Made by a program: the position numbers and the translations under genes
Assembly (NCBI GenBank): GCA_031082145.1
Contig: JAVHLP010000012.1
Coordinates: 1-57,238 of the forward strand
Direction of reading: 5' to 3'
From: a bacterium
Lineage (GTDB): Bacteria; Bacillota; Sulfobacillia; UBA995
DNA length: 57,238 nt
Notes under the pieces: model-generated
What the model was told of the DNA's origin: nothing
What the model saw: the letters and a program-made list of their open reading frames with translations, nothing else
The model's database searches: none
Shown here: positions 1 through 57,238 of the stretch, piece after piece
Layout of the letters: the number at the start of each line of letters is the position of its first letter
Position numbering within the stretch: the stretch's first letter is position 1

Positions 1-20
1 CTTTGTGTGACCTGCGTTTG

Positions 21-569
21 TCAAACTCCAGCCGGAGCAACCCCCAGGTGCCCGGCAAGAGCGACGTAGCCCCGCGGATCCGGTTTGCGGCAGCCGACCT
101 CCACCGAGGTGATAAGGACCTCAACATACTGCTGGAACGGCGCCAGGTCGCGCTCGACGATTTCCCGCGGCATGCCGTAGGCGACGTCGGTCAGGATCCC
201 CACGGGGACCTTCCGTGCCCGCAGCTGTTGGAGTAGCGGCAGCACATCGGGACAGAGCTCGCTCTCCCGGCGGAAGAAGGCAAAGAAAGCCTCCGCCGCG
301 ACCGGCGCCCGGTGCGTCGATTCCCCCCAGGCGGTCAGGATCTCGCCGAAGACGCGGTCGGCGGTCACCTCCTCCACCCGTGGGTTCACCCGCGTATTGT
401 AGCGGAGCAGAATCGCTTCCGCGGCCGCCCGCCCGCTCTCACCGACGTTCAGGCCGCAGGCGGCGGCCACCGCCGATAGCGCCGGCGGATACAGCTCCCG
501 CCAGTTGAGGGGCACATCCCGGTAGCGGATCAGGGTGTCCCCCAGATCAAAGCCGACGGCAAGGGCCAC
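21..569 (-). CDS. HAD-superfamily hydrolase (C-terminus short or shifted)
   Basis: Haloacid-dehalogenase phosphatase, substrate unknown. Motif I is FDLGDTLI with nucleophile D8, motif II is ILTD with T127, and motif III is RKPDP with K162. A cap-like helical stretch lies between about residues 20 and 105. The frame stops after 182 residues just past LGVAPAGV. HAD proteins normally continue here into motif IV (GD..xxD..GA), so the acidic Mg-binding motif is missing. Either the gene is truncated or a frameshift lies near the window edge, which cuts off the view. It starts 2 nt after the stop of the small membrane protein gene at 572-952, so the two are probably cotranscribed. Confidence 0.75.
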   Translation of the reverse strand: MALAVGFDLGDTLIRYRDVPLNWRELYPPALSAVAAACGLNVGESGRAAAEAILLRYNTRVNPRVEEVTADRVFGEILTAWGESTHRAPVAAEAFFAFFRRESELCPDVLPLLQQLRARKVPVGILTDVAYGMPREIVERDLAPFQQYVEVLITSVEVGCRKPDPRGYVALAGHLGVAPAGV

Positions 570-571
570 GG

Positions 572-952
572 CTACAGGTCCTCCCCCTGGAGCTCGTAGA
601 GGAGATAGCCCCGGGTGTGGCGGACATGAACGAGCAGATGAGCGCCTTCCCGCTCATAGGCCAGGATGGCTCCTAGCCGATCGCGGAACTCCCAACCCCG
701 GGCGGCCAGATAGGCGTTGAGGGGGCCGTCTCCGGGCCCGGCCCGCTGGATGAACACCCGCGGAGTCACCCTGACCATCTCTTGCCCGGTGCACTGCAAC
801 ACGAGGATCGCCCGGGCCAGGTGAAGCGGGTTCACCCCAGCCTGGATCCACACATAGCTCAAGCCGCCGCCCAAGAGGAGGAGGACCAAAACCGAGACAA
901 GCCACAGCCGCCGCCCAGCCACTCTGCCCCACCCCCGTTCCCACCGTTCCAC
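572..952 (-). CDS. Small single-pass membrane protein, unknown function
   Basis: A 126-residue protein that I do not recognise. I start it at the GTG at 952 because GGAGAGGAGAAG lies just upstream. A longer open frame continues upstream but runs antisense through the radical SAM gene and has poor composition. The N-terminus is basic (VERWERGWGRVAGRRLW). One hydrophobic helix at about residues 16-36 follows, then a compact soluble domain of about 85 residues. It lies immediately upstream of the HAD gene and is divergent from the radical SAM gene at 1154, leaving about 200 nt for promoters. Confidence 0.55.
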   Translation of the reverse strand: MERWERGWGRVAGRRLWLVSVLVLLLLGGGLSYVWIQAGVNPLHLARAILVLQCTGQEMVRVTPRVFIQRAGPGDGPLNAYLAARGWEFRDRLGAILAYEREGAHLLVHVRHTRGYLLYELQGEDL

Positions 953-1153
953 CGCTGCCCCCGCTTCTCCTCTCCAGTCGAGGGCCGAGGTGCCTGTTCC
1001 CGGCAGCTGGCCAGACCATCGACCCAGTGACAGTGGACCAGGGCGAAAGCGACGACCCCGGCCTGCTGGGAGGCAGGCTGGATACCCGGCGCCAGAGGGG
1101 AAGCAAGAGATCCGGCGAAGTCTGCAGGGACGCACTCGCCGGGGGGTCGGTGC

Positions 1154-2050
1154 ATGATGGCCGCCGTACTGCGTCAGGTCTTGACCTACCTCCGGCTGTC
1201 GGTCCCCTTCTTCGTCCTCCGGCGGCCGGTGCCGCTGGTGCTCGGTCTGGTCATCACCGACCGCTGCAACCTGGCCTGTCGCCACTGTCGGGTAACCAAC
1301 ACGGGCCGGCGGGACATGACCATGGAGGAGATCAGAGCCCGGCTGACAGAGTTCCGCCGCCGGGGCTACTGCGAGCTATACATCGAGGGCGGAGAACCCT
1401 TTCTGTGGCAAGACGGCCCTTTCACACTCGGCGACGTGATAGCGGAAGCCAGGCGAGCCGGGTATCTTCACGTTCATGTCTACACCAACGGCACTTTCGG
1501 CTTGGACGCGGGGGCGGATTTCTTCTGGGTCAGCCTGGACGGAACCCGCGAGCAACACGACTGCTTGCGAGGCCGTTCCTTCGACCGCGTCCTGACGACC
1601 CTCAAGAGCGCCCCGAAGCGCAAGACAGCCATCATCTACACCGTCAACAACCTGAACAAGCACGTCATTGGGGATTTCCTGGTCCTGGTCCGGGACGAGG
1701 ACTTGAGCGCCCGGGGCGTCATGTTCTACTTCCACACCCCCTACTACGGCATTGACGAGCTGTTCATCGCGCGGGAGGAGCGAGGGCGGCTTACCGACAA
1801 GCTCATCGGTTTCAAGCGACAGGGGCTGCCGGTGCTGAACTCCTACGCCGCGCTGCGGGCGTTTCGGGACGGCACCGGGAAGCGGCCGGGCCCCATCTCC
1901 CTCATCGCCGATGTGGCGGGCGAGCACTTCTGCTGCCGCTACGCCAATCCGGCAACCTGCCGGGATTGCGGCTTCACGGCTTGCATGGAGATAACCGAGG
2001 CCCAGCGGTTGCGTCCCAGCGCCTTGGCCACCCTGCTGCGGTTCTGGTAG
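1154..2050 (+). CDS. Radical SAM protein with C-terminal cysteine cluster
   Basis: Radical S-adenosylmethionine enzyme of 298 residues. The CX3CX2C cluster motif is C38-NLA-C42-RH-C45. It is followed by the glycine-rich EGGEPF loop at about 78-83 and a YTNGT strand near 110, as in the SPASM/Twitch and MoaA-like group. The tail has five cysteines (C260, C261, C269, C272, C277), possibly ligands for an auxiliary Fe-S cluster or a zinc site. The start is the first ATG of ATGATG after a GGGGGG-type site. No peptide substrate gene is visible nearby. It ends 8 nt from the convergent HemW-like radical SAM gene. The target is unknown. Confidence 0.8.
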   Translation: MMAAVLRQVLTYLRLSVPFFVLRRPVPLVLGLVITDRCNLACRHCRVTNTGRRDMTMEEIRARLTEFRRRGYCELYIEGGEPFLWQDGPFTLGDVIAEARRAGYLHVHVYTNGTFGLDAGADFFWVSLDGTREQHDCLRGRSFDRVLTTLKSAPKRKTAIIYTVNNLNKHVIGDFLVLVRDEDLSARGVMFYFHTPYYGIDELFIAREERGRLTDKLIGFKRQGLPVLNSYAALRAFRDGTGKRPGPISLIADVAGEHFCCRYANPATCRDCGFTACMEITEAQRLRPSALATLLRFW

Positions 2051-2057
2051 AACTGAG

Positions 2058-3284
2058 CTACAGCTCGAGTTCGCCCGGAAAGGCCGCCCGGCGGCCAGCC
2101 TGCCAGAGACCGGCGATATAGCGACTGGTGTAATAACGCTCCAGCAGGTGGTAAAGGAAGAAACCGCGTCGGGTGAAGGTGACCCCCCCACCGTCGGGGG
2201 TCACCAGCCCCAGCCGGCGGGCAGCCACCAACCGGCGATGGAAGTACGGGAGCGAGGCCCAGGCAGGGTCGGCGGGATCTATACGCCCCTCGTAGCAGGC
2301 CCAGAACAGCCGGTAGAGGGCGGCCTCAGCCGCGGTCAACCGGGTGTGCAGGGCCGCCGGCGACCGGCCGGACAGCACGGCGTCGCAGTAAGCCGCGAGA
2401 TCGAAGGTATTCACCCGGAAGCAGCCGTCCAGGCAAGACGCCGCCCCCACCCCCAGCCCGATGTAGCGTTGACGCGTGATCGAGGTATAGGGCACTTTGC
2501 CTGGGTGGGTCCAGGTCCAGACTGATGTCCGTTCGTAGGCGCGAGCGGCGGCCGTATCGGCCAGGGCGTTCAGAGTATGCCACTGCCGCAAGAGAGAGTA
2601 ATGACTGACAGCGTTGGTGAAGGGGAACTCCATGAAGGGGTAAGCCGATACCTGATCGACACCCAGGGACAGCAGCCGGTCCATGTCCCGGCCCGCCTGC
2701 TCCGCGGTCTGGCCCGGCAGGCCCGTGATGAGGTCGATGTTCACGGTGGCCAGCCCCGCCGCCAGGGCGGCTTCAGTCGCCGCCAAGGCTTCGGCCGGCC
2801 CATAGTCACGCCCCAGCCAGTGTAAGGCCCTTTCCTGGAGGGACTCCACACCAAGGCTCACCATGTTGATGCCTTGCTCCAACAACCACTCCAGGCCTTC
2901 GGTGGTGGCATCCCGCGGGTGTAGTTCGATGGCCAGTGCCGGACTCTCCGTCAGGCAGGGTCGCAGGAGTTGCAGTAATCGGCTGACGGCAGCCGGCACG
3001 GTAGCGGGAGTACCACCGCCGAAGTAGACGGAGGACACGGCGAGCCCGGGCCGGATCGCTAACGATGCCGCCTCGCGGCTCAGGGCCTCGCGGTAGCGCT
3101 CGGCCGCGTCGGGCGTGTAGAGGACCCGGGTGTAGGGGCAGAAGGAGCACAGGCGGCGGCAGAAAGGTATGTGCACGTAGATCCCCAGTGCCGTCTGCAG
3201 CCCATTCTCCGGCCCGGGACCGGGCAGGAAGCGGAAGCGGCCCCAGTCGCCGGTGGCGAGCCGGTACAGTATGCGATCCAACAC
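2058..3284 (-). CDS. HemN/HemW-like radical SAM protein (coproporphyrinogen III oxidase family)
   Basis: 408 residues related to oxygen-independent coproporphyrinogen oxidase and its relatives HemW and HutW. The N-terminal segment contains YVHIPFCRRLCSFCPY with C42, C46 and C49 in CX3CX2C spacing, then YFGGGTP at about 87-93, and later the SLGVESLQ and DLITGLPGQT strands typical of HemN/HemW. The C-terminal third looks like the helical HemN C-terminal domain. True HemN differs at its N-terminus, and heme-chaperone HemW normally lies in the hrcA-grpE region, so neither name is safe. The gene is tail-to-tail with another radical SAM gene. Confidence 0.75.
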   Translation of the reverse strand: MLDRILYRLATGDWGRFRFLPGPGPENGLQTALGIYVHIPFCRRLCSFCPYTRVLYTPDAAERYREALSREAASLAIRPGLAVSSVYFGGGTPATVPAAVSRLLQLLRPCLTESPALAIELHPRDATTEGLEWLLEQGINMVSLGVESLQERALHWLGRDYGPAEALAATEAALAAGLATVNIDLITGLPGQTAEQAGRDMDRLLSLGVDQVSAYPFMEFPFTNAVSHYSLLRQWHTLNALADTAAARAYERTSVWTWTHPGKVPYTSITRQRYIGLGVGAASCLDGCFRVNTFDLAAYCDAVLSGRSPAALHTRLTAAEAALYRLFWACYEGRIDPADPAWASLPYFHRRLVAARRLGLVTPDGGGVTFTRRGFFLYHLLERYYTSRYIAGLWQAGRRAAFPGELEL

Positions 3285-3433
3285 CTCGGGCGACCCCTCT
3301 CCTATTCTTCAGCCCCCACAGCCCACATCCGCGCTTGCCATGGCCCGCCCGAAGAACTGTGTCCGTCACCGGCCACGGTTCATGAAGCTAGGAGGCACAG
3401 CGGTTTCTCGGTTTCGTGGTGATCAACTCTCGT

Positions 3434-4255
3434 CTAGTAGCCATAGCGGAGGAACACGAGGAGCAGTCCCCATATGGTAGCGATCGTCGCGGCAACACCT
3501 CCTTCGACGCCGAAGGATCCCCCTGTTACGGTCTCAGAGCCTGTCAGTCTGACCAACTGCCAGCCACTGCTCAGTGACCGGCCGCTTACCGTGAGCCCCA
3601 AGACCGGGCCCCAAAGGGCATTCCAGCTGAAATGAACCGCTATCGGCAGCCACAGGTCTTGCGTGGACAGATAGCTATACCCGAGAAGCACCCCTGCCAG
3701 CAGAAGGTTGAAGGAGGCCAGCGGGGCCCCTCGTGTCGCTCCGAGATGAAGCGCTGAAAACACCAGTGCCGACACGACCAGTCCCGCCAGAGGGCTGATG
3801 AACTCCGCCACCGTGACCTGGACGTAGCGGACCATCACCTGCTGCGTTATTGCGTTCAACAGAACAGCAGAGATCATCACCAGCAGGGGCCACCAGATCG
3901 GCCTGCCGCGGGAGCCTAACTCCAAGTGACCGGTGAGCCGAAGTATTGCCAACGTGAGGCCCACCATTCCCGCGCCCAGCCCAAGGCCCAAGAGCATGTG
4001 CTGAAAGGACGTGCCCCTCAGGAAGCCGATCGAGGCAAAGCTCCGCCTGTCAAAGAGCCACATCACCATTGCCACGGCCAGAATGGTGCTCACGAGCGAC
4101 AGGCTCTCCAGCACCAACCGTGAAAACGGGCGGTCCAGTGCCTCCGCTGCCTCGTACTTCCGGATGATGGGTACCGTCAGCGGCGCCAGAAGCGTTCCCC
4201 ATAATGCCAGGAAAGCCGTCAACCGGAACAGAATCGCCTTGGCTGCAGTTCCCAC
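3434..4255 (-). CDS. CPBP-family intramembrane protein with degenerate active site
   Basis: 273-residue multi-pass protein of the CAAX protease/bacteriocin-processing (Abi/CPBP) family. The family's later motifs are present: FSALH with H170, and HFSWN with H208 and N212. The first motif, normally EExxxR, reads QQVMVR at 138-143, so both catalytic glutamates are glutamines. About seven hydrophobic segments can be traced. It may be a non-proteolytic relative or a decaying gene. It sits between housekeeping genes and the McrBC island, on the same strand as mcrC and separated from it by an ABC remnant. Confidence 0.75.
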   Translation of the reverse strand: MGTAAKAILFRLTAFLALWGTLLAPLTVPIIRKYEAAEALDRPFSRLVLESLSLVSTILAVAMVMWLFDRRSFASIGFLRGTSFQHMLLGLGLGAGMVGLTLAILRLTGHLELGSRGRPIWWPLLVMISAVLLNAITQQVMVRYVQVTVAEFISPLAGLVVSALVFSALHLGATRGAPLASFNLLLAGVLLGYSYLSTQDLWLPIAVHFSWNALWGPVLGLTVSGRSLSSGWQLVRLTGSETVTGGSFGVEGGVAATIATIWGLLLVFLRYGY

Positions 4256-4285
4256 TAGCCGGACTCCCTGCTCACCAGTTGGGGG

Positions 4286-4372
4286 CTAGAACAGGCTGGC
4301 GTATAGGCCGGCATGGGTCAGGAGCTCTACATGGGTACCGTCCTCTACGAGCTGCGCGGCCTGGCCGGGTCC
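4286..4372 (-). pseudogene. Remnant of an ABC exporter ATPase C-terminus
   Basis: About 28 codons ending at a TAG stop read GQAAQLVEDGTHVELL.. and then GLYASLF. This matches the extreme C-terminus of ABC exporter ATPases (..E.GTHEELL...G.YA.L..). Upstream in the same frame the resemblance vanishes and there is no Walker or signature sequence. The remainder of 4256-4491 holds nothing else I recognise. It looks like the residue of a deleted transporter gene beside the restriction island. Confidence 0.5.
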
Positions 4373-4491
4373 TTCCGTGCCCTGCAGCCGGGGCACTCCA
4401 CCGCCAGTTGATCCTCTGCCGTCCGCAGCCGCCGAGCAAGAGTTCCCTCTGTGCACCTGACTAGTGCGCTGACCACCCTTAGCGCGCCAAC

Positions 4492-5769
4492 TCATTGTAG
4501 AGTGCCACCCTTCCTTCCCGCGAACTCAGGGCATTCCAGACAATCACCAAGGCGTACCCGCCGGAATACCACGTCCATCCTCCGCCCGTTCGGCCCCTCG
4601 AACCCGTACACTCGGTCATCGCCGGATGAGTGCAGTTGTGCACTCGGCGAACCGGGATATAGCGCGATCACCCTACCCTTTGAGGGGTTGTCGGCGAGTC
4701 CGTAGATCGTCAGTTGATACAGATCGCCCACATCGGTTGATCGGCGATCAAGAAACTTGTACTTGGCGTCCACAATCGCGATAACCCGACCCTCAGAGTC
4801 AAGCACGCGAAAATCCGGGCGCATCCGGGGAGTTGGTTGGCCAGGCGGAGCCGTGTAGAAGGAAAGGCAAATCTGCTTCGCAACCCGATGCCCGTCCGGA
4901 ACCACATCCTCCAGCAATCGCCCGATGAAGCGCTCGAACAGATGACTCATATTCAGTAGGAAGCCCGGAAAATGGCAAGTGTGCCCGTCAGATCGGTCCA
5001 GGCTCGCCTCCTGGTGAAGCAGATAGCAGAGATCCAGTGCTGGGCGGTAGTGCTGGTTCAACCGGGTCAGGCTTCGATAAGCTGTGCGAAAAGCGCTCTC
5101 CGTTAGGGTTATCGGGGTGGCGCACTCCTCCAGGAACGTCTGAAGGGTCCCAAGCTCCCGGAGCAAGAAGCGGTTCCTGGTCAGGCGTCGCGCCAGCGCT
5201 AGGGCCCCCGTAACCAACTGGTTCACCAATACGTCCGTGGTTCGGCGCTCGTAACGGCAAGGCAGCGTCGCCCCCACCCGTGGGCTGGTCGCCACCCCCG
5301 CAAAGCGAATACTGCCACGAACCGTGGCAAGCTCAGCCTCTTCCTCGACATAGGACTGAAAGAGCCCCTGGCGCACCAGCCCACTAACGTGACGAACCAA
5401 GCCCGCAACAACCAAGTCTTCCGCTGCCAATCTGGATATGCCGGCCACTCCCGACCGCTCATAGAGGGTCAGATCATCAACGCCGTAGGCGTACTGCATC
5501 ATACGGAGCATGTCCGGATGGGGTAGGCGCGGATCGATGCGCAGGGCAAAGTGCTCGAACGGCACATAGCCGACATGGGACCACGTCTCGATTTCCATTC
5601 CCGCGCGTAGTTCACGGATCTCAAGCTTGCCCTGCTCTCGCAATCGCTCGATGAACCTTCGATCCCGCCATGTCAGGGGCGGTAACACACACGCGGGATC
5701 CCGCTCGTCGAAGTACTCACGGGACCATTCGGCCACAGAGATGACTGGATAGGCCGGTGCTAGCATCAC
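4492..5769 (-). CDS. mcrC: McrC-type nuclease subunit of a modification-dependent restriction system
   Basis: 425 residues. The N-terminal part is the McrC-family domain that contacts the McrB ring. The C-terminal part holds the PD-(D/E)XK nuclease: PDF with D319, then IVDAKYK with D334 and K336. LFERF (277-281) is also a family motif. McrC cuts DNA and stimulates the GTPase of McrB, which recognises modified cytosines. Its start codon overlaps the stop of the mcrB-like gene by 4 nt (ATGA), so the two are translationally coupled. GC content looks lower than in the flanking genes, consistent with transfer of the pair. Confidence 0.88.
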   Translation of the reverse strand: MMLAPAYPVISVAEWSREYFDERDPACVLPPLTWRDRRFIERLREQGKLEIRELRAGMEIETWSHVGYVPFEHFALRIDPRLPHPDMLRMMQYAYGVDDLTLYERSGVAGISRLAAEDLVVAGLVRHVSGLVRQGLFQSYVEEEAELATVRGSIRFAGVATSPRVGATLPCRYERRTTDVLVNQLVTGALALARRLTRNRFLLRELGTLQTFLEECATPITLTESAFRTAYRSLTRLNQHYRPALDLCYLLHQEASLDRSDGHTCHFPGFLLNMSHLFERFIGRLLEDVVPDGHRVAKQICLSFYTAPPGQPTPRMRPDFRVLDSEGRVIAIVDAKYKFLDRRSTDVGDLYQLTIYGLADNPSKGRVIALYPGSPSAQLHSSGDDRVYGFEGPNGRRMDVVFRRVRLGDCLECPEFAGRKGGTLQ

Positions 5770-8048
5770 GGCTGCTCGCCCACTACCTCTGCGTTGATCA
5801 GCTGGCGGACCCGCTCCAGTAGCAAGGATTCGTGTCCCGATGCCATCACCTCGGGATGAAACCGTTGCCGGACCTCGTCTACCAGCCCGGAGCCCAGAAT
5901 CTGCTGCAGCATGGCATAGTCGTCGTAGCAGTAGTCCTGTAACAGCGGTAACACCTTGTCCCTCAGCACAGCGGCCAGGGCGGTTGCCGTTCTCAGGGAC
6001 TCACCAGTTGCGTCCAGGAAGTAGGCATGGCCAATCTGGAGGTTTCGGTTCAGTACCCTCACGATCCGATCGTTCAGCGCCATGAGCAGCTGGTCCAACG
6101 GGATCCCGTTCAGGTCCGTACCGCTTAGCAAGGTGGGATCCGGCATGAGTTCTCGAAAAGCGAACCGCCGGCGCAAGGCCGTATCCAGGACGGCGATGCT
6201 CTTGTCGGCGGTATTCATGGTCGCGATGATATAGATGTTCTCCGGCACCGCGAACGAGTCCCCCGAGATGGGCAATTGCACCGAGACGGAACCGGGGTCG
6301 TCCGGCCGCCACCTCTTATCCCGCTCAAGAAGAGTGATCAACTCCCCGAAGATCCGGGGAGTGTTCCCGCGGTTCACCTCATCAATGATAAGCACAAAGG
6401 TACGGTCCGGTTCCTGCCGGGCGTCCCGGCAAAGCTGCTTGAAGAGCCCGTCCTGAATCTGGAAATGGGGCGTCCCGTCATCGGTAAGATAAGGCCGATA
6501 CCCCTCCACGAACTCTTCGTAACCGTAGGCGGGGTGGAAGGTACACATGCGGAGGTAAGGAACTGCTGGTCGCTGTTCCGTCTTGATATGTCCTGCCAGG
6601 CCCGGATTTCGCTCCACGATCAGGCGCAGCAGGTGTTGCGCCTCCCCAGGCTCGATGGGGAAGAGCGTCCCGCGATTGGACATCCTCACCGGTCGCGAAG
6701 CCCGGAGTACCGGGTGCTTGCGAATCTCCTCGTAAGGCACCGGCTCATCCAACAGAGCCACCCGCTCCAGGGTCAGGACCCGATCATGCTCGGTGTCATG
6801 CAGCTCCTGGTGCACTCGGGCCAGAGCCATGAGGGCCAGACCCGGGGTCGCCTCGTAGCCAAAGACCAGGTCGCCCACTTGGGCTGCCTGAAAGCTCTGA
6901 TGAATGCGGCCAAAAACAAAGTCAACACTGTCTTGCTTGCGGAAAGACTGCCAGGACCCCCTGCCGGGGTTGGCCACACACCACCAGGTCGCCTGTGTCT
7001 CCCGCGAAGTGCCGTCCACCCGCAGCGTCTCGCGTTCGTCCGCGGTGAGGGCGGAGACGTCTGCTTTGTCGAAGTTGTTGGTGGCGATGATTGTCTCGGC
7101 GAGGCGACGCGCGTAGTAGGTCTTTCCCGTCCCCGGCGGCCCGTACAGTACGATCTGCCCCGTCTCGGTCAGGGGTCTGCACAGCTGCTCCAGGAGCGGA
7201 TCGGCTTCCGGCGGTCCATCAGCATCTTCGGGGGGAATATCGGTACCGGTCCCAGGTTTTGGCTCACGCCACTGCCGCTTGAGCTCCGGCGCGTAGAAGT
7301 TCACCGGCTCATCGGTCCGGTCGGACTGCAACCGCTCGCGGATCAAGGAGATTCTTCGATCCAGGGGCGCCTCTTTCGCCTCGGGAGGCAGGCAGTGAGA
7401 ATAGGTCAGAGCGATCCGGTGCTTGTCACTACTGCTGATGATCCGCTCGAATTCACCGGGGAAACGCATATGCAGCAAGGCGTGCCGCATGTCGTAGGCT
7501 CGATCACTGGGGTTGACCTGCTCAAGACAGGCGTCAAGAAGGCTTGCCGTCTGCCACGGATCGTCCAGCGTTGCGCCGGGATCGGGCAGGCGCTTCAACT
7601 CCCGCGCCATAAGAAGGACCAGCCATAGCTGCAGGTACTTCTGGTGGTAGCGCTGCGAGGTGCGGGTGAAGCCTTGGGACAGTGCCTCCCGGACCGGGGA
7701 CTGCTGAAGGGGTTCGGGCACACCGCCCATTCGGCAGATACGGGTGACAAATCCCCATTTGGTCTCTGGCCGCATGAAGGTGGAGGGAAGGGAGTAGACG
7801 ACAAACGAATCGGCCAGCACCTTATGGCAGGCCTGGGGAAGGTCGGACAACTGCTCTTCGAGTTTCTCCCAGAAGGATCGGTCGCCGTAATGAGGTTCTT
7901 CCACAAAGCGATGTACTAGGATGGACACATGGTCCAGGGTCCAGATCCCCGGGTCATCCCACAGCAGGCACCCGTCCGAGCGCAGGCATCGCTGCTCGAA
8001 GAGGTTCATGACCTCATAGACTTGAGGTGATCCCGGATGCTTGGGCAT
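5766..8048 (-). CDS. mcrB: McrB-type AAA+ GTPase with an inserted EVE domain
   Basis: 760-residue motor and recognition subunit of a McrBC system. Residues 1-260 form a helical N-terminal domain I cannot assign. Walker A GPPGTGKT is at 303-310, Walker B VLIIDE at 552-557, the McrB GTPase signature MNTADKS at 611-617 and the arginine motif RRRF at 627-630. Between Walker A and the McrB motif FHPAYGYEEFVEG (504-516) lies an insert. Its residues 353-475 open with TWWCVANPG, the hallmark of EVE domains, which are PUA-like readers of modified bases. The reader therefore sits inside the ATPase fold instead of at the N-terminus. The start ATG follows GAGGGG. It is coupled to mcrC downstream. Confidence 0.88.
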   Translation of the reverse strand: MPKHPGSPQVYEVMNLFEQRCLRSDGCLLWDDPGIWTLDHVSILVHRFVEEPHYGDRSFWEKLEEQLSDLPQACHKVLADSFVVYSLPSTFMRPETKWGFVTRICRMGGVPEPLQQSPVREALSQGFTRTSQRYHQKYLQLWLVLLMARELKRLPDPGATLDDPWQTASLLDACLEQVNPSDRAYDMRHALLHMRFPGEFERIISSSDKHRIALTYSHCLPPEAKEAPLDRRISLIRERLQSDRTDEPVNFYAPELKRQWREPKPGTGTDIPPEDADGPPEADPLLEQLCRPLTETGQIVLYGPPGTGKTYYARRLAETIIATNNFDKADVSALTADERETLRVDGTSRETQATWWCVANPGRGSWQSFRKQDSVDFVFGRIHQSFQAAQVGDLVFGYEATPGLALMALARVHQELHDTEHDRVLTLERVALLDEPVPYEEIRKHPVLRASRPVRMSNRGTLFPIEPGEAQHLLRLIVERNPGLAGHIKTEQRPAVPYLRMCTFHPAYGYEEFVEGYRPYLTDDGTPHFQIQDGLFKQLCRDARQEPDRTFVLIIDEVNRGNTPRIFGELITLLERDKRWRPDDPGSVSVQLPISGDSFAVPENIYIIATMNTADKSIAVLDTALRRRFAFRELMPDPTLLSGTDLNGIPLDQLLMALNDRIVRVLNRNLQIGHAYFLDATGESLRTATALAAVLRDKVLPLLQDYCYDDYAMLQQILGSGLVDEVRQRFHPEVMASGHESLLLERVRQLINAEVVGEQP

Positions 8049-8186
8049 GAGAAGAATCCCCTCGCTTGCTCATAGTGCGTAACTTCGCGGTTGCAGTTGT
8101 TTCCACAAAGTGTCACTGTGGTCCTGCTTAGCAGTACCGAGCCTTGATGGTCTCCCGCTTGGGCAACCGGCAGGAGCCCACCTGTT

Positions 8187-8324
8187 TCAGGGCCTCAGGG
8201 GCAGAATGGTAATGGAGTATCGCAGGTAATCCGGGTCCTTGTTGCACTCCAGCCGCTGGTCAAGGTGCCCGTTACCTTCCCTACCCGACTTGAGAACATA
8301 CGTGAACCCTTCGTGAGCCAGTTC
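8187..8324 (-). pseudogene. Unidentified gene fragment upstream of mcrB
   Basis: An open stretch of 45 codons closed by TGA and bounded upstream by an in-frame TAG. It has protein-like composition (..HEGFTYVLKSGREGNGHL.. and ..DPDYLRYSITILPLRP) but no ATG, GTG or TTG start. I cannot assign a family. It looks like the C-terminal end of a lost gene within 8049-8377, which otherwise contains only the mcrB upstream region. The moderate GC resembles the mcrBC genes and suggests one acquired block. Confidence 0.3.
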
Positions 8325-8377
8325 CTATACGGCTCCAGCCCCTCTTCCGTTCCCCGCTGCGCCTTCGTTCCTCCGCT

Positions 8378-9175
8378 TCAGGTCCCCGTTCCCTGGTAGC
8401 TGGCCAGGCCGTACAGCCAGAAACGGTAAGCCAGGGCGAACGCCCCCAGCCCCACCAGAGCGGTCGCCCAGCCCAGCAAGGCCCACCGGGTCTCCCCGAA
8501 GACGGCCATCGCCGGGTAGAAGCCGGCGAAGCCGTAAGGCACGACCCAGGTCAGCAGGAAGCGGATACCGGTCCCGAAGATGTTGAGCGGGTAGCGGGAG
8601 AAGTTGTCCAGCTCCCAGGCTAGGAGATCCAGTGACCTGGCGCTAACCAGCCAGAAGGCGGTGGTGTTGGCCGCCAGGTGGATGGCGGAGTAGATCAGGG
8701 CTCCGGACAGCACAAAGAGTCCCAGCAGCAGCACCTGGCCGCCGTGCTCGACCAGCCCCAACTCCCTCCCGGCCACGGTCAGGCCGACCAGACCCACCAG
8801 CAACTCGCCCCAGTCGTCGTCGTCCAGGTAACCGGCCATGATCTGGAAGAGAGGGTTGAGCGGGCGCACCAGCAGCCGGTCCAATCCCCCCCGGCGCACC
8901 AGCAAGCCGATGGACAGGGTGTCGACCCAGAGTAGGTGCCAGACCGCCCGGCACACCATGCCGAGGGCATAGATGAACAGCACCTGGTGGAAGCTCCAGC
9001 CGCCGATCTCGCCCACCCGCGAGAAGATGATACCCACCCCGGCTACCAGGACCAGGTTGAGGGTGAGGCCGGAGATGTTCTTGACGGCGAAGTCCAGCCG
9101 GTACTGCATCAGGCTCAACCAGTTGGCCCTGAGGTACAGGCCGTAGAGTATGATGTGGCGCAGCACGTCTCTCAT
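8378..9175 (-). CDS. ABC-2 type transporter permease (second membrane subunit)
   Basis: 265 residues from ATG 9175, which overlaps the stop of the preceding permease by 4 nt (ATGA). A longer open frame exists upstream but is antisense-like. The protein has six hydrophobic segments and the ABC-2 membrane layout, with an N-terminal cytoplasmic helix and a conserved RRGGLDRLLVRPLNPLFQ stretch typical of the COG3694/COG4587 pair. It works with the neighbouring permease and the ATPase at 9951-10940. The substrate is unknown; relatives are annotated only as uncharacterised exporters. It ends the operon. Confidence 0.82.
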   Translation of the reverse strand: MRDVLRHIILYGLYLRANWLSLMQYRLDFAVKNISGLTLNLVLVAGVGIIFSRVGEIGGWSFHQVLFIYALGMVCRAVWHLLWVDTLSIGLLVRRGGLDRLLVRPLNPLFQIMAGYLDDDDWGELLVGLVGLTVAGRELGLVEHGGQVLLLGLFVLSGALIYSAIHLAANTTAFWLVSARSLDLLAWELDNFSRYPLNIFGTGIRFLLTWVVPYGFAGFYPAMAVFGETRWALLGWATALVGLGAFALAYRFWLYGLASYQGTGT

Positions 9176-9954
9176 CCCCCCTGAATGACCAGGTGCCGCC
9201 GCAGGCCGAGCCAGGCTAGCCTGCCAGCCGTCACAACCGCGAGCACCCAGCCGGCCTGCAGGGCCAACGCGTCGGCCGGGTTGGCCACCCGCCCGAGGTA
9301 CAGGCTCACCGGCAAGTGGTAGATACCCTGGAAGGGTAGCCACGCGGCGATCCTCCCGAGCCAGGCGGGGTACAGGTCCAGAGGCACCAGGCCCCCCGAG
9401 AAGAACAGGATGACGGCCAGTTTCAGGTCGATCAGCCCCCTCACCGAACGGAACCGGAGGGCGGCGGCCCCCACCAGGAAGGCCAGCCCGAACATCAGGA
9501 GGTAAGAGAGGACCAGGCCGGCCAGGAACCAGCCTGTCGCGCCCGGCGCCGGCGGCAGCACCAGCCCCACCCGCCGGCAGATCAGGTAGGCCGGCAGGCT
9601 GGTGCCCAGCAGGGTGAAACCCTGCTGGCCCAGGCTCTCGGCAAGCAGGGCAGCTTGCCAGTCGACCGGCCGGCACAGTTCGTGGACCAGATCGCCCAGC
9701 CGCATCCGGTAGCCCAGGTTGGCGTCAACGTCCACCTGCACGGCGGACGCGACTACCCGGGCCAGTAGCACGTAGGTGAGCAGTTGGGGCAGGCCCAGCC
9801 CCGCCAGGGAGCCGGCCCCGGCGTGAACCGCCCGCCAGAGATGGTACTGCACCGACAGCATGACCGCCAGGCTCCCCAGGCCCATCCAGTAGTCCACCCG
9901 GTAGGCGGCCCGGCGGAGCGCTGCCGCCCGGGTGATGGCGCCCAACCCGCTCAA
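9172..9954 (-). CDS. ABC-2 type transporter permease (first membrane subunit)
   Basis: 260 residues, about six transmembrane segments. VHELCRPVDW in the first cytoplasmic region matches the cytoplasmic loop seen in this ABC-2 subfamily. It overlaps the upstream ATPase gene (stop at 9951) and the downstream permease by 4 nt each, so all three subunits are made from one coupled message. Likely a heterodimeric exporter channel. The substrate cannot be read from the sequence. Confidence 0.82.
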   Translation of the reverse strand: MSGLGAITRAAALRRAAYRVDYWMGLGSLAVMLSVQYHLWRAVHAGAGSLAGLGLPQLLTYVLLARVVASAVQVDVDANLGYRMRLGDLVHELCRPVDWQAALLAESLGQQGFTLLGTSLPAYLICRRVGLVLPPAPGATGWFLAGLVLSYLLMFGLAFLVGAAALRFRSVRGLIDLKLAVILFFSGGLVPLDLYPAWLGRIAAWLPFQGIYHLPVSLYLGRVANPADALALQAGWVLAVVTAGRLAWLGLRRHLVIQGG

Positions 9955-10940
9955 CGCCGATCACCCCCGTAGAGGCGCTGCACGATACTCTCCAGGTCGG
10001 CCTCCCGGACCGAGAGGTCCCGCACCGGGCAGGACTCGGTCACGGCGGCCAGGACTGCCGCCACGGGCACCGACCGCCGGTTGAAGACAACCTCCAGCCG
10101 GCCGGCGTCCTGCCGGAGCACGCTGACCCCGGGGAGGGTGAACGGCGGGGCCTGCCGCTCAAGCTCCGCGACCACCTGCACTTCCTGGCCGTACCGGCCC
10201 AGCAGTTCCTCCTGGCCACCGTCGTACAGGATCCGTCCCCGGTGGACCATTAGCACCCGTGGACAGGTCAGGGCCAGGTCCCGGAGGTCGTGGGTGGCCA
10301 GCAGCAGGGTCACTCCCCGGGTGCGGTTGATCTCTTTCAGGAACTGACGCACGGCGGCCTTGGCCAGCACGTCCAGCCCGATGGTGGGCTCGTCCAGGTA
10401 GACCATGGGTGGGTCGTGGAGGAAGACGGCCGCCAGGTCGGCCCGCATGCGCTGGCCGAGCGACAACAAGCGCACCGGGGTGTTCCAGATCGACCCCAGG
10501 TCCAGGAGGTCGTGGAACAAGGCCACGTTGGCCCGGTAAGCGGCCAGGGGCACCCGGTACACGCGGCGCAGCAACTGAAAGGACTCCCGCACCGGCAGGT
10601 CCCACCAGAGCTGGGTGCGCTGGCCCACCACCAGGCCGATGCGACCCGCGTTCTCCAGCCGTCGCCGGTGAGGGTCGATCCCGGCCACGGTCACCCGCCC
10701 CCGGGTGGGGGCCAGGATCCCGCAGAGGAGCTTGATGGTGGTGGACTTGCCGGCCCCGTTCAGGCCGATGTAGCCCACCGCCTCGCCGCGGTCGATGCGG
10801 AAGGACGCGCCGGCCAGGGCCTGGACAAGGCGGTAGCGGGGTTTCAGGAAGCCGCGCAGCCCGCCGAGGAAGCCTTCGGGTGTCTCGGCCACGCGGAACT
10901 CACGGGTCAGGTCGTGTGCCTCGATGAGGCAAGACGGCAT
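9951..10940 (-). CDS. ABC transporter ATP-binding subunit (COG4586-like)
   Basis: 329 residues. Walker A is GLNGAGKST, the signature motif reads LSLGQRMRADLA, Walker B is MVYLDEPT, and the switch His lies in LLLATHD. A C-terminal extension of about 90 residues (RYGQEVQVV to the end) is typical of the uncharacterised COG4586 ATPases paired with COG4587/COG3694 permeases. The ATG at 10940 follows GGGAGGG, and that Shine-Dalgarno can be buried in a long hairpin (see the leader entry). First gene of the operon. Confidence 0.86.
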   Translation of the reverse strand: MPSCLIEAHDLTREFRVAETPEGFLGGLRGFLKPRYRLVQALAGASFRIDRGEAVGYIGLNGAGKSTTIKLLCGILAPTRGRVTVAGIDPHRRRLENAGRIGLVVGQRTQLWWDLPVRESFQLLRRVYRVPLAAYRANVALFHDLLDLGSIWNTPVRLLSLGQRMRADLAAVFLHDPPMVYLDEPTIGLDVLAKAAVRQFLKEINRTRGVTLLLATHDLRDLALTCPRVLMVHRGRILYDGGQEELLGRYGQEVQVVAELERQAPPFTLPGVSVLRQDAGRLEVVFNRRSVPVAAVLAAVTESCPVRDLSVREADLESIVQRLYGGDRR

Positions 10941-11101
10941 GAGAATACCCTCCCGTCCGGTAGTGGAAGCGCAAGAGCGGCGGGCAGAGCGCCGCCCCGG
11001 ACGGAAGGGCTCGGGAGACCCCGGTCGGGGGCCGCTCTAGCCGGGTACCACCTCGGCGAAGGTCTGTGCCATCCCGACCACCCCCGTTAGAGAATCTCGC
11101 A
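10941..11101 (-). promoter_or_regulatory. Leader RNA able to sequester the Shine-Dalgarno site, with T-box-like motif
   Basis: About 160 nt lie between the mapped promoter and the ATPase start codon. The segment 10948-10960 holds the Shine-Dalgarno site. It pairs with 10997-11009 over 13 positions with a single G-U, enclosing a GCGGCG/CGCCGC hairpin. Upstream at 11041-11054 the RNA reads GAGGUGGUACCCGG, close to the T-box core GGUGGNACC. UUCCGUCC, resembling the T-box partner strand, falls within the 10997-11009 arm. No full stem I with specifier loop fits into the remaining 45 nt. An 11-codon ORF (MAQTFAEVVPG) also spans the motif. Translational control is inferred. Confidence 0.45.
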
Positions 11102-11107
11102 AGGCAG

Positions 11108-11136
11108 ATTATAGCAGGCGATGAGGACCGGGTCAA
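11108..11136 (-). promoter_or_regulatory. Sigma-A promoter of the ABC operon
   Basis: On the minus strand, TTGACC (11131-11136) is followed by 17 nt and then a perfect TATAAT (11108-11113). Transcription should start near 11101 and run leftward through the leader into the ATPase gene. The stretch between this promoter and the MBL gene end at 11376 (about 240 nt) shows no gene I can support. Confidence 0.75.
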
Positions 11137-11375
11137 CTCACGGAGGGCCAGGCTGGGCTTTCATCGGTTGGCCGGTTCTCGACGGTCCCCTGCCCGGCAG
11201 GGCTCACCCTGGCAGCCTTGGCCACGATAGGGGTTCTGGCCAACTCCCCGCACACCGTGCCGGCCAAGGTGATGCGCCACTTGGGCTCAGGCGTTATGAG
11301 TCGGAGACCTGATCCATCTGCGGGAGTGACCTGACCGCCAGCACCGGGTGCGGCGACCGGTCACTTAAGCGTCAA

Positions 11376-12284
11376 TCAGAACTCCAGCACAGTCCCTGAC
11401 TGGAGCCTCACGAAGCTCTCGCCGAAGGCCTGGCGGAGTCTCATCTCCGCCTCCGAGCCGGTGCAGTGGCCGACGCAGACCCGGCGGGCGCCGGAGTCGC
11501 GGATCGCCTCCACCGTGCGGTCGATCCTCCCGGAGTCGGCCTGGACAAGATGCAGGCCGCCCACAACCCCCAGGATCTCGGTGACACCCGTCACCTTCAT
11601 CGCGTGCTCCATGGTGGTGACAATGCCGGGATGGGAACAGCCCGATACCACTACTAGACCCTGCTCCAGGATCAGCACGAGGGCCACTTCGTCTCGCAGA
11701 GAGTCGCGGGCGGGGGTACCCTGGCTGAGGACGTAGCTGGTCAAGGTAGGCGTGCCCTCAAACGGCACCGCGTCCCCCACCTCGCCGGCCGACAGGGCTC
11801 CGGGCATGATCGGGAGCGGCTGCCGGGAGAGAAAGACCTCGCCGCCGGCCTGCTGCACTGCGTCCTGGCTCCCCGGTCCCATGCCGATGCTCCTCAGGCC
11901 GGGCTCGGTGACAAAGGCCTGCTTGAAAAGGTCAGGGTGGGCGATGATGGGGATCCGGGTCTTCCCGGCAGCCTCCAGGAATCCTACCAGACCGCCGGTG
12001 TGGTCCAGGTGGCAGTGGGAGAGGAACACCATGTCCACGGAAGCGGGATCTACCGCCAGTTCGCGCATGTTATGCAGCAAGGGGGCGGCGGACTGGCCGG
12101 TGTCAAACAGGATCCGCTTGGTCCCGCCCTTGCTCTCACAGCAGATGAGAAGGGCGATGCCGTGCTGCCCCAGAAGGCCGCTGTCGTATGCGGCCATGTC
12201 CTCGATGACCACCGTAATGGTCACGCCGGTCAGCCTGCCCGCGCGCTCGAGGTCCACTGCGGCATCCTCCCGCTGGCAACTCAT
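11376..12284 (-). CDS. MBL-fold metallohydrolase (COG1237, dihydropterin synthase-like)
   Basis: 302 residues. The metallo-beta-lactamase motif is SHCHLDHTGG, followed by GCSHPG and GGLHL, the arrangement of the COG1237 group that includes MJ0301, annotated as 7,8-dihydropterin-6-methyl-4-aminobenzene-phosphate synthase. Function in bacteria is uncertain. The start ATG 12284 has a modest site (GAAGG); the GTG at 12224 is an alternative. It lies 59 nt after the methyltransferase gene on the same strand and may be the last gene of the DUF3842-CooT operon. Confidence 0.8.
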   Translation of the reverse strand: MSCQREDAAVDLERAGRLTGVTITVVIEDMAAYDSGLLGQHGIALLICCESKGGTKRILFDTGQSAAPLLHNMRELAVDPASVDMVFLSHCHLDHTGGLVGFLEAAGKTRIPIIAHPDLFKQAFVTEPGLRSIGMGPGSQDAVQQAGGEVFLSRQPLPIMPGALSAGEVGDAVPFEGTPTLTSYVLSQGTPARDSLRDEVALVLILEQGLVVVSGCSHPGIVTTMEHAMKVTGVTEILGVVGGLHLVQADSGRIDRTVEAIRDSGARRVCVGHCTGSEAEMRLRQAFGESFVRLQSGTVLEF

Positions 12285-12343
12285 GGATGGGCCTTCGGTA
12301 GACAGAGGCGTCTTCCCTTCCCGTAGTGCCCTTGTGCCGGTGA

Positions 12344-12973
12344 TCAGCAGCTTCGAACCGCCACCGCCAGGTAGCTGTCTGCTTCGTCCTTGAGCAGGAC
12401 CGGCCCGAGGCGCTGGCTTGCCAGCAGCCGCCTCATCTCCCCGGCGGGAGGAAGCTCGTGTCCGCCGATGGCCCCTCCGATCTCCCTATGGCGGCGGTTC
12501 ACGGCCTCGCGGCTCTCGTTATGGGCTATGACCAGCCGGCCTCCCGGGCAGAGAACGCGGGCCATCTCGCCCACTGCGGCCGCTTGCCGCTGGAAGTGAG
12601 GGAAGGCGGAGTAGCACAGGACCGCGGCGAAATGACCCTCCGGAAACGGCAGGGCGTGGACGTCGGCCTGGAGGAGTTCCAGCTCGTCTCCCAGCCCCCA
12701 GGTCACGCCTTTCCGGCGGGCCAGGGCCAGCATTTGAGGAGACAGGTCCACACCGACCACCCGGCCGTGGGGCCTCACCCGATCTGCCAGCAGAGCGAGC
12801 AGGACACCGGTGCCTGTCCCCACGTCCAGGACCCTGTCTCCCGGGCACAGGCAGGCCAGGTCGACGATCGCCCGCAGCCGGTCCTCGCCAACCACCTGGT
12901 CCTGGTCCCAGTCATCGGCCAGGCGGTCAAAGAACTCCCGGATGGCCTCTTGCCCGGGGAATCCCGGTTTCAC
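12344..12973 (-). CDS. Class I SAM-dependent methyltransferase
   Basis: 209 residues of the Methyltransf_11/UbiE type. The SAM-binding motif I is VLDVGTGTGVL near 48-58, the acidic motif II residue is in VVGVDLSP, and the post-I motif is ADVHALPFPEGHFAAVLCY. The start ATG overlaps the stop of the ECF S-component gene by 4 nt, so it is translated with that operon. The acceptor substrate is unknown. Relatives that sit near cofactor transporters are often of undefined role. Confidence 0.82.
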   Translation of the reverse strand: MKPGFPGQEAIREFFDRLADDWDQDQVVGEDRLRAIVDLACLCPGDRVLDVGTGTGVLLALLADRVRPHGRVVGVDLSPQMLALARRKGVTWGLGDELELLQADVHALPFPEGHFAAVLCYSAFPHFQRQAAAVGEMARVLCPGGRLVIAHNESREAVNRRHREIGGAIGGHELPPAGEMRRLLASQRLGPVLLKDEADSYLAVAVRSC

Positions 12974-13539
12974 CTTCCCGGCACCCTGGGCGTGACCGGG
13001 CGGGCGAAGCTGCCGGTATGCTTCTGGACCAGGTACACTAGCGTGGGGACCAGGACCAGTTGGGCGCCGATGCCGGGCAACCCGGTGACCACGCCGTAGG
13101 TCAACGGGTAGAGCAACGGCACCTGGGTGAAACCGAAGAGCGGCAGGATGGCGTAGCCGATGAAGCCATAGACGAGCCGCCCGAGCACCATCGCCACCAC
13201 CAGGCAGGGCACCAGGCGAATGCGGGTGTGGTGGTAGAGGAGCCCGCTGACCGACCCGTAGGCCGCCAGTTCAAGGGCCATAGCCTGGGCCACCGGCGGC
13301 GCTAAGGGCGGCATCCCCGTCAGTACGGCGCTGGCGAGGGGCGTGACCGCACCCAGCAGCGAGCCGGTGGCGGGTCCGGCCAGAAACCCCCCGAGCAATA
13401 CGGGCAAGTGCATCGGCAGCAGGACCCTGCCCATCCCCACGGAGTGGGCAAACACGGGCAACACCAGGCCGAGGGCCAGGAGCAGGCCGGCCAGGGCCAA
13501 CCTGCGTACCACGGTGTTCGAAGGCGGCATCCGGGTCAC
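12970..13539 (-). CDS. ECF transporter S-component, substrate unknown
   Basis: 189 residues with six hydrophobic segments. The region LLPMHLPVLLGGFLAGP followed by LTGMPPLAPP is typical of energy-coupling-factor substrate-binding membrane subunits. No ATPase or EcfT gene is in the window, so it probably shares a general ECF module encoded elsewhere. Its start overlaps the CooT-like gene stop by 4 nt and its stop overlaps the methyltransferase start. With a nickel-binding CooT upstream and a structured leader RNA, a metal or a metal-containing cofactor is a reasonable guess for the cargo. That is inference only. Confidence 0.75.
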   Translation of the reverse strand: MTRMPPSNTVVRRLALAGLLLALGLVLPVFAHSVGMGRVLLPMHLPVLLGGFLAGPATGSLLGAVTPLASAVLTGMPPLAPPVAQAMALELAAYGSVSGLLYHHTRIRLVPCLVVAMVLGRLVYGFIGYAILPLFGFTQVPLLYPLTYGVVTGLPGIGAQLVLVPTLVYLVQKHTGSFARPVTPRVPGR

Positions 13540-13727
13540 ATCCTCTCCAGCAGGATCTCGTGATCGAGCAGGGCCAAGCGGCGGATGCGGGCCCGAAGGG
13601 CCTCCTGCCGGCCGTGAATGCTCACCAACCGGATTACCTCGCCGTCAACCGTCAGCCTGTCCACCGATTCCATGACCATTTCCCGCTCACCGTCTTCGCC
13701 GCAAAGGTATGCGTTGGCCTCACACAT
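13536..13727 (-). CDS. CooT-family nickel-binding protein
   Basis: 63 residues, the normal family length. It begins MCEANAYL, as CooT proteins begin MC.ANVYL, and ends with the characteristic LDHEILLERM. Cys2 is the expected nickel ligand of the CooT homodimer. In Rhodospirillum CooT helps load nickel into CO dehydrogenase. Here there is no CODH gene in view. The gene starts 4 nt after the DUF3842 stop and overlaps the ECF gene start, so the operon order is DUF3842, CooT, ECF, methyltransferase. Confidence 0.85.
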   Translation of the reverse strand: MCEANAYLCGEDGEREMVMESVDRLTVDGEVIRLVSIHGRQEALRARIRRLALLDHEILLERM

Positions 13728-13731
13728 CGCG

Positions 13732-14145
13732 TCACCCTCCGTCCGGTTCTAGTAGTTCCTGGATCAGCAGGTCAACCAGGTGGGGCAATGGTTCCCGGGG
13801 GGAGCCCACGACTCTCACCGGAAGCAGGGTGAGGGGCAGCAGGAGCTTTCTCGCCCGGCAGCTGCTGATAGCCTCGGCGGCCCGGGGCGTCAGCTCGCCC
13901 AGGAAGGAGTTGGCCACCAGTATGGACACCGTGCCGAGGACGACGTCCACCCGCCCCACGTTCTGCACAATGGCGTTCTCCCCGCTGGCTCCCTCGTTGG
14001 CGCCGGCCCGCAGCATCTGCACGGTTGCCGTGGCGTTGGTCCCCAGGGCCAAGAGCTCCGTACCCTCCGGCAAGGCATGGCGGATGGCCTCGATGATCCT
14101 GGCGCCGATGCCCCCGCCCTGGCCGTCCACAACCGCGATGCGCAT
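13732..14145 (-). CDS. DUF3842 family protein
   Basis: 137 residues from ATG 14145, chosen because GGGGGGAAACAG precedes it and the protein then begins with the clean beta strand MRIAVVDGQGGGIGARIIE. The upstream open frame is the leader RNA. The glycine-rich loop suggests a Rossmann-like nucleotide or cofactor fold. The family has no assigned function that I know of. First gene of the operon and directly controlled by the terminator-bearing leader. Confidence 0.78.
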   Translation of the reverse strand: MRIAVVDGQGGGIGARIIEAIRHALPEGTELLALGTNATATVQMLRAGANEGASGENAIVQNVGRVDVVLGTVSILVANSFLGELTPRAAEAISSCRARKLLLPLTLLPVRVVGSPREPLPHLVDLLIQELLEPDGG

Positions 14146-14160
14146 CTGTTTCCCCCCAGG

Positions 14161-14220
14161 AAAGAACAACCGCCACGAAACCCAGCCCCTGCAAGACCGG
14201 GGGCCACCTTCGTGGCGGCT
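14161..14220 (-). terminator. Intrinsic terminator in the leader of the DUF3842 operon
   Basis: On the minus strand CCGCCACGAA (14209-14218) pairs with TTCGTGGCGG (14170-14179), with a GCCCC/GGGGC stem nested in the loop. The hairpin is followed by TTGTTCTTT (14161-14169). It ends 16 nt before the DUF3842 start codon, so it would stop transcription before the operon unless an upstream RNA structure prevents folding. That is the layout of an attenuator or riboswitch expression platform. Confidence 0.7.
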
Positions 14221-14239
14221 GTCGGCTTGAAGAAACGTT

Positions 14240-14302
14240 CGGGACAAACCGGCCTCGCGGCCAACAGGCGGAGTCCCTCCGCCTTACCGACCGGTCGCCC
14301 CG
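14240..14302 (-). promoter_or_regulatory. Structured leader RNA, possible riboswitch aptamer of unidentified class
   Basis: The closing stem pairs CGGGGCGACCGG (14291-14302) with CCGGUUUGUCCCG (14240-14252) over 12 bp with one bulged U. Inside it are a 7-bp hairpin GGCGGAG/CUCCGCC (14267-14283) and a GGCC/GGCC hairpin closed by a GCGA GNRA tetraloop (14251-14262). The GNRA hairpin and the innermost two pairs of the closing stem share bases, so two states can compete. A terminator follows at once. I could not match it to a class by eye; molybdenum cofactor, tungsten cofactor and nickel/cobalt RNAs are the natural comparisons given the genes. Confidence 0.5.
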
Positions 14303-14379
14303 TCTATTCGCGTTCTCAGAGGCAAGATCCTTCACCCGGATCGAGATTGAGCAGACCACTGAAGGGAACGCGCGCCCTG

Positions 14380-15171
14380 TCAGTCCGGTGGGGAGCCGGT
14401 TCCTCGGAAATGGCGTCCGAAGATGTCTCGGGCAGCAGCGCCGAGTTCCGCCTCCAGCCGGCGAAAGGATTCCAGCAGACGGGCCCCGTCGGAAGTGAGA
14501 GCGGTTCCACCCCGGGACCGGCCTCCGGCCCGGGACTCGACCAGCTTCAGGCCCAGGCGCTCCTCGGCCTGGCGGATCCTGCCCCAGGCCTGACGGTAGG
14601 ACATGGCCATGGCCGCCGCGGCGGCGACGATTGAGCCGTGCCGGGCTATGTGCTCAAGCAGGGAGCCAAGTCCCTCTCCAAAGGCGGGCCGTCCTTCCAC
14701 CGCCAGCCAGCACTTCACCCCCAGGGAAGCGGGGACGATGGCCGGGGCCGGCGTCAGACCCGTCTCGTCGCGTAGACGCAGGCCTCTGCGGGCCAGCAGG
14801 GCGGCGGTCACACCGGCTCCCTCACCGGGGTGACAGGAGGGGCTGCCCCGCTTCAGGATCGCCTCGGCGCTGCTCATGAGCCTGGCAAGAGCGGCGACCT
14901 CCCCGGCGCCCCGCAGGAAGGATGCGGTAACATCGACACCCTGATCGTCGACAACCCGGGCCGACCCATCCAGCACGTTTTCGCCGCTAGCGGTCAGCCG
15001 CGCCGGCCGGCGGGGCGTGGGCAGCCCGCCCAGTTGCTCGGGACATACCGGCACGGCCCGGCCCTCCTCCACCAGGGCAACGACGGCCGGATGGGAACAG
15101 CAACGGCCGTCCCAGCGGCAGCGGACGCCGGCCAGGCAGGCGCTTACCAGCAGGGGAGATTGCTCGGACAT
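14380..15171 (-). CDS. DUF523 domain fused to a ModE-type winged HTH
   Basis: 263 residues from ATG 15171. Residues 1-140 are DUF523: VSACLAGVRCRWDG, VPVCPEQLGGLPTPR, and SPSC at 110-113. The loop after SPSC is shorter than usual. Residues 165-245 are a ModE/LysR-like helix-turn-helix (HGSIVAAAAAMAMSYRQAW, then EERLGLKLVESRAGG), the DNA-binding half of the molybdate regulator ModE. DUF523 thus replaces the usual TOBE ligand domain, suggesting a sensor for a thiol- or metal-linked signal. A GTG at 15210 is an alternative start. It reads toward the riboswitch-like leader and operon and could regulate them. Confidence 0.8.
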   Translation of the reverse strand: MSEQSPLLVSACLAGVRCRWDGRCCSHPAVVALVEEGRAVPVCPEQLGGLPTPRRPARLTASGENVLDGSARVVDDQGVDVTASFLRGAGEVAALARLMSSAEAILKRGSPSCHPGEGAGVTAALLARRGLRLRDETGLTPAPAIVPASLGVKCWLAVEGRPAFGEGLGSLLEHIARHGSIVAAAAAMAMSYRQAWGRIRQAEERLGLKLVESRAGGRSRGGTALTSDGARLLESFRRLEAELGAAARDIFGRHFRGTGSPPD

Positions 15172-15279
15172 ATCCTCATTATAGCATGGCCGCGCCGAGC
15201 GGCCGCTCACCCGTCAGAGATGCGCCTGTTGCGACACTTTTCTAATACATCCGGCAGGAGTCGGAGCGGGACCTGCGAA

Positions 15280-15310
15280 CTTAGGACCAAAGGCATCCAG
15301 TGGTCCTAAG
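15280..15310. repeat. Perfect inverted repeat upstream of the symporter operon
   Basis: CTTAGGACCA (15280-15289) and TGGTCCTAAG (15301-15310) form a perfect 10-bp inverted repeat with an 11-nt centre, 61 nt upstream of the small subunit start. It could be a repressor operator or a hairpin in the leader. There is no T-run after it, so it is not a standard terminator. Nothing else in 15172-15371 is recognised. Confidence 0.55.
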
Positions 15311-15371
15311 GCGGAGGTGATGGGCGGCAGAACGGAGGGCTTCCGCTGTACCCGGAGAAAGGAGCGAGGTC

Positions 15372-15647
15372 ATGAGCGCGTACCGTCGGGAATGCTGGTT
15401 GACGGCTATCTGCTTCATCCTGGTGACGGTCTTCGGCGGCATTCTGAGCGTTGTGTTCGTGCTGGGCAAGGACCTCTTCTTCGGTCCCGAACCCGTCTAC
15501 GCGGCCAAGAGCCACGTCGTGGGCCTGCCCACCCATTACGTCTTCCTACTGGTAGGCAGCTGGCTCATCGTGACCGCAGTAGGCGTATTCTACGCCTGGT
15601 ACATGGACCGTCTGGAGCGAGCGGTCGAGAGGGGTGAGGCCGGATGA
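15372..15647 (+). CDS. Small membrane subunit paired with a sodium:solute symporter
   Basis: 91 residues with two transmembrane helices at about 10-32 and 54-76, joined by a loop ending SHVVGLPTHYVFLLVGSW. This resembles the small partner proteins (DUF4212/DUF485/DUF997-like) encoded before SSS-family symporters. It overlaps the symporter start by 4 nt (ATGA), so the two are translated together. GAAAGGAGCGAGGTC precedes the ATG. Confidence 0.75.
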   Translation: MSAYRRECWLTAICFILVTVFGGILSVVFVLGKDLFFGPEPVYAAKSHVVGLPTHYVFLLVGSWLIVTAVGVFYAWYMDRLERAVERGEAG

Positions 15648-17278
15648 GCGGGCTGTTTGGCCTGGGCATCATCTTCTGCGTACTTGTGCTGGGCATCAGC
15701 GTCGCAGTGGGCGTCTGGGGCCGCCGGCTGACCCGGAACCTGGCCGACTACTACGTGGCCGGGCGATCGGTGGACGCCCTCAGCAACGGGCTGGCCATGG
15801 TGTCCCTGTCGCTCAGCCTGACGACGTTCCTCGGCCTCACAGCCCTCATCTGGTTTGGCTTTTACCTGGCCATAGCGCTCTATGCAGCCTTCACCGCCTC
15901 CTTCGTGATCATGCTGGTGGTGGCCGCCCCTTACCTGAGGCGGCACAAGACCTTCACCAGCATGGACTTCATCGGCGAGCGTTTCTACAGCCCCCGGCTG
16001 CGGATTGCGGCCGTGTTCATCATGCTGGTGGTCTCAACCCTGTACCTGATCGGCAACGTCAAGGGCATCGGCATTGTCTTTGAGCTGCTGCTGGGGATCC
16101 CCGCCATCTGGGGCGTGCTGATCGGCGGGCTGGTGGTCACCTTCTACGTCACCCTGGGCGGCATGTACGGGGTCACCTACAACCAGACCTTCCAGTCCAT
16201 CGTGCTGACGGTCGCCTTCATGGTGCCCCTGATGATGATCCTCAAGGCCCTGGGCTTCAGCGCCTGGTGGTTCCCGCCCCTGGGCTACGGGGCGGCGGTG
16301 CCAGCCATGATCCAGATGACACCCCACTACTTCTTCCCCTTTGTGGTCCATCCCGCCTGGTACATAGCGGTATTCCTGGGATCCGCCTTCGGCATCATCG
16401 GCTTGCCCCACTTCGTCATGCGCTACTTCACCGTCCGCGACGCCAAGGACGCGCGCTGGAGCACCGTGGTCTGCGTCTTCCTGGTCGGGCTGATCAACAC
16501 CTCGGCCTATGCCATGGGCTTTGCGGGGGTGTACTACGTGGCCCGGACAGGGGTTGCCATCGCCCCAGTGGATGCCGACAAGCTCGTCTTTATCCTCACC
16601 CAGGCCCTCACCAACAACTGGTGGCTGGCCTTGACCGTCGCCGGCGCCCTGGCGGCCTCGCTGTCCACGGTGGCGGGGTTGCTCATGATCATGGGAACCG
16701 GCCTGGTGCACGACTTGTACGCCGTGGTCCGCCCCGGCCTGAGCGACGACCGGAAGCTCACTTTGAGCATCTGGACGATGGCAGCGGTAGGCGTGGCGTG
16801 CACCCTCCTGTCCATCCGGCCGCCGCAGTTCATCCTGGTGACCATCATGTGGGCCTTCGGCATAGCCGGGGCCAGCCTGGGCGTACCTATAACGTTGGGC
16901 ATCTGGTGGAAGCGGGCCACCCGGGAGGGAGCGGCGGCGGCCATGATCGTTGGCTTCCTCACCAGCTTCATCCCCTACGTGATGATCGAGATCCAGAAAC
17001 TCAGCCCCATGGTCATCTCGCGCTTCTTCTACGGTCCGCTTGGCTGGGTCAAGGTGATCGCCTGGTCGGTGCCACTGTCCTTCATGGCCATGATCGTGGT
17101 CTCCTGGCTGACCAAGCCACCTCCGCTGGAAGCCCGGCAGCAGGTGGACGCCATGCACGGTTGGCCCGACTATCGCGAGGAACGTTACCAGGGCAAGGGC
17201 CTGCCGATCACGGTGATCGTCTTGTGCGCCCTGATCATGCTCTCCGTAACCACCCTGTACGGCGTGTTCCCGAAGTGA
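15644..17278 (+). CDS. Sodium:solute symporter (SSS family), carboxylate-type
   Basis: 544 residues with about 13 transmembrane segments. Family features include DYYVAGRSVDALSNGLAM near the N-terminus, GGMYGVTYNQTFQS in the middle (the sodium-binding TM5 region) and GLPHFVMRYFTVRDAKDAR, close to ActP/acetate and other monocarboxylate symporters. It is coupled to the small membrane subunit upstream. Two adenylate-forming ligase-like genes follow after a hairpin, so the cargo may be an organic acid that is activated to its CoA ester. The cargo itself is not determined. Confidence 0.85.
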   Translation: MSGLFGLGIIFCVLVLGISVAVGVWGRRLTRNLADYYVAGRSVDALSNGLAMVSLSLSLTTFLGLTALIWFGFYLAIALYAAFTASFVIMLVVAAPYLRRHKTFTSMDFIGERFYSPRLRIAAVFIMLVVSTLYLIGNVKGIGIVFELLLGIPAIWGVLIGGLVVTFYVTLGGMYGVTYNQTFQSIVLTVAFMVPLMMILKALGFSAWWFPPLGYGAAVPAMIQMTPHYFFPFVVHPAWYIAVFLGSAFGIIGLPHFVMRYFTVRDAKDARWSTVVCVFLVGLINTSAYAMGFAGVYYVARTGVAIAPVDADKLVFILTQALTNNWWLALTVAGALAASLSTVAGLLMIMGTGLVHDLYAVVRPGLSDDRKLTLSIWTMAAVGVACTLLSIRPPQFILVTIMWAFGIAGASLGVPITLGIWWKRATREGAAAAMIVGFLTSFIPYVMIEIQKLSPMVISRFFYGPLGWVKVIAWSVPLSFMAMIVVSWLTKPPPLEARQQVDAMHGWPDYREERYQGKGLPITVIVLCALIMLSVTTLYGVFPK

Positions 17279-17289
17279 CATTCCCGGGT

Positions 17290-17316
17290 GGGGGCGGGCC
17301 CCCGTTGCCCGCCCCC
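17290..17316 (+). terminator. GC hairpin between the symporter and the ligase genes
   Basis: GGGGGCGGGC (17290-17299) pairs with GCCCGCCCCC (17307-17316) around a 7-nt loop. There is no T-run after it, so it is more likely an RNA-processing or partial terminator element that changes the ratio of symporter to ligase message. Confidence 0.45.
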
Positions 17317-17335
17317 CGGCGGTGAGGTGAAGGCG

Positions 17336-18787
17336 GTGGAGGATTGGCGGGCCCTGGCCCGGATGCCGGCGGACCAGATCCGGGACCGGCAAGACCGGAA
17401 GCTACGGGCTTTCATCCGCAACCAGGTCTATCCCTGCAGCCCTTACTACCAGCGGCTCTTCAGGGAACACGGCATCGACCCCGACTCCATCCGGACGGTG
17501 GCGGACCTCGGCCGGGTTCCTTTCACCTTCAAGGAAGACGTGGCCCCCACCGATGAGGAGCCCGAACGCCACAAGGACTTCGTCGTCCGTCCGGACGATA
17601 CCGTGGCCGAGCGGTACGGCCACCTCAGCAAGCTGTCCATGTACGCCGGCAAGCACGTGGTGGCGGAGAAGATCCACGAGTACCGGCCGGTGCACATACA
17701 CTTCACGACCGGCCGCACCGCCCGGCCCACCCCTTTCGTGTACTCGGCCCGGGACCTGGGGTACATCAGGGAGGGAGGCTACCGGCTACTGGACGTCTTC
17801 GGGGTCCAGCCCGAGGACGTGGTGGTGAACGCCTTTCCCTACGCGCCCCACCTGGCTTTCTGGCAGACCTACTTCGCCGCCGAGGCCCAGGGTGCCCTGG
17901 TCCTGCACTCGGGCGGCGGCAAGATCATGGGCACCGGCAACCTCATCGAGGCGGTGGAGAGCCTGCGGGCCACGGTGCTGGTGTTCATCCCCGGCTACGC
18001 CTATTACTTCCTGCGGGAGGCCGCCCGGCAGGGCCGTGACTTCAGCCGGGTCCGGCTGGTGATCTTCGGCGGGGAGCGGGTCCCGCCGGGCCTCAAGGAC
18101 AAGGTCCGGGAGCTACTGGGCCAGATGGGCGGCGGCCAGGTCGACGTCCTGGCGACTTACGCGTGCACCGAGAGCCGCACCGCCTGGGGCGAGTGCCCGG
18201 CCGAGAGCTCTTTTGGCTACCACACCTACCCGGACCTGGAGGTCATCGAGGTAGTGGATCCGGCCACCGGCAAGCAGGTAGGCGAGGGTGAGGAGGGCGA
18301 GGTCGTCTACACCGCCCTGGGCTGGCGGGGCACATGCGTCCTGCGCTACCGGACGGGAGACATCGCCGCCGGCGGCATGACTACCGAGCCCTGCCCCAAC
18401 TGCGGCCGCACGGTGCCCCGGATCAGCGCCAACATCCAGCGCAAGTCGGAGTTCCGGGAGTTCGCCCTCACCAAGATCAAGGGCACTCTAGTCAACCTCA
18501 ACAACTTCTTCCCGCTGCTCATGGGCCACCCGGACCTGCTGGAGTGGCAGGTCGAGCTGCGCAAGCGGAACGACGATGCCTACGACCTGGATGAGATCTA
18601 TTTGCGGGTGGTGCCTGCCCCGGGAGTGGACCCGGGGCGCCTGGAGGCCGACCTCCAGGAGAAGGTCTTGCGGGAGACGGAGGTTGCCCCCACCGGCATC
18701 ATCCTGACCACCATGGAGGATATCCTGGGCCGCCTGGGTATGGAGACTGAGCTGAAGGAGAAGCGGATCGTGGACAATCGTCCGTGA
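17336..18787 (+). CDS. PaaK-like adenylate-forming protein, first copy
   Basis: 483 residues, phenylacetate-CoA ligase family. The start GTG 17336 follows GAGGTGAAG; the tool frame upstream runs through the hairpin. Early PaaK features are present (YPCSPYYQRLFREHGI and LGRVPFTFKED). The phosphate-binding loop, normally SSGTTGKPT, reads HFTTGRTARPTPF, and the usual glycine-rich lysine is lost. YRTGD at the ATP ribose site is kept and is followed by CPNCGRTVPRI. It may activate an unusual acid, or have a non-ligase role. It overlaps the stop-start of the second copy. Confidence 0.78.
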   Translation: MEDWRALARMPADQIRDRQDRKLRAFIRNQVYPCSPYYQRLFREHGIDPDSIRTVADLGRVPFTFKEDVAPTDEEPERHKDFVVRPDDTVAERYGHLSKLSMYAGKHVVAEKIHEYRPVHIHFTTGRTARPTPFVYSARDLGYIREGGYRLLDVFGVQPEDVVVNAFPYAPHLAFWQTYFAAEAQGALVLHSGGGKIMGTGNLIEAVESLRATVLVFIPGYAYYFLREAARQGRDFSRVRLVIFGGERVPPGLKDKVRELLGQMGGGQVDVLATYACTESRTAWGECPAESSFGYHTYPDLEVIEVVDPATGKQVGEGEEGEVVYTALGWRGTCVLRYRTGDIAAGGMTTEPCPNCGRTVPRISANIQRKSEFREFALTKIKGTLVNLNNFFPLLMGHPDLLEWQVELRKRNDDAYDLDEIYLRVVPAPGVDPGRLEADLQEKVLRETEVAPTGIILTTMEDILGRLGMETELKEKRIVDNRP

Positions 18788-18813
18788 CCGGGCGACCGAG
18801 GGGAGGAACCCCA

Positions 18814-20136
18814 GTGCTCGACTACGCTCGTCTGGGCCGGATGGCCGGAACCGAGATCCAGGCCCTGCAGGACCGGACCCTGGCCCGGGCCATCACCGAT
18901 CGGGTCTACCCCTGCCACCGCTACTACCGGCGGCTGATGGAAGAAGCGGGACTTGGGCCGGCCGACCTCGCCGGCATCGCCGGCCTGGCCCGCCTACCGT
19001 TCACCGATCGCCTGGTGATCAAGCAGGAGGGCGATCCGCGGGCGTTTGTCCTTGACCTGCCGCCGGAGACACCGCCGGCCCGGCGAGGTCTCTTCGGGCT
19101 CGGCGGCCGCGAGCCCCGGGCCCCCTCGGTCGACCCCTCCCGCCCTCTCCGGGCCATGTTCGCCGGGGGCCGGACCACTCCCCTGACCCCCATCTTCTAT
19201 GCCCAGCAGGATCTCGACCACCTGGTGGAAGCGGGCCGCCGGGTGTTCCAGGTGGCCGGCGTGGACACCGGGCAGCCCCTGGTCAACGCCATTCCCTATG
19301 GTCCCGGCCTGCCCTTCTGGCAGATCGCCGCCGCCACCCTGGACCAGGGCGTCACCGCCGTGCAGACCGGCGGGCCACGGGTCATGGACGTCGAGAAGAC
19401 CCTGTCCGCCCTGGTGAACCTGAAGGCGGCCACCCTGGCCGGTTTCCCCGGCTTTCTGGCCCACCTCCTGCGGGTGGGCGCCGGGGAGGGAATAAGGCTG
19501 GAGCGGCTCCAGCGGGTGCTGGTGACCGGCGAGCCCCTCACCGAGGGATTCCGCGAACACTTGCGGCGGCTCCTGGCCGAGGTGGGTTCGGCGGCCGAGG
19601 TACTCGGCCTCTACCTCAACACCGAGGCCAAGACCGGCTGGGCCGAGTGCGCTCCCGGCACCGGCTTTCACACCAACCCGGACCTGGAGTTCCTCGAGAT
19701 CATTGACCCTGACGAGGGAGAACGGCTGGGCCCCGGCGAGACGGGTGAACTGGTGATCACCCACCTCGACGCCAGGGGCACCTTCCTGCTCCGGTACCGA
19801 ACGGGGGATGTGGTGGAAGGCGGGTTGACGGTAGAGCCGTGCCCGGCCTGCGGCCGGACTGTTCCCCGGCTGGGCAGCTTGGTCTACCCGGCCGCCGAGG
19901 CTCCCCTGGTCCCGCTCAGGAAGTGCCTGGATGAATCCCCCGCCGTCACGCTCTGGCAACTCGCGGTGAGCGGCGGCGAAGTGGCTCTGGCCGTCTCCCC
20001 CGCCGGGATCGATCCGGCCGGCCTCCCGCCCGCCATCGCGGGTCTCCGCCGGGTGGAGGCGTTGCCTGAGTCGGAACTACACCGGCGCCTGGGCACCGAT
20101 CGCGAGCCCCGGGAAGCCCGGATAGTACTTGCCTGA
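18814..20136 (+). CDS. PaaK-like adenylate-forming protein, second copy, more degenerate
   Basis: 440 residues. Start GTG 18814 is chosen for the AGGGGAGGAA site just before it, giving a 26-nt gap from the first copy. It is a clear paralogue: the same YPCHRYYRRLMEEAGL start, LPFWQIAAATLDQG centre, YRTGDV motif and CPACGRTVPRLG after it. The phosphate loop reads FAGGRTTPLTPI and is further from consensus. The C-terminal domain is shortened and lacks an obvious catalytic lysine region. The pair could form a heteromer in which one copy is catalytic. Confidence 0.75.
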   Translation: MLDYARLGRMAGTEIQALQDRTLARAITDRVYPCHRYYRRLMEEAGLGPADLAGIAGLARLPFTDRLVIKQEGDPRAFVLDLPPETPPARRGLFGLGGREPRAPSVDPSRPLRAMFAGGRTTPLTPIFYAQQDLDHLVEAGRRVFQVAGVDTGQPLVNAIPYGPGLPFWQIAAATLDQGVTAVQTGGPRVMDVEKTLSALVNLKAATLAGFPGFLAHLLRVGAGEGIRLERLQRVLVTGEPLTEGFREHLRRLLAEVGSAAEVLGLYLNTEAKTGWAECAPGTGFHTNPDLEFLEIIDPDEGERLGPGETGELVITHLDARGTFLLRYRTGDVVEGGLTVEPCPACGRTVPRLGSLVYPAAEAPLVPLRKCLDESPAVTLWQLAVSGGEVALAVSPAGIDPAGLPPAIAGLRRVEALPESELHRRLGTDREPREARIVLA

Positions 20137-20145
20137 TGGCGGCCG

Positions 20146-20170
20146 GCGGGTGGGCCGGGGGCCCACCCGC
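20146..20170. terminator. Hairpin between convergent operons
   Basis: GCGGGTGGGCC (20146-20156) pairs with GGCCCACCCGC (20160-20170) around a GGG loop, 11 perfect base pairs, placed between the end of the ligase gene and the end of the small membrane protein gene. It could serve both directions. No T-run is seen. Confidence 0.5.
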
Positions 20171-20178
20171 TCCCCCGC

Positions 20179-20319
20179 CTACTCGGAATCCGGCGCCGAG
20201 CCTCTCTTCTTCAGTAGGCTCTTGAAGATGCGCAACTTGATTGGGGCAACCACCAAAGCCGCTACCACCACCAGGATCCATACCCAGGTGGGAATAGATG
20301 CCCAGTCCACTTGGTTCAC
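20179..20319 (-). CDS. 46-residue membrane peptide coupled to an ABC exporter
   Basis: GTG at 20319 overlaps the permease stop as GTGA. The 46 codons end at TAG (20179-20181). The peptide starts VNQVDWASIP, has one strongly hydrophobic helix (about residues 12-27), then a basic amphipathic tail (KLRIFKSLLKKRG). It is too short for standard gene finding, but the overlap, the codon use and the membrane-then-basic design argue that it is real. It could be a regulatory or stabilising subunit of the exporter. Confidence 0.62.
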   Translation of the reverse strand: MNQVDWASIPTWVWILVVVAALVVAPIKLRIFKSLLKKRGSAPDSE

Positions 20320-21320
20320 CCCCGCAGCGATAGTCTACGGCCCAAGAATCTTACCGACACTGCTACCAGCGCTAGGCTCAGGACCAGGTTGATACCTGTC
20401 AACCGTAGGACCTCGGGCCAGCCGGCCCCCTCCACCAGTACGCCCCGATAGGCCAGAAAAGTCCAGTAGGTGGGCAGCGGGTACAGCACAGACTCCAGCC
20501 TGTCCGGCAAGGCCAGGGTGAGCAGGGGCACCAGCAGGAAGAGCAGGTTGCCGGTCTTCATCCCGGCGATGGCGGACACCTGGTTGTCGCTTATGGCGCC
20601 GACGTAGAAGCCCACCAGGGCGGCACTCACGAAGCCGGCCAGGGTTATCACCAGCACCTTGGCGGGATCGAAGGGGCCGGCGCCTATCAGGTATAGCATG
20701 AGAGACACGTTCAGGAGGGCGACTCCCAGGCCCAGGATGCCCTTGCCGGCGAGGTATTCCCGCCGGGACAGGGGAGCCACGGCTATGGCGTGGATACTGC
20801 CGGTCTCCTTGTCCTCGACGACGCTGAGGGACATCAGGCTGCCCGCCAGTACAAGCGACATCATGGCGAACAGCACGGCCACGAAGCCCGTCACGGGCGA
20901 TCCGGTCCGGCCGCGATCGACCGAGCGGATGGAGATGGCCCTCTCGCCCAGGGAATCGGCCAGGATGATGGCAGCCAGGGCCGCCGCCTCCTCACCCTCG
21001 TTCCCCTCCAGCACCAGCCGGTAGCCGCCTTCCTCGGCCACTAATCCCACTGCCGCGTCCAGGCCCAGGACCCGGCTGTCGAGGGCGGGCCGATCGGGGA
21101 CCACCTCCACCGCGGCGTACTCGGCCAGGCGGTCAACGAGGGCGTCCCCCAGCCCCGGCGTGGCCACCAGTTTGACCGTGGCCCCGCCGACCGCGGGCAC
21201 CAGGAGCCTGGCGATGAGGGCCAGGATGGGCGGGAAGACGAGCACCCAGGCGGCGATGACGTCCCGGAGACTGCTCTTCAGGTCGCGCCCGGCTATCGAC
21301 CAGACCCGTCGCGCGCTCAT
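20316..21320 (-). CDS. ABC-2 type exporter permease, second
   Basis: 334 residues from ATG 21320, which overlaps the previous permease stop by 4 nt. A longer frame upstream is antisense shadow. Layout is one N-terminal helix, a soluble extracytoplasmic domain of about 110 residues, then five or more helices containing SLVVEDKETGSI-like sequence typical of the NatB/ABC2_membrane_3 group. It pairs with the next permease and the ATPase. The operon is under TetR control, which suggests export of a toxic or signalling compound. Confidence 0.82.
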   Translation of the reverse strand: MSARRVWSIAGRDLKSSLRDVIAAWVLVFPPILALIARLLVPAVGGATVKLVATPGLGDALVDRLAEYAAVEVVPDRPALDSRVLGLDAAVGLVAEEGGYRLVLEGNEGEEAAALAAIILADSLGERAISIRSVDRGRTGSPVTGFVAVLFAMMSLVLAGSLMSLSVVEDKETGSIHAIAVAPLSRREYLAGKGILGLGVALLNVSLMLYLIGAGPFDPAKVLVITLAGFVSAALVGFYVGAISDNQVSAIAGMKTGNLLFLLVPLLTLALPDRLESVLYPLPTYWTFLAYRGVLVEGAGWPEVLRLTGINLVLSLALVAVSVRFLGRRLSLRG

Positions 21321-22372
21321 ACGTCCTTCACCACCAGTTGCCGCCGGAAGGTCCACACGGCCAGCGGGAATGCCACCGCGAAGGTTGCCAGCAATTGCAG
21401 CGCCGCTCTGGAGAGCACCTGCGGGCTGCCGGTCGGGAAGTACGCCTCGCGCAGCGCGTAGATGAGGGGGTGGGTGGGCAGCAAGTGCAGCAGCGGGAGC
21501 GACACGCCGGGCTGGAAGTAGGTGATCACGGGCAGCATGAGGGCCAGCATCAGGAGGAAAGAGGGGAGGTAGAACTGGCCCAGGTTCTTGAAGAGGTTGG
21601 CCAGCACCATGGCCACCAGCGTGAAAACCAGCGACCCCAGGAAGACCACGGGCAGGATGCCCGCCCAGTTGGTCGCGGGACCGATGGTCAGCACGGTGAG
21701 GAGACCTGCCGAGACCAGGGCCAGCATCCCCATGGCGGCGCATCTCGCCAGCAGGTACTCTACGGTGCCGCCGGGCGTGACGCGATAGGCGCGCAGGGTC
21801 TGCTCATCCTTCTCGGCAAACAGCAGAACCCCCGCCAACAGCATTCCGAGCATGGCCGCCTCGAACAAGACCAGCACGGGCACCAGGGACAGGTTGAACG
21901 GAGGCTGCTCGCCACCGCCCGGCGGGCGCAGGCTGGTGACCGGAAAGCGGGGATACTCACCGCGGAGCATCGCGGCGACCTGGGCGTTCAGGGTCGCCTC
22001 CAGGACCCGGCGGACCCTACTGCTCTCGTGACCCTGGAAGGTCAACTCGACCGCCTCTGGCAGGTGCCCGCCGATTACCTTCACGCCGATACGGTTTCCC
22101 GGCTCCAGGGCCTCGGCGTAGGCAGTCTCCGTATCCACAAGTAGGACCGGGCCGGGTGCGGCTTCGCCGTACCAGTGAGCTAGCGCCCGGGCCCCGGTCT
22201 GGTCCCAGACTACCAGGTTGAGGGTAACCCCGGGATCGGCCGGGATCAGGAACCGAACCAGAAGGGAGTAGAGCACGGCCACGGCCACCACGATGGTAAG
22301 GTGGTGGTTGCGCACGACCAGCTTGAGGTCCCTGACGGCCAGGGCCCAGAAGCGTCTCCGCATGTCCCTCAT
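21317..22372 (-). CDS. ABC-2 type exporter permease, first
   Basis: 351 residues. N-terminal helix at about 25-45, an extracytoplasmic domain to about 160, then FAEKDEQTLRAYRVTPGG, the typical ABC-2 exporter motif, and five to six helices. It overlaps the ATPase gene by 4 nt at its start and the second permease by 4 nt at its end. The two permeases are related and likely form a heterodimer. Confidence 0.84.
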   Translation of the reverse strand: MRDMRRRFWALAVRDLKLVVRNHHLTIVVAVAVLYSLLVRFLIPADPGVTLNLVVWDQTGARALAHWYGEAAPGPVLLVDTETAYAEALEPGNRIGVKVIGGHLPEAVELTFQGHESSRVRRVLEATLNAQVAAMLRGEYPRFPVTSLRPPGGGEQPPFNLSLVPVLVLFEAAMLGMLLAGVLLFAEKDEQTLRAYRVTPGGTVEYLLARCAAMGMLALVSAGLLTVLTIGPATNWAGILPVVFLGSLVFTLVAMVLANLFKNLGQFYLPSFLLMLALMLPVITYFQPGVSLPLLHLLPTHPLIYALREAYFPTGSPQVLSRAALQLLATFAVAFPLAVWTFRRQLVVKDV

Positions 22373-23226
22373 CCCCCCAGCCCGCGGCCGGCGAGCTTGA
22401 TGAAGACCTCTTCCAGGGTGGCTTCCTGGGAGTGCAGGGTCTCCACCCTCTCGTCCGCCAGCAGCCGCTGCAGCCGGGCCCGATCCGCTTCCACCAGGGG
22501 CGACAGCACTTCTCGCACCAACCGCCCCTCGGTTCGGTGCTCAACCAGGATCACGTTCTTGCCGTACCTGAGCTTGAGCTCACGCGGGCTGTCGGCGGCC
22601 ACTATCCGCCCCTCGTTCAGAAAAGCCACCCGGTCGCATAGCTCGTCGGCCACAAGCATGTTGTGGGTGGTGAGGAAGACGGTGACGCCCCGCTCCCGCT
22701 CCTCCCGGATGATCTCCTTGACCCGCTGGGTGGTCGCCGGATCGAGGCCGGCCGTAGGCTCGTCGACGAACCAGATATCCGGCCGGTTCAGGAGCGAGCG
22801 GGCGAAAACCAACCGCTGCTGCATCCCCTTGGAGTAGGCGCCGACGCGGCGGTGGGCGGCGTCGGCCAGCCCCACCCGGCCCAGCAGCTCCCCTGGATCG
22901 GCGGTGGGGACGTCGTAGAGGCTCGCGTAGAAGGCCAGATTCTCCAGGCCGCTGAGTTTCCGGTAGAGGTTGGGGCTCTCGAAGGAAACCCCGATCCGGT
23001 TAAAGAGTTCGCGCCGGGCCCGCCGGATGTCGTGACCGGCCACCTCCACGCGCCCTCGCTGCACCGGCAGGAGGCCGGTCAGGATCTTCTGGGTGGTGGA
23101 CTTGCCGGCCCCGTTGGGCCCAAGAAAGCCGAAGATCTCCCCCTTCCCTACCTCGAAACCGATCCCGGCTACGGCGTAGGTGCCGTTCCCGGTGTAGGAG
23201 TGGTACAGCTCATCAACCGCGATCAC
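22369..23226 (-). CDS. ABC exporter ATP-binding subunit
   Basis: 285 residues. Walker A is GPNGAGKST, the signature reads YSKGMQQRL, Walker B is IWFVDEPTAGLDP, and the switch His lies in VFLTTHN. The C-terminal part ends HSQEATLEEVFIKL, as in drug-exporter ATPases of the DrrA/CcmA type. It overlaps the TetR gene end by 14 nt and the permease start by 4 nt. Confidence 0.87.
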   Translation of the reverse strand: MIAVDELYHSYTGNGTYAVAGIGFEVGKGEIFGFLGPNGAGKSTTQKILTGLLPVQRGRVEVAGHDIRRARRELFNRIGVSFESPNLYRKLSGLENLAFYASLYDVPTADPGELLGRVGLADAAHRRVGAYSKGMQQRLVFARSLLNRPDIWFVDEPTAGLDPATTQRVKEIIREERERGVTVFLTTHNMLVADELCDRVAFLNEGRIVAADSPRELKLRYGKNVILVEHRTEGRLVREVLSPLVEADRARLQRLLADERVETLHSQEATLEEVFIKLAGRGLGG

Positions 23227-23866
23227 GTCGGTTCTCCCCCCTCCTCGCCCCCCGGGGCCGGAGACCGTGCTCGAGGATGGCCATGACTTCCGCCGCCATC
23301 TCCTCCGCCTGGTCCACCGAGAGCTTCCCGGAGGCCAGTACCTGGCTGACGACCTGGCTCACCGCCAAGACGACATGGGCGGCGGTACCCGGGTTGAGAC
23401 CGGGATCGAGCTGGCCGCGTTCCATGCCCTGCCGTATCCAGGCCGCCAGCATCTCCTCGCCCATGCTGCCGAAGTGGGCCATGACGCGCTGGCGCACGGC
23501 GAGATCCGGTTCCTGGAGCATCCTGTTGCCCAGGGCCAACAGGCGCGGGTCTTCCCGGACCAACCGGAAGCCCCCGGCCATGGCCGCCTTCATCATGGCG
23601 AAGAAATCGGGCTCCGGGCCCAGGGCCGCCATGGCCTCCTGGATGTAGAGCAGCTTCCGCTCTCCCGCCAGGCCCAAGAGGTAGAAGTAGAGGTCGAACT
23701 TGTCCTCGAAATACTGGTAGAGCGATCCCTTGGCGATGCCCGCCCGCTTGACGATCCGCGTCAAGGAGGCTTCTCGGTAGCTGCCACCCGCGAACTCGTC
23801 CAGCGCCAGATCGAGGATACGCTTGCGCTTTGCCTCCGGCAGGTTGAAAAAGGTCTCCCGCGGCAT
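23213..23866 (-). CDS. TetR-family repressor of the ABC exporter operon
   Basis: 217 residues. The N-terminal helix-turn-helix is RILDLALDEFAGGSYREAS, then IVKRAGIAKGSLYQYFEDK, a canonical TetR domain. The C-terminal ligand-binding domain is helical, with a middle resembling the TetR_C_19/YfiR-like group. First gene of its operon, so repression would be autoregulatory. Two palindromic sites sit between its -10 box and its start codon. The inducer is unknown, likely the exported compound. Confidence 0.87.
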   Translation of the reverse strand: MPRETFFNLPEAKRKRILDLALDEFAGGSYREASLTRIVKRAGIAKGSLYQYFEDKFDLYFYLLGLAGERKLLYIQEAMAALGPEPDFFAMMKAAMAGGFRLVREDPRLLALGNRMLQEPDLAVRQRVMAHFGSMGEEMLAAWIRQGMERGQLDPGLNPGTAAHVVLAVSQVVSQVLASGKLSVDQAEEMAAEVMAILEHGLRPRGARRGENRRDRG

Positions 23867-23878
23867 CTCACCGCCCCC

Positions 23879-23910
23879 ATGACCGGGCAGTCATATGACC
23901 GCCTGGTCAT
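23879..23910. promoter_or_regulatory. Two abutting TetR operators
   Basis: Two 16-bp sites lie end to end. 23895-23910 reads ATGACC-GCCT-GGTCAT, a perfect palindrome. 23879-23894 reads ATGACC-GGGC-AGTCAT, with one mismatch. They lie just downstream of the -10 box of the operon and before the repressor gene start, so a bound repressor would block initiation or elongation. Confidence 0.75.
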
Positions 23911-23939
23911 ATTGTAGACCGGTGAGCTCCCGCCGTCAA
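23911..23939 (-). promoter_or_regulatory. Sigma-A promoter of the tetR-ABC operon
   Basis: On the minus strand TTGACG (23934-23939), 17 nt, then TACAAT (23911-23916). The -10 box abuts the first operator. The divergent gene at 24007 shares this intergenic region and might feel the repressor too, but I see no clear promoter for it. Confidence 0.72.
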
Positions 23940-24006
23940 GCCCCGGCGTTTTTTCTCCTCCCCGGCGGCGCAGACTAGCCTCAATGAAGGGGGAAGACCA
24001 GGGCTC

Positions 24007-24687
24007 ATGAAGATAAGGGATCGGCTAGTGCTGGGAGCGCTGGTCGGTCTCCTGGCAAATCTCCCCAAGCTCGCCATCGGCAGCTTTGCCATCAACCGCA
24101 AGTGGTCGGAGATCGACGGCCCCATGGTCGCCGCCGGGGTGTTCGTGCCGGGGCACAAACTGCGTTCAGTCTTCGGCCGGTCGGTCGGGTACCTGGCCGA
24201 TGCATCCATTGCCGGCCTGCTCGGCCTGGTGACGGTGTACGCGCTCTCCATCACCGGCAAGGACCGGCCGGCGCTGAAGGGCGTCATCTTGGGATCGGGA
24301 ATGTGGCAGCTGGTGTACGGCTTCCTGTCCGCCTTCGGCGCCAGCCAGATCCGGCCTTACTCCCCCAAGACGGTACTCTCCGAATTCGCCAGCCACTCCG
24401 TCTTCGGCATGACCGCCGCCCTGCTCGCGACCAAGTTGGGAGATGAAAGCCTGTTCACGGGGAAGACCGCCCTGGCGGCCAGTCCCACCGCCGTCCGGGA
24501 CATGAGTCCGGCTCTCAAGACTCAGACTATCGCCGATCATCCCCCTCGAGGAGGGCTCCGCACTGCGCGAGCGCGTGTACGTGGCCGGCTTCAGCAGTCC
24601 CCTGGCCGCCGGCCGGGCGGCCCGCCGCCTGTGGCGGGCCGGCTACCCCCGGGCCAGGGTGACCCTGAGCCACGCCCGGCCCGGTGA
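24007..24687 (+). CDS. Uncharacterised integral membrane protein; tail likely frameshifted
   Basis: Up to 226 residues in the open frame. Residues 1-155 are convincing: four hydrophobic segments, including GALVGLLANLPKLAIGSF and SIAGLLGLVTVYALS. After about residue 175 (near 24530) the sequence turns into Arg/Pro-rich shadow that overlaps a better frame encoding the 97-residue protein at 24575. The natural end is probably near 24500, or one base has been lost and the two are one gene. GAAGGGGGAAG precedes the ATG. Function is unknown. It is divergent from the TetR operon. Confidence 0.6.
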   Translation: MKIRDRLVLGALVGLLANLPKLAIGSFAINRKWSEIDGPMVAAGVFVPGHKLRSVFGRSVGYLADASIAGLLGLVTVYALSITGKDRPALKGVILGSGMWQLVYGFLSAFGASQIRPYSPKTVLSEFASHSVFGMTAALLATKLGDESLFTGKTALAASPTAVRDMSPALKTQTIADHPPRGGLRTARARVRGRLQQSPGRRPGGPPPVAGRLPPGQGDPEPRPAR

Positions 24688-24868
24688 ACCGGACCTGGAG
24701 GCAGGCCCCGACCTGTCACTGACCCCCGGCGCGGACATGGGACTTGACGCCGGCCCCGAACTCCCGGCGGCGGGCCAGACCCAGGCCTGGATCACCCTGG
24801 TGACGTCGGAGGAGAGGGCCCCGGCCGCATTGCGGTTGCTCAGGGAGGCGGGCGGCGACTGGCGCTGA
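24575..24868 (+). CDS. Small soluble protein with a ferredoxin-like alpha/beta repeat, unknown
   Basis: 97 residues from GTG 24575. VYVAGFSSPLAAGRAARRLW and ITLVTSEERAPAALRLLREA look like two beta-alpha units, as in stress proteins that modulate membrane partners, but I cannot place it in a family. The same frame is open upstream to 24506 and reads well (PIIPLEEGSALRERVYV), with a GAGGAGG there but no standard start other than the GTG. It may begin at a CTG near 24563, or be joined to the preceding membrane protein by a frameshift. Confidence 0.5.
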   Translation: MYVAGFSSPLAAGRAARRLWRAGYPRARVTLSHARPGEPDLEAGPDLSLTPGADMGLDAGPELPAAGQTQAWITLVTSEERAPAALRLLREAGGDWR

Positions 24869-24869
24869 T

Positions 24870-25565
24870 CTACATCCCCCGCCGCCGCTTCTCCTTGAGC
24901 TGGAGGTAGAGACGGCCCTGGCGGTCGGTGCCGGCGAAGAGGATGTCGCTGAGTCGCTGCCCTCCCAGTTCGCGGGCCTTGGTCAGGAGTTGCTCCTCGG
25001 TGACTCCCGCTTGCCGCATCACCGGGCGATCCAGGTAGCCGTCCAGCACCAGGGCCAGCGGCATGCGTTCGGAGCCGGTGGAGACCCCCAGGTCGGAGGC
25101 GACAACCGGGCGCTGGTCAGCCTTGGGGACGACCGAGAGCTTGCCGGAGCACTCCACCATGGCCCAGTCCACCTCGGACAGGCAGAAGTGCCCCTTGTCC
25201 CGTAGCTGGGCCAGAAGGTCATTGAGGTTGTAGTTGAGCCGCCGCATCTCCGGCTCCACCACTTGCCCGCGGGCCACCACCACGCTGGGGACGCCGCTGA
25301 TGAGAGAGCGGGCCCGGATGTTCCACAAGGAGAGCTTGGCCAGGGCGATCTGCAGCCCGGCCAGGATGAGGATGGGCACTAGACCCTGGAAGATGGAGAT
25401 CCGGGGTTGCTCGATGGGTATGGCGGCCAGTTCGGCGATCATGATGGCCACCACCAGGTCGAAGGGCGACAGGTGGCCCACTTCCCGCTTGCCCATGGCC
25501 CGCATGACCAGCAGGATGACCCCGTAGAGAACGAATGTCCGCCAGACGGCGGCTAGCAGTTGCAT
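24870..25565 (-). CDS. DUF421 (YetF-like) membrane protein
   Basis: 231 residues from ATG 25565, which follows GGGGGG. Three N-terminal helices contain the family motif RAMGKREVGHLSPFDLVVAIMIAE. A cytoplasmic domain follows with the typical LRRLNYNL.DLLAQLR-type region and a C-terminal beta domain. YetF/YrbG-type proteins are widespread in Bacillota; their role is not settled. A second, decayed copy of the family occurs at 37761-37862. Confidence 0.83.
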   Translation of the reverse strand: MQLLAAVWRTFVLYGVILLVMRAMGKREVGHLSPFDLVVAIMIAELAAIPIEQPRISIFQGLVPILILAGLQIALAKLSLWNIRARSLISGVPSVVVARGQVVEPEMRRLNYNLNDLLAQLRDKGHFCLSEVDWAMVECSGKLSVVPKADQRPVVASDLGVSTGSERMPLALVLDGYLDRPVMRQAGVTEEQLLTKARELGGQRLSDILFAGTDRQGRLYLQLKEKRRRGM

Positions 25566-25664
25566 GGGTACCCCCCGCGACAACAAGAGGCCCTGCTCCC
25601 AGAGGCTTCCACTTCCCGCCGGAGGCTATGCGCCCGGTTGAAGCCGGCCCCGGAGAGTAGTAAG

Positions 25665-26915
25665 ATGGTAGCCAGACCGGAAACCTCGGGAGGTGCGCCC
25701 TTGCCGGCAGACCGGCGGCTCGAGAGGTACCTCGATCACGCCGCCACCAGCCCGCCGCGGCCGGAGGTGACCGCCGCCGTGCGGGAGGCCATGGAGGTCA
25801 CCTTTGGCAACCCCTCGTCGCTGCACCGCAAGGGACTGGAAGCGGAGCGGGCCCTGACCAGGGCCCGGGAAGAGGTGGCCGGGGCGGTGGGAGCGGGCCC
25901 GGGGGAGATCGTCTTCACCTCCGGGGGCACCGAGAGCAACAACCTGGCCATCCGGGGCGCGCTGCGGGGACTTGACCGCCGGGGCCGCCACCTGATCACC
26001 ACCGCCGTTGAGCACCCGGCCGTGCTGTCGGTTGCCCGGGACCTGGAGCAGGACGGCTACCGGCTGACCGTCCTGGCGCCGGACGCGCGGGGGGTCATCA
26101 GCGTGGACGACCTCGGGCGAGCCCTCGCCCCCGACACCGTGCTGGTCAGCATCATGGCCGTCAACAACGAGGTGGGGTCGATCCAGCCCATCGCCGAGGC
26201 CGCCCGGCTGCTAGGCGAGGAGCGGACGAAGGGCCCCCGGCCTGTCCTCCATGTGGACGCCGCCCAGGCCCTGGGGCGGATCCCGCTGAACGTCGGGGAA
26301 CTGGGCGCCGACCTGGTCAGTTTCAGCGCTCACAAGCTGGGCGGGCCCAAGGGCGTGGGCGCTCTGTACGTGAAGCGGGGTACCCCCCTGCGCCCTCTCC
26401 TCGCGGGAGGCGGCCAGGAAGGAGGGCTGCGGTCGGGCACCGAGAACGTCCCCGCCATCGCCGGTTTTGGCGTGGCCGCCCACCTGGCCGCCGAGGAACT
26501 ACCCGCGGTGATGGCGGAACTGGCGGGGCTCCGGCACCGCCTCACACAAGCAGTCCGGGAGCAGATCCCCGGCTCCCGGCTCAACGGCCCCCCCGGCGGT
26601 GAGCCGGCCGCCGGTCTCGCTCGCCCGGGGACGGCCGCCCCCCACATCGTTAACTTCTCCTTCCCCGGCGCGCCGGGCGAGGTGCTCCTGCACTACCTCG
26701 AGGAAGAGGGCATCTACGTCTCCACCGGGGCAGCCTGCTCCAGCCGCAAGCGAGGCCGCAGCCACGTGCTGGAGGCGATGGGGCTGGCCCCCGAGGAGAT
26801 CGACGGCGCCATCAGGGTGAGTCTGGGCCCCCGGACCACCGCCGCTGATGTCGACGCCCTGGTTGAGGCCCTGGCCCGGGCGCTGGCGGACATAAGGAGG
26901 TTCACCCGCCGGTGA
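25665..26915 (+). CDS. Cysteine desulfurase (IscS/NifS family)
   Basis: 416 residues from ATG 25665 (GGAGAG 8 nt upstream). A TTG at 25701 with a strong GGGAGGTG site is an equally good start. PLP lysine K224 is in SAHKLGGPKG, with H117 in VEHP and D198 in HVDAAQ. The active-site cysteine C358 sits in TGAACSSRKRGRSHVL, on the long mobile loop of the group I enzymes. Takes sulfur from cysteine to form a persulfide. Its stop overlaps the ThiI start by 4 nt (GTGA), so it is the sulfur donor for that enzyme. Confidence 0.9.
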   Translation: MVARPETSGGAPLPADRRLERYLDHAATSPPRPEVTAAVREAMEVTFGNPSSLHRKGLEAERALTRAREEVAGAVGAGPGEIVFTSGGTESNNLAIRGALRGLDRRGRHLITTAVEHPAVLSVARDLEQDGYRLTVLAPDARGVISVDDLGRALAPDTVLVSIMAVNNEVGSIQPIAEAARLLGEERTKGPRPVLHVDAAQALGRIPLNVGELGADLVSFSAHKLGGPKGVGALYVKRGTPLRPLLAGGGQEGGLRSGTENVPAIAGFGVAAHLAAEELPAVMAELAGLRHRLTQAVREQIPGSRLNGPPGGEPAAGLARPGTAAPHIVNFSFPGAPGEVLLHYLEEEGIYVSTGAACSSRKRGRSHVLEAMGLAPEEIDGAIRVSLGPRTTAADVDALVEALARALADIRRFTRR

Positions 26916-28105
26916 ACCGGGTGCTGCTCATCAAGTTCGGTGAGATCGGCCTCAAGGGCGGGAACCGCCGCTTCTTTGAGCGGGTGTTCATCCAGCGCAT
27001 GAAGGACGCCCTGACCGGGCTTCCCGGGGAACTGCCCTGGATCAAGCGTACCCGCGGCCGCTTCGTCCTCGATCTGGAGCACTGGCCGGCGGGGCCAGTT
27101 ATCGAACGCCTGGGACGGGTCTTCGGGGTGGTCGAACTGGCCCCCGCCCTGGTGGTCACGGCCGAGTTGGGTGCCATCAGCGGGGCCGCGCGCCAGGTAC
27201 TGGAAGAGGCCCTGGCCGAGTACCCCGCGGCCCGCGCCGTACGCTTCCGGGTCGCGTCCCGCCGGGCCGACAAGCGTTTCCCCGTGAACTCAATGGAACT
27301 CAACCGGATCCTGGGAGCCCACCTGCTCCAGTCAGACCGGGAGCTCAAGGTCGATCTCCACGACCCCGAGATCACGGTCGAGGTAGAAGTGCGGGAGGAA
27401 GGCGCCTACGCCTATGCCCGCACCTACCCCGGCCCCGGGGGACTCCCGGTGGGATCGTCCGGCAAGGGGATCCTTCTCCTCTCCGGCGGCATCGACAGCC
27501 CGGTTGCGGGCTGGATGAGCCTGAAGCGGGGGCTGGAACTCGAGGCGGTGCATTTTCAGAGCTTCCCCTTTACCTCCGAGCGAGCGCAGGACAAGGCGCT
27601 GGACCTGGCCCGGGCGTTGGCTCCCTGGGCCGGGGGAACCATGCGGGTGCACCTGGCCCCTTTCACCGCGATTCAGCGGTCGATCCGGGAGAATTGCCCC
27701 GGGGAGCTTGGGGTTACCCTGATGCGGCGCATGATGTTCCGGGTGGCCGAGGCCCTGGCCGGCCGGGCCGGCGCCGGGGCCCTGGTCACGGGAGAGAATC
27801 TGGGCCAGGTGGCCAGCCAGACCCTGGAGAGCCTGGCCGTGATCGCCGAGGCCTCCGATCTCCTGGTGCTCCGGCCACTGGTGGGAATGGACAAGACGGA
27901 AATCATCGATCTGGCCAGGAGAATCGGCACCTTTGACATTTCAGCGCGGCCCTACGAGGACTGCTGTTCCCTGTTCGTGCCGCGCCACCCCGCCACCCGT
28001 CCCCGCCGGGAAGCGGTGGCCCGGGCCGAGGCCCGTCTCGCCCTGCCAGCATTACTGGAGCAGGCCCTCGCGGGAGTCAAGACGGTCGACGCGGCTCCCC
28101 GGTAA
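26912..28105 (+). CDS. thiI: ThiI, tRNA 4-thiouridine synthase / thiazole sulfur carrier
   Basis: 397 residues with GTG start at 26912. N-terminal ferredoxin-like and THUMP domains (about 1-165) bind tRNA. The PP-loop SGGIDSP is at 191-197. ENLGQVASQT and RPLVGMDKTEI are ThiI signatures. The protein lacks the C-terminal rhodanese domain of E. coli ThiI, as is usual in Bacillota, where a paired desulfurase hands over sulfur. C351 and C352 near the end (EDCCSLFVPRHP) are the likely relay cysteines. Uses ATP to activate U8 of tRNA. Confidence 0.92.
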   Translation: MNRVLLIKFGEIGLKGGNRRFFERVFIQRMKDALTGLPGELPWIKRTRGRFVLDLEHWPAGPVIERLGRVFGVVELAPALVVTAELGAISGAARQVLEEALAEYPAARAVRFRVASRRADKRFPVNSMELNRILGAHLLQSDRELKVDLHDPEITVEVEVREEGAYAYARTYPGPGGLPVGSSGKGILLLSGGIDSPVAGWMSLKRGLELEAVHFQSFPFTSERAQDKALDLARALAPWAGGTMRVHLAPFTAIQRSIRENCPGELGVTLMRRMMFRVAEALAGRAGAGALVTGENLGQVASQTLESLAVIAEASDLLVLRPLVGMDKTEIIDLARRIGTFDISARPYEDCCSLFVPRHPATRPRREAVARAEARLALPALLEQALAGVKTVDAAPR

Positions 28106-28198
28106 CCAACCGCCTGGCCGCCCCATATCTTCCCAGGCGCCGCGGCGAGAGGGTTTCCCCTGCCAGGCGAGTATTCACAGCGGTGAGGTCAGAAGCCC

Positions 28199-29602
28199 AT
28201 GTCATCTTCCTGTTCCCCGGCAGCCTCGGGCGAGTGCCGCGCCGACCCCCCCGGGGCCGGCACGCGGGAACTCCTTCGCTTCTTTGCCCCGCTGGCGGCG
28301 GCTTCCATGATGATGATGCTCACCCATTCGGTGGTCAACGGGGCCCTCGCCCGCACCTCTCGCCCCGACGTGGCCCTGGCCGCCTACGCGCTGGCCCTGA
28401 GCCTGGCCGTCATCGTGGAAGCGCCGGTCCTTGCCGTCCGCCAGATGACCATGGCGCTGGCGTCCACTGCCGACCGTTTCCGGATCGTGCAACGGGTGGC
28501 CGTCCTGACCGCGGCGGGTAGCCTGGCGGCGGCCGCCGTCATCGCCTACACCCCGCTGGGCAGGCTGGCCATCGTCGGGTTGCTGGGAGCTCCTCCCCAT
28601 CTGGTAGACGAAGTGCTGCTCGCTTTCAGGGTGCTGGCGCTGCTCGTCATCACCTGCACGGTCCGTGGCCTGTACCAGGGGCTCCTGATCCGCAACCGGG
28701 CAACCCTGGTGATAACCCTGGGAATGGCCGGCCGGGTGGCCGCGATGAGCGCTCTCGCCTGGGCCCTGACCACCCACCGCTGGCTGGATGGGGCGGTTCT
28801 GGGGGCGGCCATCTTCATCGCCGGGATGCTCGTTGAGGGCCTGGTCTCAGCGGCTGCCGTACATCTGCGGCAATCCCGCGGGGAGGGCTGGGATCGACCG
28901 GCGGGCGAGGGCCACCGGCGCATAGTCCGCTTCTACCTCCCGCTGGTGCTGGCAGGAGTGGCGGCCAGCCTGGGTAAGCCGGTCATCAACGCCGGGTTGG
29001 CGCGCACTCCGGAGGCGGCGGCGGAACTGGCCGCTTTCGCCGTGGCGGCCGCCCTGGCCTGGATCCTCATCGCCCCCTGCCAGAACATCCACCAGGCGGT
29101 GATGGTGTACTACCCCGACCCCGCCGGGCGCCCGGCCCTGAAGCGCTTCGCCGCCGTCTTCGCCCTGCTCACCTGCACGGTTCTGCTGGCCCTGACCTGG
29201 TCGGGAGCGGGTCGCTGGTTGCTCGTTCAGGTCCTGGGGCTGCCCCTGCCTTTGGTGCCGCCCACTCTCCGCGCCCTGCGCGTCCTGGCCTTCCTGCCCC
29301 TGGGCCTGACCGCCGCCGACTATTACAGCGGCGTCCTGCTCCAGGAGGGGCAGACGCGGATGGTGGGGGCGGCCCGGGCCGCCAACGTGGTCGCGCTGAT
29401 CATCGTCACCACTCTGCTGGTTATCCTGCGGCCCACCCTGGGGGCGTCCATCGGCCCCCTGGCCCAGGTGGCCGGGAGCATTGCCGAAGCCACCCTCCTG
29501 GCGGGGATGGCCGGCACACCCACGGGTACCCTGATCCGGGGAGCAGCCCGGCGACTGACGGCGCCGGTCTCGAGGCAGCTTGGGAGGTCACTCCCCGGTT
29601 AG
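28199..29602 (+). CDS. MATE/flippase-like multipass membrane protein
   Basis: 467 residues, about 12-13 transmembrane segments with internal two-fold similarity, MVF/MATE superfamily style; LIRNRATLVITLGMAGR and a matching second half are seen. It lacks clear MATE family cation-site residues and is not close to the MATE protein at 47864, so it could be a polysaccharide or lipid flippase, or a member of the ANKH-like group. The first 25 residues are hydrophilic. It starts 93 nt after thiI and may be a separate unit. Confidence 0.65.
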   Translation: MSSSCSPAASGECRADPPGAGTRELLRFFAPLAAASMMMMLTHSVVNGALARTSRPDVALAAYALALSLAVIVEAPVLAVRQMTMALASTADRFRIVQRVAVLTAAGSLAAAAVIAYTPLGRLAIVGLLGAPPHLVDEVLLAFRVLALLVITCTVRGLYQGLLIRNRATLVITLGMAGRVAAMSALAWALTTHRWLDGAVLGAAIFIAGMLVEGLVSAAAVHLRQSRGEGWDRPAGEGHRRIVRFYLPLVLAGVAASLGKPVINAGLARTPEAAAELAAFAVAAALAWILIAPCQNIHQAVMVYYPDPAGRPALKRFAAVFALLTCTVLLALTWSGAGRWLLVQVLGLPLPLVPPTLRALRVLAFLPLGLTAADYYSGVLLQEGQTRMVGAARAANVVALIIVTTLLVILRPTLGASIGPLAQVAGSIAEATLLAGMAGTPTGTLIRGAARRLTAPVSRQLGRSLPG

Positions 29603-29651
29603 ACCTGGCTTGCGTGGCCCCACCGGCAGGTGACCGCCCCGGCCACCCTCT

Positions 29652-30112
29652 TCACTCGCCCTCGCGACGCACCCGGTCGCGGCTGTCCTCGGCCAAGCCT
29701 TCGTAATTCAGTACCGGCGCGGTGCCCCGTTCAGCCGTCACCAGGGCCCGGGCCAGCCGCTCGCAGATCTCCTCCAGGCTCTCCAGGTGGCGATTGCCGG
29801 CGAACTCGCGCTGCCCGGGCTCGGGAAAGGCCAGGGCAACGCTCTCGTCCAGCAACCTGTCCAGCTGCCAGAGCACGAGGTGCATCAGTTCGTGGACCAG
29901 AACCAACTCCTCGTCGCGGCGCCAGGGTTGACCGGCCAGCATCACCAGGGCTTGCCGGTTCTCCGCGTCTACCCGGAGGTCGCCCGATTGCCGCTCGCGG
30001 ATGAACTCGACCAACTCCAGCCGGATGTCCCAGTCCTTGAGGCCGAGGATGGCCCGCCACTTCTCCAGCCACCGCCCAGCGTCTCGAGACCGGCCGACGG
30101 CCTTCGTTCCAT
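29652..30112 (-). pseudogene. HExxH metallopeptidase-like gene with an apparent frameshift near its start
   Basis: From about 30074 to the stop the frame encodes a clean protein, WLEKWRAILGLKDWDIRLEL, then EELVLVHELMHLVLWQLDRL with a HELMH zinc site, as in small SprT-like or phage-type metallopeptidases. This frame has no usable start codon. The well-placed ATG at 30112, preceded by GGGAGGAAGCGAC, is in another frame. One extra G in the run at 30075-30077 would join them perfectly as MERRPSAGLETLGRWLEKW. It is a one-base deletion, sequencing error or a decayed gene. Divergent from fmdB. Confidence 0.65.
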
Positions 30113-30125
30113 GTCGCTTCCTCCC

Positions 30126-30154
30126 TTGACAACGTTCCCACCCTGCGCTATAAC
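30126..30154 (+). promoter_or_regulatory. Near-consensus sigma-A promoter for the zinc-ribbon gene
   Basis: TTGACA (30126-30131), a 17-nt spacer and TATAAC (30149-30154), 20 nt ahead of the ATG. The mRNA leader would be very short. Confidence 0.7.
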
Positions 30155-30173
30155 AGTTCTTGAGGTGGTCCGG

Positions 30174-30422
30174 ATGCCTACCTACGAGTATGCTTGCGAG
30201 ACCTGCGGCCGGTTCGAGCACCTCCAAAACATGTCCGATCCGGCGCTGGACCGCTGTCCTCGCTGCCAGGGCCCGGTTAAGAGGATGATCCCCCGCCAAG
30301 TGACGGTCATCTTCCGGGGGCCGGGCTTCCACGTAAACGATTATCGAAAGGGTTCCTCGCCGCCGGAACCGGCCAAGAAAGAAGAGAAGACCGCTACCGA
30401 AAGCGCGGCCGCTTCCGAGTAG
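30174..30422 (+). CDS. FmdB-family zinc ribbon protein
   Basis: 82 residues starting MPTYEYACETCGRFE, the conserved FmdB opening. Two CxxC knuckles (C9/C12 in CETC and C29/C32 in CPRC) form the zinc ribbon. A low-complexity charged tail (residues 60-82) is typical. FmdB proteins are named from a formamidase cluster and are thought to be regulators, without firm evidence. GAGGTGG precedes the ATG. It has its own strong promoter. Confidence 0.85.
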   Translation: MPTYEYACETCGRFEHLQNMSDPALDRCPRCQGPVKRMIPRQVTVIFRGPGFHVNDYRKGSSPPEPAKKEEKTATESAAASE

Positions 30423-30439
30423 ATACTCCGCCCGCTCGG

Positions 30440-31786
30440 CTATTCCCTGCCATCCAGGGCCAGGCGCGCCCGGGCGGCCACGGTGGCCCGGGCCAGGCTC
30501 ACGTCCCGGGGAGCGGTGAAGGCGATTGCCAGCCAGACCAGGGCGCTGACGAACCAGAAGCTGATCGCGAAGTTCAGCGTCCAGCCCAGGCCATGACGAA
30601 CGGCGAGCCACCCCCCCAGGAGGGGCCCGGCTCCCCGCCCGATGGAGTCGGTCAGGGCGAAGAGGGAAGCGATCGCCCCCCGGTTTTCGGGCAAGTTCAC
30701 GTTCATGAGCAGGGCTTTCACGTTCGGCCCGGCCATGCCGGCCACCGTCCCCGTCAGGAGGGCCAGGAAGGTGGAGGTGACAATGCCCCTGCCGGTCCCG
30801 GTGGGGTAGCCCACCACCAGGAAGGCGGGGAAAGCCCCCAGGAAGATGCTGGCCCCGATGAACAGGGGCAGGTACGCCTGTGCCGCCAGCTGGACGCGGG
30901 CGCCGGCCATCCCCCCCAGCAGGGAGCCGGCGAGCGAGCCGGCCCCGAAGATGACGGTCATCAGGGTGGCGCTGGAGATGCTGTAGCCCTTGGTCTCCAC
31001 GTAATAGGTGATTATGAAGGCGGGCAGCACGCCCCAGGGGATGCAGCCCGGTATCCCCTGCAGGAATGCCAGCAGGTTGGTGGGAACCCGGAACAGGGCC
31101 GGAAAACCCCCGGGGGGCGGCAGCGGCAGTGACACCTGATGCTCGAGCAGGGCCCGGAGTTCGGGCTCGCCCTGCCCTCGCTGCGGCTCCGGGCAGTAGC
31201 GCCAGAACAATGGGACCAGGAGGAAGTTGGGGAGGGCCAGCAGGACAAAGGGGAGCCGCCAGCCCAGGGCGGGTCCGACCACGCCGGCCACCAGCATCCC
31301 CAGGACGACGCCCAACCCCATGAGCGCGCCGAACCAGGCGTTAGCCGCGTTGCGCTGGGAGGGAGTGAAGTAGTCGCCCAGCAGGGAGAAGGATATGGGG
31401 ATCATCCCTCCCACCCCGAACCCGGTCAGTATGCGCCAGAAGAGCAGTTCCTCGTAGGTCCGGGCGAATCCCGTCAGCAGGCAGGGGATCTCGCCCAGGA
31501 TGACCGCCCAGACCAGCAGGCGCTTGCGAGAGGAACGGTCGGCCAGGTAGCCCCAGGCCAGGGCCATCAAGGCCCCCAGCACCGTGAAAGCCGAGGACAC
31601 AAGGCCCATCTGGAAACGGTCGACGGCGAACTCCCGCTCAATCAGGATCAGGTTGGGGAACAGGATGTTCTGGTCGGCGGTGAGGAAGAGGGCCATGGCG
31701 GCCAGGTACAGGAGGCCCAGCCGCCCCTGCCGGTTCAGCAAGGCGACATCGGCGATCCCCAAGCGCTGCCACGTCCGGTCCTTCAT
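30440..31786 (-). CDS. MFS transporter at the end of the dehydratase-like operon
   Basis: 448 residues, 12 transmembrane segments. The MFS loop 2-3 motif reads GYLADRSSRKRL at about 79-90, and a FGVGGMIPISFSLLGDYF motif follows in TM4-5. A long central loop lies at about 200-240. Similar to organic-acid MFS transporters. Its start overlaps the activase stop by 4 nt (ATGA), so it is part of that operon and probably carries its substrate or product. Confidence 0.85.
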   Translation of the reverse strand: MKDRTWQRLGIADVALLNRQGRLGLLYLAAMALFLTADQNILFPNLILIEREFAVDRFQMGLVSSAFTVLGALMALAWGYLADRSSRKRLLVWAVILGEIPCLLTGFARTYEELLFWRILTGFGVGGMIPISFSLLGDYFTPSQRNAANAWFGALMGLGVVLGMLVAGVVGPALGWRLPFVLLALPNFLLVPLFWRYCPEPQRGQGEPELRALLEHQVSLPLPPPGGFPALFRVPTNLLAFLQGIPGCIPWGVLPAFIITYYVETKGYSISSATLMTVIFGAGSLAGSLLGGMAGARVQLAAQAYLPLFIGASIFLGAFPAFLVVGYPTGTGRGIVTSTFLALLTGTVAGMAGPNVKALLMNVNLPENRGAIASLFALTDSIGRGAGPLLGGWLAVRHGLGWTLNFAISFWFVSALVWLAIAFTAPRDVSLARATVAARARLALDGRE

Positions 31787-32556
31787 GGGCTCTCCCCCGG
31801 CCCGCGGCCGGCGAGCAGGGCCGCTCCCAGGGCTCCGGTGAACTGGGGTTCTTTGGGGAGGAGCAAGGGCCGTCCCACCAGCCGGGCGAACTCGCCGGTT
31901 ACTCCCTGGTTCAGGGCCACCCCGCCGGTGAAGGCGACCTCCGGCTCCAGGCCCACCCGGCCGGCCAGCCCGTGCACGCGACGGGCGACGGCGCGGTGCA
32001 GCGCCGCCGCAATGTCCTCGCGGGAGACGCCCTGGGCCAGGTGGGATATGACCTCCGACTCGGCGAAGACCGTGCAGAGATTGCTGATGGTGATCTCCCG
32101 GCCGGAAGCGTTGGCCAGGGACGCCAGCCGGCCCACTTCCACGCCCAGGGCCCCGGCCATGACCTCCAGGAAGCGGCCGGTGCCGGCGGCACAGCGGTCG
32201 TTCATGGCGAAGTCGCGCACCCGGCCTTCTCCGTCCAACCCTATCACCTTGGAATCCTGCCCGCCCACGTCCACGATGGTACGGGCGGCGGGAAAGAGCA
32301 GGCGGATACCAGCGGCGTGGCAGGTGATCTCGGTAACCCGGCGGGCCGGAAAAGGCACGTCCAGCCGGCCGTAGCCGGTGACCACCACCGGCCAGCCGGT
32401 CCCGTCCGTCCGGGCCACCACCTGGCGGTAGGCTTCTCCGGCGGCCCGGCGGGGCAGGCTGCCGGTGGGCAGCAAGACCTGGGCCAGAACCCCGGCCTCG
32501 CCGCGGGCGACCGCCTTGGTGGTCAGTGACCCCACGTCTATCCCGATGCCCTGCAT
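31783..32556 (-). CDS. Activator ATPase of the 2-hydroxyacyl-CoA dehydratase family (HgdC/BadF type)
   Basis: 257 residues, ASKHA ATPase fold. The phosphate-1 loop is GIDVGSLTTKA, and GGQDSKVI is the phosphate-2 loop. C122 (NDRCAAGTG) and C161 (NLCTVFAESEV) match the two cysteines that hold the [4Fe-4S] cluster between the subunits of the activase homodimer. ATP hydrolysis drives one low-potential electron into the partner enzyme. It overlaps both neighbours: the upstream subunit by 19 nt and the MFS gene by 4 nt. Confidence 0.9.
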   Translation of the reverse strand: MQGIGIDVGSLTTKAVARGEAGVLAQVLLPTGSLPRRAAGEAYRQVVARTDGTGWPVVVTGYGRLDVPFPARRVTEITCHAAGIRLLFPAARTIVDVGGQDSKVIGLDGEGRVRDFAMNDRCAAGTGRFLEVMAGALGVEVGRLASLANASGREITISNLCTVFAESEVISHLAQGVSREDIAAALHRAVARRVHGLAGRVGLEPEVAFTGGVALNQGVTGEFARLVGRPLLLPKEPQFTGALGAALLAGRGPGESP

Positions 32557-33776
32557 GACCCGTTCCTCCGGCTATCCAGCACTTCCAGGAAGGCGTCCAC
32601 CCGGGTCCGGGCCTGCCCCTCGGAGTAGGCGCGGGCGTCGGCCATGTCAGCCTCCAGCAGGAGCGAGGGCACCGCCAGACGGTTTCCGATCTCGCGGGCC
32701 AGAGGCAGTTGGCCCAGCGAATAAGTCTTGCAGCTGCGACAAGAATGAAAGAGCACCCCGTCGGCCCGCTGGCCCTTCACCATGTGCAGCAGGCGTTCCA
32801 GCCGCCGGCCGAGGTCGATGTTGAGGATAACCTGCGAGTACTGGGTGGCCAGGGAGCCCAGTGGATCGTGGAGGTCCTCGGGCCCAAACTCGTATTCCCC
32901 CCAGGCCCAGGTGTAGGTCTCGCCGACGAAGGAAGCCCCCCGGGAGTGAAGGTAGCGGATCAGGCCGAACGCGTGCCAGATGGCGATGTTATCCCAGATC
33001 AACCGGTAACGCTCGCCCTGGACGGCCCCTTCGCCCCGGGCCACCCGCCCCTCCACTTCCCGGCACAGGCGCCGGAGGTAGTCGACACAGGCCCGGGTAC
33101 CACGGAGGGTCACCATGGGGAAGAGGTTGGTGAAGGCATCCAGGGCGCCCACGGGGCAGGGCGCAGCCCGCCGGCAGAGCTGTACTTGGTTCCACAGCGC
33201 GACCGCCTCGGCGCTCAGCCGCAGCCTGGCAGCAAGCGCTCCCCGGGTTAGCTGCCGGCCCGTCTGGGCCTGGAGAAAGGCGATCGCTTCCTCGAGCTGC
33301 CGGCGCACGTAGTCCACCTGGTGAGCGGTCAACCGCTCGCTCACAAAGGGGAAGTCCAGGATGAAGAGGGGGACGCGGTAGTGCCGGGCGACCACCTCCC
33401 ACCACTTCACCACCACGCCGCAGATGTTGCTGGCGGCGAAAAGCAGATCGGGTTCGGGCAGGGCCTTCCCTTTGAGGGGGCCCTGGCCGGTCAACATGGA
33501 TCCGATACTGGTGCGGGCGTAAGAGCAGAGATCGGGAGAGTAGCCGGCAGCCTCGGCCGCCTCGCAGAGTTCGACCGCCAGGTGACGGCTGGCCGCGACG
33601 GCCGCGAAGTTCTCCGGGTAAACGGGGAGGATCCCCAGGGCGTGCAGGAGTTCTACGGGCGCCCCGCTGGTCACCCAGGCCACCGGCCGGCGGCGGCGCC
33701 GGGCCAGAAAGGCATCCCGGTAATGGGCGACCAGCATTGCCTTGAGCCGCCCATCGGTCTTCAGACGGCCCGTCAC
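32538..33776 (-). CDS. HgdB/BcrC-family Fe-S subunit, 412 residues
   Basis: Member of the 2-hydroxyacyl-CoA dehydratase D-component family (HgdB, FldB, BcrC, BzdN and the double-cubane cluster proteins). Likely cluster ligands are C84 (DLCSYARTS), C119 (ASNICGVV) and the C346/C349 pair in FHSCRSCK. Receives an electron from the activase to perform a radical dehydration or reduction. It overlaps the second subunit by 4 nt upstream and the activase downstream. No CoA-transferase gene is present, so the substrate need not be a hydroxyacyl-CoA. Confidence 0.87.
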   Translation of the reverse strand: MTGRLKTDGRLKAMLVAHYRDAFLARRRRRPVAWVTSGAPVELLHALGILPVYPENFAAVAASRHLAVELCEAAEAAGYSPDLCSYARTSIGSMLTGQGPLKGKALPEPDLLFAASNICGVVVKWWEVVARHYRVPLFILDFPFVSERLTAHQVDYVRRQLEEAIAFLQAQTGRQLTRGALAARLRLSAEAVALWNQVQLCRRAAPCPVGALDAFTNLFPMVTLRGTRACVDYLRRLCREVEGRVARGEGAVQGERYRLIWDNIAIWHAFGLIRYLHSRGASFVGETYTWAWGEYEFGPEDLHDPLGSLATQYSQVILNIDLGRRLERLLHMVKGQRADGVLFHSCRSCKTYSLGQLPLAREIGNRLAVPSLLLEADMADARAYSEGQARTRVDAFLEVLDSRRNGSCRASG

Positions 33777-34843
33777 CGCCTGTCCCCTCCCCCCAGGGTC
33801 TCCAGGAACGCTTCCACGCGGGTGCGCGTCTGCCCCCGCGGCAGCGTCCCCTGCTCCAATTCCAGGGCCAGGCTGGGCACTTGCCGGGCCGCCAGTCCCG
33901 CCCGGAGGTACGGCAGGTCAAAGGCATGGGACTCGCAGAACTTCTGCAGTAGGAAGACCACTCCCTCGGCGCGAAGAGCGGCTACCTGCTCGAGCAGGGC
34001 GTCGAGCCGGCGCCAGGCGGGATGCTTAGCGGGACACGGGAGCCGGGCCAGGTAGGCCCGGGCCAGTTCGGCCACCGGGTTTGGCGGCGGCACGTCACCC
34101 CAGGCCCCGCCCAAGGCGACGTAGCGGGAACCCACGCACAGGTCATCCCCGACCACCGCCGCCCCCGCCAATTCCAGTTCTCGAAGCACCACCGGGGTCT
34201 CCAGGGCGCCGCCGGCAACCAGGATCCGCGTCCCGCCGGCCACCCCCGCCTCGTCCGGCAGGGCCAGCAGTTCCAGGGCGGCCAACCGGTCCATCACCTG
34301 GGCCCCCATGGCGGCCTCCAGGAACGGCCGGCCGGCCAGCCCACTCCCGGCCAGTGCCTCCCGGAGCGACCCGGCCAGGCGCACCGCCGAGTGAATGGCG
34401 TCGGCGACAACCGGGCCGCCCGCCACCCCCTCCAGCCACCGGCGGAAGCGCTCGAACTCCCGCGCTGCATACTCCTGAGCGGCCTCGCCCTCCACCCGGA
34501 GGGGGAGGTTGATGAAGAACAAGGAGCGGGCCGGCAAGTACATCCGCCATACCTCGGCCACCGCCCGCAGCGAGTCGCAGGTGTAGGGGAACACGACACC
34601 GGCCAGCCAGTCCCATTCCCCCCGCAAGGCCGCGTCCAGACAGCCCCGGGCAAAGGGGCAAGCGAAGCTCTGCAGGTAAGTATCTGCCGGGCCCGGAGGA
34701 CCGCCGGGGGGAAACAGCCGCACCGGCTGAAGGCCTGCCGCCAGGATGAGTTCCTCCGGGGTATAGGAGCAGAGGTAGCCAATGGCCCCTCCCCGGGGTA
34801 CGCCGTTGCCGGCCAGAGCCTGACGGAAGGCGTCCTGTCCCAC
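33773..34843 (-). CDS. Second HgdB/BcrC-family Fe-S subunit, 356 residues
   Basis: A shorter and divergent paralogue. It starts with the GYLCSYTPEELILAAGLQPVR motif of the family, and has C62 and C68 (SFACPFARGC), C89 (YTCDSLR) and a late LLQKFCESHAFD cysteine. The two subunits probably form a heterodimer, as in BcrB/BcrC and HgdA/HgdB. Start is GTG with a moderate site (GGCGGATAGG). It lies 13 nt after DUF362 and overlaps the 412-residue subunit by 4 nt. Confidence 0.85.
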   Translation of the reverse strand: MGQDAFRQALAGNGVPRGGAIGYLCSYTPEELILAAGLQPVRLFPPGGPPGPADTYLQSFACPFARGCLDAALRGEWDWLAGVVFPYTCDSLRAVAEVWRMYLPARSLFFINLPLRVEGEAAQEYAAREFERFRRWLEGVAGGPVVADAIHSAVRLAGSLREALAGSGLAGRPFLEAAMGAQVMDRLAALELLALPDEAGVAGGTRILVAGGALETPVVLRELELAGAAVVGDDLCVGSRYVALGGAWGDVPPPNPVAELARAYLARLPCPAKHPAWRRLDALLEQVAALRAEGVVFLLQKFCESHAFDLPYLRAGLAARQVPSLALELEQGTLPRGQTRTRVEAFLETLGGGDRR

Positions 34844-34855
34844 CCTATCCGCCCC

Positions 34856-35950
34856 CTAGCTGAAAATCTTCCCGAACTCGCCGGCGATGGCGTCCCCGGG
34901 CACTACTATGGCCCCCTCCGGACACAGCTCGGCACAACAGAAGCAGGAGATGCAGCCGTCCTCAACCACTGGGTGAGGATCGAGCCGGATGACCCGGGGA
35001 GGGCAGTTCACCGCGCACTCACCACATCCGGTGCACCGCTCCGGGTTGACCCGCGGCCGGGTCGTGCTGATGGTCATCAAGGCCGCCGCCATCTCCAGGG
35101 GGGAGGACCGGAAGGTCGAGGGGAGGCGGAAGCCGGGGATCACCTCAAGCCGCCCCACCAGGTCGATGGCCTCGACCTCGCCCAGCCCGCGCTCGGCGGC
35201 GATCGAGAGGAGTCTCAGCGTGGCGGGGTCCACTCCCATCATCCGGGCCATCACGGCGTCCACCGCCACGCCGTCATAGCCGGCCAGGATCTTGCCCAGT
35301 GGCCGGGTCGTGCCGTGGGTCGGCCCGTTCCCCTCCATGGCCAGGACCCCGTCCAGGATGTGCAGGTCAGGCGGCCGGATGCGGTAGAGGTCGGCCAGGA
35401 GTTCGGAGAAGCGGTTGCGGGACGGGGCCTTGAGATGCAGGGCCGCCTTCGCCGCCCCGGCCACGTACCCAAAGCAGTTCTTCACGCACCCGGTCAGGGT
35501 GGTCAGGAGGTGGGTCTTGAAACAGGGCATGTTGACCACCAGGTCCGCTTCCAGCACCTCGCGGGACAGCGGGAAGGAGTCGGTGAAGCGGGAGCCGGCG
35601 GGAACCTCCGCCACCTCCCGGGAGAGATTCAGGAACCGCCCCCGGGCCGCATCCAGGAGGCCGGTGGGCCGGGCGGTGTGCGCCGAGTTCACCTCCAGGC
35701 CGCCGGGATTGTCACCCACCACCACATCGGCCCCCCGCTCGAGCAGGTGGTCGACGACCGCCCCCACCACCAGTGGGTTGGTGGTGGCTCCCGCCTCCGG
35801 AGGGAAAGGGCCGATGATGTTGGGCTTGACCAACACCCGCCGGCCCTCAACGGCCAGCGGGAAGAGTGCGAAGACCTGTTCCACGGCGGCACGGGCCGCG
35901 AGACCCAGCGGGCGGCCGGGATCGACCTCGGTGATCAGCACCCGGGCCAC
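34856..35950 (-). CDS. DUF362 protein with two C-terminal 4Fe-4S clusters
   Basis: 364 residues with GTG start at 35950 after GGGGAGGTGG. The DUF362 domain (about 1-280) has GRRVLVKPNI and PCFKTHLLTTLTGCVKNCFGY. Two ferredoxin motifs follow: CTGCGECAVNCPP and CISCFCCAELCPEGA. DUF362-ferredoxins have been seen near oxidoreductases and are suspected electron carriers or assembly factors. Here it directly precedes the HgdB-like pair and could feed the activase. Its position makes it the operon's first redox gene. Confidence 0.85.
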   Translation of the reverse strand: MARVLITEVDPGRPLGLAARAAVEQVFALFPLAVEGRRVLVKPNIIGPFPPEAGATTNPLVVGAVVDHLLERGADVVVGDNPGGLEVNSAHTARPTGLLDAARGRFLNLSREVAEVPAGSRFTDSFPLSREVLEADLVVNMPCFKTHLLTTLTGCVKNCFGYVAGAAKAALHLKAPSRNRFSELLADLYRIRPPDLHILDGVLAMEGNGPTHGTTRPLGKILAGYDGVAVDAVMARMMGVDPATLRLLSIAAERGLGEVEAIDLVGRLEVIPGFRLPSTFRSSPLEMAAALMTISTTRPRVNPERCTGCGECAVNCPPRVIRLDPHPVVEDGCISCFCCAELCPEGAIVVPGDAIAGEFGKIFS

Positions 35951-35994
35951 GTCGGTCCACCTCCCCCGGCCGGCGGCTGGGAGAGTTCTGCCCC

Positions 35995-37647
35995 CTAGCG
36001 GGGGTTTCCTTCTCCGAACAGCAGTCTCCGGATCATGGCCGGAGGCAGGCTTCCATGCCGCAATAGGTCCTCGTGGAAGTCCCGGAGGCGGAAGGAAGCC
36101 CCGGCCCGGCGACGATAGTCGGCGACGATCTTCTGAATCTCCAGCTTCCCCATGAGGTAGCTCATGGGCTGGGTGGGGCTTGACGTGTACCGCCTGACCT
36201 CGGCCTTGGCGTTGACCGGCTCGAGGTTGGCCCGCCGCACCAGGAAGCCGACGGCCTCCTCCACCGGCATCCCCTCACAGTGCAACCCCACGTCGAGGAT
36301 GATCCGGGCCGCCCGCCAGAGCTGATCCTTGAGCCGGGCCAGCTTCACCCGGGGATCGTCGAGATAGCCAAGCTGCTCCATGAGTTCCTCACAGTAGAAA
36401 GCCCAGCCCTCGGTGAAGAGGGTGCAATGCTCCATCCGGCGGACGGCGGTGGCCGCCCGGTTGGACCATACCAGTTGGAGGTGGTGCCCCGGATACCCCT
36501 CGTGCAAGGTGGTCACCGGGATCTTGTGGATGGAGTGTCCCTGCAACCGCTCCTCCTGCTGGTCGGGCGACATGCCGGGGCTTACGGGGGTGACCCAGAA
36601 CCGCCCAACCTGCTGCTCTTCAAAGGGAGCGGGCGATACGTAAGCGGCATAGGGGATGATCGCCTGGGCGAAGAGAGGCGTCTCCTCGATGATCAGTTCC
36701 TCGCCAGGCGGTATCCCCACGATGGCCTCGTCCACCACGTACCGTCGCACCCGGGCCAGTTCCTCGCGGTACGTATCCAGCAGGCGGCCGGCTTCCGGGT
36801 GCTCCTTCTTGAGGTCGGCGTACAGCTCGATCCAGTCCCGGTCGGGGTCGATGGCCGCCCCGGCCTCCCGGCAGAGCCCGAGGGTCTCCTCGAAGAGCCG
36901 CCAGCCCTGGGCCTGGAGGGTCTCGCCGTTGTAGTCCAGGAGGTGATCCTCGGCCAACATGGCGTCGAAGAGCCGGCGTCCCGCCGCGAAGTCGCCGGTC
37001 GAGTTGGGCAGGAGTTCGCCCAGCCATCCCCGGTAGGCTTCAAGGGCCGCCACCGCGCCGGCGTTGGCGTCCAGTACCTCCCGCTTGATCCCGTCCGGAA
37101 GCGAACCGGCGACGTGCGGGATCAGCGAGTTGAAGAAACCGGCGCCACCGGCCGCCATCTCCTGGGCCGTCTCGGTCCAGACCCGGGGAGGGTTCTCGAC
37201 GTTCTGGCGGGCCTGGGCGAGAAGGGCCGGCACCTGGCGGAGCCGCGAGGCCAGGCTCCGCATGCGGTCTTCCAGCGGGGCAAACTCGCGGGTGATCAGC
37301 AGGTAGCCGCCAAACATGGCCAACTGCAGGTACATCCCCGGGTCGCGCTGGAACGGGCGCCACTCGGCCAGCGTTCGTTCCCAGCCGCGGATGCTCCGCA
37401 AGGCCAGTTCCCGGTCAACCGCGGCATCCGGGGTCAGATCCGAGGGGTCGATCCCCTCCAGCTCGCGGCGATGACCGCGCAGCGCGGCCAGGTGACCGTC
37501 CAGGGTTGCCGGCGAGTAGTCTCCCAACTCACCGTCGTACTTGTGAAACCCCTGTTGCGTGGCGCCTACTGGACTGGCCTGGAAGAGCCGGTCGATGAGG
37601 CTGTCGAGCAGGCGGCCGAGGCGGGCGGTGGCATCGGATCGGTTCAT
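35995..37647 (-). CDS. DUF885 family metallopeptidase-like protein
   Basis: 550 residues from ATG 37647, preceded by GGGAGGAGGA. The family motif HEGYPGHH (in TTLHEGYPGHHLQLVW) provides the zinc-binding residues of the M3/DUF885-like fold, and a YPLGEELI-like EEL segment lies in the middle. Related proteins cleave dipeptides or oligopeptides. No signal peptide, so it is cytoplasmic. 45 nt before the DUF362 gene; it may head the operon or be separate. Confidence 0.82.
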   Translation of the reverse strand: MNRSDATARLGRLLDSLIDRLFQASPVGATQQGFHKYDGELGDYSPATLDGHLAALRGHRRELEGIDPSDLTPDAAVDRELALRSIRGWERTLAEWRPFQRDPGMYLQLAMFGGYLLITREFAPLEDRMRSLASRLRQVPALLAQARQNVENPPRVWTETAQEMAAGGAGFFNSLIPHVAGSLPDGIKREVLDANAGAVAALEAYRGWLGELLPNSTGDFAAGRRLFDAMLAEDHLLDYNGETLQAQGWRLFEETLGLCREAGAAIDPDRDWIELYADLKKEHPEAGRLLDTYREELARVRRYVVDEAIVGIPPGEELIIEETPLFAQAIIPYAAYVSPAPFEEQQVGRFWVTPVSPGMSPDQQEERLQGHSIHKIPVTTLHEGYPGHHLQLVWSNRAATAVRRMEHCTLFTEGWAFYCEELMEQLGYLDDPRVKLARLKDQLWRAARIILDVGLHCEGMPVEEAVGFLVRRANLEPVNAKAEVRRYTSSPTQPMSYLMGKLEIQKIVADYRRRAGASFRLRDFHEDLLRHGSLPPAMIRRLLFGEGNPR

Positions 37648-37760
37648 GGCGGGTCCTCCTCCCGGCGACATGCGAGCGCTCCAGTTTTCGGGAGGGGAGG
37701 GAGCGTTTCCTGCCGGCGGCATGGCGCCGGCCCGGGCCGGGCACTGGCCGGAGGGGAGGA

Positions 37761-37862
37761 CTGGGATCCCCCATCCAGTACCTCCTGGTTACCGGGCGGA
37801 TAGTCACCATCCTGCCCCTGGCCCTGTTCCTCACCCTGTCGGTGATGGGCAAGCGCCCCCTA
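37761..37862 (+). pseudogene. N-terminal remnant of a DUF421 (YetF) gene
   Basis: About 30 codons read QYLLVTGRIVTILPLALF, then LTLSVMGKRPL, the first helix and MGKRP motif of the DUF421 family. GGAGGGGAGGA precedes it, but the start would be a CTG. After MGKRPL the frame turns into shadow of the ceramidase-like gene. The remainder of 37648-37948 shows nothing else. It looks like the stump of a deleted gene. Confidence 0.5.
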
Positions 37863-37948
37863 GCCGCTCCGGCCCACGCCCCTGCGCCCCGCTACCGGGG
37901 AACCGCCGCCACGCGTACCCTGACTGACCCCACGGCTCCCGGCGCGCC

Positions 37949-39370
37949 TCACCGCACCGGGGGCCGCCGGGTCCGGCCGGCCAGTTGGGCCGTCCAGGCG
38001 ACGCCGGTGAACACGGCCAGGAGGACGACGAGGGCGGCAACAACCCCCGACCGCAGGAAGACCGCCAAGCGCCAGGCCTGCGCCCGCGCGAGGGCCAGGG
38101 TCGCCGGGTCGGCCAGGGCCGCGGGCGGTTCGCGGCCGGCCAGTTCCGCCGCCAGTCTCCGGACCTCGTCTACCAGCAGCTCGGCGGAGACCGGGGAGCA
38201 GGCCAGCCTCTCCTCGTGCCCGCCGGCCCGCCACTCCCCGGCGGGAATCAGGTAGCCAAGGGCGTCGTTGGCCAGACCCAGGACCAGGCAGGGCGAATCG
38301 CCGGCGGCTTCCCGTAGCTGCCTGCCTACCGTGAACAGGGCCTCCCCCGGCAGGGCGGCCAGGCAGGCCGGTCCCAGCCGGATGAACCAGACCTCGGTCT
38401 CCACCATCCCTCGCCGCGCCTGCCGGGCGGCCAGCCCCAGCTGCCAGGTCAGAGCCAGGCGCCAGTTGGTGACCGGCACCGCTACCGTCCGCCAGGCGAA
38501 GTCCAGGGCGGCCCCTGAGCCCGGGCCGGGGAGGGTGCGAAGAGAAGCTTCCACCAGATCGGCCAGGGACTCGCCGTAGTTGCGGGGAGCGTCGGACCCA
38601 GTTCCCCCGGGCCGCACCGGCACCTGATCGCCGGCAGCCCCCGTGAAGTAGAGTGCCACCCCGCCGGTTCGACTCTCCAGCCGGGCCGCCAGGTACCCGG
38701 GGAAACCGGCGCCCAGCATGCGGTTGGTCGCACCCGTGAGAACGGGCCGGGCGGCGAAGCCGACCAGCGTGGCCACAGCGACGCCCCCTGCCCCTTGCAG
38801 CCGGAGGACGGTGAGCTCCTCGGCTTGGGGGCCGGCCGGGTCGCGGTAGTTGCGCGTCCGGCCGGGGGCGGCAACGGTCGCCGCCGTCAGTCTCACCGGC
38901 TCCCGTGCCCCGAGCGCTTGCAGTATAACGAGGGCCATCTCCTCCCGCAGGAACTCCCGGTAGGAGCGGCTGATGCCTCCCCCCAGGCCCAGGGTGTCCG
39001 GCCCGGCATGAGTGTTGGTGCAGGCTATCAACACCGCCGGTGGCTCTCCCTCCGTCCAGGCCTGGGCCACCCGGGCACGGACAGCCTCCACGTCCTCCCG
39101 GAACAGGCCCACCAGGTCGGCGGAGACCAGGACCAGAACCCGCCCGCCCTGCGATAGGGCGACAGCCCGGACTCGGAGATCGGTCTCGACGCCCTGACTC
39201 CTTCTAACCGGGCCAAGGCCGTAGCCCGCCATCCAGACCGGGCCGGAAGGGGTAATGGTGCGGCGGGCCGCTCCCGCCAGCAGGTCTTCCCCGGGAGGAT
39301 CGGCCCCGACCTTGCCCGGGGCCAGGAACAGCAGACCGGCCACCAGGAGGGCGGCTCCCCTCCTACTCAA
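37949..39370 (-). CDS. Secreted neutral ceramidase-like protein with C-terminal anchor
   Basis: 473 residues. Signal peptide at 1-23 (LLVAGLLFLAPGKVGA). The neutral/alkaline ceramidase N-terminal domain shows AGAARRTITPSGPVWMAGYG, then CTNTHAGPD, FAARPVLTGATNRMLGAGFPG and GAAGDQVP, a layout shared with the zinc amidases of the family. A hydrophobic helix near 437-459 and a basic tail suggest a membrane anchor. Bacterial members without sphingolipid hosts may cut other lipids or N-acyl amides. It overlaps the next gene's end by 8 nt. Confidence 0.75.
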   Translation of the reverse strand: MSRRGAALLVAGLLFLAPGKVGADPPGEDLLAGAARRTITPSGPVWMAGYGLGPVRRSQGVETDLRVRAVALSQGGRVLVLVSADLVGLFREDVEAVRARVAQAWTEGEPPAVLIACTNTHAGPDTLGLGGGISRSYREFLREEMALVILQALGAREPVRLTAATVAAPGRTRNYRDPAGPQAEELTVLRLQGAGGVAVATLVGFAARPVLTGATNRMLGAGFPGYLAARLESRTGGVALYFTGAAGDQVPVRPGGTGSDAPRNYGESLADLVEASLRTLPGPGSGAALDFAWRTVAVPVTNWRLALTWQLGLAARQARRGMVETEVWFIRLGPACLAALPGEALFTVGRQLREAAGDSPCLVLGLANDALGYLIPAGEWRAGGHEERLACSPVSAELLVDEVRRLAAELAGREPPAALADPATLALARAQAWRLAVFLRSGVVAALVVLLAVFTGVAWTAQLAGRTRRPPVR

Positions 39371-40799
39371 GGCCGGCGCCGGCCCCCGGCGCCGGCTCCA
39401 GGGCCAGTCGCAAGGCTCCGCCGGCGAGGGTGACCGCGAGCAGCAGTGCGAAGGCGACGGGCCAGGGCGCCGGCCGGCAGGAGCCGGCCAGCAGCCAGGC
39501 GGGGCCGGCCAGGCCCAGGCAGGCCCAGGCCAAGTTCAGGACCTGCCGCCCGGGGATCAGCCGGGGCCAGAACAGAGCCGCAGGATAGAAAGCAACCAGG
39601 ACGATAGGACTTCCCCGGGTCAGCAGGGCCGATGTGACCACCGACGCGGCAAGTAGCGCCAGCAGCGCCCAGCGCCGGTCCTCAGGGGATTGTTCTCCCC
39701 CGGCCCGCCGTGTTAGCCAGCCAACCCCGGCCAGGGCCAGGCCGGCTACCGCCGGCCAGACTTCGCGGTACCAGCCCGCCCCGGCGGCCAGGGCGCAACC
39801 CAACCATATGGCCCACCAGGAACCCTCGGTCACCAGGGGCCGCCAGGCTCCCTGAAGCCTGCGGCGGCGGCGCTGGGCCCGGGTCTGGCCAGGCGTCGGC
39901 GGGAGCCTTCCCTGGTCGAACCGATAGGCTTGGACGGCGGCCAGTACGGCCGCCTCGTCGGCCAGCCAGCGCCACGGGCGGCGGACCCGGCGGAGGCCAC
40001 GGCCCAGCGCCAGCGATAGGGGGAAGAAGGCGGCCAGTTGGGCCAGCCATAGCCCCGGGGCGGTGACGTAACGAGACCCCAGCACCAGGTAAAGGGTGGA
40101 GGAACGACCGATCCCGGCCGCGTCCGGACGGGGGATGACCGGCAGTTCGTCCACGCTATGCAGGAGGCGCTCCACGGCCCGGCCGAAGGCGGCCAGGTCC
40201 AGAGCGTCCGGCCCCGTTCCCTCCAGGGCGATCCGGGAGAGGGTGCCGGGGGCGGGATCGGCCACCAGCAGAAGCTCGCGCAACTGGACCGCCCAGCCCT
40301 CGGGCGCCGGCCCCGCCTCGCGGGTCACCGCCGCGTTGGCCAGTTGCCTGAGCCAGAGTGGCGGGTAGGCGCCGGCGGGCTTCACCGTCACCGCCGCCCG
40401 CCCCTCCACCCGGTAGCTCAGGTGCACATGAAGGACCACCGGCCCGGGTGCCTGAACAGGAGCGCTCACGGACAGAAGCAGGCTCCGCCTCGGATCCTGA
40501 GCCGCCAGGGCCCTGGCCAAGGCCGGCAGCAGGGCGGCCGCCGGCCCCGGCTCGGCGGTGACCAGGATGTACTCCCCGGCGCCGGGACCCTGGCCGGGGA
40601 CGACCTGCGACTCTGAGGCCGGCGGGCCGGCGATGGCCGCGGCAACGTCCGGCGCTTCCAGGACCGGCTGGGTGAGCGACAAGAGAGGCGGGGGCAAGGT
40701 CCGGGACAGGCCCAGGGCCAAGCCGGCGGCCAGGATCAGGCTGAGCAGCCCGGCCGCCCAGCCGGGAGAGCGGTAGACCCAGCGCGTCCTGGCGGGCAA
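39363..40799 (-). CDS. Large membrane protein, unknown
   Basis: 478 residues from TTG 40799, the first possible start after an in-frame TGA; the site upstream is weak. One helix lies near 13-32, then a soluble domain of about 210 residues on the outside, then about six helices with a basic cytoplasmic loop (RAQRRRRRLQ). I cannot assign a family. It runs into the ceramidase-like gene by 8 nt, so the two are coupled and may act on the same envelope substrate. Confidence 0.6.
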   Translation of the reverse strand: MPARTRWVYRSPGWAAGLLSLILAAGLALGLSRTLPPPLLSLTQPVLEAPDVAAAIAGPPASESQVVPGQGPGAGEYILVTAEPGPAAALLPALARALAAQDPRRSLLLSVSAPVQAPGPVVLHVHLSYRVEGRAAVTVKPAGAYPPLWLRQLANAAVTREAGPAPEGWAVQLRELLLVADPAPGTLSRIALEGTGPDALDLAAFGRAVERLLHSVDELPVIPRPDAAGIGRSSTLYLVLGSRYVTAPGLWLAQLAAFFPLSLALGRGLRRVRRPWRWLADEAAVLAAVQAYRFDQGRLPPTPGQTRAQRRRRRLQGAWRPLVTEGSWWAIWLGCALAAGAGWYREVWPAVAGLALAGVGWLTRRAGGEQSPEDRRWALLALLAASVVTSALLTRGSPIVLVAFYPAALFWPRLIPGRQVLNLAWACLGLAGPAWLLAGSCRPAPWPVAFALLLAVTLAGGALRLALEPAPGAGAGLE

Positions 40800-40892
40800 T
40801 GCGGCACCGGTGATGGGCCGTCACCCCCTTGAGGAGCAGATTCACCGTCAGGTCGCCCTGGACCTTCCGGCTGCCGCCGGAGGGGCCGGCGA

Positions 40893-41357
40893 CTAGCGGT
40901 CCGCCGGGCGAGCGTCCCTGCCGGTGACCAGGAGGTAAGCGGCCAGGATCAACAAGTGGAGGGTGAGAGAAAGGGTGAAGTCATGGGGGAGGCTCCAACC
41001 CGGGGCGTAGGCGCGGGCGCCCAAGCGCAGGAACAGGATTTGGTGGCCGGTGAAACCGAGGGGAAAGAGGAGGAGCCATCCCAGTCGCTGTAGCGCCGCC
41101 TCAGGCAGGTAATGCACAAAAGCTATCACCAGGGGGATCCAGGCCAAGAGGGCCATCAAGGGCACGCCCTGAACGGTCAGCCAGCCGGTGCGGGCAAAAC
41201 TCCAGAGGCCAAGGACCGGGCTCCCCAGCAGGTTGACGGCGGCCGCCAGGGCGAAACCGGCCAGGACCCCAAAGGGCAGCAAGCGCCGGAAGTGGTCCGG
41301 CGGCACCACGAGAAGGCCGAGGACCCAGAAGAAGCCCGCCGCCGCAGTGTAGATCAT
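40893..41357 (-). CDS. Small integral membrane protein, unknown
   Basis: 154 residues from ATG 41357, chosen for the CGGGAGGTGCGAG site; the longer frame upstream is shadow. Five hydrophobic segments, with GHQILFLRLGARAYAPGW between the fourth and fifth. It resembles small membrane proteins found in sporulating Bacillota, but I cannot name the family with confidence. It lies 49 nt after the YkvI-like gene. Confidence 0.65.
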   Translation of the reverse strand: MIYTAAAGFFWVLGLLVVPPDHFRRLLPFGVLAGFALAAAVNLLGSPVLGLWSFARTGWLTVQGVPLMALLAWIPLVIAFVHYLPEAALQRLGWLLLFPLGFTGHQILFLRLGARAYAPGWSLPHDFTLSLTLHLLILAAYLLVTGRDARPADR

Positions 41358-41406
41358 CGGCTCGCACCTCCCGGCTGCGGTTAGTGATAACCCGGCCGGG
41401 CATCCG

Positions 41407-42441
41407 TTATGCCCTTCGGACCAGCAGGAGGAGCAGCCACAGCAGGCCGAGACAGCCGGCGGCTGGGTAGACGGAAGCCACCAAGCGGGGAAATCCCAGC
41501 CCGCTGGCGACAAGAGCCGCCAGTCCGGCCATCAGGGCACGATGCCGGAATAGGCGGCTGTCCCCGCCCGCCAGGCGGGCCGCCATCCCGTAGACCCCGC
41601 CCACGGCCGTGGTGTAGATCTCCAGCCACAGGATGACCGCATAGGCGGGGGCCAGCCGGGCACTGAGGATGCGGGCCACGTACAACATCGGCACCTGGTG
41701 GGCGGCGGAAAGGGGGGCGGTGACCAGGATAGCCCGGTAGATGGCCGCCGCGGCGACGCCAAGAGCGGCGGCGCCCAGGGCCGCCCCTGCGACGAGGCTG
41801 CGGCGGTCGCGGGTGGCGGAACCCAGGGGGCCCAGCACGGGGGTGGCCAAGAGCAGGTTGTAGGAGGCGTAGAGCAGCGCCGCCAGCCACCAGCGGCCGA
41901 GGACACCGCCACCGGTCAAGGCGGCGGGGACCGGGCCCGGCCGGCCGGTGACGGCCAGCCCTAGGGCGGTGCCGATCGTCACCGTCAACAGGACCGGGGC
42001 TACCACGACGTTGGCGGCCACCACTCCCGTGAGGCCCTTCAGCACGGTGGCCGTGGACAGGGTGAACATGAGAACCGATCCGAGGAAGGCGGGCATGCCG
42101 AGCTGCTCGGCGAAGAGGGCCCCCGAGCCGGCGAACATGACCGAGGTGGCTCCGAGGAGGAACGCCGTGATGGTAACATCCGCCCAGCGACCGAGGCGAC
42201 CACCGGCTACCGCCTTCACCACCTCACCGTGGGAGACGGCGTTCACCCGCCGGCCGGCCAGCATCACCAGTATCCCGAAGAGGGCGAAGAGCGCGGTGGC
42301 CAGTCCGAGACCCCAGGCCCCGCGGGGTCCGAAAGAGGCGAAGAACTGCAGGATCTCCCGACCGGAGGCAAACCCGGCCCCGACCACCGTCCCCACGTAG
42401 GTGGCGGCGACAGCGAAGAAGCCGGGCCGGGATCGTCGCAT
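41407..42441 (-). CDS. YkvI-family membrane transporter-like protein
   Basis: 344 residues, about ten transmembrane helices. The opening TYVGTVVGAGFASGREILQF is the YkvI/COG3949 signature, placing it in the APC-like amino acid permease clan. Substrate is unknown. Start ATG 42441; it lies 41 nt after the cysS gene in the same direction, so they may share a message. Confidence 0.82.
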   Translation of the reverse strand: MRRSRPGFFAVAATYVGTVVGAGFASGREILQFFASFGPRGAWGLGLATALFALFGILVMLAGRRVNAVSHGEVVKAVAGGRLGRWADVTITAFLLGATSVMFAGSGALFAEQLGMPAFLGSVLMFTLSTATVLKGLTGVVAANVVVAPVLLTVTIGTALGLAVTGRPGPVPAALTGGGVLGRWWLAALLYASYNLLLATPVLGPLGSATRDRRSLVAGAALGAAALGVAAAAIYRAILVTAPLSAAHQVPMLYVARILSARLAPAYAVILWLEIYTTAVGGVYGMAARLAGGDSRLFRHRALMAGLAALVASGLGFPRLVASVYPAAGCLGLLWLLLLLVRRA

Positions 42442-42482
42442 GTTCCATGGCTATTCCGCGATCCCGCCCCCTAAGCGGGGAG

Positions 42483-43901
42483 TCAGGCCCTGCTATCCCG
42501 GACCCGCCGGACCCGGGGTCCCTCCGGGCCGTCCTCCACCGCGTAGCCCATCTCCGCCAGGCGATCGCGGATCGCGTCGGCCCGAACCCAGTCGCGGTCG
42601 GTTCTAGCCGCCCGCCGTTCATCCAGCAAGGCCAGCACCTCATCGGGAACCCGGCCGGCTGCCGGGCCCAGCCGCCCGGCGGCCGCCTCGTCAAGGCTGA
42701 GCCCCAAGACCTTGTCCCACTCCAGCAAGAGCCCGAGGGCCTGGCCGGCCCCGACCGGTCGCTCCCGGATCACCTGCCAGGCGAGGGCCAGCCCTCGCGG
42801 CAAGGCCAGGTCGTCGGTTACCGCCTCCAGGAAGGCCGCGGCGAGCTCGGCCGGGGCGGGGGCAGGTTCCTCCACCTCCCCGGCCAGGGTGTACAGGGCG
42901 TCCCAGAGCCGGTCGAGGGCCCTGGCCGCGGCCTCCAGGGCCTCCCAGGTGAAGTTGAGCCGCGTCCGGTAGTGGGCGTTGAGGCAGAAATAGCGATATG
43001 CCAGGGGATGATAACCCCTGCCGGCGAGGTCGTCCAGGGTGTAGGTGTTGCCGAGGCTCTTGGCCATGCGGCCGCCGTCCACCATCAAGAACTCGTTGTG
43101 AAGCCAGCGTTTCACCACCGGGTGCCCGGCCACCGCGTCGGATTGGGCGATCTCGTTCTCGTGGTGTACGGGGATGTGGTCGGCCCCCCCGGTATGGATA
43201 TCAATGTGGCGGCCCAGATACTCCATGGCCATGGCCGAGCACTCGATGTGCCAGCCGGGATAGCCCCGGCCCCAAGGGCTGTCCCACTGCATGATGTGCT
43301 CGGGTTCGGCCTTGCGCCAGAGCGCAAAATCGGCCGGATGACGCTTCTCCGGGTTGAGTTCCACCCGGGCTCCCGCCTCCTGGGCATCCAGGTCCAGGCC
43401 GGAGAGCCGTCCGTAGCCGGGCGCGCGGGCGACGTCGAAGTAGACCCCGTCGGTGATCTCGTAGGCGAAGCCCAACTCCACAAGGGTCTTCACCATGGCG
43501 ATCATGGCCGGGACGTGCTCGGTCGCCCGGCACAACACGGTGGGGCGCTTGATGTTGAGGGCCGCCGTGTGTTCCAGGAACGCCCCGGTGTACAGGTCGG
43601 CGATCTCCCACGGGGTTCGGCGCTCGCGCCGGGAGCCGGCGACCATCTTGTCCTCGCCCTCGTCGGCGTCGGACTCCAGGTGGCCGACGTCGGTGATGTT
43701 CATGACGTGCCGCACCTGGTAACCCGTGACCTCCAGCACCCGCCGCAGGCTGTCGGCGAAGACATAGGCCCTGAGGTTGCCCACGTGGGCGTAGTCGTAC
43801 ACGGTGGGGCCGCAGGTGTAGATCCCGACCAGGGGGGGGTTGATGGGTTCCAGCCGCTCCTTGCGGCGGGTCAGGGTGTCGTACAGGTAGACGGGCCGCA
43901 C
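42483..43901 (-). CDS. cysS: Cysteinyl-tRNA synthetase
   Basis: 472 residues with GTG start 43901 behind GGGGAGGG. The first zinc ligand is C30 (IYTCGPTVYDYAHVGN), and the HIGH equivalent is HVGN at 39-42. WHIECSAMAM is the second zinc site with Cys and the MRPVYLYDTLTRRKE start is typical. The KMSKS equivalent reads RMAKSLGNT. The C-terminal anticodon domain has normal length. Charges tRNA-Cys using ATP. No T-box is visible upstream. Confidence 0.95.
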   Translation of the reverse strand: MRPVYLYDTLTRRKERLEPINPPLVGIYTCGPTVYDYAHVGNLRAYVFADSLRRVLEVTGYQVRHVMNITDVGHLESDADEGEDKMVAGSRRERRTPWEIADLYTGAFLEHTAALNIKRPTVLCRATEHVPAMIAMVKTLVELGFAYEITDGVYFDVARAPGYGRLSGLDLDAQEAGARVELNPEKRHPADFALWRKAEPEHIMQWDSPWGRGYPGWHIECSAMAMEYLGRHIDIHTGGADHIPVHHENEIAQSDAVAGHPVVKRWLHNEFLMVDGGRMAKSLGNTYTLDDLAGRGYHPLAYRYFCLNAHYRTRLNFTWEALEAAARALDRLWDALYTLAGEVEEPAPAPAELAAAFLEAVTDDLALPRGLALAWQVIRERPVGAGQALGLLLEWDKVLGLSLDEAAAGRLGPAAGRVPDEVLALLDERRAARTDRDWVRADAIRDRLAEMGYAVEDGPEGPRVRRVRDSRA

Positions 43902-43991
43902 ACCATCCCTCCCCTCCGGGGTAGGCTTCCTTGGCCCGCCAGCCCTGATGCGCCGCCAGTCCTCCGGCCGTTCAAGCCGGACGATCGCCGG

Positions 43992-44342
43992 TCAGTTACC
44001 CACCCGCTCGGCGGCTTCGGCCGGGACCGTCAGGGCCAGGGAATCGCCCGACAGGCGTCGCAGCTCGAAGCGAACCTCCCGGGCAGGGCACCACATCAGG
44101 TGACGGTCCGCCTCCTGCCACCCGAAATTCCACCGCATGTCAGCCTCGGTGCGAAAGGTGTGGAGGATTGGGAAGAGGCGGTAGAAGATCTCCCCACAGA
44201 GACCGCCGGGCGTGCAATAGCTGAACTCGTACACATCTCCCGGCTCGTGACCTGCCCGGCAGCGGTGTTCCGGGTCGCCGCCCGGCCCCACCTCGAGTAT
44301 GGTCACCCGGAACTGGCAGGGTTCCGCGAACCATCTCCGCAT
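43992..44342 (-). CDS. TIGR04076 family protein
   Basis: 116 residues. EPGDVYEFSYCTPGGLCGEIFYRLFPIL and a later CPA cysteine match the small TIGR04076 family of anaerobes, often two to four cysteines that may hold a metal. Function is unknown. GGGAGGGTGGAG precedes the ATG. It lies between cysS and the amidohydrolase, all on one strand. Confidence 0.78.
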   Translation of the reverse strand: MRRWFAEPCQFRVTILEVGPGGDPEHRCRAGHEPGDVYEFSYCTPGGLCGEIFYRLFPILHTFRTEADMRWNFGWQEADRHLMWCPAREVRFELRRLSGDSLALTVPAEAAERVGN

Positions 44343-44395
44343 ACTCCACCCTCCCTTCCCGGGAATGCTTCGGCGGTCGGACGGCTTCCCCTGCC

Positions 44396-45241
44396 TCAGT
44401 CCCCCACCGGCCGCCCTTTCCGGTCCAGGATGCGGGCGGCGTTCCCACCCAGGATGGCGGCGACCGTGTCCGGCGCCAGGGGCAGGCTGCGGATGGCCTC
44501 GAGGTTACCGCGGATGTCGGGCACGCCGGGCCAGTCCGATCCAAACACGACCTTGCCGGCCAGCCGCTCCAGTTCTGGATAGTACACCAGCAGCTTCCTG
44601 GGTGGCAGGCCGGCAATTTCCAGGTAGACGTTGGGGTGCAGGCGGGCCAGGAAGAACGCCCGGTCGTACCAGAAGCCCCGACCGCCGTGCACCAGGAGGA
44701 TGGTCAGCCGGGGGAAATCCACGGCCACATCGTCCAGGTAGAGGGGATCTCCATACTTGAGGCGCGACCCCCGGAACACCGAGGAACCGGTATGCACCAT
44801 GACCGGGAGCCCCAAGGCCTCGGCCCTGGCGTACAGCGGGTACAGCATGGCCTCGTTCGGATAAAAGAGCTGGTAGGTCGGGTAGAGCTTGATCCCCCGG
44901 AAGGCGAACTCGCCGGCCAGGCGCTCCAGCTCGGCCGCCGGATCGGCGATCAGGTAAGGGTTAAGACTGCAGAAGGGGATCAGCCGATCCCTCCCCCGGC
45001 AGAACCGGGCCACATCCTCGTTGGATATCGTGCCGGTGGTGATCGGGCTCATCTCCGCCAGCACCACCCCCCGGTCCACGCCCGAGGCTTCCAGGAAGGC
45101 CACGAAGGCGCCCGGGTCGGCCAGTGCCCGGAGCCGGTCCTCGAGGTCAGGCCCGGCCACCTCCCGCATCCACTCCACCACCCAGGGGTGGTAGGTGTCC
45201 CCCACCACCGGGTGCAGGTGAAAATCAATGACCGGAGTCAA
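44396..45241 (-). CDS. Amidohydrolase-2 family (metal-dependent TIM-barrel) hydrolase
   Basis: 281 residues from TTG 45241, preceded by GGGAGGTGG. The longer frame upstream is antisense to fabI. IDFHLHP is the first metal motif, LPVMVHTG the third strand and FGSDWPG the final Asp motif. These mark the ACMSD/amidohydrolase-2 group that hydrolyses or decarboxylates cyclic acids. Substrate unknown. It is divergent from fabI with about 130 nt between them. Confidence 0.85.
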   Translation of the reverse strand: MTPVIDFHLHPVVGDTYHPWVVEWMREVAGPDLEDRLRALADPGAFVAFLEASGVDRGVVLAEMSPITTGTISNEDVARFCRGRDRLIPFCSLNPYLIADPAAELERLAGEFAFRGIKLYPTYQLFYPNEAMLYPLYARAEALGLPVMVHTGSSVFRGSRLKYGDPLYLDDVAVDFPRLTILLVHGGRGFWYDRAFFLARLHPNVYLEIAGLPPRKLLVYYPELERLAGKVVFGSDWPGVPDIRGNLEAIRSLPLAPDTVAAILGGNAARILDRKGRPVGD

Positions 45242-45373
45242 GAGCCACCTCCCTCCCTCTCTCTGGTACTTCCCCGCCAACCCCCTCCCCGCCTGCTTTG
45301 GGAGCACAGACTGGGGCAGCTCCGGAGGGAAGGCCCGGGCAGCCGTCGAACCCAGTTGGGGGAGGGATCGCTG

Positions 45374-46147
45374 GTGGAGTTGCTGGCGGGCAAGTCCGGA
45401 CTCGTTGTGGGGGCGGCCAACCACCGTAGCCTTGCCTGGCACATTGCCCAGGCCGCGGCCGAGTCGGGAGCGCGGGTGGTGCTGACGTACCAGAACGAAC
45501 GGCTGGGCGAGAACGTCCGCAAGCTGGCGGGCGGCTTGCCCGGGGCCCTGACCTTTCCCTGTGACGTCACGGCGGAGGACGATCTCGGCCGGCTGGAAGG
45601 CTTCCTGGGCGACGAGTTGGCGGGCCTGGACTGGCTGGTCCACAGCGTGGCCTGGGCCCGGCGGGAGGAACTGGAAGGCGAGTTCCTGGGCACCTCGCGC
45701 GAAGGCTTCCGGGAGGCCCACGACGTGAGCGCCTACTCCCTGGTGGCGCTGGCGCGCCTGGCCCGCCCCCTGATGCGCTCGCGAGGCGGGGGCAGCATCC
45801 TCACCCTTACCTTCGCCGGTTCCGAGCGGGTCTTCCCCGGCTACAACGTGATGGGGACGGCCAAGGCTTCGCTGGAAGCGGCAGTCCGCTATCTCGCCCA
45901 CGACCTGGGAAAGGACAACATCAGGGTCAACGCCATCTCCGCCGGGCCGGTGCGGACCCTGGCCGCCAGCGGCGTCCGGGGCTTGGTGCGGATGTTGGAG
46001 CTCTACCGGGAACGGGCGCCGCTCAGGCGCTCGCCAGACGCGACCGAGGTGGCCGATGCCGCCCTCTTCCTACTCAGTCCCATGAGCCGCGGCGTCACCG
46101 GCGAGGTCCTCCACGTCGATGGCGGCTACCACGTCACCGGCGTCTGA
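45374..46147 (+). CDS. fabI: Enoyl-[acyl-carrier-protein] reductase FabI
   Basis: 257 residues from GTG 45374 with GGAGGGATCG just upstream; the frame is open further back but that part is antisense to the amidohydrolase. The NADH site reads GLVVGAANHRSLAWHIA. The catalytic pair is Y157 and K164 in YNVMGTAK, with the Y-x6-K spacing of FabI. NAISAGPVRTLAASG is the substrate loop. Completes each cycle of fatty acid elongation. Target of triclosan-like inhibitors. Confidence 0.92.
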   Translation: MELLAGKSGLVVGAANHRSLAWHIAQAAAESGARVVLTYQNERLGENVRKLAGGLPGALTFPCDVTAEDDLGRLEGFLGDELAGLDWLVHSVAWARREELEGEFLGTSREGFREAHDVSAYSLVALARLARPLMRSRGGGSILTLTFAGSERVFPGYNVMGTAKASLEAAVRYLAHDLGKDNIRVNAISAGPVRTLAASGVRGLVRMLELYRERAPLRRSPDATEVADAALFLLSPMSRGVTGEVLHVDGGYHVTGV

Positions 46148-46162
46148 GGAGGGCTAGCCCCC

Positions 46163-47794
46163 TTAGCGCCGGGGCAGTAGGGCCCGGCGGAATTCCTCCC
46201 AGTACGTGGGCGGCTCGTAGCCAACCCGCCACATCCCCAGGCCACCCAGGTTATACTCGGCGATCAACCCCAGCTTCATCGCCAGGCCCTTGGGCTCCGT
46301 CACCCAGACCCGGTACCAGATACCGGTCTCGGGATGGCGGTAGCGGAAGGTGAGCTCCGCGGTGACCGGATCGGGAACCAGGGGGATACCCAGTTCCTCG
46401 GCCCGGGCTATGGCGCTGCGGGCGAAGATGGCGGTCGCCCGACCTCCGTTCTCCGGCCACTGGTACCCATAGGAGGGTATGCCCAGCAGGAGCTTCGACG
46501 GGGCCACCTGGCTGGTGGCGTAGGCCATGACGCTGCTGGCCCAGTTAAGAGCCCCGACCGGCCCGGGTACACTGGTCGAATAGTGCTGGTCATATGTCAT
46601 GACCAGCATGTAGTCCACCAGCCGGCCCAGCCCGGCATAGTCATACGCGGTAGCCCAGGTCTGGGCCATCATCGCCGCATTGCGGGCCGGCACCGAGGTC
46701 GTCACCAGGTAACTGCCGGGCCGGAGGGCGGCCACCACCTCGGCGACAAAACTGGTGTAAGCAGTTCGATCGGCGGGATCCAGGTTCTCGAAATTGAGGT
46801 CGACACCCGAGTACCCCCGGTCCATGAGGCCGAGCAGGGCCTGGATGGCCCGCTGGCGGGCCGCCGGGCTGTTCAGCAGCCGGCTGTTCACCGCCCGGTC
46901 GTGATTGCCCAGCATGGCCAGAACCGGCCTCCCCTTCGCCGCCGCCCAGGCCATCGTCCGCGGGCTGTCGACGCCGGCCAGCTCGCCGGCCCCGCTGAGG
47001 CTGTAGGACACGTAGGCCAGTATGTCAATGCCGCTACCGTGCTCCAGCAGGGATTGGTACGCGCTGTCGGTGTTCACGAAGTAAGCCAGCACAATGGCCC
47101 GCGGTAACACGCTGGGGGGAGTGACGGGGGCCCGGGGCATGGGGGAGATCTCCTGCACCACGTCTCGGAAACGGATAACCATCTGGGCCGCCTCCGCCCG
47201 GGTAACGGCCTCGAAAGGGGCGAAGCGGCCCGGTGCTCCGGGAACGCCCGGCCGGGGGAGGATCACCCCGGTGCGGACGGCGGCCGAGGCATCGGCGGCC
47301 CAGCCGGGCACCTCCTGCCCGTCGGAGAAACGCAGGAATTGCCGGGTCTCCGGCTTGACTCCCAGCCCGACCAGGTAGCGGCCCAGGATCAGGGCCATCT
47401 CCACCCTGGTGAGCCCGGGAGCCGGGCGGAAGGTGCCGTCGGCGTAGCCCTCGATGAGCCCGGCCGCCCTCACCGCCGCCACCTGCGGACGATACTGCTC
47501 GGGGACGGCATCCCAGTCGCGGAAGGGCGGTTCGGCCACCTCGGGAGCTTCCAGTTCAAGGGCCCGGGCCGTCCAGACGGCGAAGTCGAGCCGGGTAACG
47601 GGCTCGTCAGGACGGAAGCGACGGTCTTCGCTGGGCTCAACGATGCTGCCGTACAGCAGCGCCCGAATGTAGATCTCGGAGTTGTGCCCCCGGATGTCCG
47701 AGAACTCGATGATGACCTCGGCCCCGGCCGGTGTCGCGGCCGCCAGGACCAGGGAAGCCAGAACGAGCAGGACCACCGGGAACCGGGGCTTCAT
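46163..47794 (-). CDS. SLH-anchored GH18 (YaaH-like) cell-wall hydrolase
   Basis: 543 residues. Signal peptide 1-25 ends TPAGA. Three S-layer homology repeats occupy about 28-210 (EGYADGTFRPAPGLTR is the clearest). A GH18 barrel follows from about 232 to the end. The catalytic strand reads GVDLNFENL with D332, N334 and E336; the family consensus is DxDxE, and an Asn in this strand occurs in YaaH spore-wall enzymes. It should bind the cell wall and cleave a glycan or modify spore cortex. The ATG follows GCGGAGGTG. Confidence 0.85.
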   Translation of the reverse strand: MKPRFPVVLLVLASLVLAAATPAGAEVIIEFSDIRGHNSEIYIRALLYGSIVEPSEDRRFRPDEPVTRLDFAVWTARALELEAPEVAEPPFRDWDAVPEQYRPQVAAVRAAGLIEGYADGTFRPAPGLTRVEMALILGRYLVGLGVKPETRQFLRFSDGQEVPGWAADASAAVRTGVILPRPGVPGAPGRFAPFEAVTRAEAAQMVIRFRDVVQEISPMPRAPVTPPSVLPRAIVLAYFVNTDSAYQSLLEHGSGIDILAYVSYSLSGAGELAGVDSPRTMAWAAAKGRPVLAMLGNHDRAVNSRLLNSPAARQRAIQALLGLMDRGYSGVDLNFENLDPADRTAYTSFVAEVVAALRPGSYLVTTSVPARNAAMMAQTWATAYDYAGLGRLVDYMLVMTYDQHYSTSVPGPVGALNWASSVMAYATSQVAPSKLLLGIPSYGYQWPENGGRATAIFARSAIARAEELGIPLVPDPVTAELTFRYRHPETGIWYRVWVTEPKGLAMKLGLIAEYNLGGLGMWRVGYEPPTYWEEFRRALLPRR

Positions 47795-47863
47795 GGGTAC
47801 ACCTCCGCTATTTGTCGAAAGAGGGAGTTCTCGCCGCGGGAGTAAAATCCCTGCTCTAGAGGG

Positions 47864-49255
47864 TCAAATGTGCAACTCCCGCCAGTTGCCTCCCCGATAG
47901 CGGAGGTACATCAGGGTGCCACGAACCGCCAGGTCCACCGTCATCGCCACCCATGCGCCGGTGAGGCCCAGTCGCGAGGTGAACAGCAGGGCTAGAGGTA
48001 TCCGCACCAGCCAGATCCCGGTGACGGTGATGGCCAGCGTCCAGCGGGTGTCTCCCGCCCCTCGCAAGGCGCCCGCCATGACCATGCAGGAGGCCAGGGC
48101 GGGCTGGGCCAAGCCAACAATCTTGAGGCAGACAGAGGCCATAGCCACCACTTCGGGGTCGGACGTGAAGACGAGCACCAGCGGGCGGGAGAACAGGAAG
48201 AAGAACGCTCCCAGGACCGACATCAGCGTTGCCGCGTAGCGGAGGGTCTGGTACCCGGCAGCCTCGGCGACCCGCGGTTGGCGGGCCCCCAAACCCTGCC
48301 CCACCAGGGTGGTGGCGGCAAGAGCGAATCCGAAGCCGGGGGTAAACGACAGCGACTCGGCGTTCAGGGCCACCCGGTGGGCGGCATAGGCCGCGGTGCC
48401 CAGACCGGCGACGATGCGGGCATAACCGGTCATGCCCAGGCGCATCAGCAGCTGTTCACCGGCCGCCGGGAGACCGACCCGCAGCAGCCGGCGCAGGGTG
48501 TCCGGCCGGCCGGCCGGCCGGCGGAGCGAAAGCCGGATGCGGGTGCGGCCGGTCGCCAGGATCCAGAGCGTAAGCCCGGCGGCCAGCACGCGGGACAGCA
48601 TGGTTGCGATGCCGGCTCCCGTCACCTCCAGCCGCGGCAGTCCCAGGTACCCGAATATGAGCACCACGGCGGCCACCACGTGGAACGCGTTGGCCACACC
48701 GGCGATCCAAAGGGGAGTCCGGGTATCGCCGGCGCCCCGCATGATGGCGTTTCCCACCACCGATAGGGCCAGGAAGGGTACCGACACGCACATCAGGCGG
48801 AAGTAGGGGGCGCCCCGCGCCAGCACCTGGGGTTCGGCCCCCATCAGGGAGAGGGCCGGGACCGCGAACCCGAACGCCCCCGCCCCGAGTAGGAGACCCA
48901 GGCCGGCGGTGACGAGCAGGGCCTGGCGGCCGGCCTCGCAGGCCTCCGTGTGCTCCCGGGCGCCGTAATGACGGGCCACCAGGGCGGTGGTTCCGACATT
49001 GAGGGCGGCAAAGCCGACCATGATCAGCATCACCAGTTGGTCGCTGAGCCCCACGGCGGTGATGGCGGCGGCGCCGATCCGGCCTACCAGGATCATGTCG
49101 ACGAAACCCAGGGCCATCTGCAGGAGCTGCTCTCCCACGGCCGGCCAGGCCAGGGCGACCACGCGGCGGCGCAAGGGGCCACCGGTGATGAGGCGGCGCC
49201 AGCGGCGGTGCAGCGAGACGGTTGTGACAGGTACCGGCAGCGGCAAGCGGGTCAC
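47864..49255 (-). CDS. MATE family efflux transporter
   Basis: 463 residues from GTG 49255 (AAGGGG upstream); a GTG at 49306 within a hairpin is less likely. Twelve transmembrane segments with MATE signatures: PAVGEQLLQMALGFVDMILVG in the first half and GLPAAGEQLLMRLGMTGYARIVAGLG in the second, plus NAIMRGAGDTRTP and GALRGAGDTRWT repeats. Exports cations or drugs using a sodium or proton gradient. Next to, and divergent from, the NatAB-type ABC exporter. Confidence 0.85.
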   Translation of the reverse strand: MTRLPLPVPVTTVSLHRRWRRLITGGPLRRRVVALAWPAVGEQLLQMALGFVDMILVGRIGAAAITAVGLSDQLVMLIMVGFAALNVGTTALVARHYGAREHTEACEAGRQALLVTAGLGLLLGAGAFGFAVPALSLMGAEPQVLARGAPYFRLMCVSVPFLALSVVGNAIMRGAGDTRTPLWIAGVANAFHVVAAVVLIFGYLGLPRLEVTGAGIATMLSRVLAAGLTLWILATGRTRIRLSLRRPAGRPDTLRRLLRVGLPAAGEQLLMRLGMTGYARIVAGLGTAAYAAHRVALNAESLSFTPGFGFALAATTLVGQGLGARQPRVAEAAGYQTLRYAATLMSVLGAFFFLFSRPLVLVFTSDPEVVAMASVCLKIVGLAQPALASCMVMAGALRGAGDTRWTLAITVTGIWLVRIPLALLFTSRLGLTGAWVAMTVDLAVRGTLMYLRYRGGNWRELHI

Positions 49256-49290
49256 CTGGCAGTGCCCCTTCGCCTGAACCCCCGGCTTTT

Positions 49291-49313
49291 CCTGCGGGTG
49301 AAGCACCCGCAGG
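49291..49313. repeat. Perfect 10-bp palindromic hairpin between the MATE and ABC genes
   Basis: CCTGCGGGTG (49291-49300) pairs with CACCCGCAGG (49304-49313) around an AAG loop. It lies between the two divergent genes and could be an operator, or a hairpin in either leader. There is no T-run on the downstream side in either direction. Confidence 0.5.
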
Positions 49314-49377
49314 TGACGCGCTTCAGGGAGCGAAACCTTTACGAAGCGGTCACGTCACTTGGTCAGAGGTGAGCGGC

Positions 49378-50106
49378 TTGCTCGAAGTGAGAGGGCTGAG
49401 CAAACGGTTTGGCCGGGCCGGGATCCTGGCCGTCGACGGCGTTAGCTTCGCGGCCGCCGGGGGAGAGGTCTTCGGCCTGCTGGGCGAGAACGGCGCCGGC
49501 AAGACCACGACCCTGCGGATGCTGGCCACGGTCCTGCAACCCACTTCCGGGACGGCCACCGTCAACGGTCACGACCTGGTGACGGAAGCGACAGCGGTTC
49601 GCCGCCAGATCGGGGTGGTGTCCTCCGAGCCGGGGGTCTACGACCGGCTGACCCCGCGGGAGCATCTCTTCTACTTCGCTGGCCTGCACGACCTGCCGCG
49701 GGCCGAGGCCGGGCGGCGGGCGGACAGGCTCATCAGCCGCTTGGGCATGGAGGAGTTTGCCGACCGGCGCTCCGCCCAGCTCTCCCGGGGCATGAAGCAG
49801 AAGGTGGCCCTGGCCCGGGCCCTCCTCACCGACCCGCCGGTGCTGCTGATGGACGAGCCGACGGCCGGTCTCGATGTGACCTCCGCCCGGGTGGTGGAGG
49901 AGTTCATCGAGGAGTCACGGTCGGCGGGCAAGAGCATCATCTTCTCCAGCCACATAATGAGCCAGGTGGAGAAACTATGCGACCGGGTGGCGGTCATCCA
50001 CCGCGGCCGGATCGTGGCCGCCGGCACCGTGACCGAGTTGAAATCGCGGTCCCTGCAAGAGCGATTCGAGGACGTCTTCGTCCGTCTGGTAGGTGAAGAA
50101 GCGTGA
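49378..50106 (+). CDS. NatA-type ABC transporter ATP-binding subunit
   Basis: 242 residues from TTG 49378, which has AGAGGTG at the right distance; GTG 49369 is the other option. Walker A is GENGAGKTT, the signature LSRGMKQKVALARALL, Walker B LLMDEPTAGLD, with the switch His in FSSHIM. Close to NatA of the sodium exporter NatAB and to drug exporter ATPases. It overlaps the permease gene as GTGA. Confidence 0.87.
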   Translation: MLEVRGLSKRFGRAGILAVDGVSFAAAGGEVFGLLGENGAGKTTTLRMLATVLQPTSGTATVNGHDLVTEATAVRRQIGVVSSEPGVYDRLTPREHLFYFAGLHDLPRAEAGRRADRLISRLGMEEFADRRSAQLSRGMKQKVALARALLTDPPVLLMDEPTAGLDVTSARVVEEFIEESRSAGKSIIFSSHIMSQVEKLCDRVAVIHRGRIVAAGTVTELKSRSLQERFEDVFVRLVGEEA

Positions 50107-51326
50107 AGCGGTCAGACTTCAGCTGGCGTCACGTCGGGGTGGTCTTCCGCAAGGAACTCCTGGACACCTCGCGCGACCGGCGGACCTGGTTCGGCATGGT
50201 CATCATGCCGCTCTTGCTCGTACCCCTGCTGCTGCTGGCCATGCCCGTGGTGGTGGAGGGGCAGATGGAGAAGGTCCGCCAGGCAACCGTCCGGGTGGCG
50301 GTGGTGGGGGCGGCCCACCATCCCGGCCTGGTGGATCACCTCAAGGGAACGGACGCGGTGGAAGTGGTCACCGCCGGCGACCCCGAGGCCGACCTGGCCG
50401 ATCGCCGGATCCAGGCCATTGTCTACCTCCCCGAGGGATTGGCCGAGAGCCTGGCGGCGGAGATCCCGGCCCCGGTGCGGGTGGCCTACGATGGCTCCGA
50501 TCAGAACTCAGTCGAGGCCCAGGGACGGATCGTGCGCGCCCTCTCCGCTTACTCAGCGCTGATTGTCGCCGAACGTCTGGCCGCCCGGGGGATGGACCCG
50601 GTCATCCTGCATCCCCTCGGTCTGTCGGTGGAGAACCTGGCTCCCCCCCGCCGGATGATAGGCTTCGCGTTGGGGCTGATCATGCCGATGATGCTGGCCA
50701 TGTGGGCCACCCTGGGTGGCCTGTACGCGGCCATCGACGCGGCCGCCGGCGAGAAGGAGCGAGGCACCCTGGAGCCGCTGCTCTCGGCACCACCCGCGCG
50801 GATTGCCGTGGTGCTCGGCAAGTACTTCACGGTGGTGCTCACCTCAATGATAGCCGCCGGTATCTCAATGCTGGGAATGGTGGTGGCGTTCACCATCCGG
50901 CCCACGGCCTTGTTGGGCCCGGGCGCGGCGGGAACCGCGAGTCTGGCCGAAGTGCTGCCACCGGCCGCGGCCGGGACCATCTTCCTGGTGGCGCTGGGCT
51001 TGGCCGGTGTCTTCTCCGCCCTGCAACTGGCCGTGAGCCTGCGCGCCCGCAGCTTCAGGGAAGCCCAGACCTACCTGTCGCCGCTCTCGCTGATGATCGT
51101 CATGCCGGCCGTCTTCACCCAGTTCATGGCGCCGGACCAGGTACCGACCTGGTTCTACTATGTCCCACTGCTGAACAGCCTGATGGTCTTCAAGGAAGCG
51201 CTGATGGGGATCGTCAACCCCGGGCATATCGTCACCACCCTGGCCGTGAGCCTGGTGGGAATCCGTCTGACCCTGGGCTTCGCGGTGGCCAGTTTCCGCC
51301 GGGAGCAGGTGCTGTTCCGGGTGTAG
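50103..51326 (+). CDS. NatB-type ABC-2 permease
   Basis: 407 residues with GTG start overlapping the ATPase stop. An N-terminal helix near 29-50, a 150-residue extracytoplasmic domain, then the GEKERGTLEPLLSAPPARIAVVLGKY motif of the NatB/ABC2_membrane_3 family and five to six helices. It completes a two-gene exporter. Sodium or a drug is a guess from the family. Confidence 0.87.
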   Translation: MKRSDFSWRHVGVVFRKELLDTSRDRRTWFGMVIMPLLLVPLLLLAMPVVVEGQMEKVRQATVRVAVVGAAHHPGLVDHLKGTDAVEVVTAGDPEADLADRRIQAIVYLPEGLAESLAAEIPAPVRVAYDGSDQNSVEAQGRIVRALSAYSALIVAERLAARGMDPVILHPLGLSVENLAPPRRMIGFALGLIMPMMLAMWATLGGLYAAIDAAAGEKERGTLEPLLSAPPARIAVVLGKYFTVVLTSMIAAGISMLGMVVAFTIRPTALLGPGAAGTASLAEVLPPAAAGTIFLVALGLAGVFSALQLAVSLRARSFREAQTYLSPLSLMIVMPAVFTQFMAPDQVPTWFYYVPLLNSLMVFKEALMGIVNPGHIVTTLAVSLVGIRLTLGFAVASFRREQVLFRV

Positions 51327-51339
51327 GCGTAAAGCCCGG

Positions 51340-52455
51340 TCACAGTAGCTTGCGGTAGATGCGATAGGTCTTGTAATGGGTCCCCCCCACGCTCTCGGCG
51401 TCCCGCCGCATGGGCAGGTTGGTCTCGCCGATGGTGGAACCCTCTGCCCAGCGGTATCCCCGGCGCCTGGCGGCCTCCAGGGCCCGGAGGAAAATGGCCG
51501 CCGGCACCCCCTTCTTGCGGTAGGACGGCACCACGAAGAGGACGAAGAGGCGGCCCCCGTCTATGCGTCGCCGGTGCCACAGGAATTTGAGCCAGCCCAA
51601 GGGGAATAGGCGGCCGTCCAGATGCCTCAGCACCTGGTTGTAGTCAGGCAGGGCCAGGTTGAAACCGATCGGATCGCCTGCGCCGGATCGGGCGATGTAG
51701 ATGAACTCGGGAACGGCCAAGGGCCGTAACCGCCGGGCCATAGCCCGGAGCTCCTCCAGCCGGGGAGGGGTGAGATCGGGCCACTCCCGCGGCATGGCCT
51801 CATCCAGGACCTGCTTGATGGCCCTGATCTCCCGCTCCAGGTCGCCCAGTTGCAGCCGATCTACCCGGTAGCGGAACTTCCGCATGGCGTAGTCAACCAC
51901 CCGGCGGTAGCGCTCCGGCGCCGGGCCGAGATCATAACGGTAGGCGTACAAGTCCTCAGCCTTCTCAAAACCGTAACGCTCGAGGAACTCCGCGTAGTAA
52001 GGAGGGTTGTAGCTGTTCAGGAGAACCGGCGGCGAGTCGAACCCCTCCACCAGTAACCCCCGGTAGTCGTCGCCCCAGGTGGGGGAGACGGGCCCCTTGA
52101 CCTGGACATACCCCCGCTCCCGCAGCCAGGCCAACCCCGTGTCCAGCAAGGCCCGGGCGACGGAGTAGTCCTCTGCGCACTCGAACAAGGTGAAGTAGCC
52201 GTCGCGGGTGCCCTTGGACCGGTTGATGGTCTCGTTGGCCCCCACCGCCAGTCGCCCCACCACCCGGACTCCGTCCCTGGCCAGGAACAACTCCATCGGA
52301 CCGGCCTGGCGGAGAGGGTTGGCGCCGGCCACGATTGCCCGCATGTCCCGCAGCAAGGGGGGCACCCAGTTGGGGTCGCCGCGGTAGAGCTGCCAGGGCA
52401 GCCGGAGAAAGGAGCCCTGCTCCCGCCCTGTCAGGGACCTGACGGTGAACCGCAC
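51340..52455 (-). CDS. GNAT-fold acetyltransferase-like protein
   Basis: 371 residues. Two GNAT-like halves can be seen: FLARDGVRVVGRLAVGANE at about 58-76, and FVVPSYRKKGVPAAIFLRAL with the acetyl-CoA pyrophosphate loop YRKKGVPA near 320-331. The large size with a central WGDDYRGLLVEGFDSPPVLLN region puts it with the big GNAT group of unknown substrate found across Clostridia and other anaerobes. Convergent with the NatB gene and 24 nt before the symporter end. Confidence 0.75.
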   Translation of the reverse strand: MRFTVRSLTGREQGSFLRLPWQLYRGDPNWVPPLLRDMRAIVAGANPLRQAGPMELFLARDGVRVVGRLAVGANETINRSKGTRDGYFTLFECAEDYSVARALLDTGLAWLRERGYVQVKGPVSPTWGDDYRGLLVEGFDSPPVLLNSYNPPYYAEFLERYGFEKAEDLYAYRYDLGPAPERYRRVVDYAMRKFRYRVDRLQLGDLEREIRAIKQVLDEAMPREWPDLTPPRLEELRAMARRLRPLAVPEFIYIARSGAGDPIGFNLALPDYNQVLRHLDGRLFPLGWLKFLWHRRRIDGGRLFVLFVVPSYRKKGVPAAIFLRALEAARRRGYRWAEGSTIGETNLPMRRDAESVGGTHYKTYRIYRKLL

Positions 52456-53806
52456 GTCACTTCCTCCTCTCGCCGGAGGGCGATGGCCGCCCGCAGGCGG
52501 GCGTGCTCCGCGCGGTCGATGCTGTAACCGGTCAGGGCCAGCATGGCCAGAAAGAACAACAAGGCGGGCAAGGGGCCCAGCAAGGCCCGCATGGCCAGGA
52601 GAGCCGACCGGGGCTGGACGGCTCCCGCCACATAGCCCGAGTAGTGAAGAACCGCCCCCACCGCCAGGATGGCCCCGGAAGAGGCCAGCTTTTGCAGGAA
52701 AGTCAGGAGCCCGTAGTAGGCCCCCTCCCGGCGCCGCCCGGTGGCGAGTTCATCGAGTTCTAGGCAGTCGGGTACCATAGACCAGGGGATCACGTGCGCG
52801 GCCGAGACGCCGATCCCGGCCAGGAAGGCCAGGGCATAGGCGGCCGCCCGCTGGCCGGGAGCCAGGAAGCTGACCGCGACCAGCACACCGGCCAGGAAAC
52901 CCAGGCCCGCCACATAGGCCGCTCGCTTGCTGGTGGCCCGGCTGAAGTGGACCCAGGCCGGCAAGAACAGGGTGGCGGTCACGAACATGGTGCCCAGGAT
53001 GCCGGAATGTCCGCTTCCATCCCCATCCAGTAGGTCAGGAAGTAGATGAGGACGGTGGAGACGACGTCAATGCCGGCCCAGGTGAGCAGGTAGACGGCCA
53101 ACATGGCGCGGAAGGGCCGGTTGGCGAGGGTGATCCGCGTGCTCTCTCCCAGCGGCATACGGGTTGGGGGCGCAACGGCGGGGGCCGGCGTGCGGCAACC
53201 GAACACCACCACCAGCGGGGTCAGGGCGCAGACGACCCCCATGGTGAAGCCCATGACCCGGAATCCACCGGCCACCGAGGCGAAGGCGCCCACGAGGGCC
53301 ATGGGGATCACCGCCGCCACCAGCCCGCCCCCGATGGAGAAGGCCATGCGGTAGGCGGAGAGGCTGGTACGCTGGTCGTAGTCAGGCGTCAGTTCGGCGG
53401 TAAGGGCGCTGTAGGGCACCCCTACCAGCGTGAACAAGGTGGTGTGGGCCAGGAAGACCCCGGCCACCCAGGCGAAGGTCATCGCCTGCCCGGGCAGTGC
53501 CGGCACCGACCAGAGCAGTGCGAAGGAGAGACCGAAGGGGACCGCCGTCAGGAGCAGGTAGGGCTTGCGCCGGCCCCAGCGGCTGCGAGTGTGGTCGGAC
53601 AGGTGCCCGGCCAGCGGGTCCGAAACCGCGTCCCAGACCCTCCCCAGCATGACCGCAATCCCCGCCAGGGCCGGGGACAGGCCCACAACGTCGGTCAAGT
53701 AGTAGAGAAAGAACAGCACGACGACGGTGTAGGCGATGCTCATCCCGAGATCCCCGGCTCCATAGGCTAGCTTCTCTCTTGCCGGAAGCGGTTCCGCTGC
53801 CGTCAC
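52431..53806 (-). pseudogene. GPH-family sugar/cation symporter with one frameshift
   Basis: Two frames together make one 12-helix glycoside-pentoside-hexuronide symporter. The first runs from GTG 53806 to a TGA at 52979 and covers VTAAEPLPAREKLAYGAGDL, GRVWDAVSDPLAGHLSDHTR and TWAGIDVVSTVLIYFLTYWM. The second opens at about 53010 and continues GILGTMFVTATLFLP to ..CGSPSGP. The switch sits near 53005-53012 and needs one added base. The start GTG overlaps the Nudix-like gene stop by 4 nt. Either decay or an assembly error; codon use in both halves is normal. Confidence 0.78.
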
Positions 53807-54444
53807 TCCCTCCGGCGGGCCAGGGTCTCCAGGTACCGCCCGAGGTATCGGGGCGTTCCCCAGGGATAGGCGACGGTCTGACGGGGAAGATCGGCGCCCT
53901 CCAGCACGGCCCCGTCGGCCAGCAAGGGCTGCAGATCCGCCCCGCGGTCCCCCATGGCCAGGAGCTGTGACGCGTAAAGGCCGATGAGGGCTCTCACCTT
54001 GTGACCGGGCGCCGGCGGGCGGCTGGGGTCCACCGGTTCGGCCCGGAAGGAGGCCACCAGTTGCCGAAAAGACTTCCACACGTAACACGGTCGGGGCCGG
54101 AGAGAGGGGTCAAGGGGCAGCGTACGGCCCTCCCCGTCAAGGCCAAAATACAGGCTGAAAGGGCTATCCACCAGCCGGACGGCCAGTCCAGTCTCCTCCT
54201 GGATCGCCTGGGGCAGGCCGGCCCGGACCTCCTCGCCGGGGGGCCGGTGGCCCCCCAAACCAAGGAACGGCACTCGCCAGACACCGCCTTCCTTCCGCCA
54301 GCGGTGGGGTTCGGCAATGGCGAAGAACAAGCGCCGGCCGTACGGGATGAGGACCTCGCCTCGGATGACGCAACCGCTGTCGCCCAAGGGATGCAGGTGA
54401 GCTCGCAAACTGCCGGCACTGGCGTCGGATTCGGCCGGATCCAA
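53803..54444 (-). CDS. Nudix-like protein
   Basis: 213 residues. LGLGGHRPPGEEVRAGLPQA, then IQEETGL, resembles the Nudix box GX5EX7REUXEEXGU, but the conserved Arg of REU is Gln and the first part is loose. The rest has no motif I know. It may have lost hydrolase activity or be a Nudix-fold regulator of the coupled sugar symporter gene. Its own start is ATG 54444 with a plain upstream region. Confidence 0.6.
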   Translation of the reverse strand: MDPAESDASAGSLRAHLHPLGDSGCVIRGEVLIPYGRRLFFAIAEPHRWRKEGGVWRVPFLGLGGHRPPGEEVRAGLPQAIQEETGLAVRLVDSPFSLYFGLDGEGRTLPLDPSLRPRPCYVWKSFRQLVASFRAEPVDPSRPPAPGHKVRALIGLYASQLLAMGDRGADLQPLLADGAVLEGADLPRQTVAYPWGTPRYLGRYLETLARRRE

Positions 54445-54542
54445 CAGCGACCCTCACTTCCCGCGGGGAATGGCAGGACTTGTCTTTCGATGTCACCTCC
54501 CTCTTTACCTTCCTGGTTATGCCAACGCTTTGACCCTCTCTC

Positions 54543-54567
54543 GCTCCCGGCAGGACTCGGCGGGAGC
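54543..54567. repeat. Inverted repeat upstream of the acyl-CoA dehydrogenase
   Basis: GCTCCCG (54543-54549) and CGGGAGC (54561-54567), 11 nt apart, in the divergent intergenic region 54445-54614. Possible operator for a regulator of the acyl-CoA dehydrogenase. No clear promoter was found here. Confidence 0.3.
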
Positions 54568-54623
54568 CGGGCGAATGCTCGCAGGGAACCGCCTGCGCCG
54601 GACCGGCAAAGGAGTTGGTGGCA

Positions 54624-55856
54624 TTGGATTTCTTGCTTGACACCGAACAGAAACAGGTCCGCGACGAGGCGCGCCGCTTTGTGCGGGACCAGGTTCCACG
54701 GCAACTGGTGGTGGATATGGACGCCGGCCGGGTGACCTACCCCCGTGAGTTCCTCGAGTCACTGGCCCGCCATCACCTGCTGGGCGTGCGTTTCCCCATC
54801 GAACGGGGAGGAAGGGAGGGAGACTGGGTCACCGAGACAGCCGTCATCGAGGAAGTCGGGGTCCTGGGGACGGCCCTGGCCTGCCTCTACTCGCTGCCCA
54901 GCATAGTCGGTGAAGCGGTGTATGCCTTTGGCACACCCGAACAGAAGGAGCGCTACCTGGCGCCGACTCTCAGGGCCGAGTTGACCTGCGCCGAGGCCCT
55001 CACGGAGCCCAGGGGGGGTTCGGACTTCTTCGGGACCACCGCCGAGGCCCGCCGGGATGGCTCCGGCTATCTGCTGCGGGGCCAGAAGCGCTTCATCGTT
55101 GGCGCCGAGGGGGCTGACTACTTCATGGCGTATGCCCGGACCGACCCCTCCGCTCCCCCCCACCGCGGCATAAGCGCATTCCTCGTCGACCGGGGTCCCG
55201 GCGTCGAGGTGGAGCGGGTTTACGGCCTCATGGGCACCCGGGGCGGAGGTACCGGCCGGGTGGTCTTCCGGGATGTGCGGGTGCCGCGGGAGAACCTGCT
55301 GGGACCGGAGAACGGGGCTGCCGACATCTTCTACCGCATGATGATCCCCGAGCGTCTGACCAGCGCGGCCGGCGCGCTGGGGATGGCCCGGGCGGCCTTG
55401 GAGGTGGCCGCCCGCTACAGCACCCGTCGCAAGGCCTTCGGCCGGGCCATCAGGGAATTCCAGGGAGTCAGCTTCAAGGTGGCGGATAGCCTCACCCGCC
55501 TGGACGCAGCCCGGGCGCTGGTGTACGCGGCAGCCCGGGCGGCCGACGCCGGGGCCGACCCGGCACTGGTCCGCCGCCTGGTCTCGGAAGCCAAGAAGGA
55601 AGCCACCCAGTCCGCCTGGCAAGTCATCAACGACTCCATGCAGGTGCTGGGTGGTATCGGCTACACCACCGTCTACCCGGTGGAGCGCCTGCTCCGAGAT
55701 GCGCGCTTGATCATGATCTGGACCGGCACCAACGAGATCATGAACCTGATCATCCAGCACGAGTACTACCGGGAACTAGCCGCCGCTGCCGGACAGGCGC
55801 GAGACGTGGAGCAGGACGCGGTCGAGCGGGCAGAGGAGGAGAAGGTCTACGAGTGA
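54624..55856 (+). CDS. Acyl-CoA dehydrogenase
   Basis: 410 residues from TTG 54624, which lies 9 nt after AAAGGAG; TTG 54615 and GTG 54618 are too close to it. [14 protein letters not shown] is the FAD/acyl-CoA signature, then [16 protein letters not shown] and the C-terminal ACAD motif [34 protein letters not shown]. The usual catalytic base Glu is probably E in TGTNEI. Oxidises an acyl-CoA to the enoyl form using an electron-transfer partner. It precedes the aminotransferase by 4 nt, suggesting an amino- or short-chain acid pathway. Confidence 0.9.
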
Positions 55857-55860
55857 TCGG

Positions 55861-57027
55861 GTGACCCGTTTTGCCCCCCTACGCCAGCCCCTGATGGCCG
55901 GGGCCCGGGGCTGTTGGTACACGGACGTCCAGGGCCGCCAGCATCTCGATCTGCTGGCCGGCTGCTGGTGCACGATATTGGGCCACGCTCACCCCGTCTT
56001 CACCCGGCGGGTGCGGCGGCAGGCGGGCCGGTTCGTTCACGCGGGCACCGGCTACCTGTCGCCCGAAGTGCACCAGGGGGTTGAGGCCTTCCTCTCCATA
56101 CTGCCCGGCGACTACCGGGTGGCTCTCCTGAACACGGGTAGCGAGGCGATGGACCTGGCCATCCGGGTGGCCCGGGCGGCCACCGGCCGCCGGGCCGTTA
56201 TCTCGGTGGAACGGGGGTACTACGGCGCCACCGCCGAGATGCTGGCCCTCACCGGAACGGCGGGCGCCCACCCACTAGGCTACCGGCTGCCGGTCCCCGA
56301 CTGCTCCCGCTGCGAGCATTCTCTCCCCGCCTGCGGCCTGGGGTGTACGGAACCGCCGGACCCCCTCTGCGGAGTGGCGGCCGTAGTCTGCGAGCCCATC
56401 CTGGCATCGGGGGGTATGGTGGTGCCGCCTCCGGGCTACCTGCCCCGGCTCGAGACCCTGGCCAGAAGCCGGGAGGCCTTGTTGGTGGTCAACGAGGTGA
56501 CCACCGGCGGTGGACGTACCGGGCGCTGGTTTGCCCACCAGGATCAGGGGGTCTCCCCAGACCTGGTGGTGGTGGGCAAGGCCTTTGGCAACGGGTTTCC
56601 CGCCGCCGCCCTGCTGGTGCGGGACGAGGTCGAAGACCGAGCCCGCCGGGCAGGCTTGACCCACGTGCAGTCGCACGGCTTCGATCCCTTCACCGGTTTC
56701 CTGGTGGCCACCGTGATCGAACTCGTCCGTGAGGAGGGCTTGCTGGCACGGGCCGGTGAGGTCGGTCGGGAGCTGAAGGACCGGCTGGACAAGCTGGCCG
56801 AGCGCTTCCCGGTGCGCAACGTCAGGGGCGATGGCCTCCTGCTCGCCTTCGACGTCCCCGAGCCCGGGTTTTCGGCGGTCGCCCGGCGGCTCGAAGAACT
56901 GGGGGTCGTGGTGGGGGCACAGCCGGTGCACAGTACTTTCCGGCTGCTGCCGGCGTTGGTACTGGGCGAAGTGGAGATCGCCGTCTTCGCCGGGGCGCTG
57001 GAGGACAGCCTGAGCCGCCTACCCTGA
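55861..57027 (+). CDS. Class-III PLP aminotransferase with unusual active site
   Basis: 388 residues, GTG start. PLP lysine K240 is in VVVGKAFGNGFP. The Asp that normally pairs with the PLP ring nitrogen (in DEVxTGxGRTG) is Asn here: VVNEVTTGGGRTG, N211. A cysteine-rich insert at 148-170 (CSRC, CGLGC, C) could bind a metal, as in a few related aminotransferases and dialkylglycine decarboxylases. It is coupled to the acyl-CoA dehydrogenase 4 nt upstream. Substrate unknown. Confidence 0.82.
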   Translation: MTRFAPLRQPLMAGARGCWYTDVQGRQHLDLLAGCWCTILGHAHPVFTRRVRRQAGRFVHAGTGYLSPEVHQGVEAFLSILPGDYRVALLNTGSEAMDLAIRVARAATGRRAVISVERGYYGATAEMLALTGTAGAHPLGYRLPVPDCSRCEHSLPACGLGCTEPPDPLCGVAAVVCEPILASGGMVVPPPGYLPRLETLARSREALLVVNEVTTGGGRTGRWFAHQDQGVSPDLVVVGKAFGNGFPAAALLVRDEVEDRARRAGLTHVQSHGFDPFTGFLVATVIELVREEGLLARAGEVGRELKDRLDKLAERFPVRNVRGDGLLLAFDVPEPGFSAVARRLEELGVVVGAQPVHSTFRLLPALVLGEVEIAVFAGALEDSLSRLP

Positions 57028-57043
57028 GCGACCGGGCGGTCGC
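57028..57043. terminator. Hairpin after the aminotransferase gene
   Basis: GCGACC and GGTCGC pair around GGGC directly after the stop codon. No T-run. Between here and 57156 I see no gene. Confidence 0.35.
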
Positions 57044-57156
57044 GATCCACCCAGACAGAGGCCGGCCGGCAGCGATCGTGTGTCTGGCGCCCACCGCCCG
57101 GGCGGGGGAGTCGGGCGCCCATGGCGGACACAAAACCGCTCACTGGCTTGGCCGCG

Positions 57157-57238
57157 TCAGTGCTCGCTACCCTCCCGGGCCCGCAACTCCTCCAGCTGGC
57201 GGCGCAGCCGACCCAAGCTCAGCCTGAGATTCTCGTTG
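57157..57238 (-). CDS. C-terminus of a coiled-coil protein (cut by window edge)
   Basis: The last 26 codons before TGA read NENLRLSLGRLRRQLEELRA, then REGSEH, a leucine/glutamate-rich coiled coil. The gene extends beyond the window, so no family can be given. Confidence 0.5.
   Translation of the reverse strand, partial: NENLRLSLGRLRRQLEELRAREGSEH

Follow-up and report, generated by a model that had tools for sequence, protein, structure and literature searches.

A candidate family of transcription attenuators upstream of nickel acquisition genes in anaerobic Bacillota and Desulfobacterota

We describe an RNA element of about 60 nt, found in Bacillota and Desulfobacterota, of which one copy occupies positions 14161-14223 on the minus strand of the window, the 57,238-nt stretch of bacterial DNA analysed here. 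On balance, we judge it probable that this copy represents an uncatalogued family of cis-regulatory RNAs and works as a transcription attenuator, off by default, of genes for nickel (nickel/cobalt) acquisition and maturation. The element family is new to Rfam 15 and to the open-access literature searched (subscription papers lay outside the search), in which a description of the element was not found. In the window, Rfam 15 gave no gathering-level match over the element, and none up to E 10 in positions 14050-14480. Rfam comparisons of element-bearing loci (nine at E up to 10 and 40 more at gathering level) likewise found no family at the element; riboswitch matches above the gathering score in those loci were confined to cobalamin riboswitches at other positions. 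Known Rfam classes (NiCo, Moco, Moco-II and all other Rfam 15 riboswitches) were rejected, as none matches over the element. An initial annotation, made from the sequence alone, had been unable to match a class to the leader by eye, and Rfam 15 assigns none either.

Results

Gene order and leader structure in the window

The element and its leader lie on the minus strand between a gene (14380-15210, minus strand, directly upstream) encoding a 2-thiouracil desulfurase/DUF523 domain fused to a LysR/ModE-type HTH and a gene (13732-14145, minus strand) encoding a DUF3842 protein (PF12953, Pfam E 1.7e-50), the first gene under the element. Further along the minus strand are genes for CooT, the Ni(II)-binding accessory protein of CO dehydrogenase (13536-13727), the substrate-binding component of an ECF transporter (12970-13539; Pfam ECF_trnsprt), a SAM-dependent methyltransferase (12344-12973; Pfam) and a metallo-beta-lactamase fold protein. 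The spacer between the element and the operon (14143-14160, minus strand) contains the Shine-Dalgarno-like sequence GGGGGGAAAC and the DUF3842 ATG (14145-14143). The DUF523-HTH protein is a possible second, DNA-level regulator of the locus; in another locus (L169), a short ORF resembling a ModE-type HTH lies behind DUF3842. Divergent from the nickel locus, on the plus strand at 15372-20136, run genes for a DUF4212-like small protein and a sodium:solute symporter, then two consecutive AMP-ligase-type ORFs, the first with an AMP-binding match in Pfam and the second alike by eye. In the plasmid collection searched, similar DNA was not found.

The initial annotation had described a 12-bp closing stem, a 7-bp hairpin and a GNRA hairpin overlapping the closing stem, with an intrinsic terminator ahead of the operon. 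All three stems are present, on the minus strand. The whole 142-nt leader folds at -79.8 kcal/mol, compared with -62.7 +/- 4.1 kcal/mol in shuffles (z -4.16, 0/200), and has two parts, domain A (14302-14240) and the terminator hairpin (14224-14161). Domain A consists of the long closing stem, a GGCGGAG/CUCCGCC hairpin and a GGCC-GCGA-GGCC hairpin that shares bases with the closing stem. It is a real fold (z -3.15 on its own, with 1/200 shuffles equally good), yet it is unconserved: blastn at E <= 0.1 against all other fetched loci gave zero matches, and the regions upstream of the elements of seven near relatives contain nothing like it and fold differently. Domain A was therefore rejected as an aptamer and left out of the element. 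Among the loci compared, this stable, GC-rich three-stem structure is confined to the window.

The terminator hairpin also folds better than shuffles (z -6.10, 0/200 as good) and combines a stable stem with a U-run, as expected of an intrinsic terminator. Its U-rich tail, GUUGUUCUUU (14161-14170, minus strand), stops 15 nt short of the ATG at 14145. The 3' columns of the family are T-rich, and the tail of the window copy is an imperfect U-run. A simple terminator scan of the window did not detect this terminator, probably because the tail is interrupted (UUGUUCUUU). Homologous DUF3842 operons carry the terminator together with its alternative hairpin, described below, but not the upstream three-stem structure. 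The attenuator-type architecture proposed at the outset is thus retained, whereas the notion of the three-stem domain plus terminator as one riboswitch is not, since only the terminator hairpin recurs in other genomes.

A hairpin family with two alternative pairings

We gathered DUF3842 loci, 80 from named genomes and ten from relatives of the genome that holds the window. When we read their upstream regions and listed their terminators, the hairpin CCAYGRAGGY-(inner hairpin)-CUUCRUGG-UUUU recurred ahead of DUF3842, both in Bacillota and in Desulfobacterota (L018, L020 and L027). A model of 20 copies (R1) has matches ahead of DUF3842 and at more distant positions in these loci, where they precede other genes. 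R1 matches (E <= 0.01) are present in 29 of the 38 genomes that hold DUF3842 loci, at one to 14 per genome. A second model (R2) was made from 97 copies with the window excluded. It gives a single match in the 57-kb window, at 14162-14222 on the minus strand (29.8 bits, E 3.4e-5), the position also matched by R1; this score is below that of most seeds. The family alignment (A2) holds 150 matches, or 140 distinct copies once opposite-strand duplicates are removed. About eight rows of A2 duplicate a site through its weaker match on the opposite strand; these are included in the 147-row covariation counts given below and removed from the 140-copy counts.

The element comprises three helices, H1, T and H2. 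The 5' strand, with the consensus R-CC-AYGRA-GG-Y, forms a small local hairpin, H1, with an AYGRA loop and up to three extra pairs (3-6 bp in most copies). Alternatively, this 5' strand can pair with a distal partner that leads into U's, which makes the intrinsic terminator T. Because the 5' strand is common to both, H1 and T are mutually exclusive. In the window, H1 (GCCGCC-ACGAA-GGUGGC, 14203-14219, minus strand; -10.7 kcal/mol folded in isolation) consists of a 5' strand at 14219-14214, an AYGRA-type loop at 14213-14209 and a 3' strand at 14208-14203, and is the proposed recognition or antiterminator hairpin. In the terminator helix T (14165-14223, minus strand), positions 14223-14208 pair with 14180-14165. 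The inner hairpin H2 (14183-14206, minus strand), in which 14206-14200 pair with 14189-14183, is retained inside the terminator.

Judged from the alignment, the two exclusive pairings are both kept by compensatory changes. Over 147 distinct rows, 82.8% of H1 cells are paired and 123 are double-change cells, compared with 60.8 +/- 12.2 after shuffling (0/500); when the H1 partner is slid by one to three columns the signal is lost (3-46 double-change cells). For T and H2 together, 87.5% of cells are paired and 380 show double changes, compared with 115 +/- 16 after shuffling (0/500) and 59-121 after sliding. H2 is 85% paired family-wide, with changes on both sides. The H1 signal was not built in by the search, since H1 was absent from R1. 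The T form is the more stable in 139 of the 140 copies, by a median of 11.7 kcal/mol; for the window copy the energies are -38.8 kcal/mol (T form) and -22.5 kcal/mol (H1 form). Given the covariation on the shared strand and these energies, the element resembles PyrR- and LicT-like systems in having a small hairpin that is mutually exclusive with an intrinsic terminator.

The same features bear on whether the conserved unit is RNA or DNA. The palindrome CCAYGAAG...CTTCRTGG could be an operator bound as DNA by a metalloregulator; the arms are inverted repeats of one another, and weak matches to both strands are seen for some copies. We regard this as the least probable of the readings weighed here, because the distance between the arms depends on the inner hairpin, the U-run invariably lies 3', conservation is stronger in the 5' arm than in the 3' arm, and in H1, which covaries, the 5' arm is paired with GG.

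The loop A-Y-G-R-A is kept in 140/140 copies, despite a non-complementary T partner of the last loop A in 33 of 139. At the level of sequence comparison, this suggests that the loop itself is what is recognised; a caution is that conservation of the core is partly by construction, because the copies were found with a model trained on that core. H2 often ends in an NGAA/NGNA tetraloop (AGAA is commonest), like the YGRA part of the H1 loop. A dimeric protein might use this tetraloop as a second site of recognition. Promoter-like sites occur upstream of 34/140 elements, compared with 16/140 in one shuffle, a signal too weak to use. By eye, L020 and L027 have a TTGACA/TATA-type promoter so near that the RNA would start at the element.

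Genes downstream of the element

For a survey of downstream genes, 96 copies were fetched with their surroundings. In 80 of these, an ORF of 60 aa or more starts on the same strand within 450 nt, at a median distance of 36 nt. We scanned 65 of 69 downstream genes with Pfam, four having been dropped as doubtful or duplicate ORFs, and found the set to be led by uptake and maturation genes. The matches include CbiM (6), DUF3842 (6), CobN (5), CbiQ (4), FmdE (4), HD domains (4), Peripla_BP_2 (3), TonB plug (3), ZnuA (2), FlpD (2), TrmO (2) and methyltransferases (2), as well as parts of nickel/dipeptide-type ABC transporters. Ten chosen proteins were compared with NCBIfam, where the best matches included nikA, nikB, CobN, a cobaltochelatase-like ChlI/D protein and a hydrogenase maturation protease; two of the ten, the L223 protein and the ECF protein of the window, had no NCBIfam match. 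In L192 and L230 the gene immediately behind the element is cooT, and in L145 a relative of CooC (PDB 3kje, E 7.7e-15) is encoded 576 nt behind an element copy.

Homologues of the window ECF protein are encoded directly behind the element in L095 (47% identity by BLASTP) and L233 (38%). In L233 (292-1444, minus strand), the ECF component is followed by a methyltransferase with 32% identity (BLASTP) to that of the window. Such an ECF-methyltransferase pair could make or modify a nickel chelator that the transporter imports. Methyltransferases are also found behind the element in L139, L186, L210 and L227. In several genomes, CobN-like and ChlI/D-like chelatase subunits are under the element, for example in L135 (1-2547, minus strand) and L155 (5669-7684, minus strand). 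These subunits are candidates for a nickel chelatase acting on some tetrapyrrole, or for a cobalt chelatase.

Two loci, L149 (374-964, plus strand) and L208 (1559-976, minus strand), have the order element, cobalamin riboswitch, cbiM-like gene. This two-switch leader may combine a nickel/cobalt signal with B12. The combined downstream gene set thus indicates nickel, with cobalt possible, and cobalt is kept as a possible signal because the L149 and L208 copies precede a cobalamin riboswitch and cbiM. The metal signal originally read from CooT and the ECF importer is backed by this nickel/cobalt regulon. A molybdate, tungstate or pterin signal, which the ModE-like neighbour had brought to mind, is not favoured, because the regulon is one of nickel/cobalt.

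Distribution and candidate binding proteins

Among 398 genomes of the phylum, 110 have the element, 179 have DUF3842 and 105 have both, compared with 49.5 expected (p 3.6e-40, kinship ignored); the R1 scans of more than 40 genomes used stricter filters and missed weak copies. In a further set of 80 genomes, 74 of them DUF3842-positive members of the phylum missed by R1, R2 gave matches (E <= 0.01) in 34. DUF3842 is below cut-off or absent in five of the 110 element genomes; among these exceptions, G193 and G367 seem firm and the match in G283 could be fortuitous. G193 has four element matches and neither DUF3842 nor CooT. In the window's class, the element is present in nine of 154 genomes, eight of them with DUF3842, which is over cut-off in 10/154. 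The ninth, G035, has the element and no DUF3842. Its copy is likely bin contamination or a very recent transfer, because the contig end (L099, G035:C294) is 99.94% identical over 1760 bp to L187 (G189:C122), which supposedly belongs to a different species.

This distribution is hard to reconcile with an ordinary constitutive terminator or processing hairpin that does no switching, such as the terminator of the DUF523-HTH gene. That gene and DUF3842 do share a strand, and the hairpin is a strong terminator. Terminators abound everywhere, however, yet only 5 of 219 DUF3842-negative phylum genomes give element matches; the same sequence-specific hairpin stands before one functional gene set in many genomes, close to the next ORF, and H1 covaries independently of T. 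We thus consider this explanation very improbable.

The nickel repressor NikR shows the opposite tendency. NikR was counted as present at E < 1e-20, which gives 51 of the 398 genomes (66 pass the Pfam cut-off, the remainder being short, weak matches). Its overlap with the element is five genomes, compared with 14.1 expected (p 0.0014, kinship ignored), and its overlap with DUF3842 is seven compared with 22.9 expected (398 genomes, kinship again ignored).

One explanation of the co-occurrence with DUF3842 is that an operon-encoded protein, CooT or DUF3842, is itself an RNA-binding sensor, the apo-protein binding the AYGRA hairpin and blocking termination and the Ni-bound form releasing it. Besides the presence of DUF3842 in 105 of 110 element genomes, the position of cooT directly behind the element in two loci speaks for it. 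The CooT of the window is a genuine CooT by sequence (Pfam E 2.2e-20; PDB 6fan, E 3.9e-10) and by fold, its model matching 6fan and 5n76. Met1 and Cys2 are present in 53/53 aligned CooT sequences, the homologues collected being only those that bear Cys2. Timm (2017) reportedly described an RNA-binding-like (Sm-like) fold for CooT, which would suit such a role. In our fold comparison, CooT chains came first, followed by F1-ATPase epsilon subunits (Z about 5) and RimM domains (Z under 4), with no Sm/Hfq or CsrA chains seen among the matches listed; the model thus matched CooT structures, but its other matches were weak. CooT is dimeric, and each dimer takes up a single Ni with a Kd of 9 nM (PMC6006190).

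Against this explanation, CooT was found in 62 of the 80 element genomes tested and is absent from the other 18, and in the window's class it occurs in 5 of 9; CooT was accordingly rejected as a universal binder. DUF3842, given its five exceptions among 110 element genomes, was rejected as a strictly required binder. The DUF3842 model is Rossmann-like (AlphaFold2, pLDDT 94), and a search of PDB folds gave generic Rossmann-like matches only, with no convincing relative. Overall, we find it unlikely that either protein is the sensor in this form.

The lack of a universal protein raises the alternative of a direct nickel (nickel/cobalt) riboswitch, in which the RNA would bind Ni2+/Co2+ or a nickel-containing metabolite and shift the H1/T balance with no protein. 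Direct metal sensing by the RNA is kept as a candidate because no tested protein family occurs in all element genomes, with G193 lacking both DUF3842 and CooT. In addition, eight tandem pairs among the 96 fetched copies and the two leaders that join the element to a cobalamin riboswitch look like tandem riboswitches. However, conservation of the core extends over only about 12 nt, within a 3-6-bp hairpin. A ligand that stabilised H1 would turn the genes ON, the wrong sense for uptake genes, and an OFF switch would need to act by stabilising T, the form that 139/140 copies already prefer. We therefore rate a protein-free riboswitch as a rather doubtful alternative, though one to be taken more seriously than those discussed above.

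Discussion

In the attenuator reading that we prefer, RNA polymerase would by default, when no signal is present, stop at T. When nickel is scarce, a factor recognising the AYGRA hairpin would hold H1; this factor would most likely be a protein, as in PyrR- and LicT-type systems. With H1 held, T could not form and DUF3842-cooT-ECF would be transcribed. That the switch would be ON when metal is low is inferred from the uptake genes: the activating factor should act at low nickel because the regulated genes import nickel. Action at low nickel means that an apo-protein antiterminator fits better than a metal-bound RNA. Since H1 alone is small, its stabilisation would need a strong binder.

More broadly, the element may represent RNA-level control of nickel uptake that is the first of its sort, a widespread attenuator class that stands in for NikR in many anaerobic Bacillota and Desulfobacterota. 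Such a class would have a nickel sensor of its own, possibly DUF3842 or CooT acting as a metal-dependent RNA-binding antiterminator. We hold the case for this wider proposal to be evenly poised. The element is a candidate RNA switch common to nikABC, cbiMQ, cooT, DUF3842, CobN-like and hydrogenase maturation genes. Through it, DUF3842, FmdE proteins, CobN-like chelatases to which no product is assigned and the window's ECF-methyltransferase pair fall into a single probable nickel regulon. The element may explain how nickel uptake is controlled in microbes without the usual nickel repressor, and offers a testable candidate for NikR-independent nickel control in acetogens, sulfate reducers and related anaerobes.

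Several known systems resemble the element in part. In the PyrR attenuators of pyr operons, a small CC-loop-GG hairpin competes with an intrinsic terminator, and there are several copies per regulon. The element likewise has a CC-loop-GG-type hairpin set against a terminator and multiple copies per regulon, but the regulon is another one, the PyrR loop is NGNGA where that of the element is AYGRA, and the PyrR hairpin favours termination whereas H1 would oppose it. In LicT/SacY-type antitermination, a protein holds a hairpin that overlaps the 5' side of the terminator, which results in read-through. The overlap with the 5' side of the terminator is shared by the element; in contrast, the RAT sequence, the genes and the PRD proteins of those systems were not seen at the element, and nickel genes take the place of sugar genes.

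The aptamer of the NiCo (czcD) riboswitch is a four-way junction, unlike the one or two simple hairpins of the element. The NiCo riboswitch is alike in being RNA-level control tied to nickel/cobalt, and it switches on exporters at high metal (PMC7266159), whereas uptake genes are under the element, which has no match to it in Rfam. The loop of the element resembles the AYGGA(Y)-like hairpin loops of TwoAYGGAY RNA, for which CsrA binding has been proposed (PMC4333381). The element has a terminator, whereas none is described for TwoAYGGAY in the portion of that paper seen, and it has no Rfam match to this family. A canonical CsrA target was rejected, as the loop contains GGA (G at the R position) in 30/140 copies and GAA in 110/140.

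The likely functional counterpart of the element is NikR, which also controls nickel uptake genes. NikR is, however, a DNA-binding, nickel-dependent repressor protein, and it coexists with the element less often than expected in the genomes compared above. Zhang et al. (2009) found NikR in fewer than half of the organisms with NikABCDE, from which NikR-independent control was inferred (PMC2667541).

Follow-up and report, generated by a model that had tools for sequence, protein, structure and literature searches.

The described systems with which the locus reported here can best be compared are the class I benzoyl-CoA reductase BzdNO (8s02), the (R)-2-hydroxyisocaproyl-CoA dehydratase HadBC with its activase HadI (3o3m, 4eht), the 3-methylbenzoyl-CoA reductase MbdON (9g87), and the double-cubane cluster protein (DCCP) with its reductase (6eno, 7yyl). 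The structure of BzdNO, solved at 1.4 Å, revealed that an [8Fe-9S] double cubane is bound in BzdN by Cys36, Cys73, Cys100, Cys263, Cys293 and Cys327, and that the catalytic [4Fe-4S]-OH2 cluster of BzdO is held by Cys95, Cys128 and Cys380, beside Glu65 and His131 (PMC11971306). Apart from BzdNO, the only protein for which a double cubane has so far been reported is DCCP, whose function is unknown (PMC11971306). The two identical subunits of DCCP each carry a double cubane, and the homodimer is served by an ATP-driven activase. HadBC is a heterodimer with a single activase, and its small subunit lacks two of the six double-cubane cysteines; in MbdON, three of the six are missing from MbdN, and the activase is formed by two different subunits.

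The stretch of bacterial DNA that we analysed (57,238 nucleotides, hereafter the window) contains a cluster of five contiguous minus-strand genes at positions 30440–35950 (Table 1). The DUF362 and small-subunit genes are 12 bp apart, and the remaining genes overlap, by 4 bp between the small and the large subunit, 19 bp between the large subunit and the activase, and 4 bp between the activase and the MFS gene. An earlier note on this DNA had described six overlapping or abutting genes at 31783–35950, the MFS transporter included. The compact overlapping operon was borne out, and Pfam matches, strong throughout, confirmed a DUF362 protein with two 4Fe-4S motifs, two unlike HGD-D subunits, an activase and an MFS transporter; however, five genes were counted instead of six, and the MFS gene falls outside those coordinates, which fit the other four. 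The PF06050 subunits, together with a PF01869 activase that has its cluster cysteines, place the cluster in the HGD-D (BCR/HAD) superfamily. The nearest relative (L027/L030, same family) shows the identical order DUF362-beta-alpha-activase-MFS with 69–80% identity; therefore, this is a conserved operon and no chance assembly. There are no PF06050 genes elsewhere in the window's genome (2.34 Mb in 34 contigs, 98% complete). In genomes of order f2 the activase gene does not neighbour the pair, but activases are present elsewhere in the genome.

Table 1. Genes of the cluster and a proposed pathway partner in the window
Feature	Coordinates	Strand	Remarks
DUF362 with C-terminal 2[4Fe-4S] ferredoxin domain	34856..35950	(-)	364 aa; Pfam DUF362 2.7e-53, Fer4
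Small HGD-D subunit (beta, BzdN/HadC position)	33773..34843	(-)	356 aa; PF06050 1.8e-60
Large HGD-D subunit (alpha, HadB/BzdO position)	32538..33776	(-)	412 aa; PF06050 1.4e-75
ATP-dependent activase (HgdC/HadI type)	31783..32556	(-)	257 aa; BcrAD_BadFG 7e-58
MFS transporter	30440..31786	(-)	448 aa; MFS_1 1e-44
Acyl-CoA dehydrogenase (ACAD), proposed pathway partner	54615..55856	(+)	64–69% identity to operonic copies elsewhere; co-occurrence

The ligands of the putative clusters were compared in a MAFFT alignment of 50-odd pairs, with the ligand lists published for BzdNO as the reference (PMC11971306). The small subunit, whose best PDB match is BzdN (8s02_B), keeps all six cysteines of the [8Fe-9S] cluster (Cys25, Cys62, Cys89, Cys236, Cys270 and Cys303), so that the ligand count proposed in the earlier note gives a complete double-cubane set. 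BzdN and DCCP likewise have the six residues, whereas HadC shows a proline at the first position and an alanine at the fourth (P-C-C-A-C-C), and the reduced ligand set characteristic of HadBC ([4Fe-5S]) is thus not the one found here. All four of the charged residues that surround the distal sub-cluster in BzdN (Arg53, Arg267, Arg290 and His330, BzdN numbering) are also present, at sites that are G/R/K/Y in DCCP and G/R/I/E in HadC. From the alignment, the small subunit is predicted to carry an [8Fe-9S] double cubane, bearing in mind that the presence of the ligands is no proof of the cluster. The AlphaFold model of this subunit was built from 4 alignment rows and was too poor for a fold search (pLDDT 52).

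The large subunit is HadB-like and is predicted to hold a catalytic [4Fe-4S] cluster. Its best PDB match is HadB (3o3m_A, 231 bits) and, as in HadB, the three catalytic-cluster cysteines (Cys84, Cys119 and Cys349) are kept in the alignment along with Glu55 and Ser37. At the place of His131 of BzdO there is a valine, again resembling HadB, which has no histidine there; the HadB residue is given as alanine in PMC11971306, and the structural and sequence alignments may differ by one residue at this point. MbdO also lacks the histidine in our alignment, and therefore the His131 test is not absolute. The site of Trp46 is occupied by alanine within a TSG[A/T]PVE motif (TSGAPVE in the window), which is common to the pairs of the same kind with an alignable N-terminus and varies little among them; the exceptions are L028 (TSGFPVE), L030 (SSGAPVE) and L110 (TSGAPIE). 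Identity to BzdNO is approx. 31%. The single activase has both cluster cysteines (Cys122 and Cys161), exceeds the cut-off of TIGR00241 (237.7 versus 125.4 bits) and finds its best PDB match in HadI (4eht). In the literature searched, no enzyme was described that joins a small subunit of the BzdN type to a large subunit of the HadB type, and no paper dealt with this type of operon.

According to the earlier note, the set differs from the known glutarate, lactate, phenyllactate and benzoyl-CoA systems. In agreement with this, neither subunit reaches the NCBIfam equivalog cut-offs for HadBC, BcrBC, BzdNO or DCCP: the scores are 268 and 111 bits against HadB and HadC (cut-offs 750 and 700), 161–168 bits for the large subunit against BcrB and BzdO (449–487), 106–132 bits against BcrC and BzdN (421–454), and 106 and 80 bits against the double_cubane model NF040772 (350). 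A tree of 41 concatenated alpha and beta pairs (IQ-TREE, LG+C20 PMSF), which includes HadBC and leaves out FldBC, LcdAB, HgdAB and BcrBC, puts the window pair in a clade of 11 rows (support 99/98) that has kept the six cysteines; HadBC falls in a separate clade of 10 rows (100/99), every member of which lacks two or more of them. Forcing the window pair to group with the HadBC clade was rejected (delta lnL 135, AU p = 1.2e-9). The claim is thus upheld with regard to HadBC in the tree and to HadBC, BcrBC, BzdNO and DCCP in the cut-offs. A third clade, of 16 six-cysteine pairs (100/99), groups with the HadBC clade as its sister (98/96) if the tree is rooted on the pairs that bear His131. A single change of ligand state suffices on this tree, the rooting being an assumption, and the monophyly of all six-cysteine TSG[A/T]P pairs was not rejected (AU p = 0.083). 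The very long branches of BzdO and MbdO led us to disregard the tree built from the alpha subunit alone. Judging from ligands, scores and phylogeny, the pair looks like a third type within the 2-hydroxyacyl-CoA dehydratase / class I benzoyl-CoA reductase family, so far undescribed.

Another characteristic feature of the cluster, absent from the HadBC system, is the DUF362-ferredoxin, in which both CxxCxxCxxxCP motifs are complete (C306..C316 and C333..C343). Orthologues of this protein (at least 53% identity, E < 1e-105) occur in all ten genomes of the class that have a pair of the window clade (G000, G001, G004–G007, G025, G031, G066 and G067); the remaining 144 genomes of the class have none. 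In nine of the ten the gene immediately precedes that of the small subunit; in the exception, G025, it is found elsewhere (G025:C77), with a FadD gene 305 bp upstream. The DUF362-ferredoxin is therefore a dedicated partner of the pair, as this distribution shows, and it is a candidate electron donor, the role that the earlier note had given it. In L029, sister to the window clade, an unrelated protein ending in a 2[4Fe-4S] domain is encoded right after the activase, which suits the idea of a slot for a ferredoxin donor. The AlphaFold model of the DUF362-ferredoxin (2 alignment rows, pLDDT 38) was too poor for a fold search.

It had also been noted that the cluster has no CoA-transferase, acyl-CoA ligase or dehydrogenase. 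This is true for the five genes themselves, but the clusters of relatives carry a ligase and a linked ACAD is present in the window, and for this reason the argument that CoA activation is missing fails. A FadD-type ligase adjoins the pair in 12 of the 18 loci of the sister clade of six-cysteine pairs, and in L033 and L093 its gene is found upstream of that for DUF362; this neighbouring ligase matches models of long-chain fatty-acid-CoA ligases, and FadN/FadA/FadE-like genes precede the pair in L029. These neighbours point to fatty-acid-like CoA substrates. In the window's own family, the window's genome included, matches to the operonic FadD reach 45% identity at best, short of a close orthologue, and co-occurrence is uninformative here, with FadD in 84 of 154 genomes. 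The HadBC system uses a CoA-transferase; in a search that covered family III, none was found under the control of this cluster, the one such enzyme of the genome (C2:15657) having a thiolase gene and a TetR gene as its neighbours.

An ACAD gene lies beside or in the neighbourhood of the pair in five loci of other Bacillota (L080, L107, L109, L110 and L111), and it is to these copies that the ACAD of the window is most similar (other ACADs, 31–37% identity), although its gene is located 19 kb from the cluster and on the opposite strand. Within the class, this ACAD was found in 11 of the 16 genomes with a pair versus 14 of 154 overall (Fisher 7e-11, approx. 1e-5 by family); in a sample drawn evenly from the phylum the counts were 14/16 versus 30/398 (P = 7e-16, < 1e-8 by family), phylogeny being only partly corrected for in both cases. 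Among the NCBIfam models, this ACAD scores highest with acryloyl-CoA reductase (265 of 640 bits), an enzyme that acts after lactoyl-CoA dehydratase.

Taken with the ligands of the pair, this linkage makes a CoA-thioester enzyme most likely, instead of a small-molecule reductase of the DCCP kind, and we consider it probable that the operon encodes an ATP-driven radical enzyme dependent on CoA thioesters, the third type of its family. Homology and the conserved ligands suggest a possible path for the electrons: a low-potential donor would reduce the DUF362-ferredoxin, which in turn would reduce the activase dimer; ATP hydrolysis would then drive single electrons into the BzdN-type [8Fe-9S] double cubane of the small subunit, and onward to the HadB-like large subunit, where a [4Fe-4S]-OH(2) cluster would attack the acyl-CoA. 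In the relatives, the FadD-type ligase would make the thioester and the linked ACAD would handle the product. The distance and strand of the ACAD gene, the lack of a close FadD orthologue in the window's genome and the absence of an activase beside the pair in order f2 speak against this reading. The single likeliest reaction, which we put forward tentatively, is the dehydration of a 2-hydroxyacyl-CoA to a 2-enoyl-CoA followed by enoyl-CoA reduction; it is favoured because of the HadB-like site, the missing His131, and the ACAD with acryloyl-CoA reductase as its best model. Reduction of the enoyl-CoA by an ACAD-type enzyme is a step in known Had/Lcd-type pathways, and FldBC and LcdAB resemble the system in this proposed logic only (CoA activation, dehydration, ACAD-type enoyl-CoA reduction), a likeness drawn without sequence comparison. 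A net two-electron, ATP-driven reduction of the acyl-CoA comes next as a possible reaction, because the double cubane is retained; to our knowledge, the 2-hydroxyacyl-CoA dehydratases described so far have no double cubane, so that its retention is no less compatible with a multi-electron reductase.

The alternative that survives best is a reductase of the class I benzoyl-CoA type, in which an aromatic or other unsaturated acyl-CoA would be reduced at the expense of ATP while the double cubane stores two electrons per turnover. Such an enzyme would account for the six BzdN-type cysteines with their four charged second-shell residues and for BzdN as the best match of the small subunit, and the weak resemblance of the MFS protein to aromatic-acid transporters (93.7 of 418.6 bits, NCBIfam) goes in the same direction; nevertheless, the second acid/base residue of BzdO, His131, is absent (as it is in MbdO), the large subunit is far below the cut-offs for BzdO and BcrB yet scores higher with HadB, and there is one activase only, not the two-subunit type of BcrAD or BzdPQ, all of which make this rather unlikely. 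More doubtful is the proposal of a widespread, undescribed Bacillota enzyme in which the double cubane would drive the demanding reduction of a non-aromatic, fatty-type acyl-CoA, with the DUF362-ferredoxin as its purpose-built donor, and whose chemistry would be new, neither a dehydration nor a Birch reduction of benzoyl-CoA. The earlier note had likened the operon to the double-cubane cluster protein systems, but with a heterodimer; read in this way, it would encode a relative of DCCP that reduces small molecules such as acetylene, azide or hydrazine. The description holds insofar as a small subunit with the full six-cysteine set, as in DCCP, stands beside an unlike large subunit in a cluster that has no CoA-activating gene of its own; the function is improbable, since the large subunit has no second six-cysteine set and its catalytic site is still of the HAD/BCR kind, the second shell is that of BzdN and differs from that of DCCP, the scores with the double-cubane model are low, and a linkage with a ligase and an ACAD has not been described for DCCP. 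Finally, an ordinary though divergent 2-hydroxyacyl-CoA dehydratase of the HadBC, FldBC, LcdAB or HgdAB type would agree with HadB as the closest structure, the shared catalytic residues and the single activase, but is very improbable given the rejected grouping with HadBC (in a tree without FldBC, LcdAB and HgdAB) and the two double-cubane cysteines that the HadBC clade lost and the window pair keeps.

A double cubane is now predicted in numerous uncharacterised Bacillota enzymes without the histidine of benzoyl-CoA reductase, for which the ligase, the acyl-CoA dehydrogenase and the DUF362-ferredoxin supply testable partners. DUF362, a domain of unknown function, gains a definite candidate function, and existing cultures offer a direct test of the proposal that the dehydratases arose from ancestors with a double cubane.

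With regard to the surroundings of the cluster, the MFS gene adjoins the pair only in two f1 genomes (80% identity in L027/L030), and it is a weak clue to the dedicated small-molecule substrate that had been suggested from it. A DUF885 gene on the same strand ends 44 bp upstream of the cluster and is not kept with it in the relatives; it was rejected as a member, since it adjoins the pair only in the window, a second copy in L034 being 5 kb off on the opposite strand. The PaaK-like ligases of the window (17288–20136) were considered as the cluster ligase and discarded: the one tested is restricted within the class to the four f1 genomes and is present in each of them, even in G002 and G003, which have no pair. 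This gene tracks membership of family f1, not the pair, and serves as a negative control for the co-occurrence analysis. The ACAD loci often hold another AMP-forming acyl-CoA ligase, as well as a MerR regulator.

The genes that adjoin the pair of HGD-D subunits differ among its relatives. A cluster formed by a FadD-type ligase, the beta and alpha subunits and the activase is present at three loci (L079, L080 and L111), which belong to three genomes of a single genus; the double-cubane cluster protein was found in the species Carboxydothermus hydrogenoformans. In the taxonomic order f2 (L033 4847-7898, L032, L035 and L036), the activase position beside the pair is occupied by a signalling set that comprises a receiver domain, a KaiC-like ATPase (in L033), a GAF/Spo0E-like protein and a histidine kinase. 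In family f26, the activase is followed by a FAD/NAD-binding oxidoreductase of no clear family (L031 9762-11522, L093 10948-12453).

Other loci are listed in the table.

Additional loci in the window and at L128
Feature	Location	Strand	Context
McrB-like AAA GTPase and McrC-like gene	window 4492-8048	-	
Two divergent PaaK-like ligases, in tandem	window 17288-20136	+	3' of SSS-type symporter
Class III aminotransferase	window 55861-57027	+	directly 3' of acyl-CoA dehydrogenase
1448-aa protein, two BcrAD_BadFG activase domains and DUF2229	L128 7808-12154 (G000:C11, about 537.8-542.2 kb)		

The order of the acyl-CoA dehydrogenase, the proposed pathway partner of the pair, and the aminotransferase is common to both f1 genomes (window and L131). 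The first PaaK-like ligase, the one searched, is present in all four genomes of f1, the window's family, and nowhere else in the class; therefore, this locus is family-specific and unrelated to the operon.

The L128 protein, followed by two FAD-dependent amine-oxidase/phytoene-desaturase-like genes, is possibly another large activase-fusion reductase (cf. plasmalogen/ether-lipid PlsA/GeR). The McrB-like/McrC-like pair is probably a type IV restriction system; PADLOC gave weak matches for it, to type II restriction models only.
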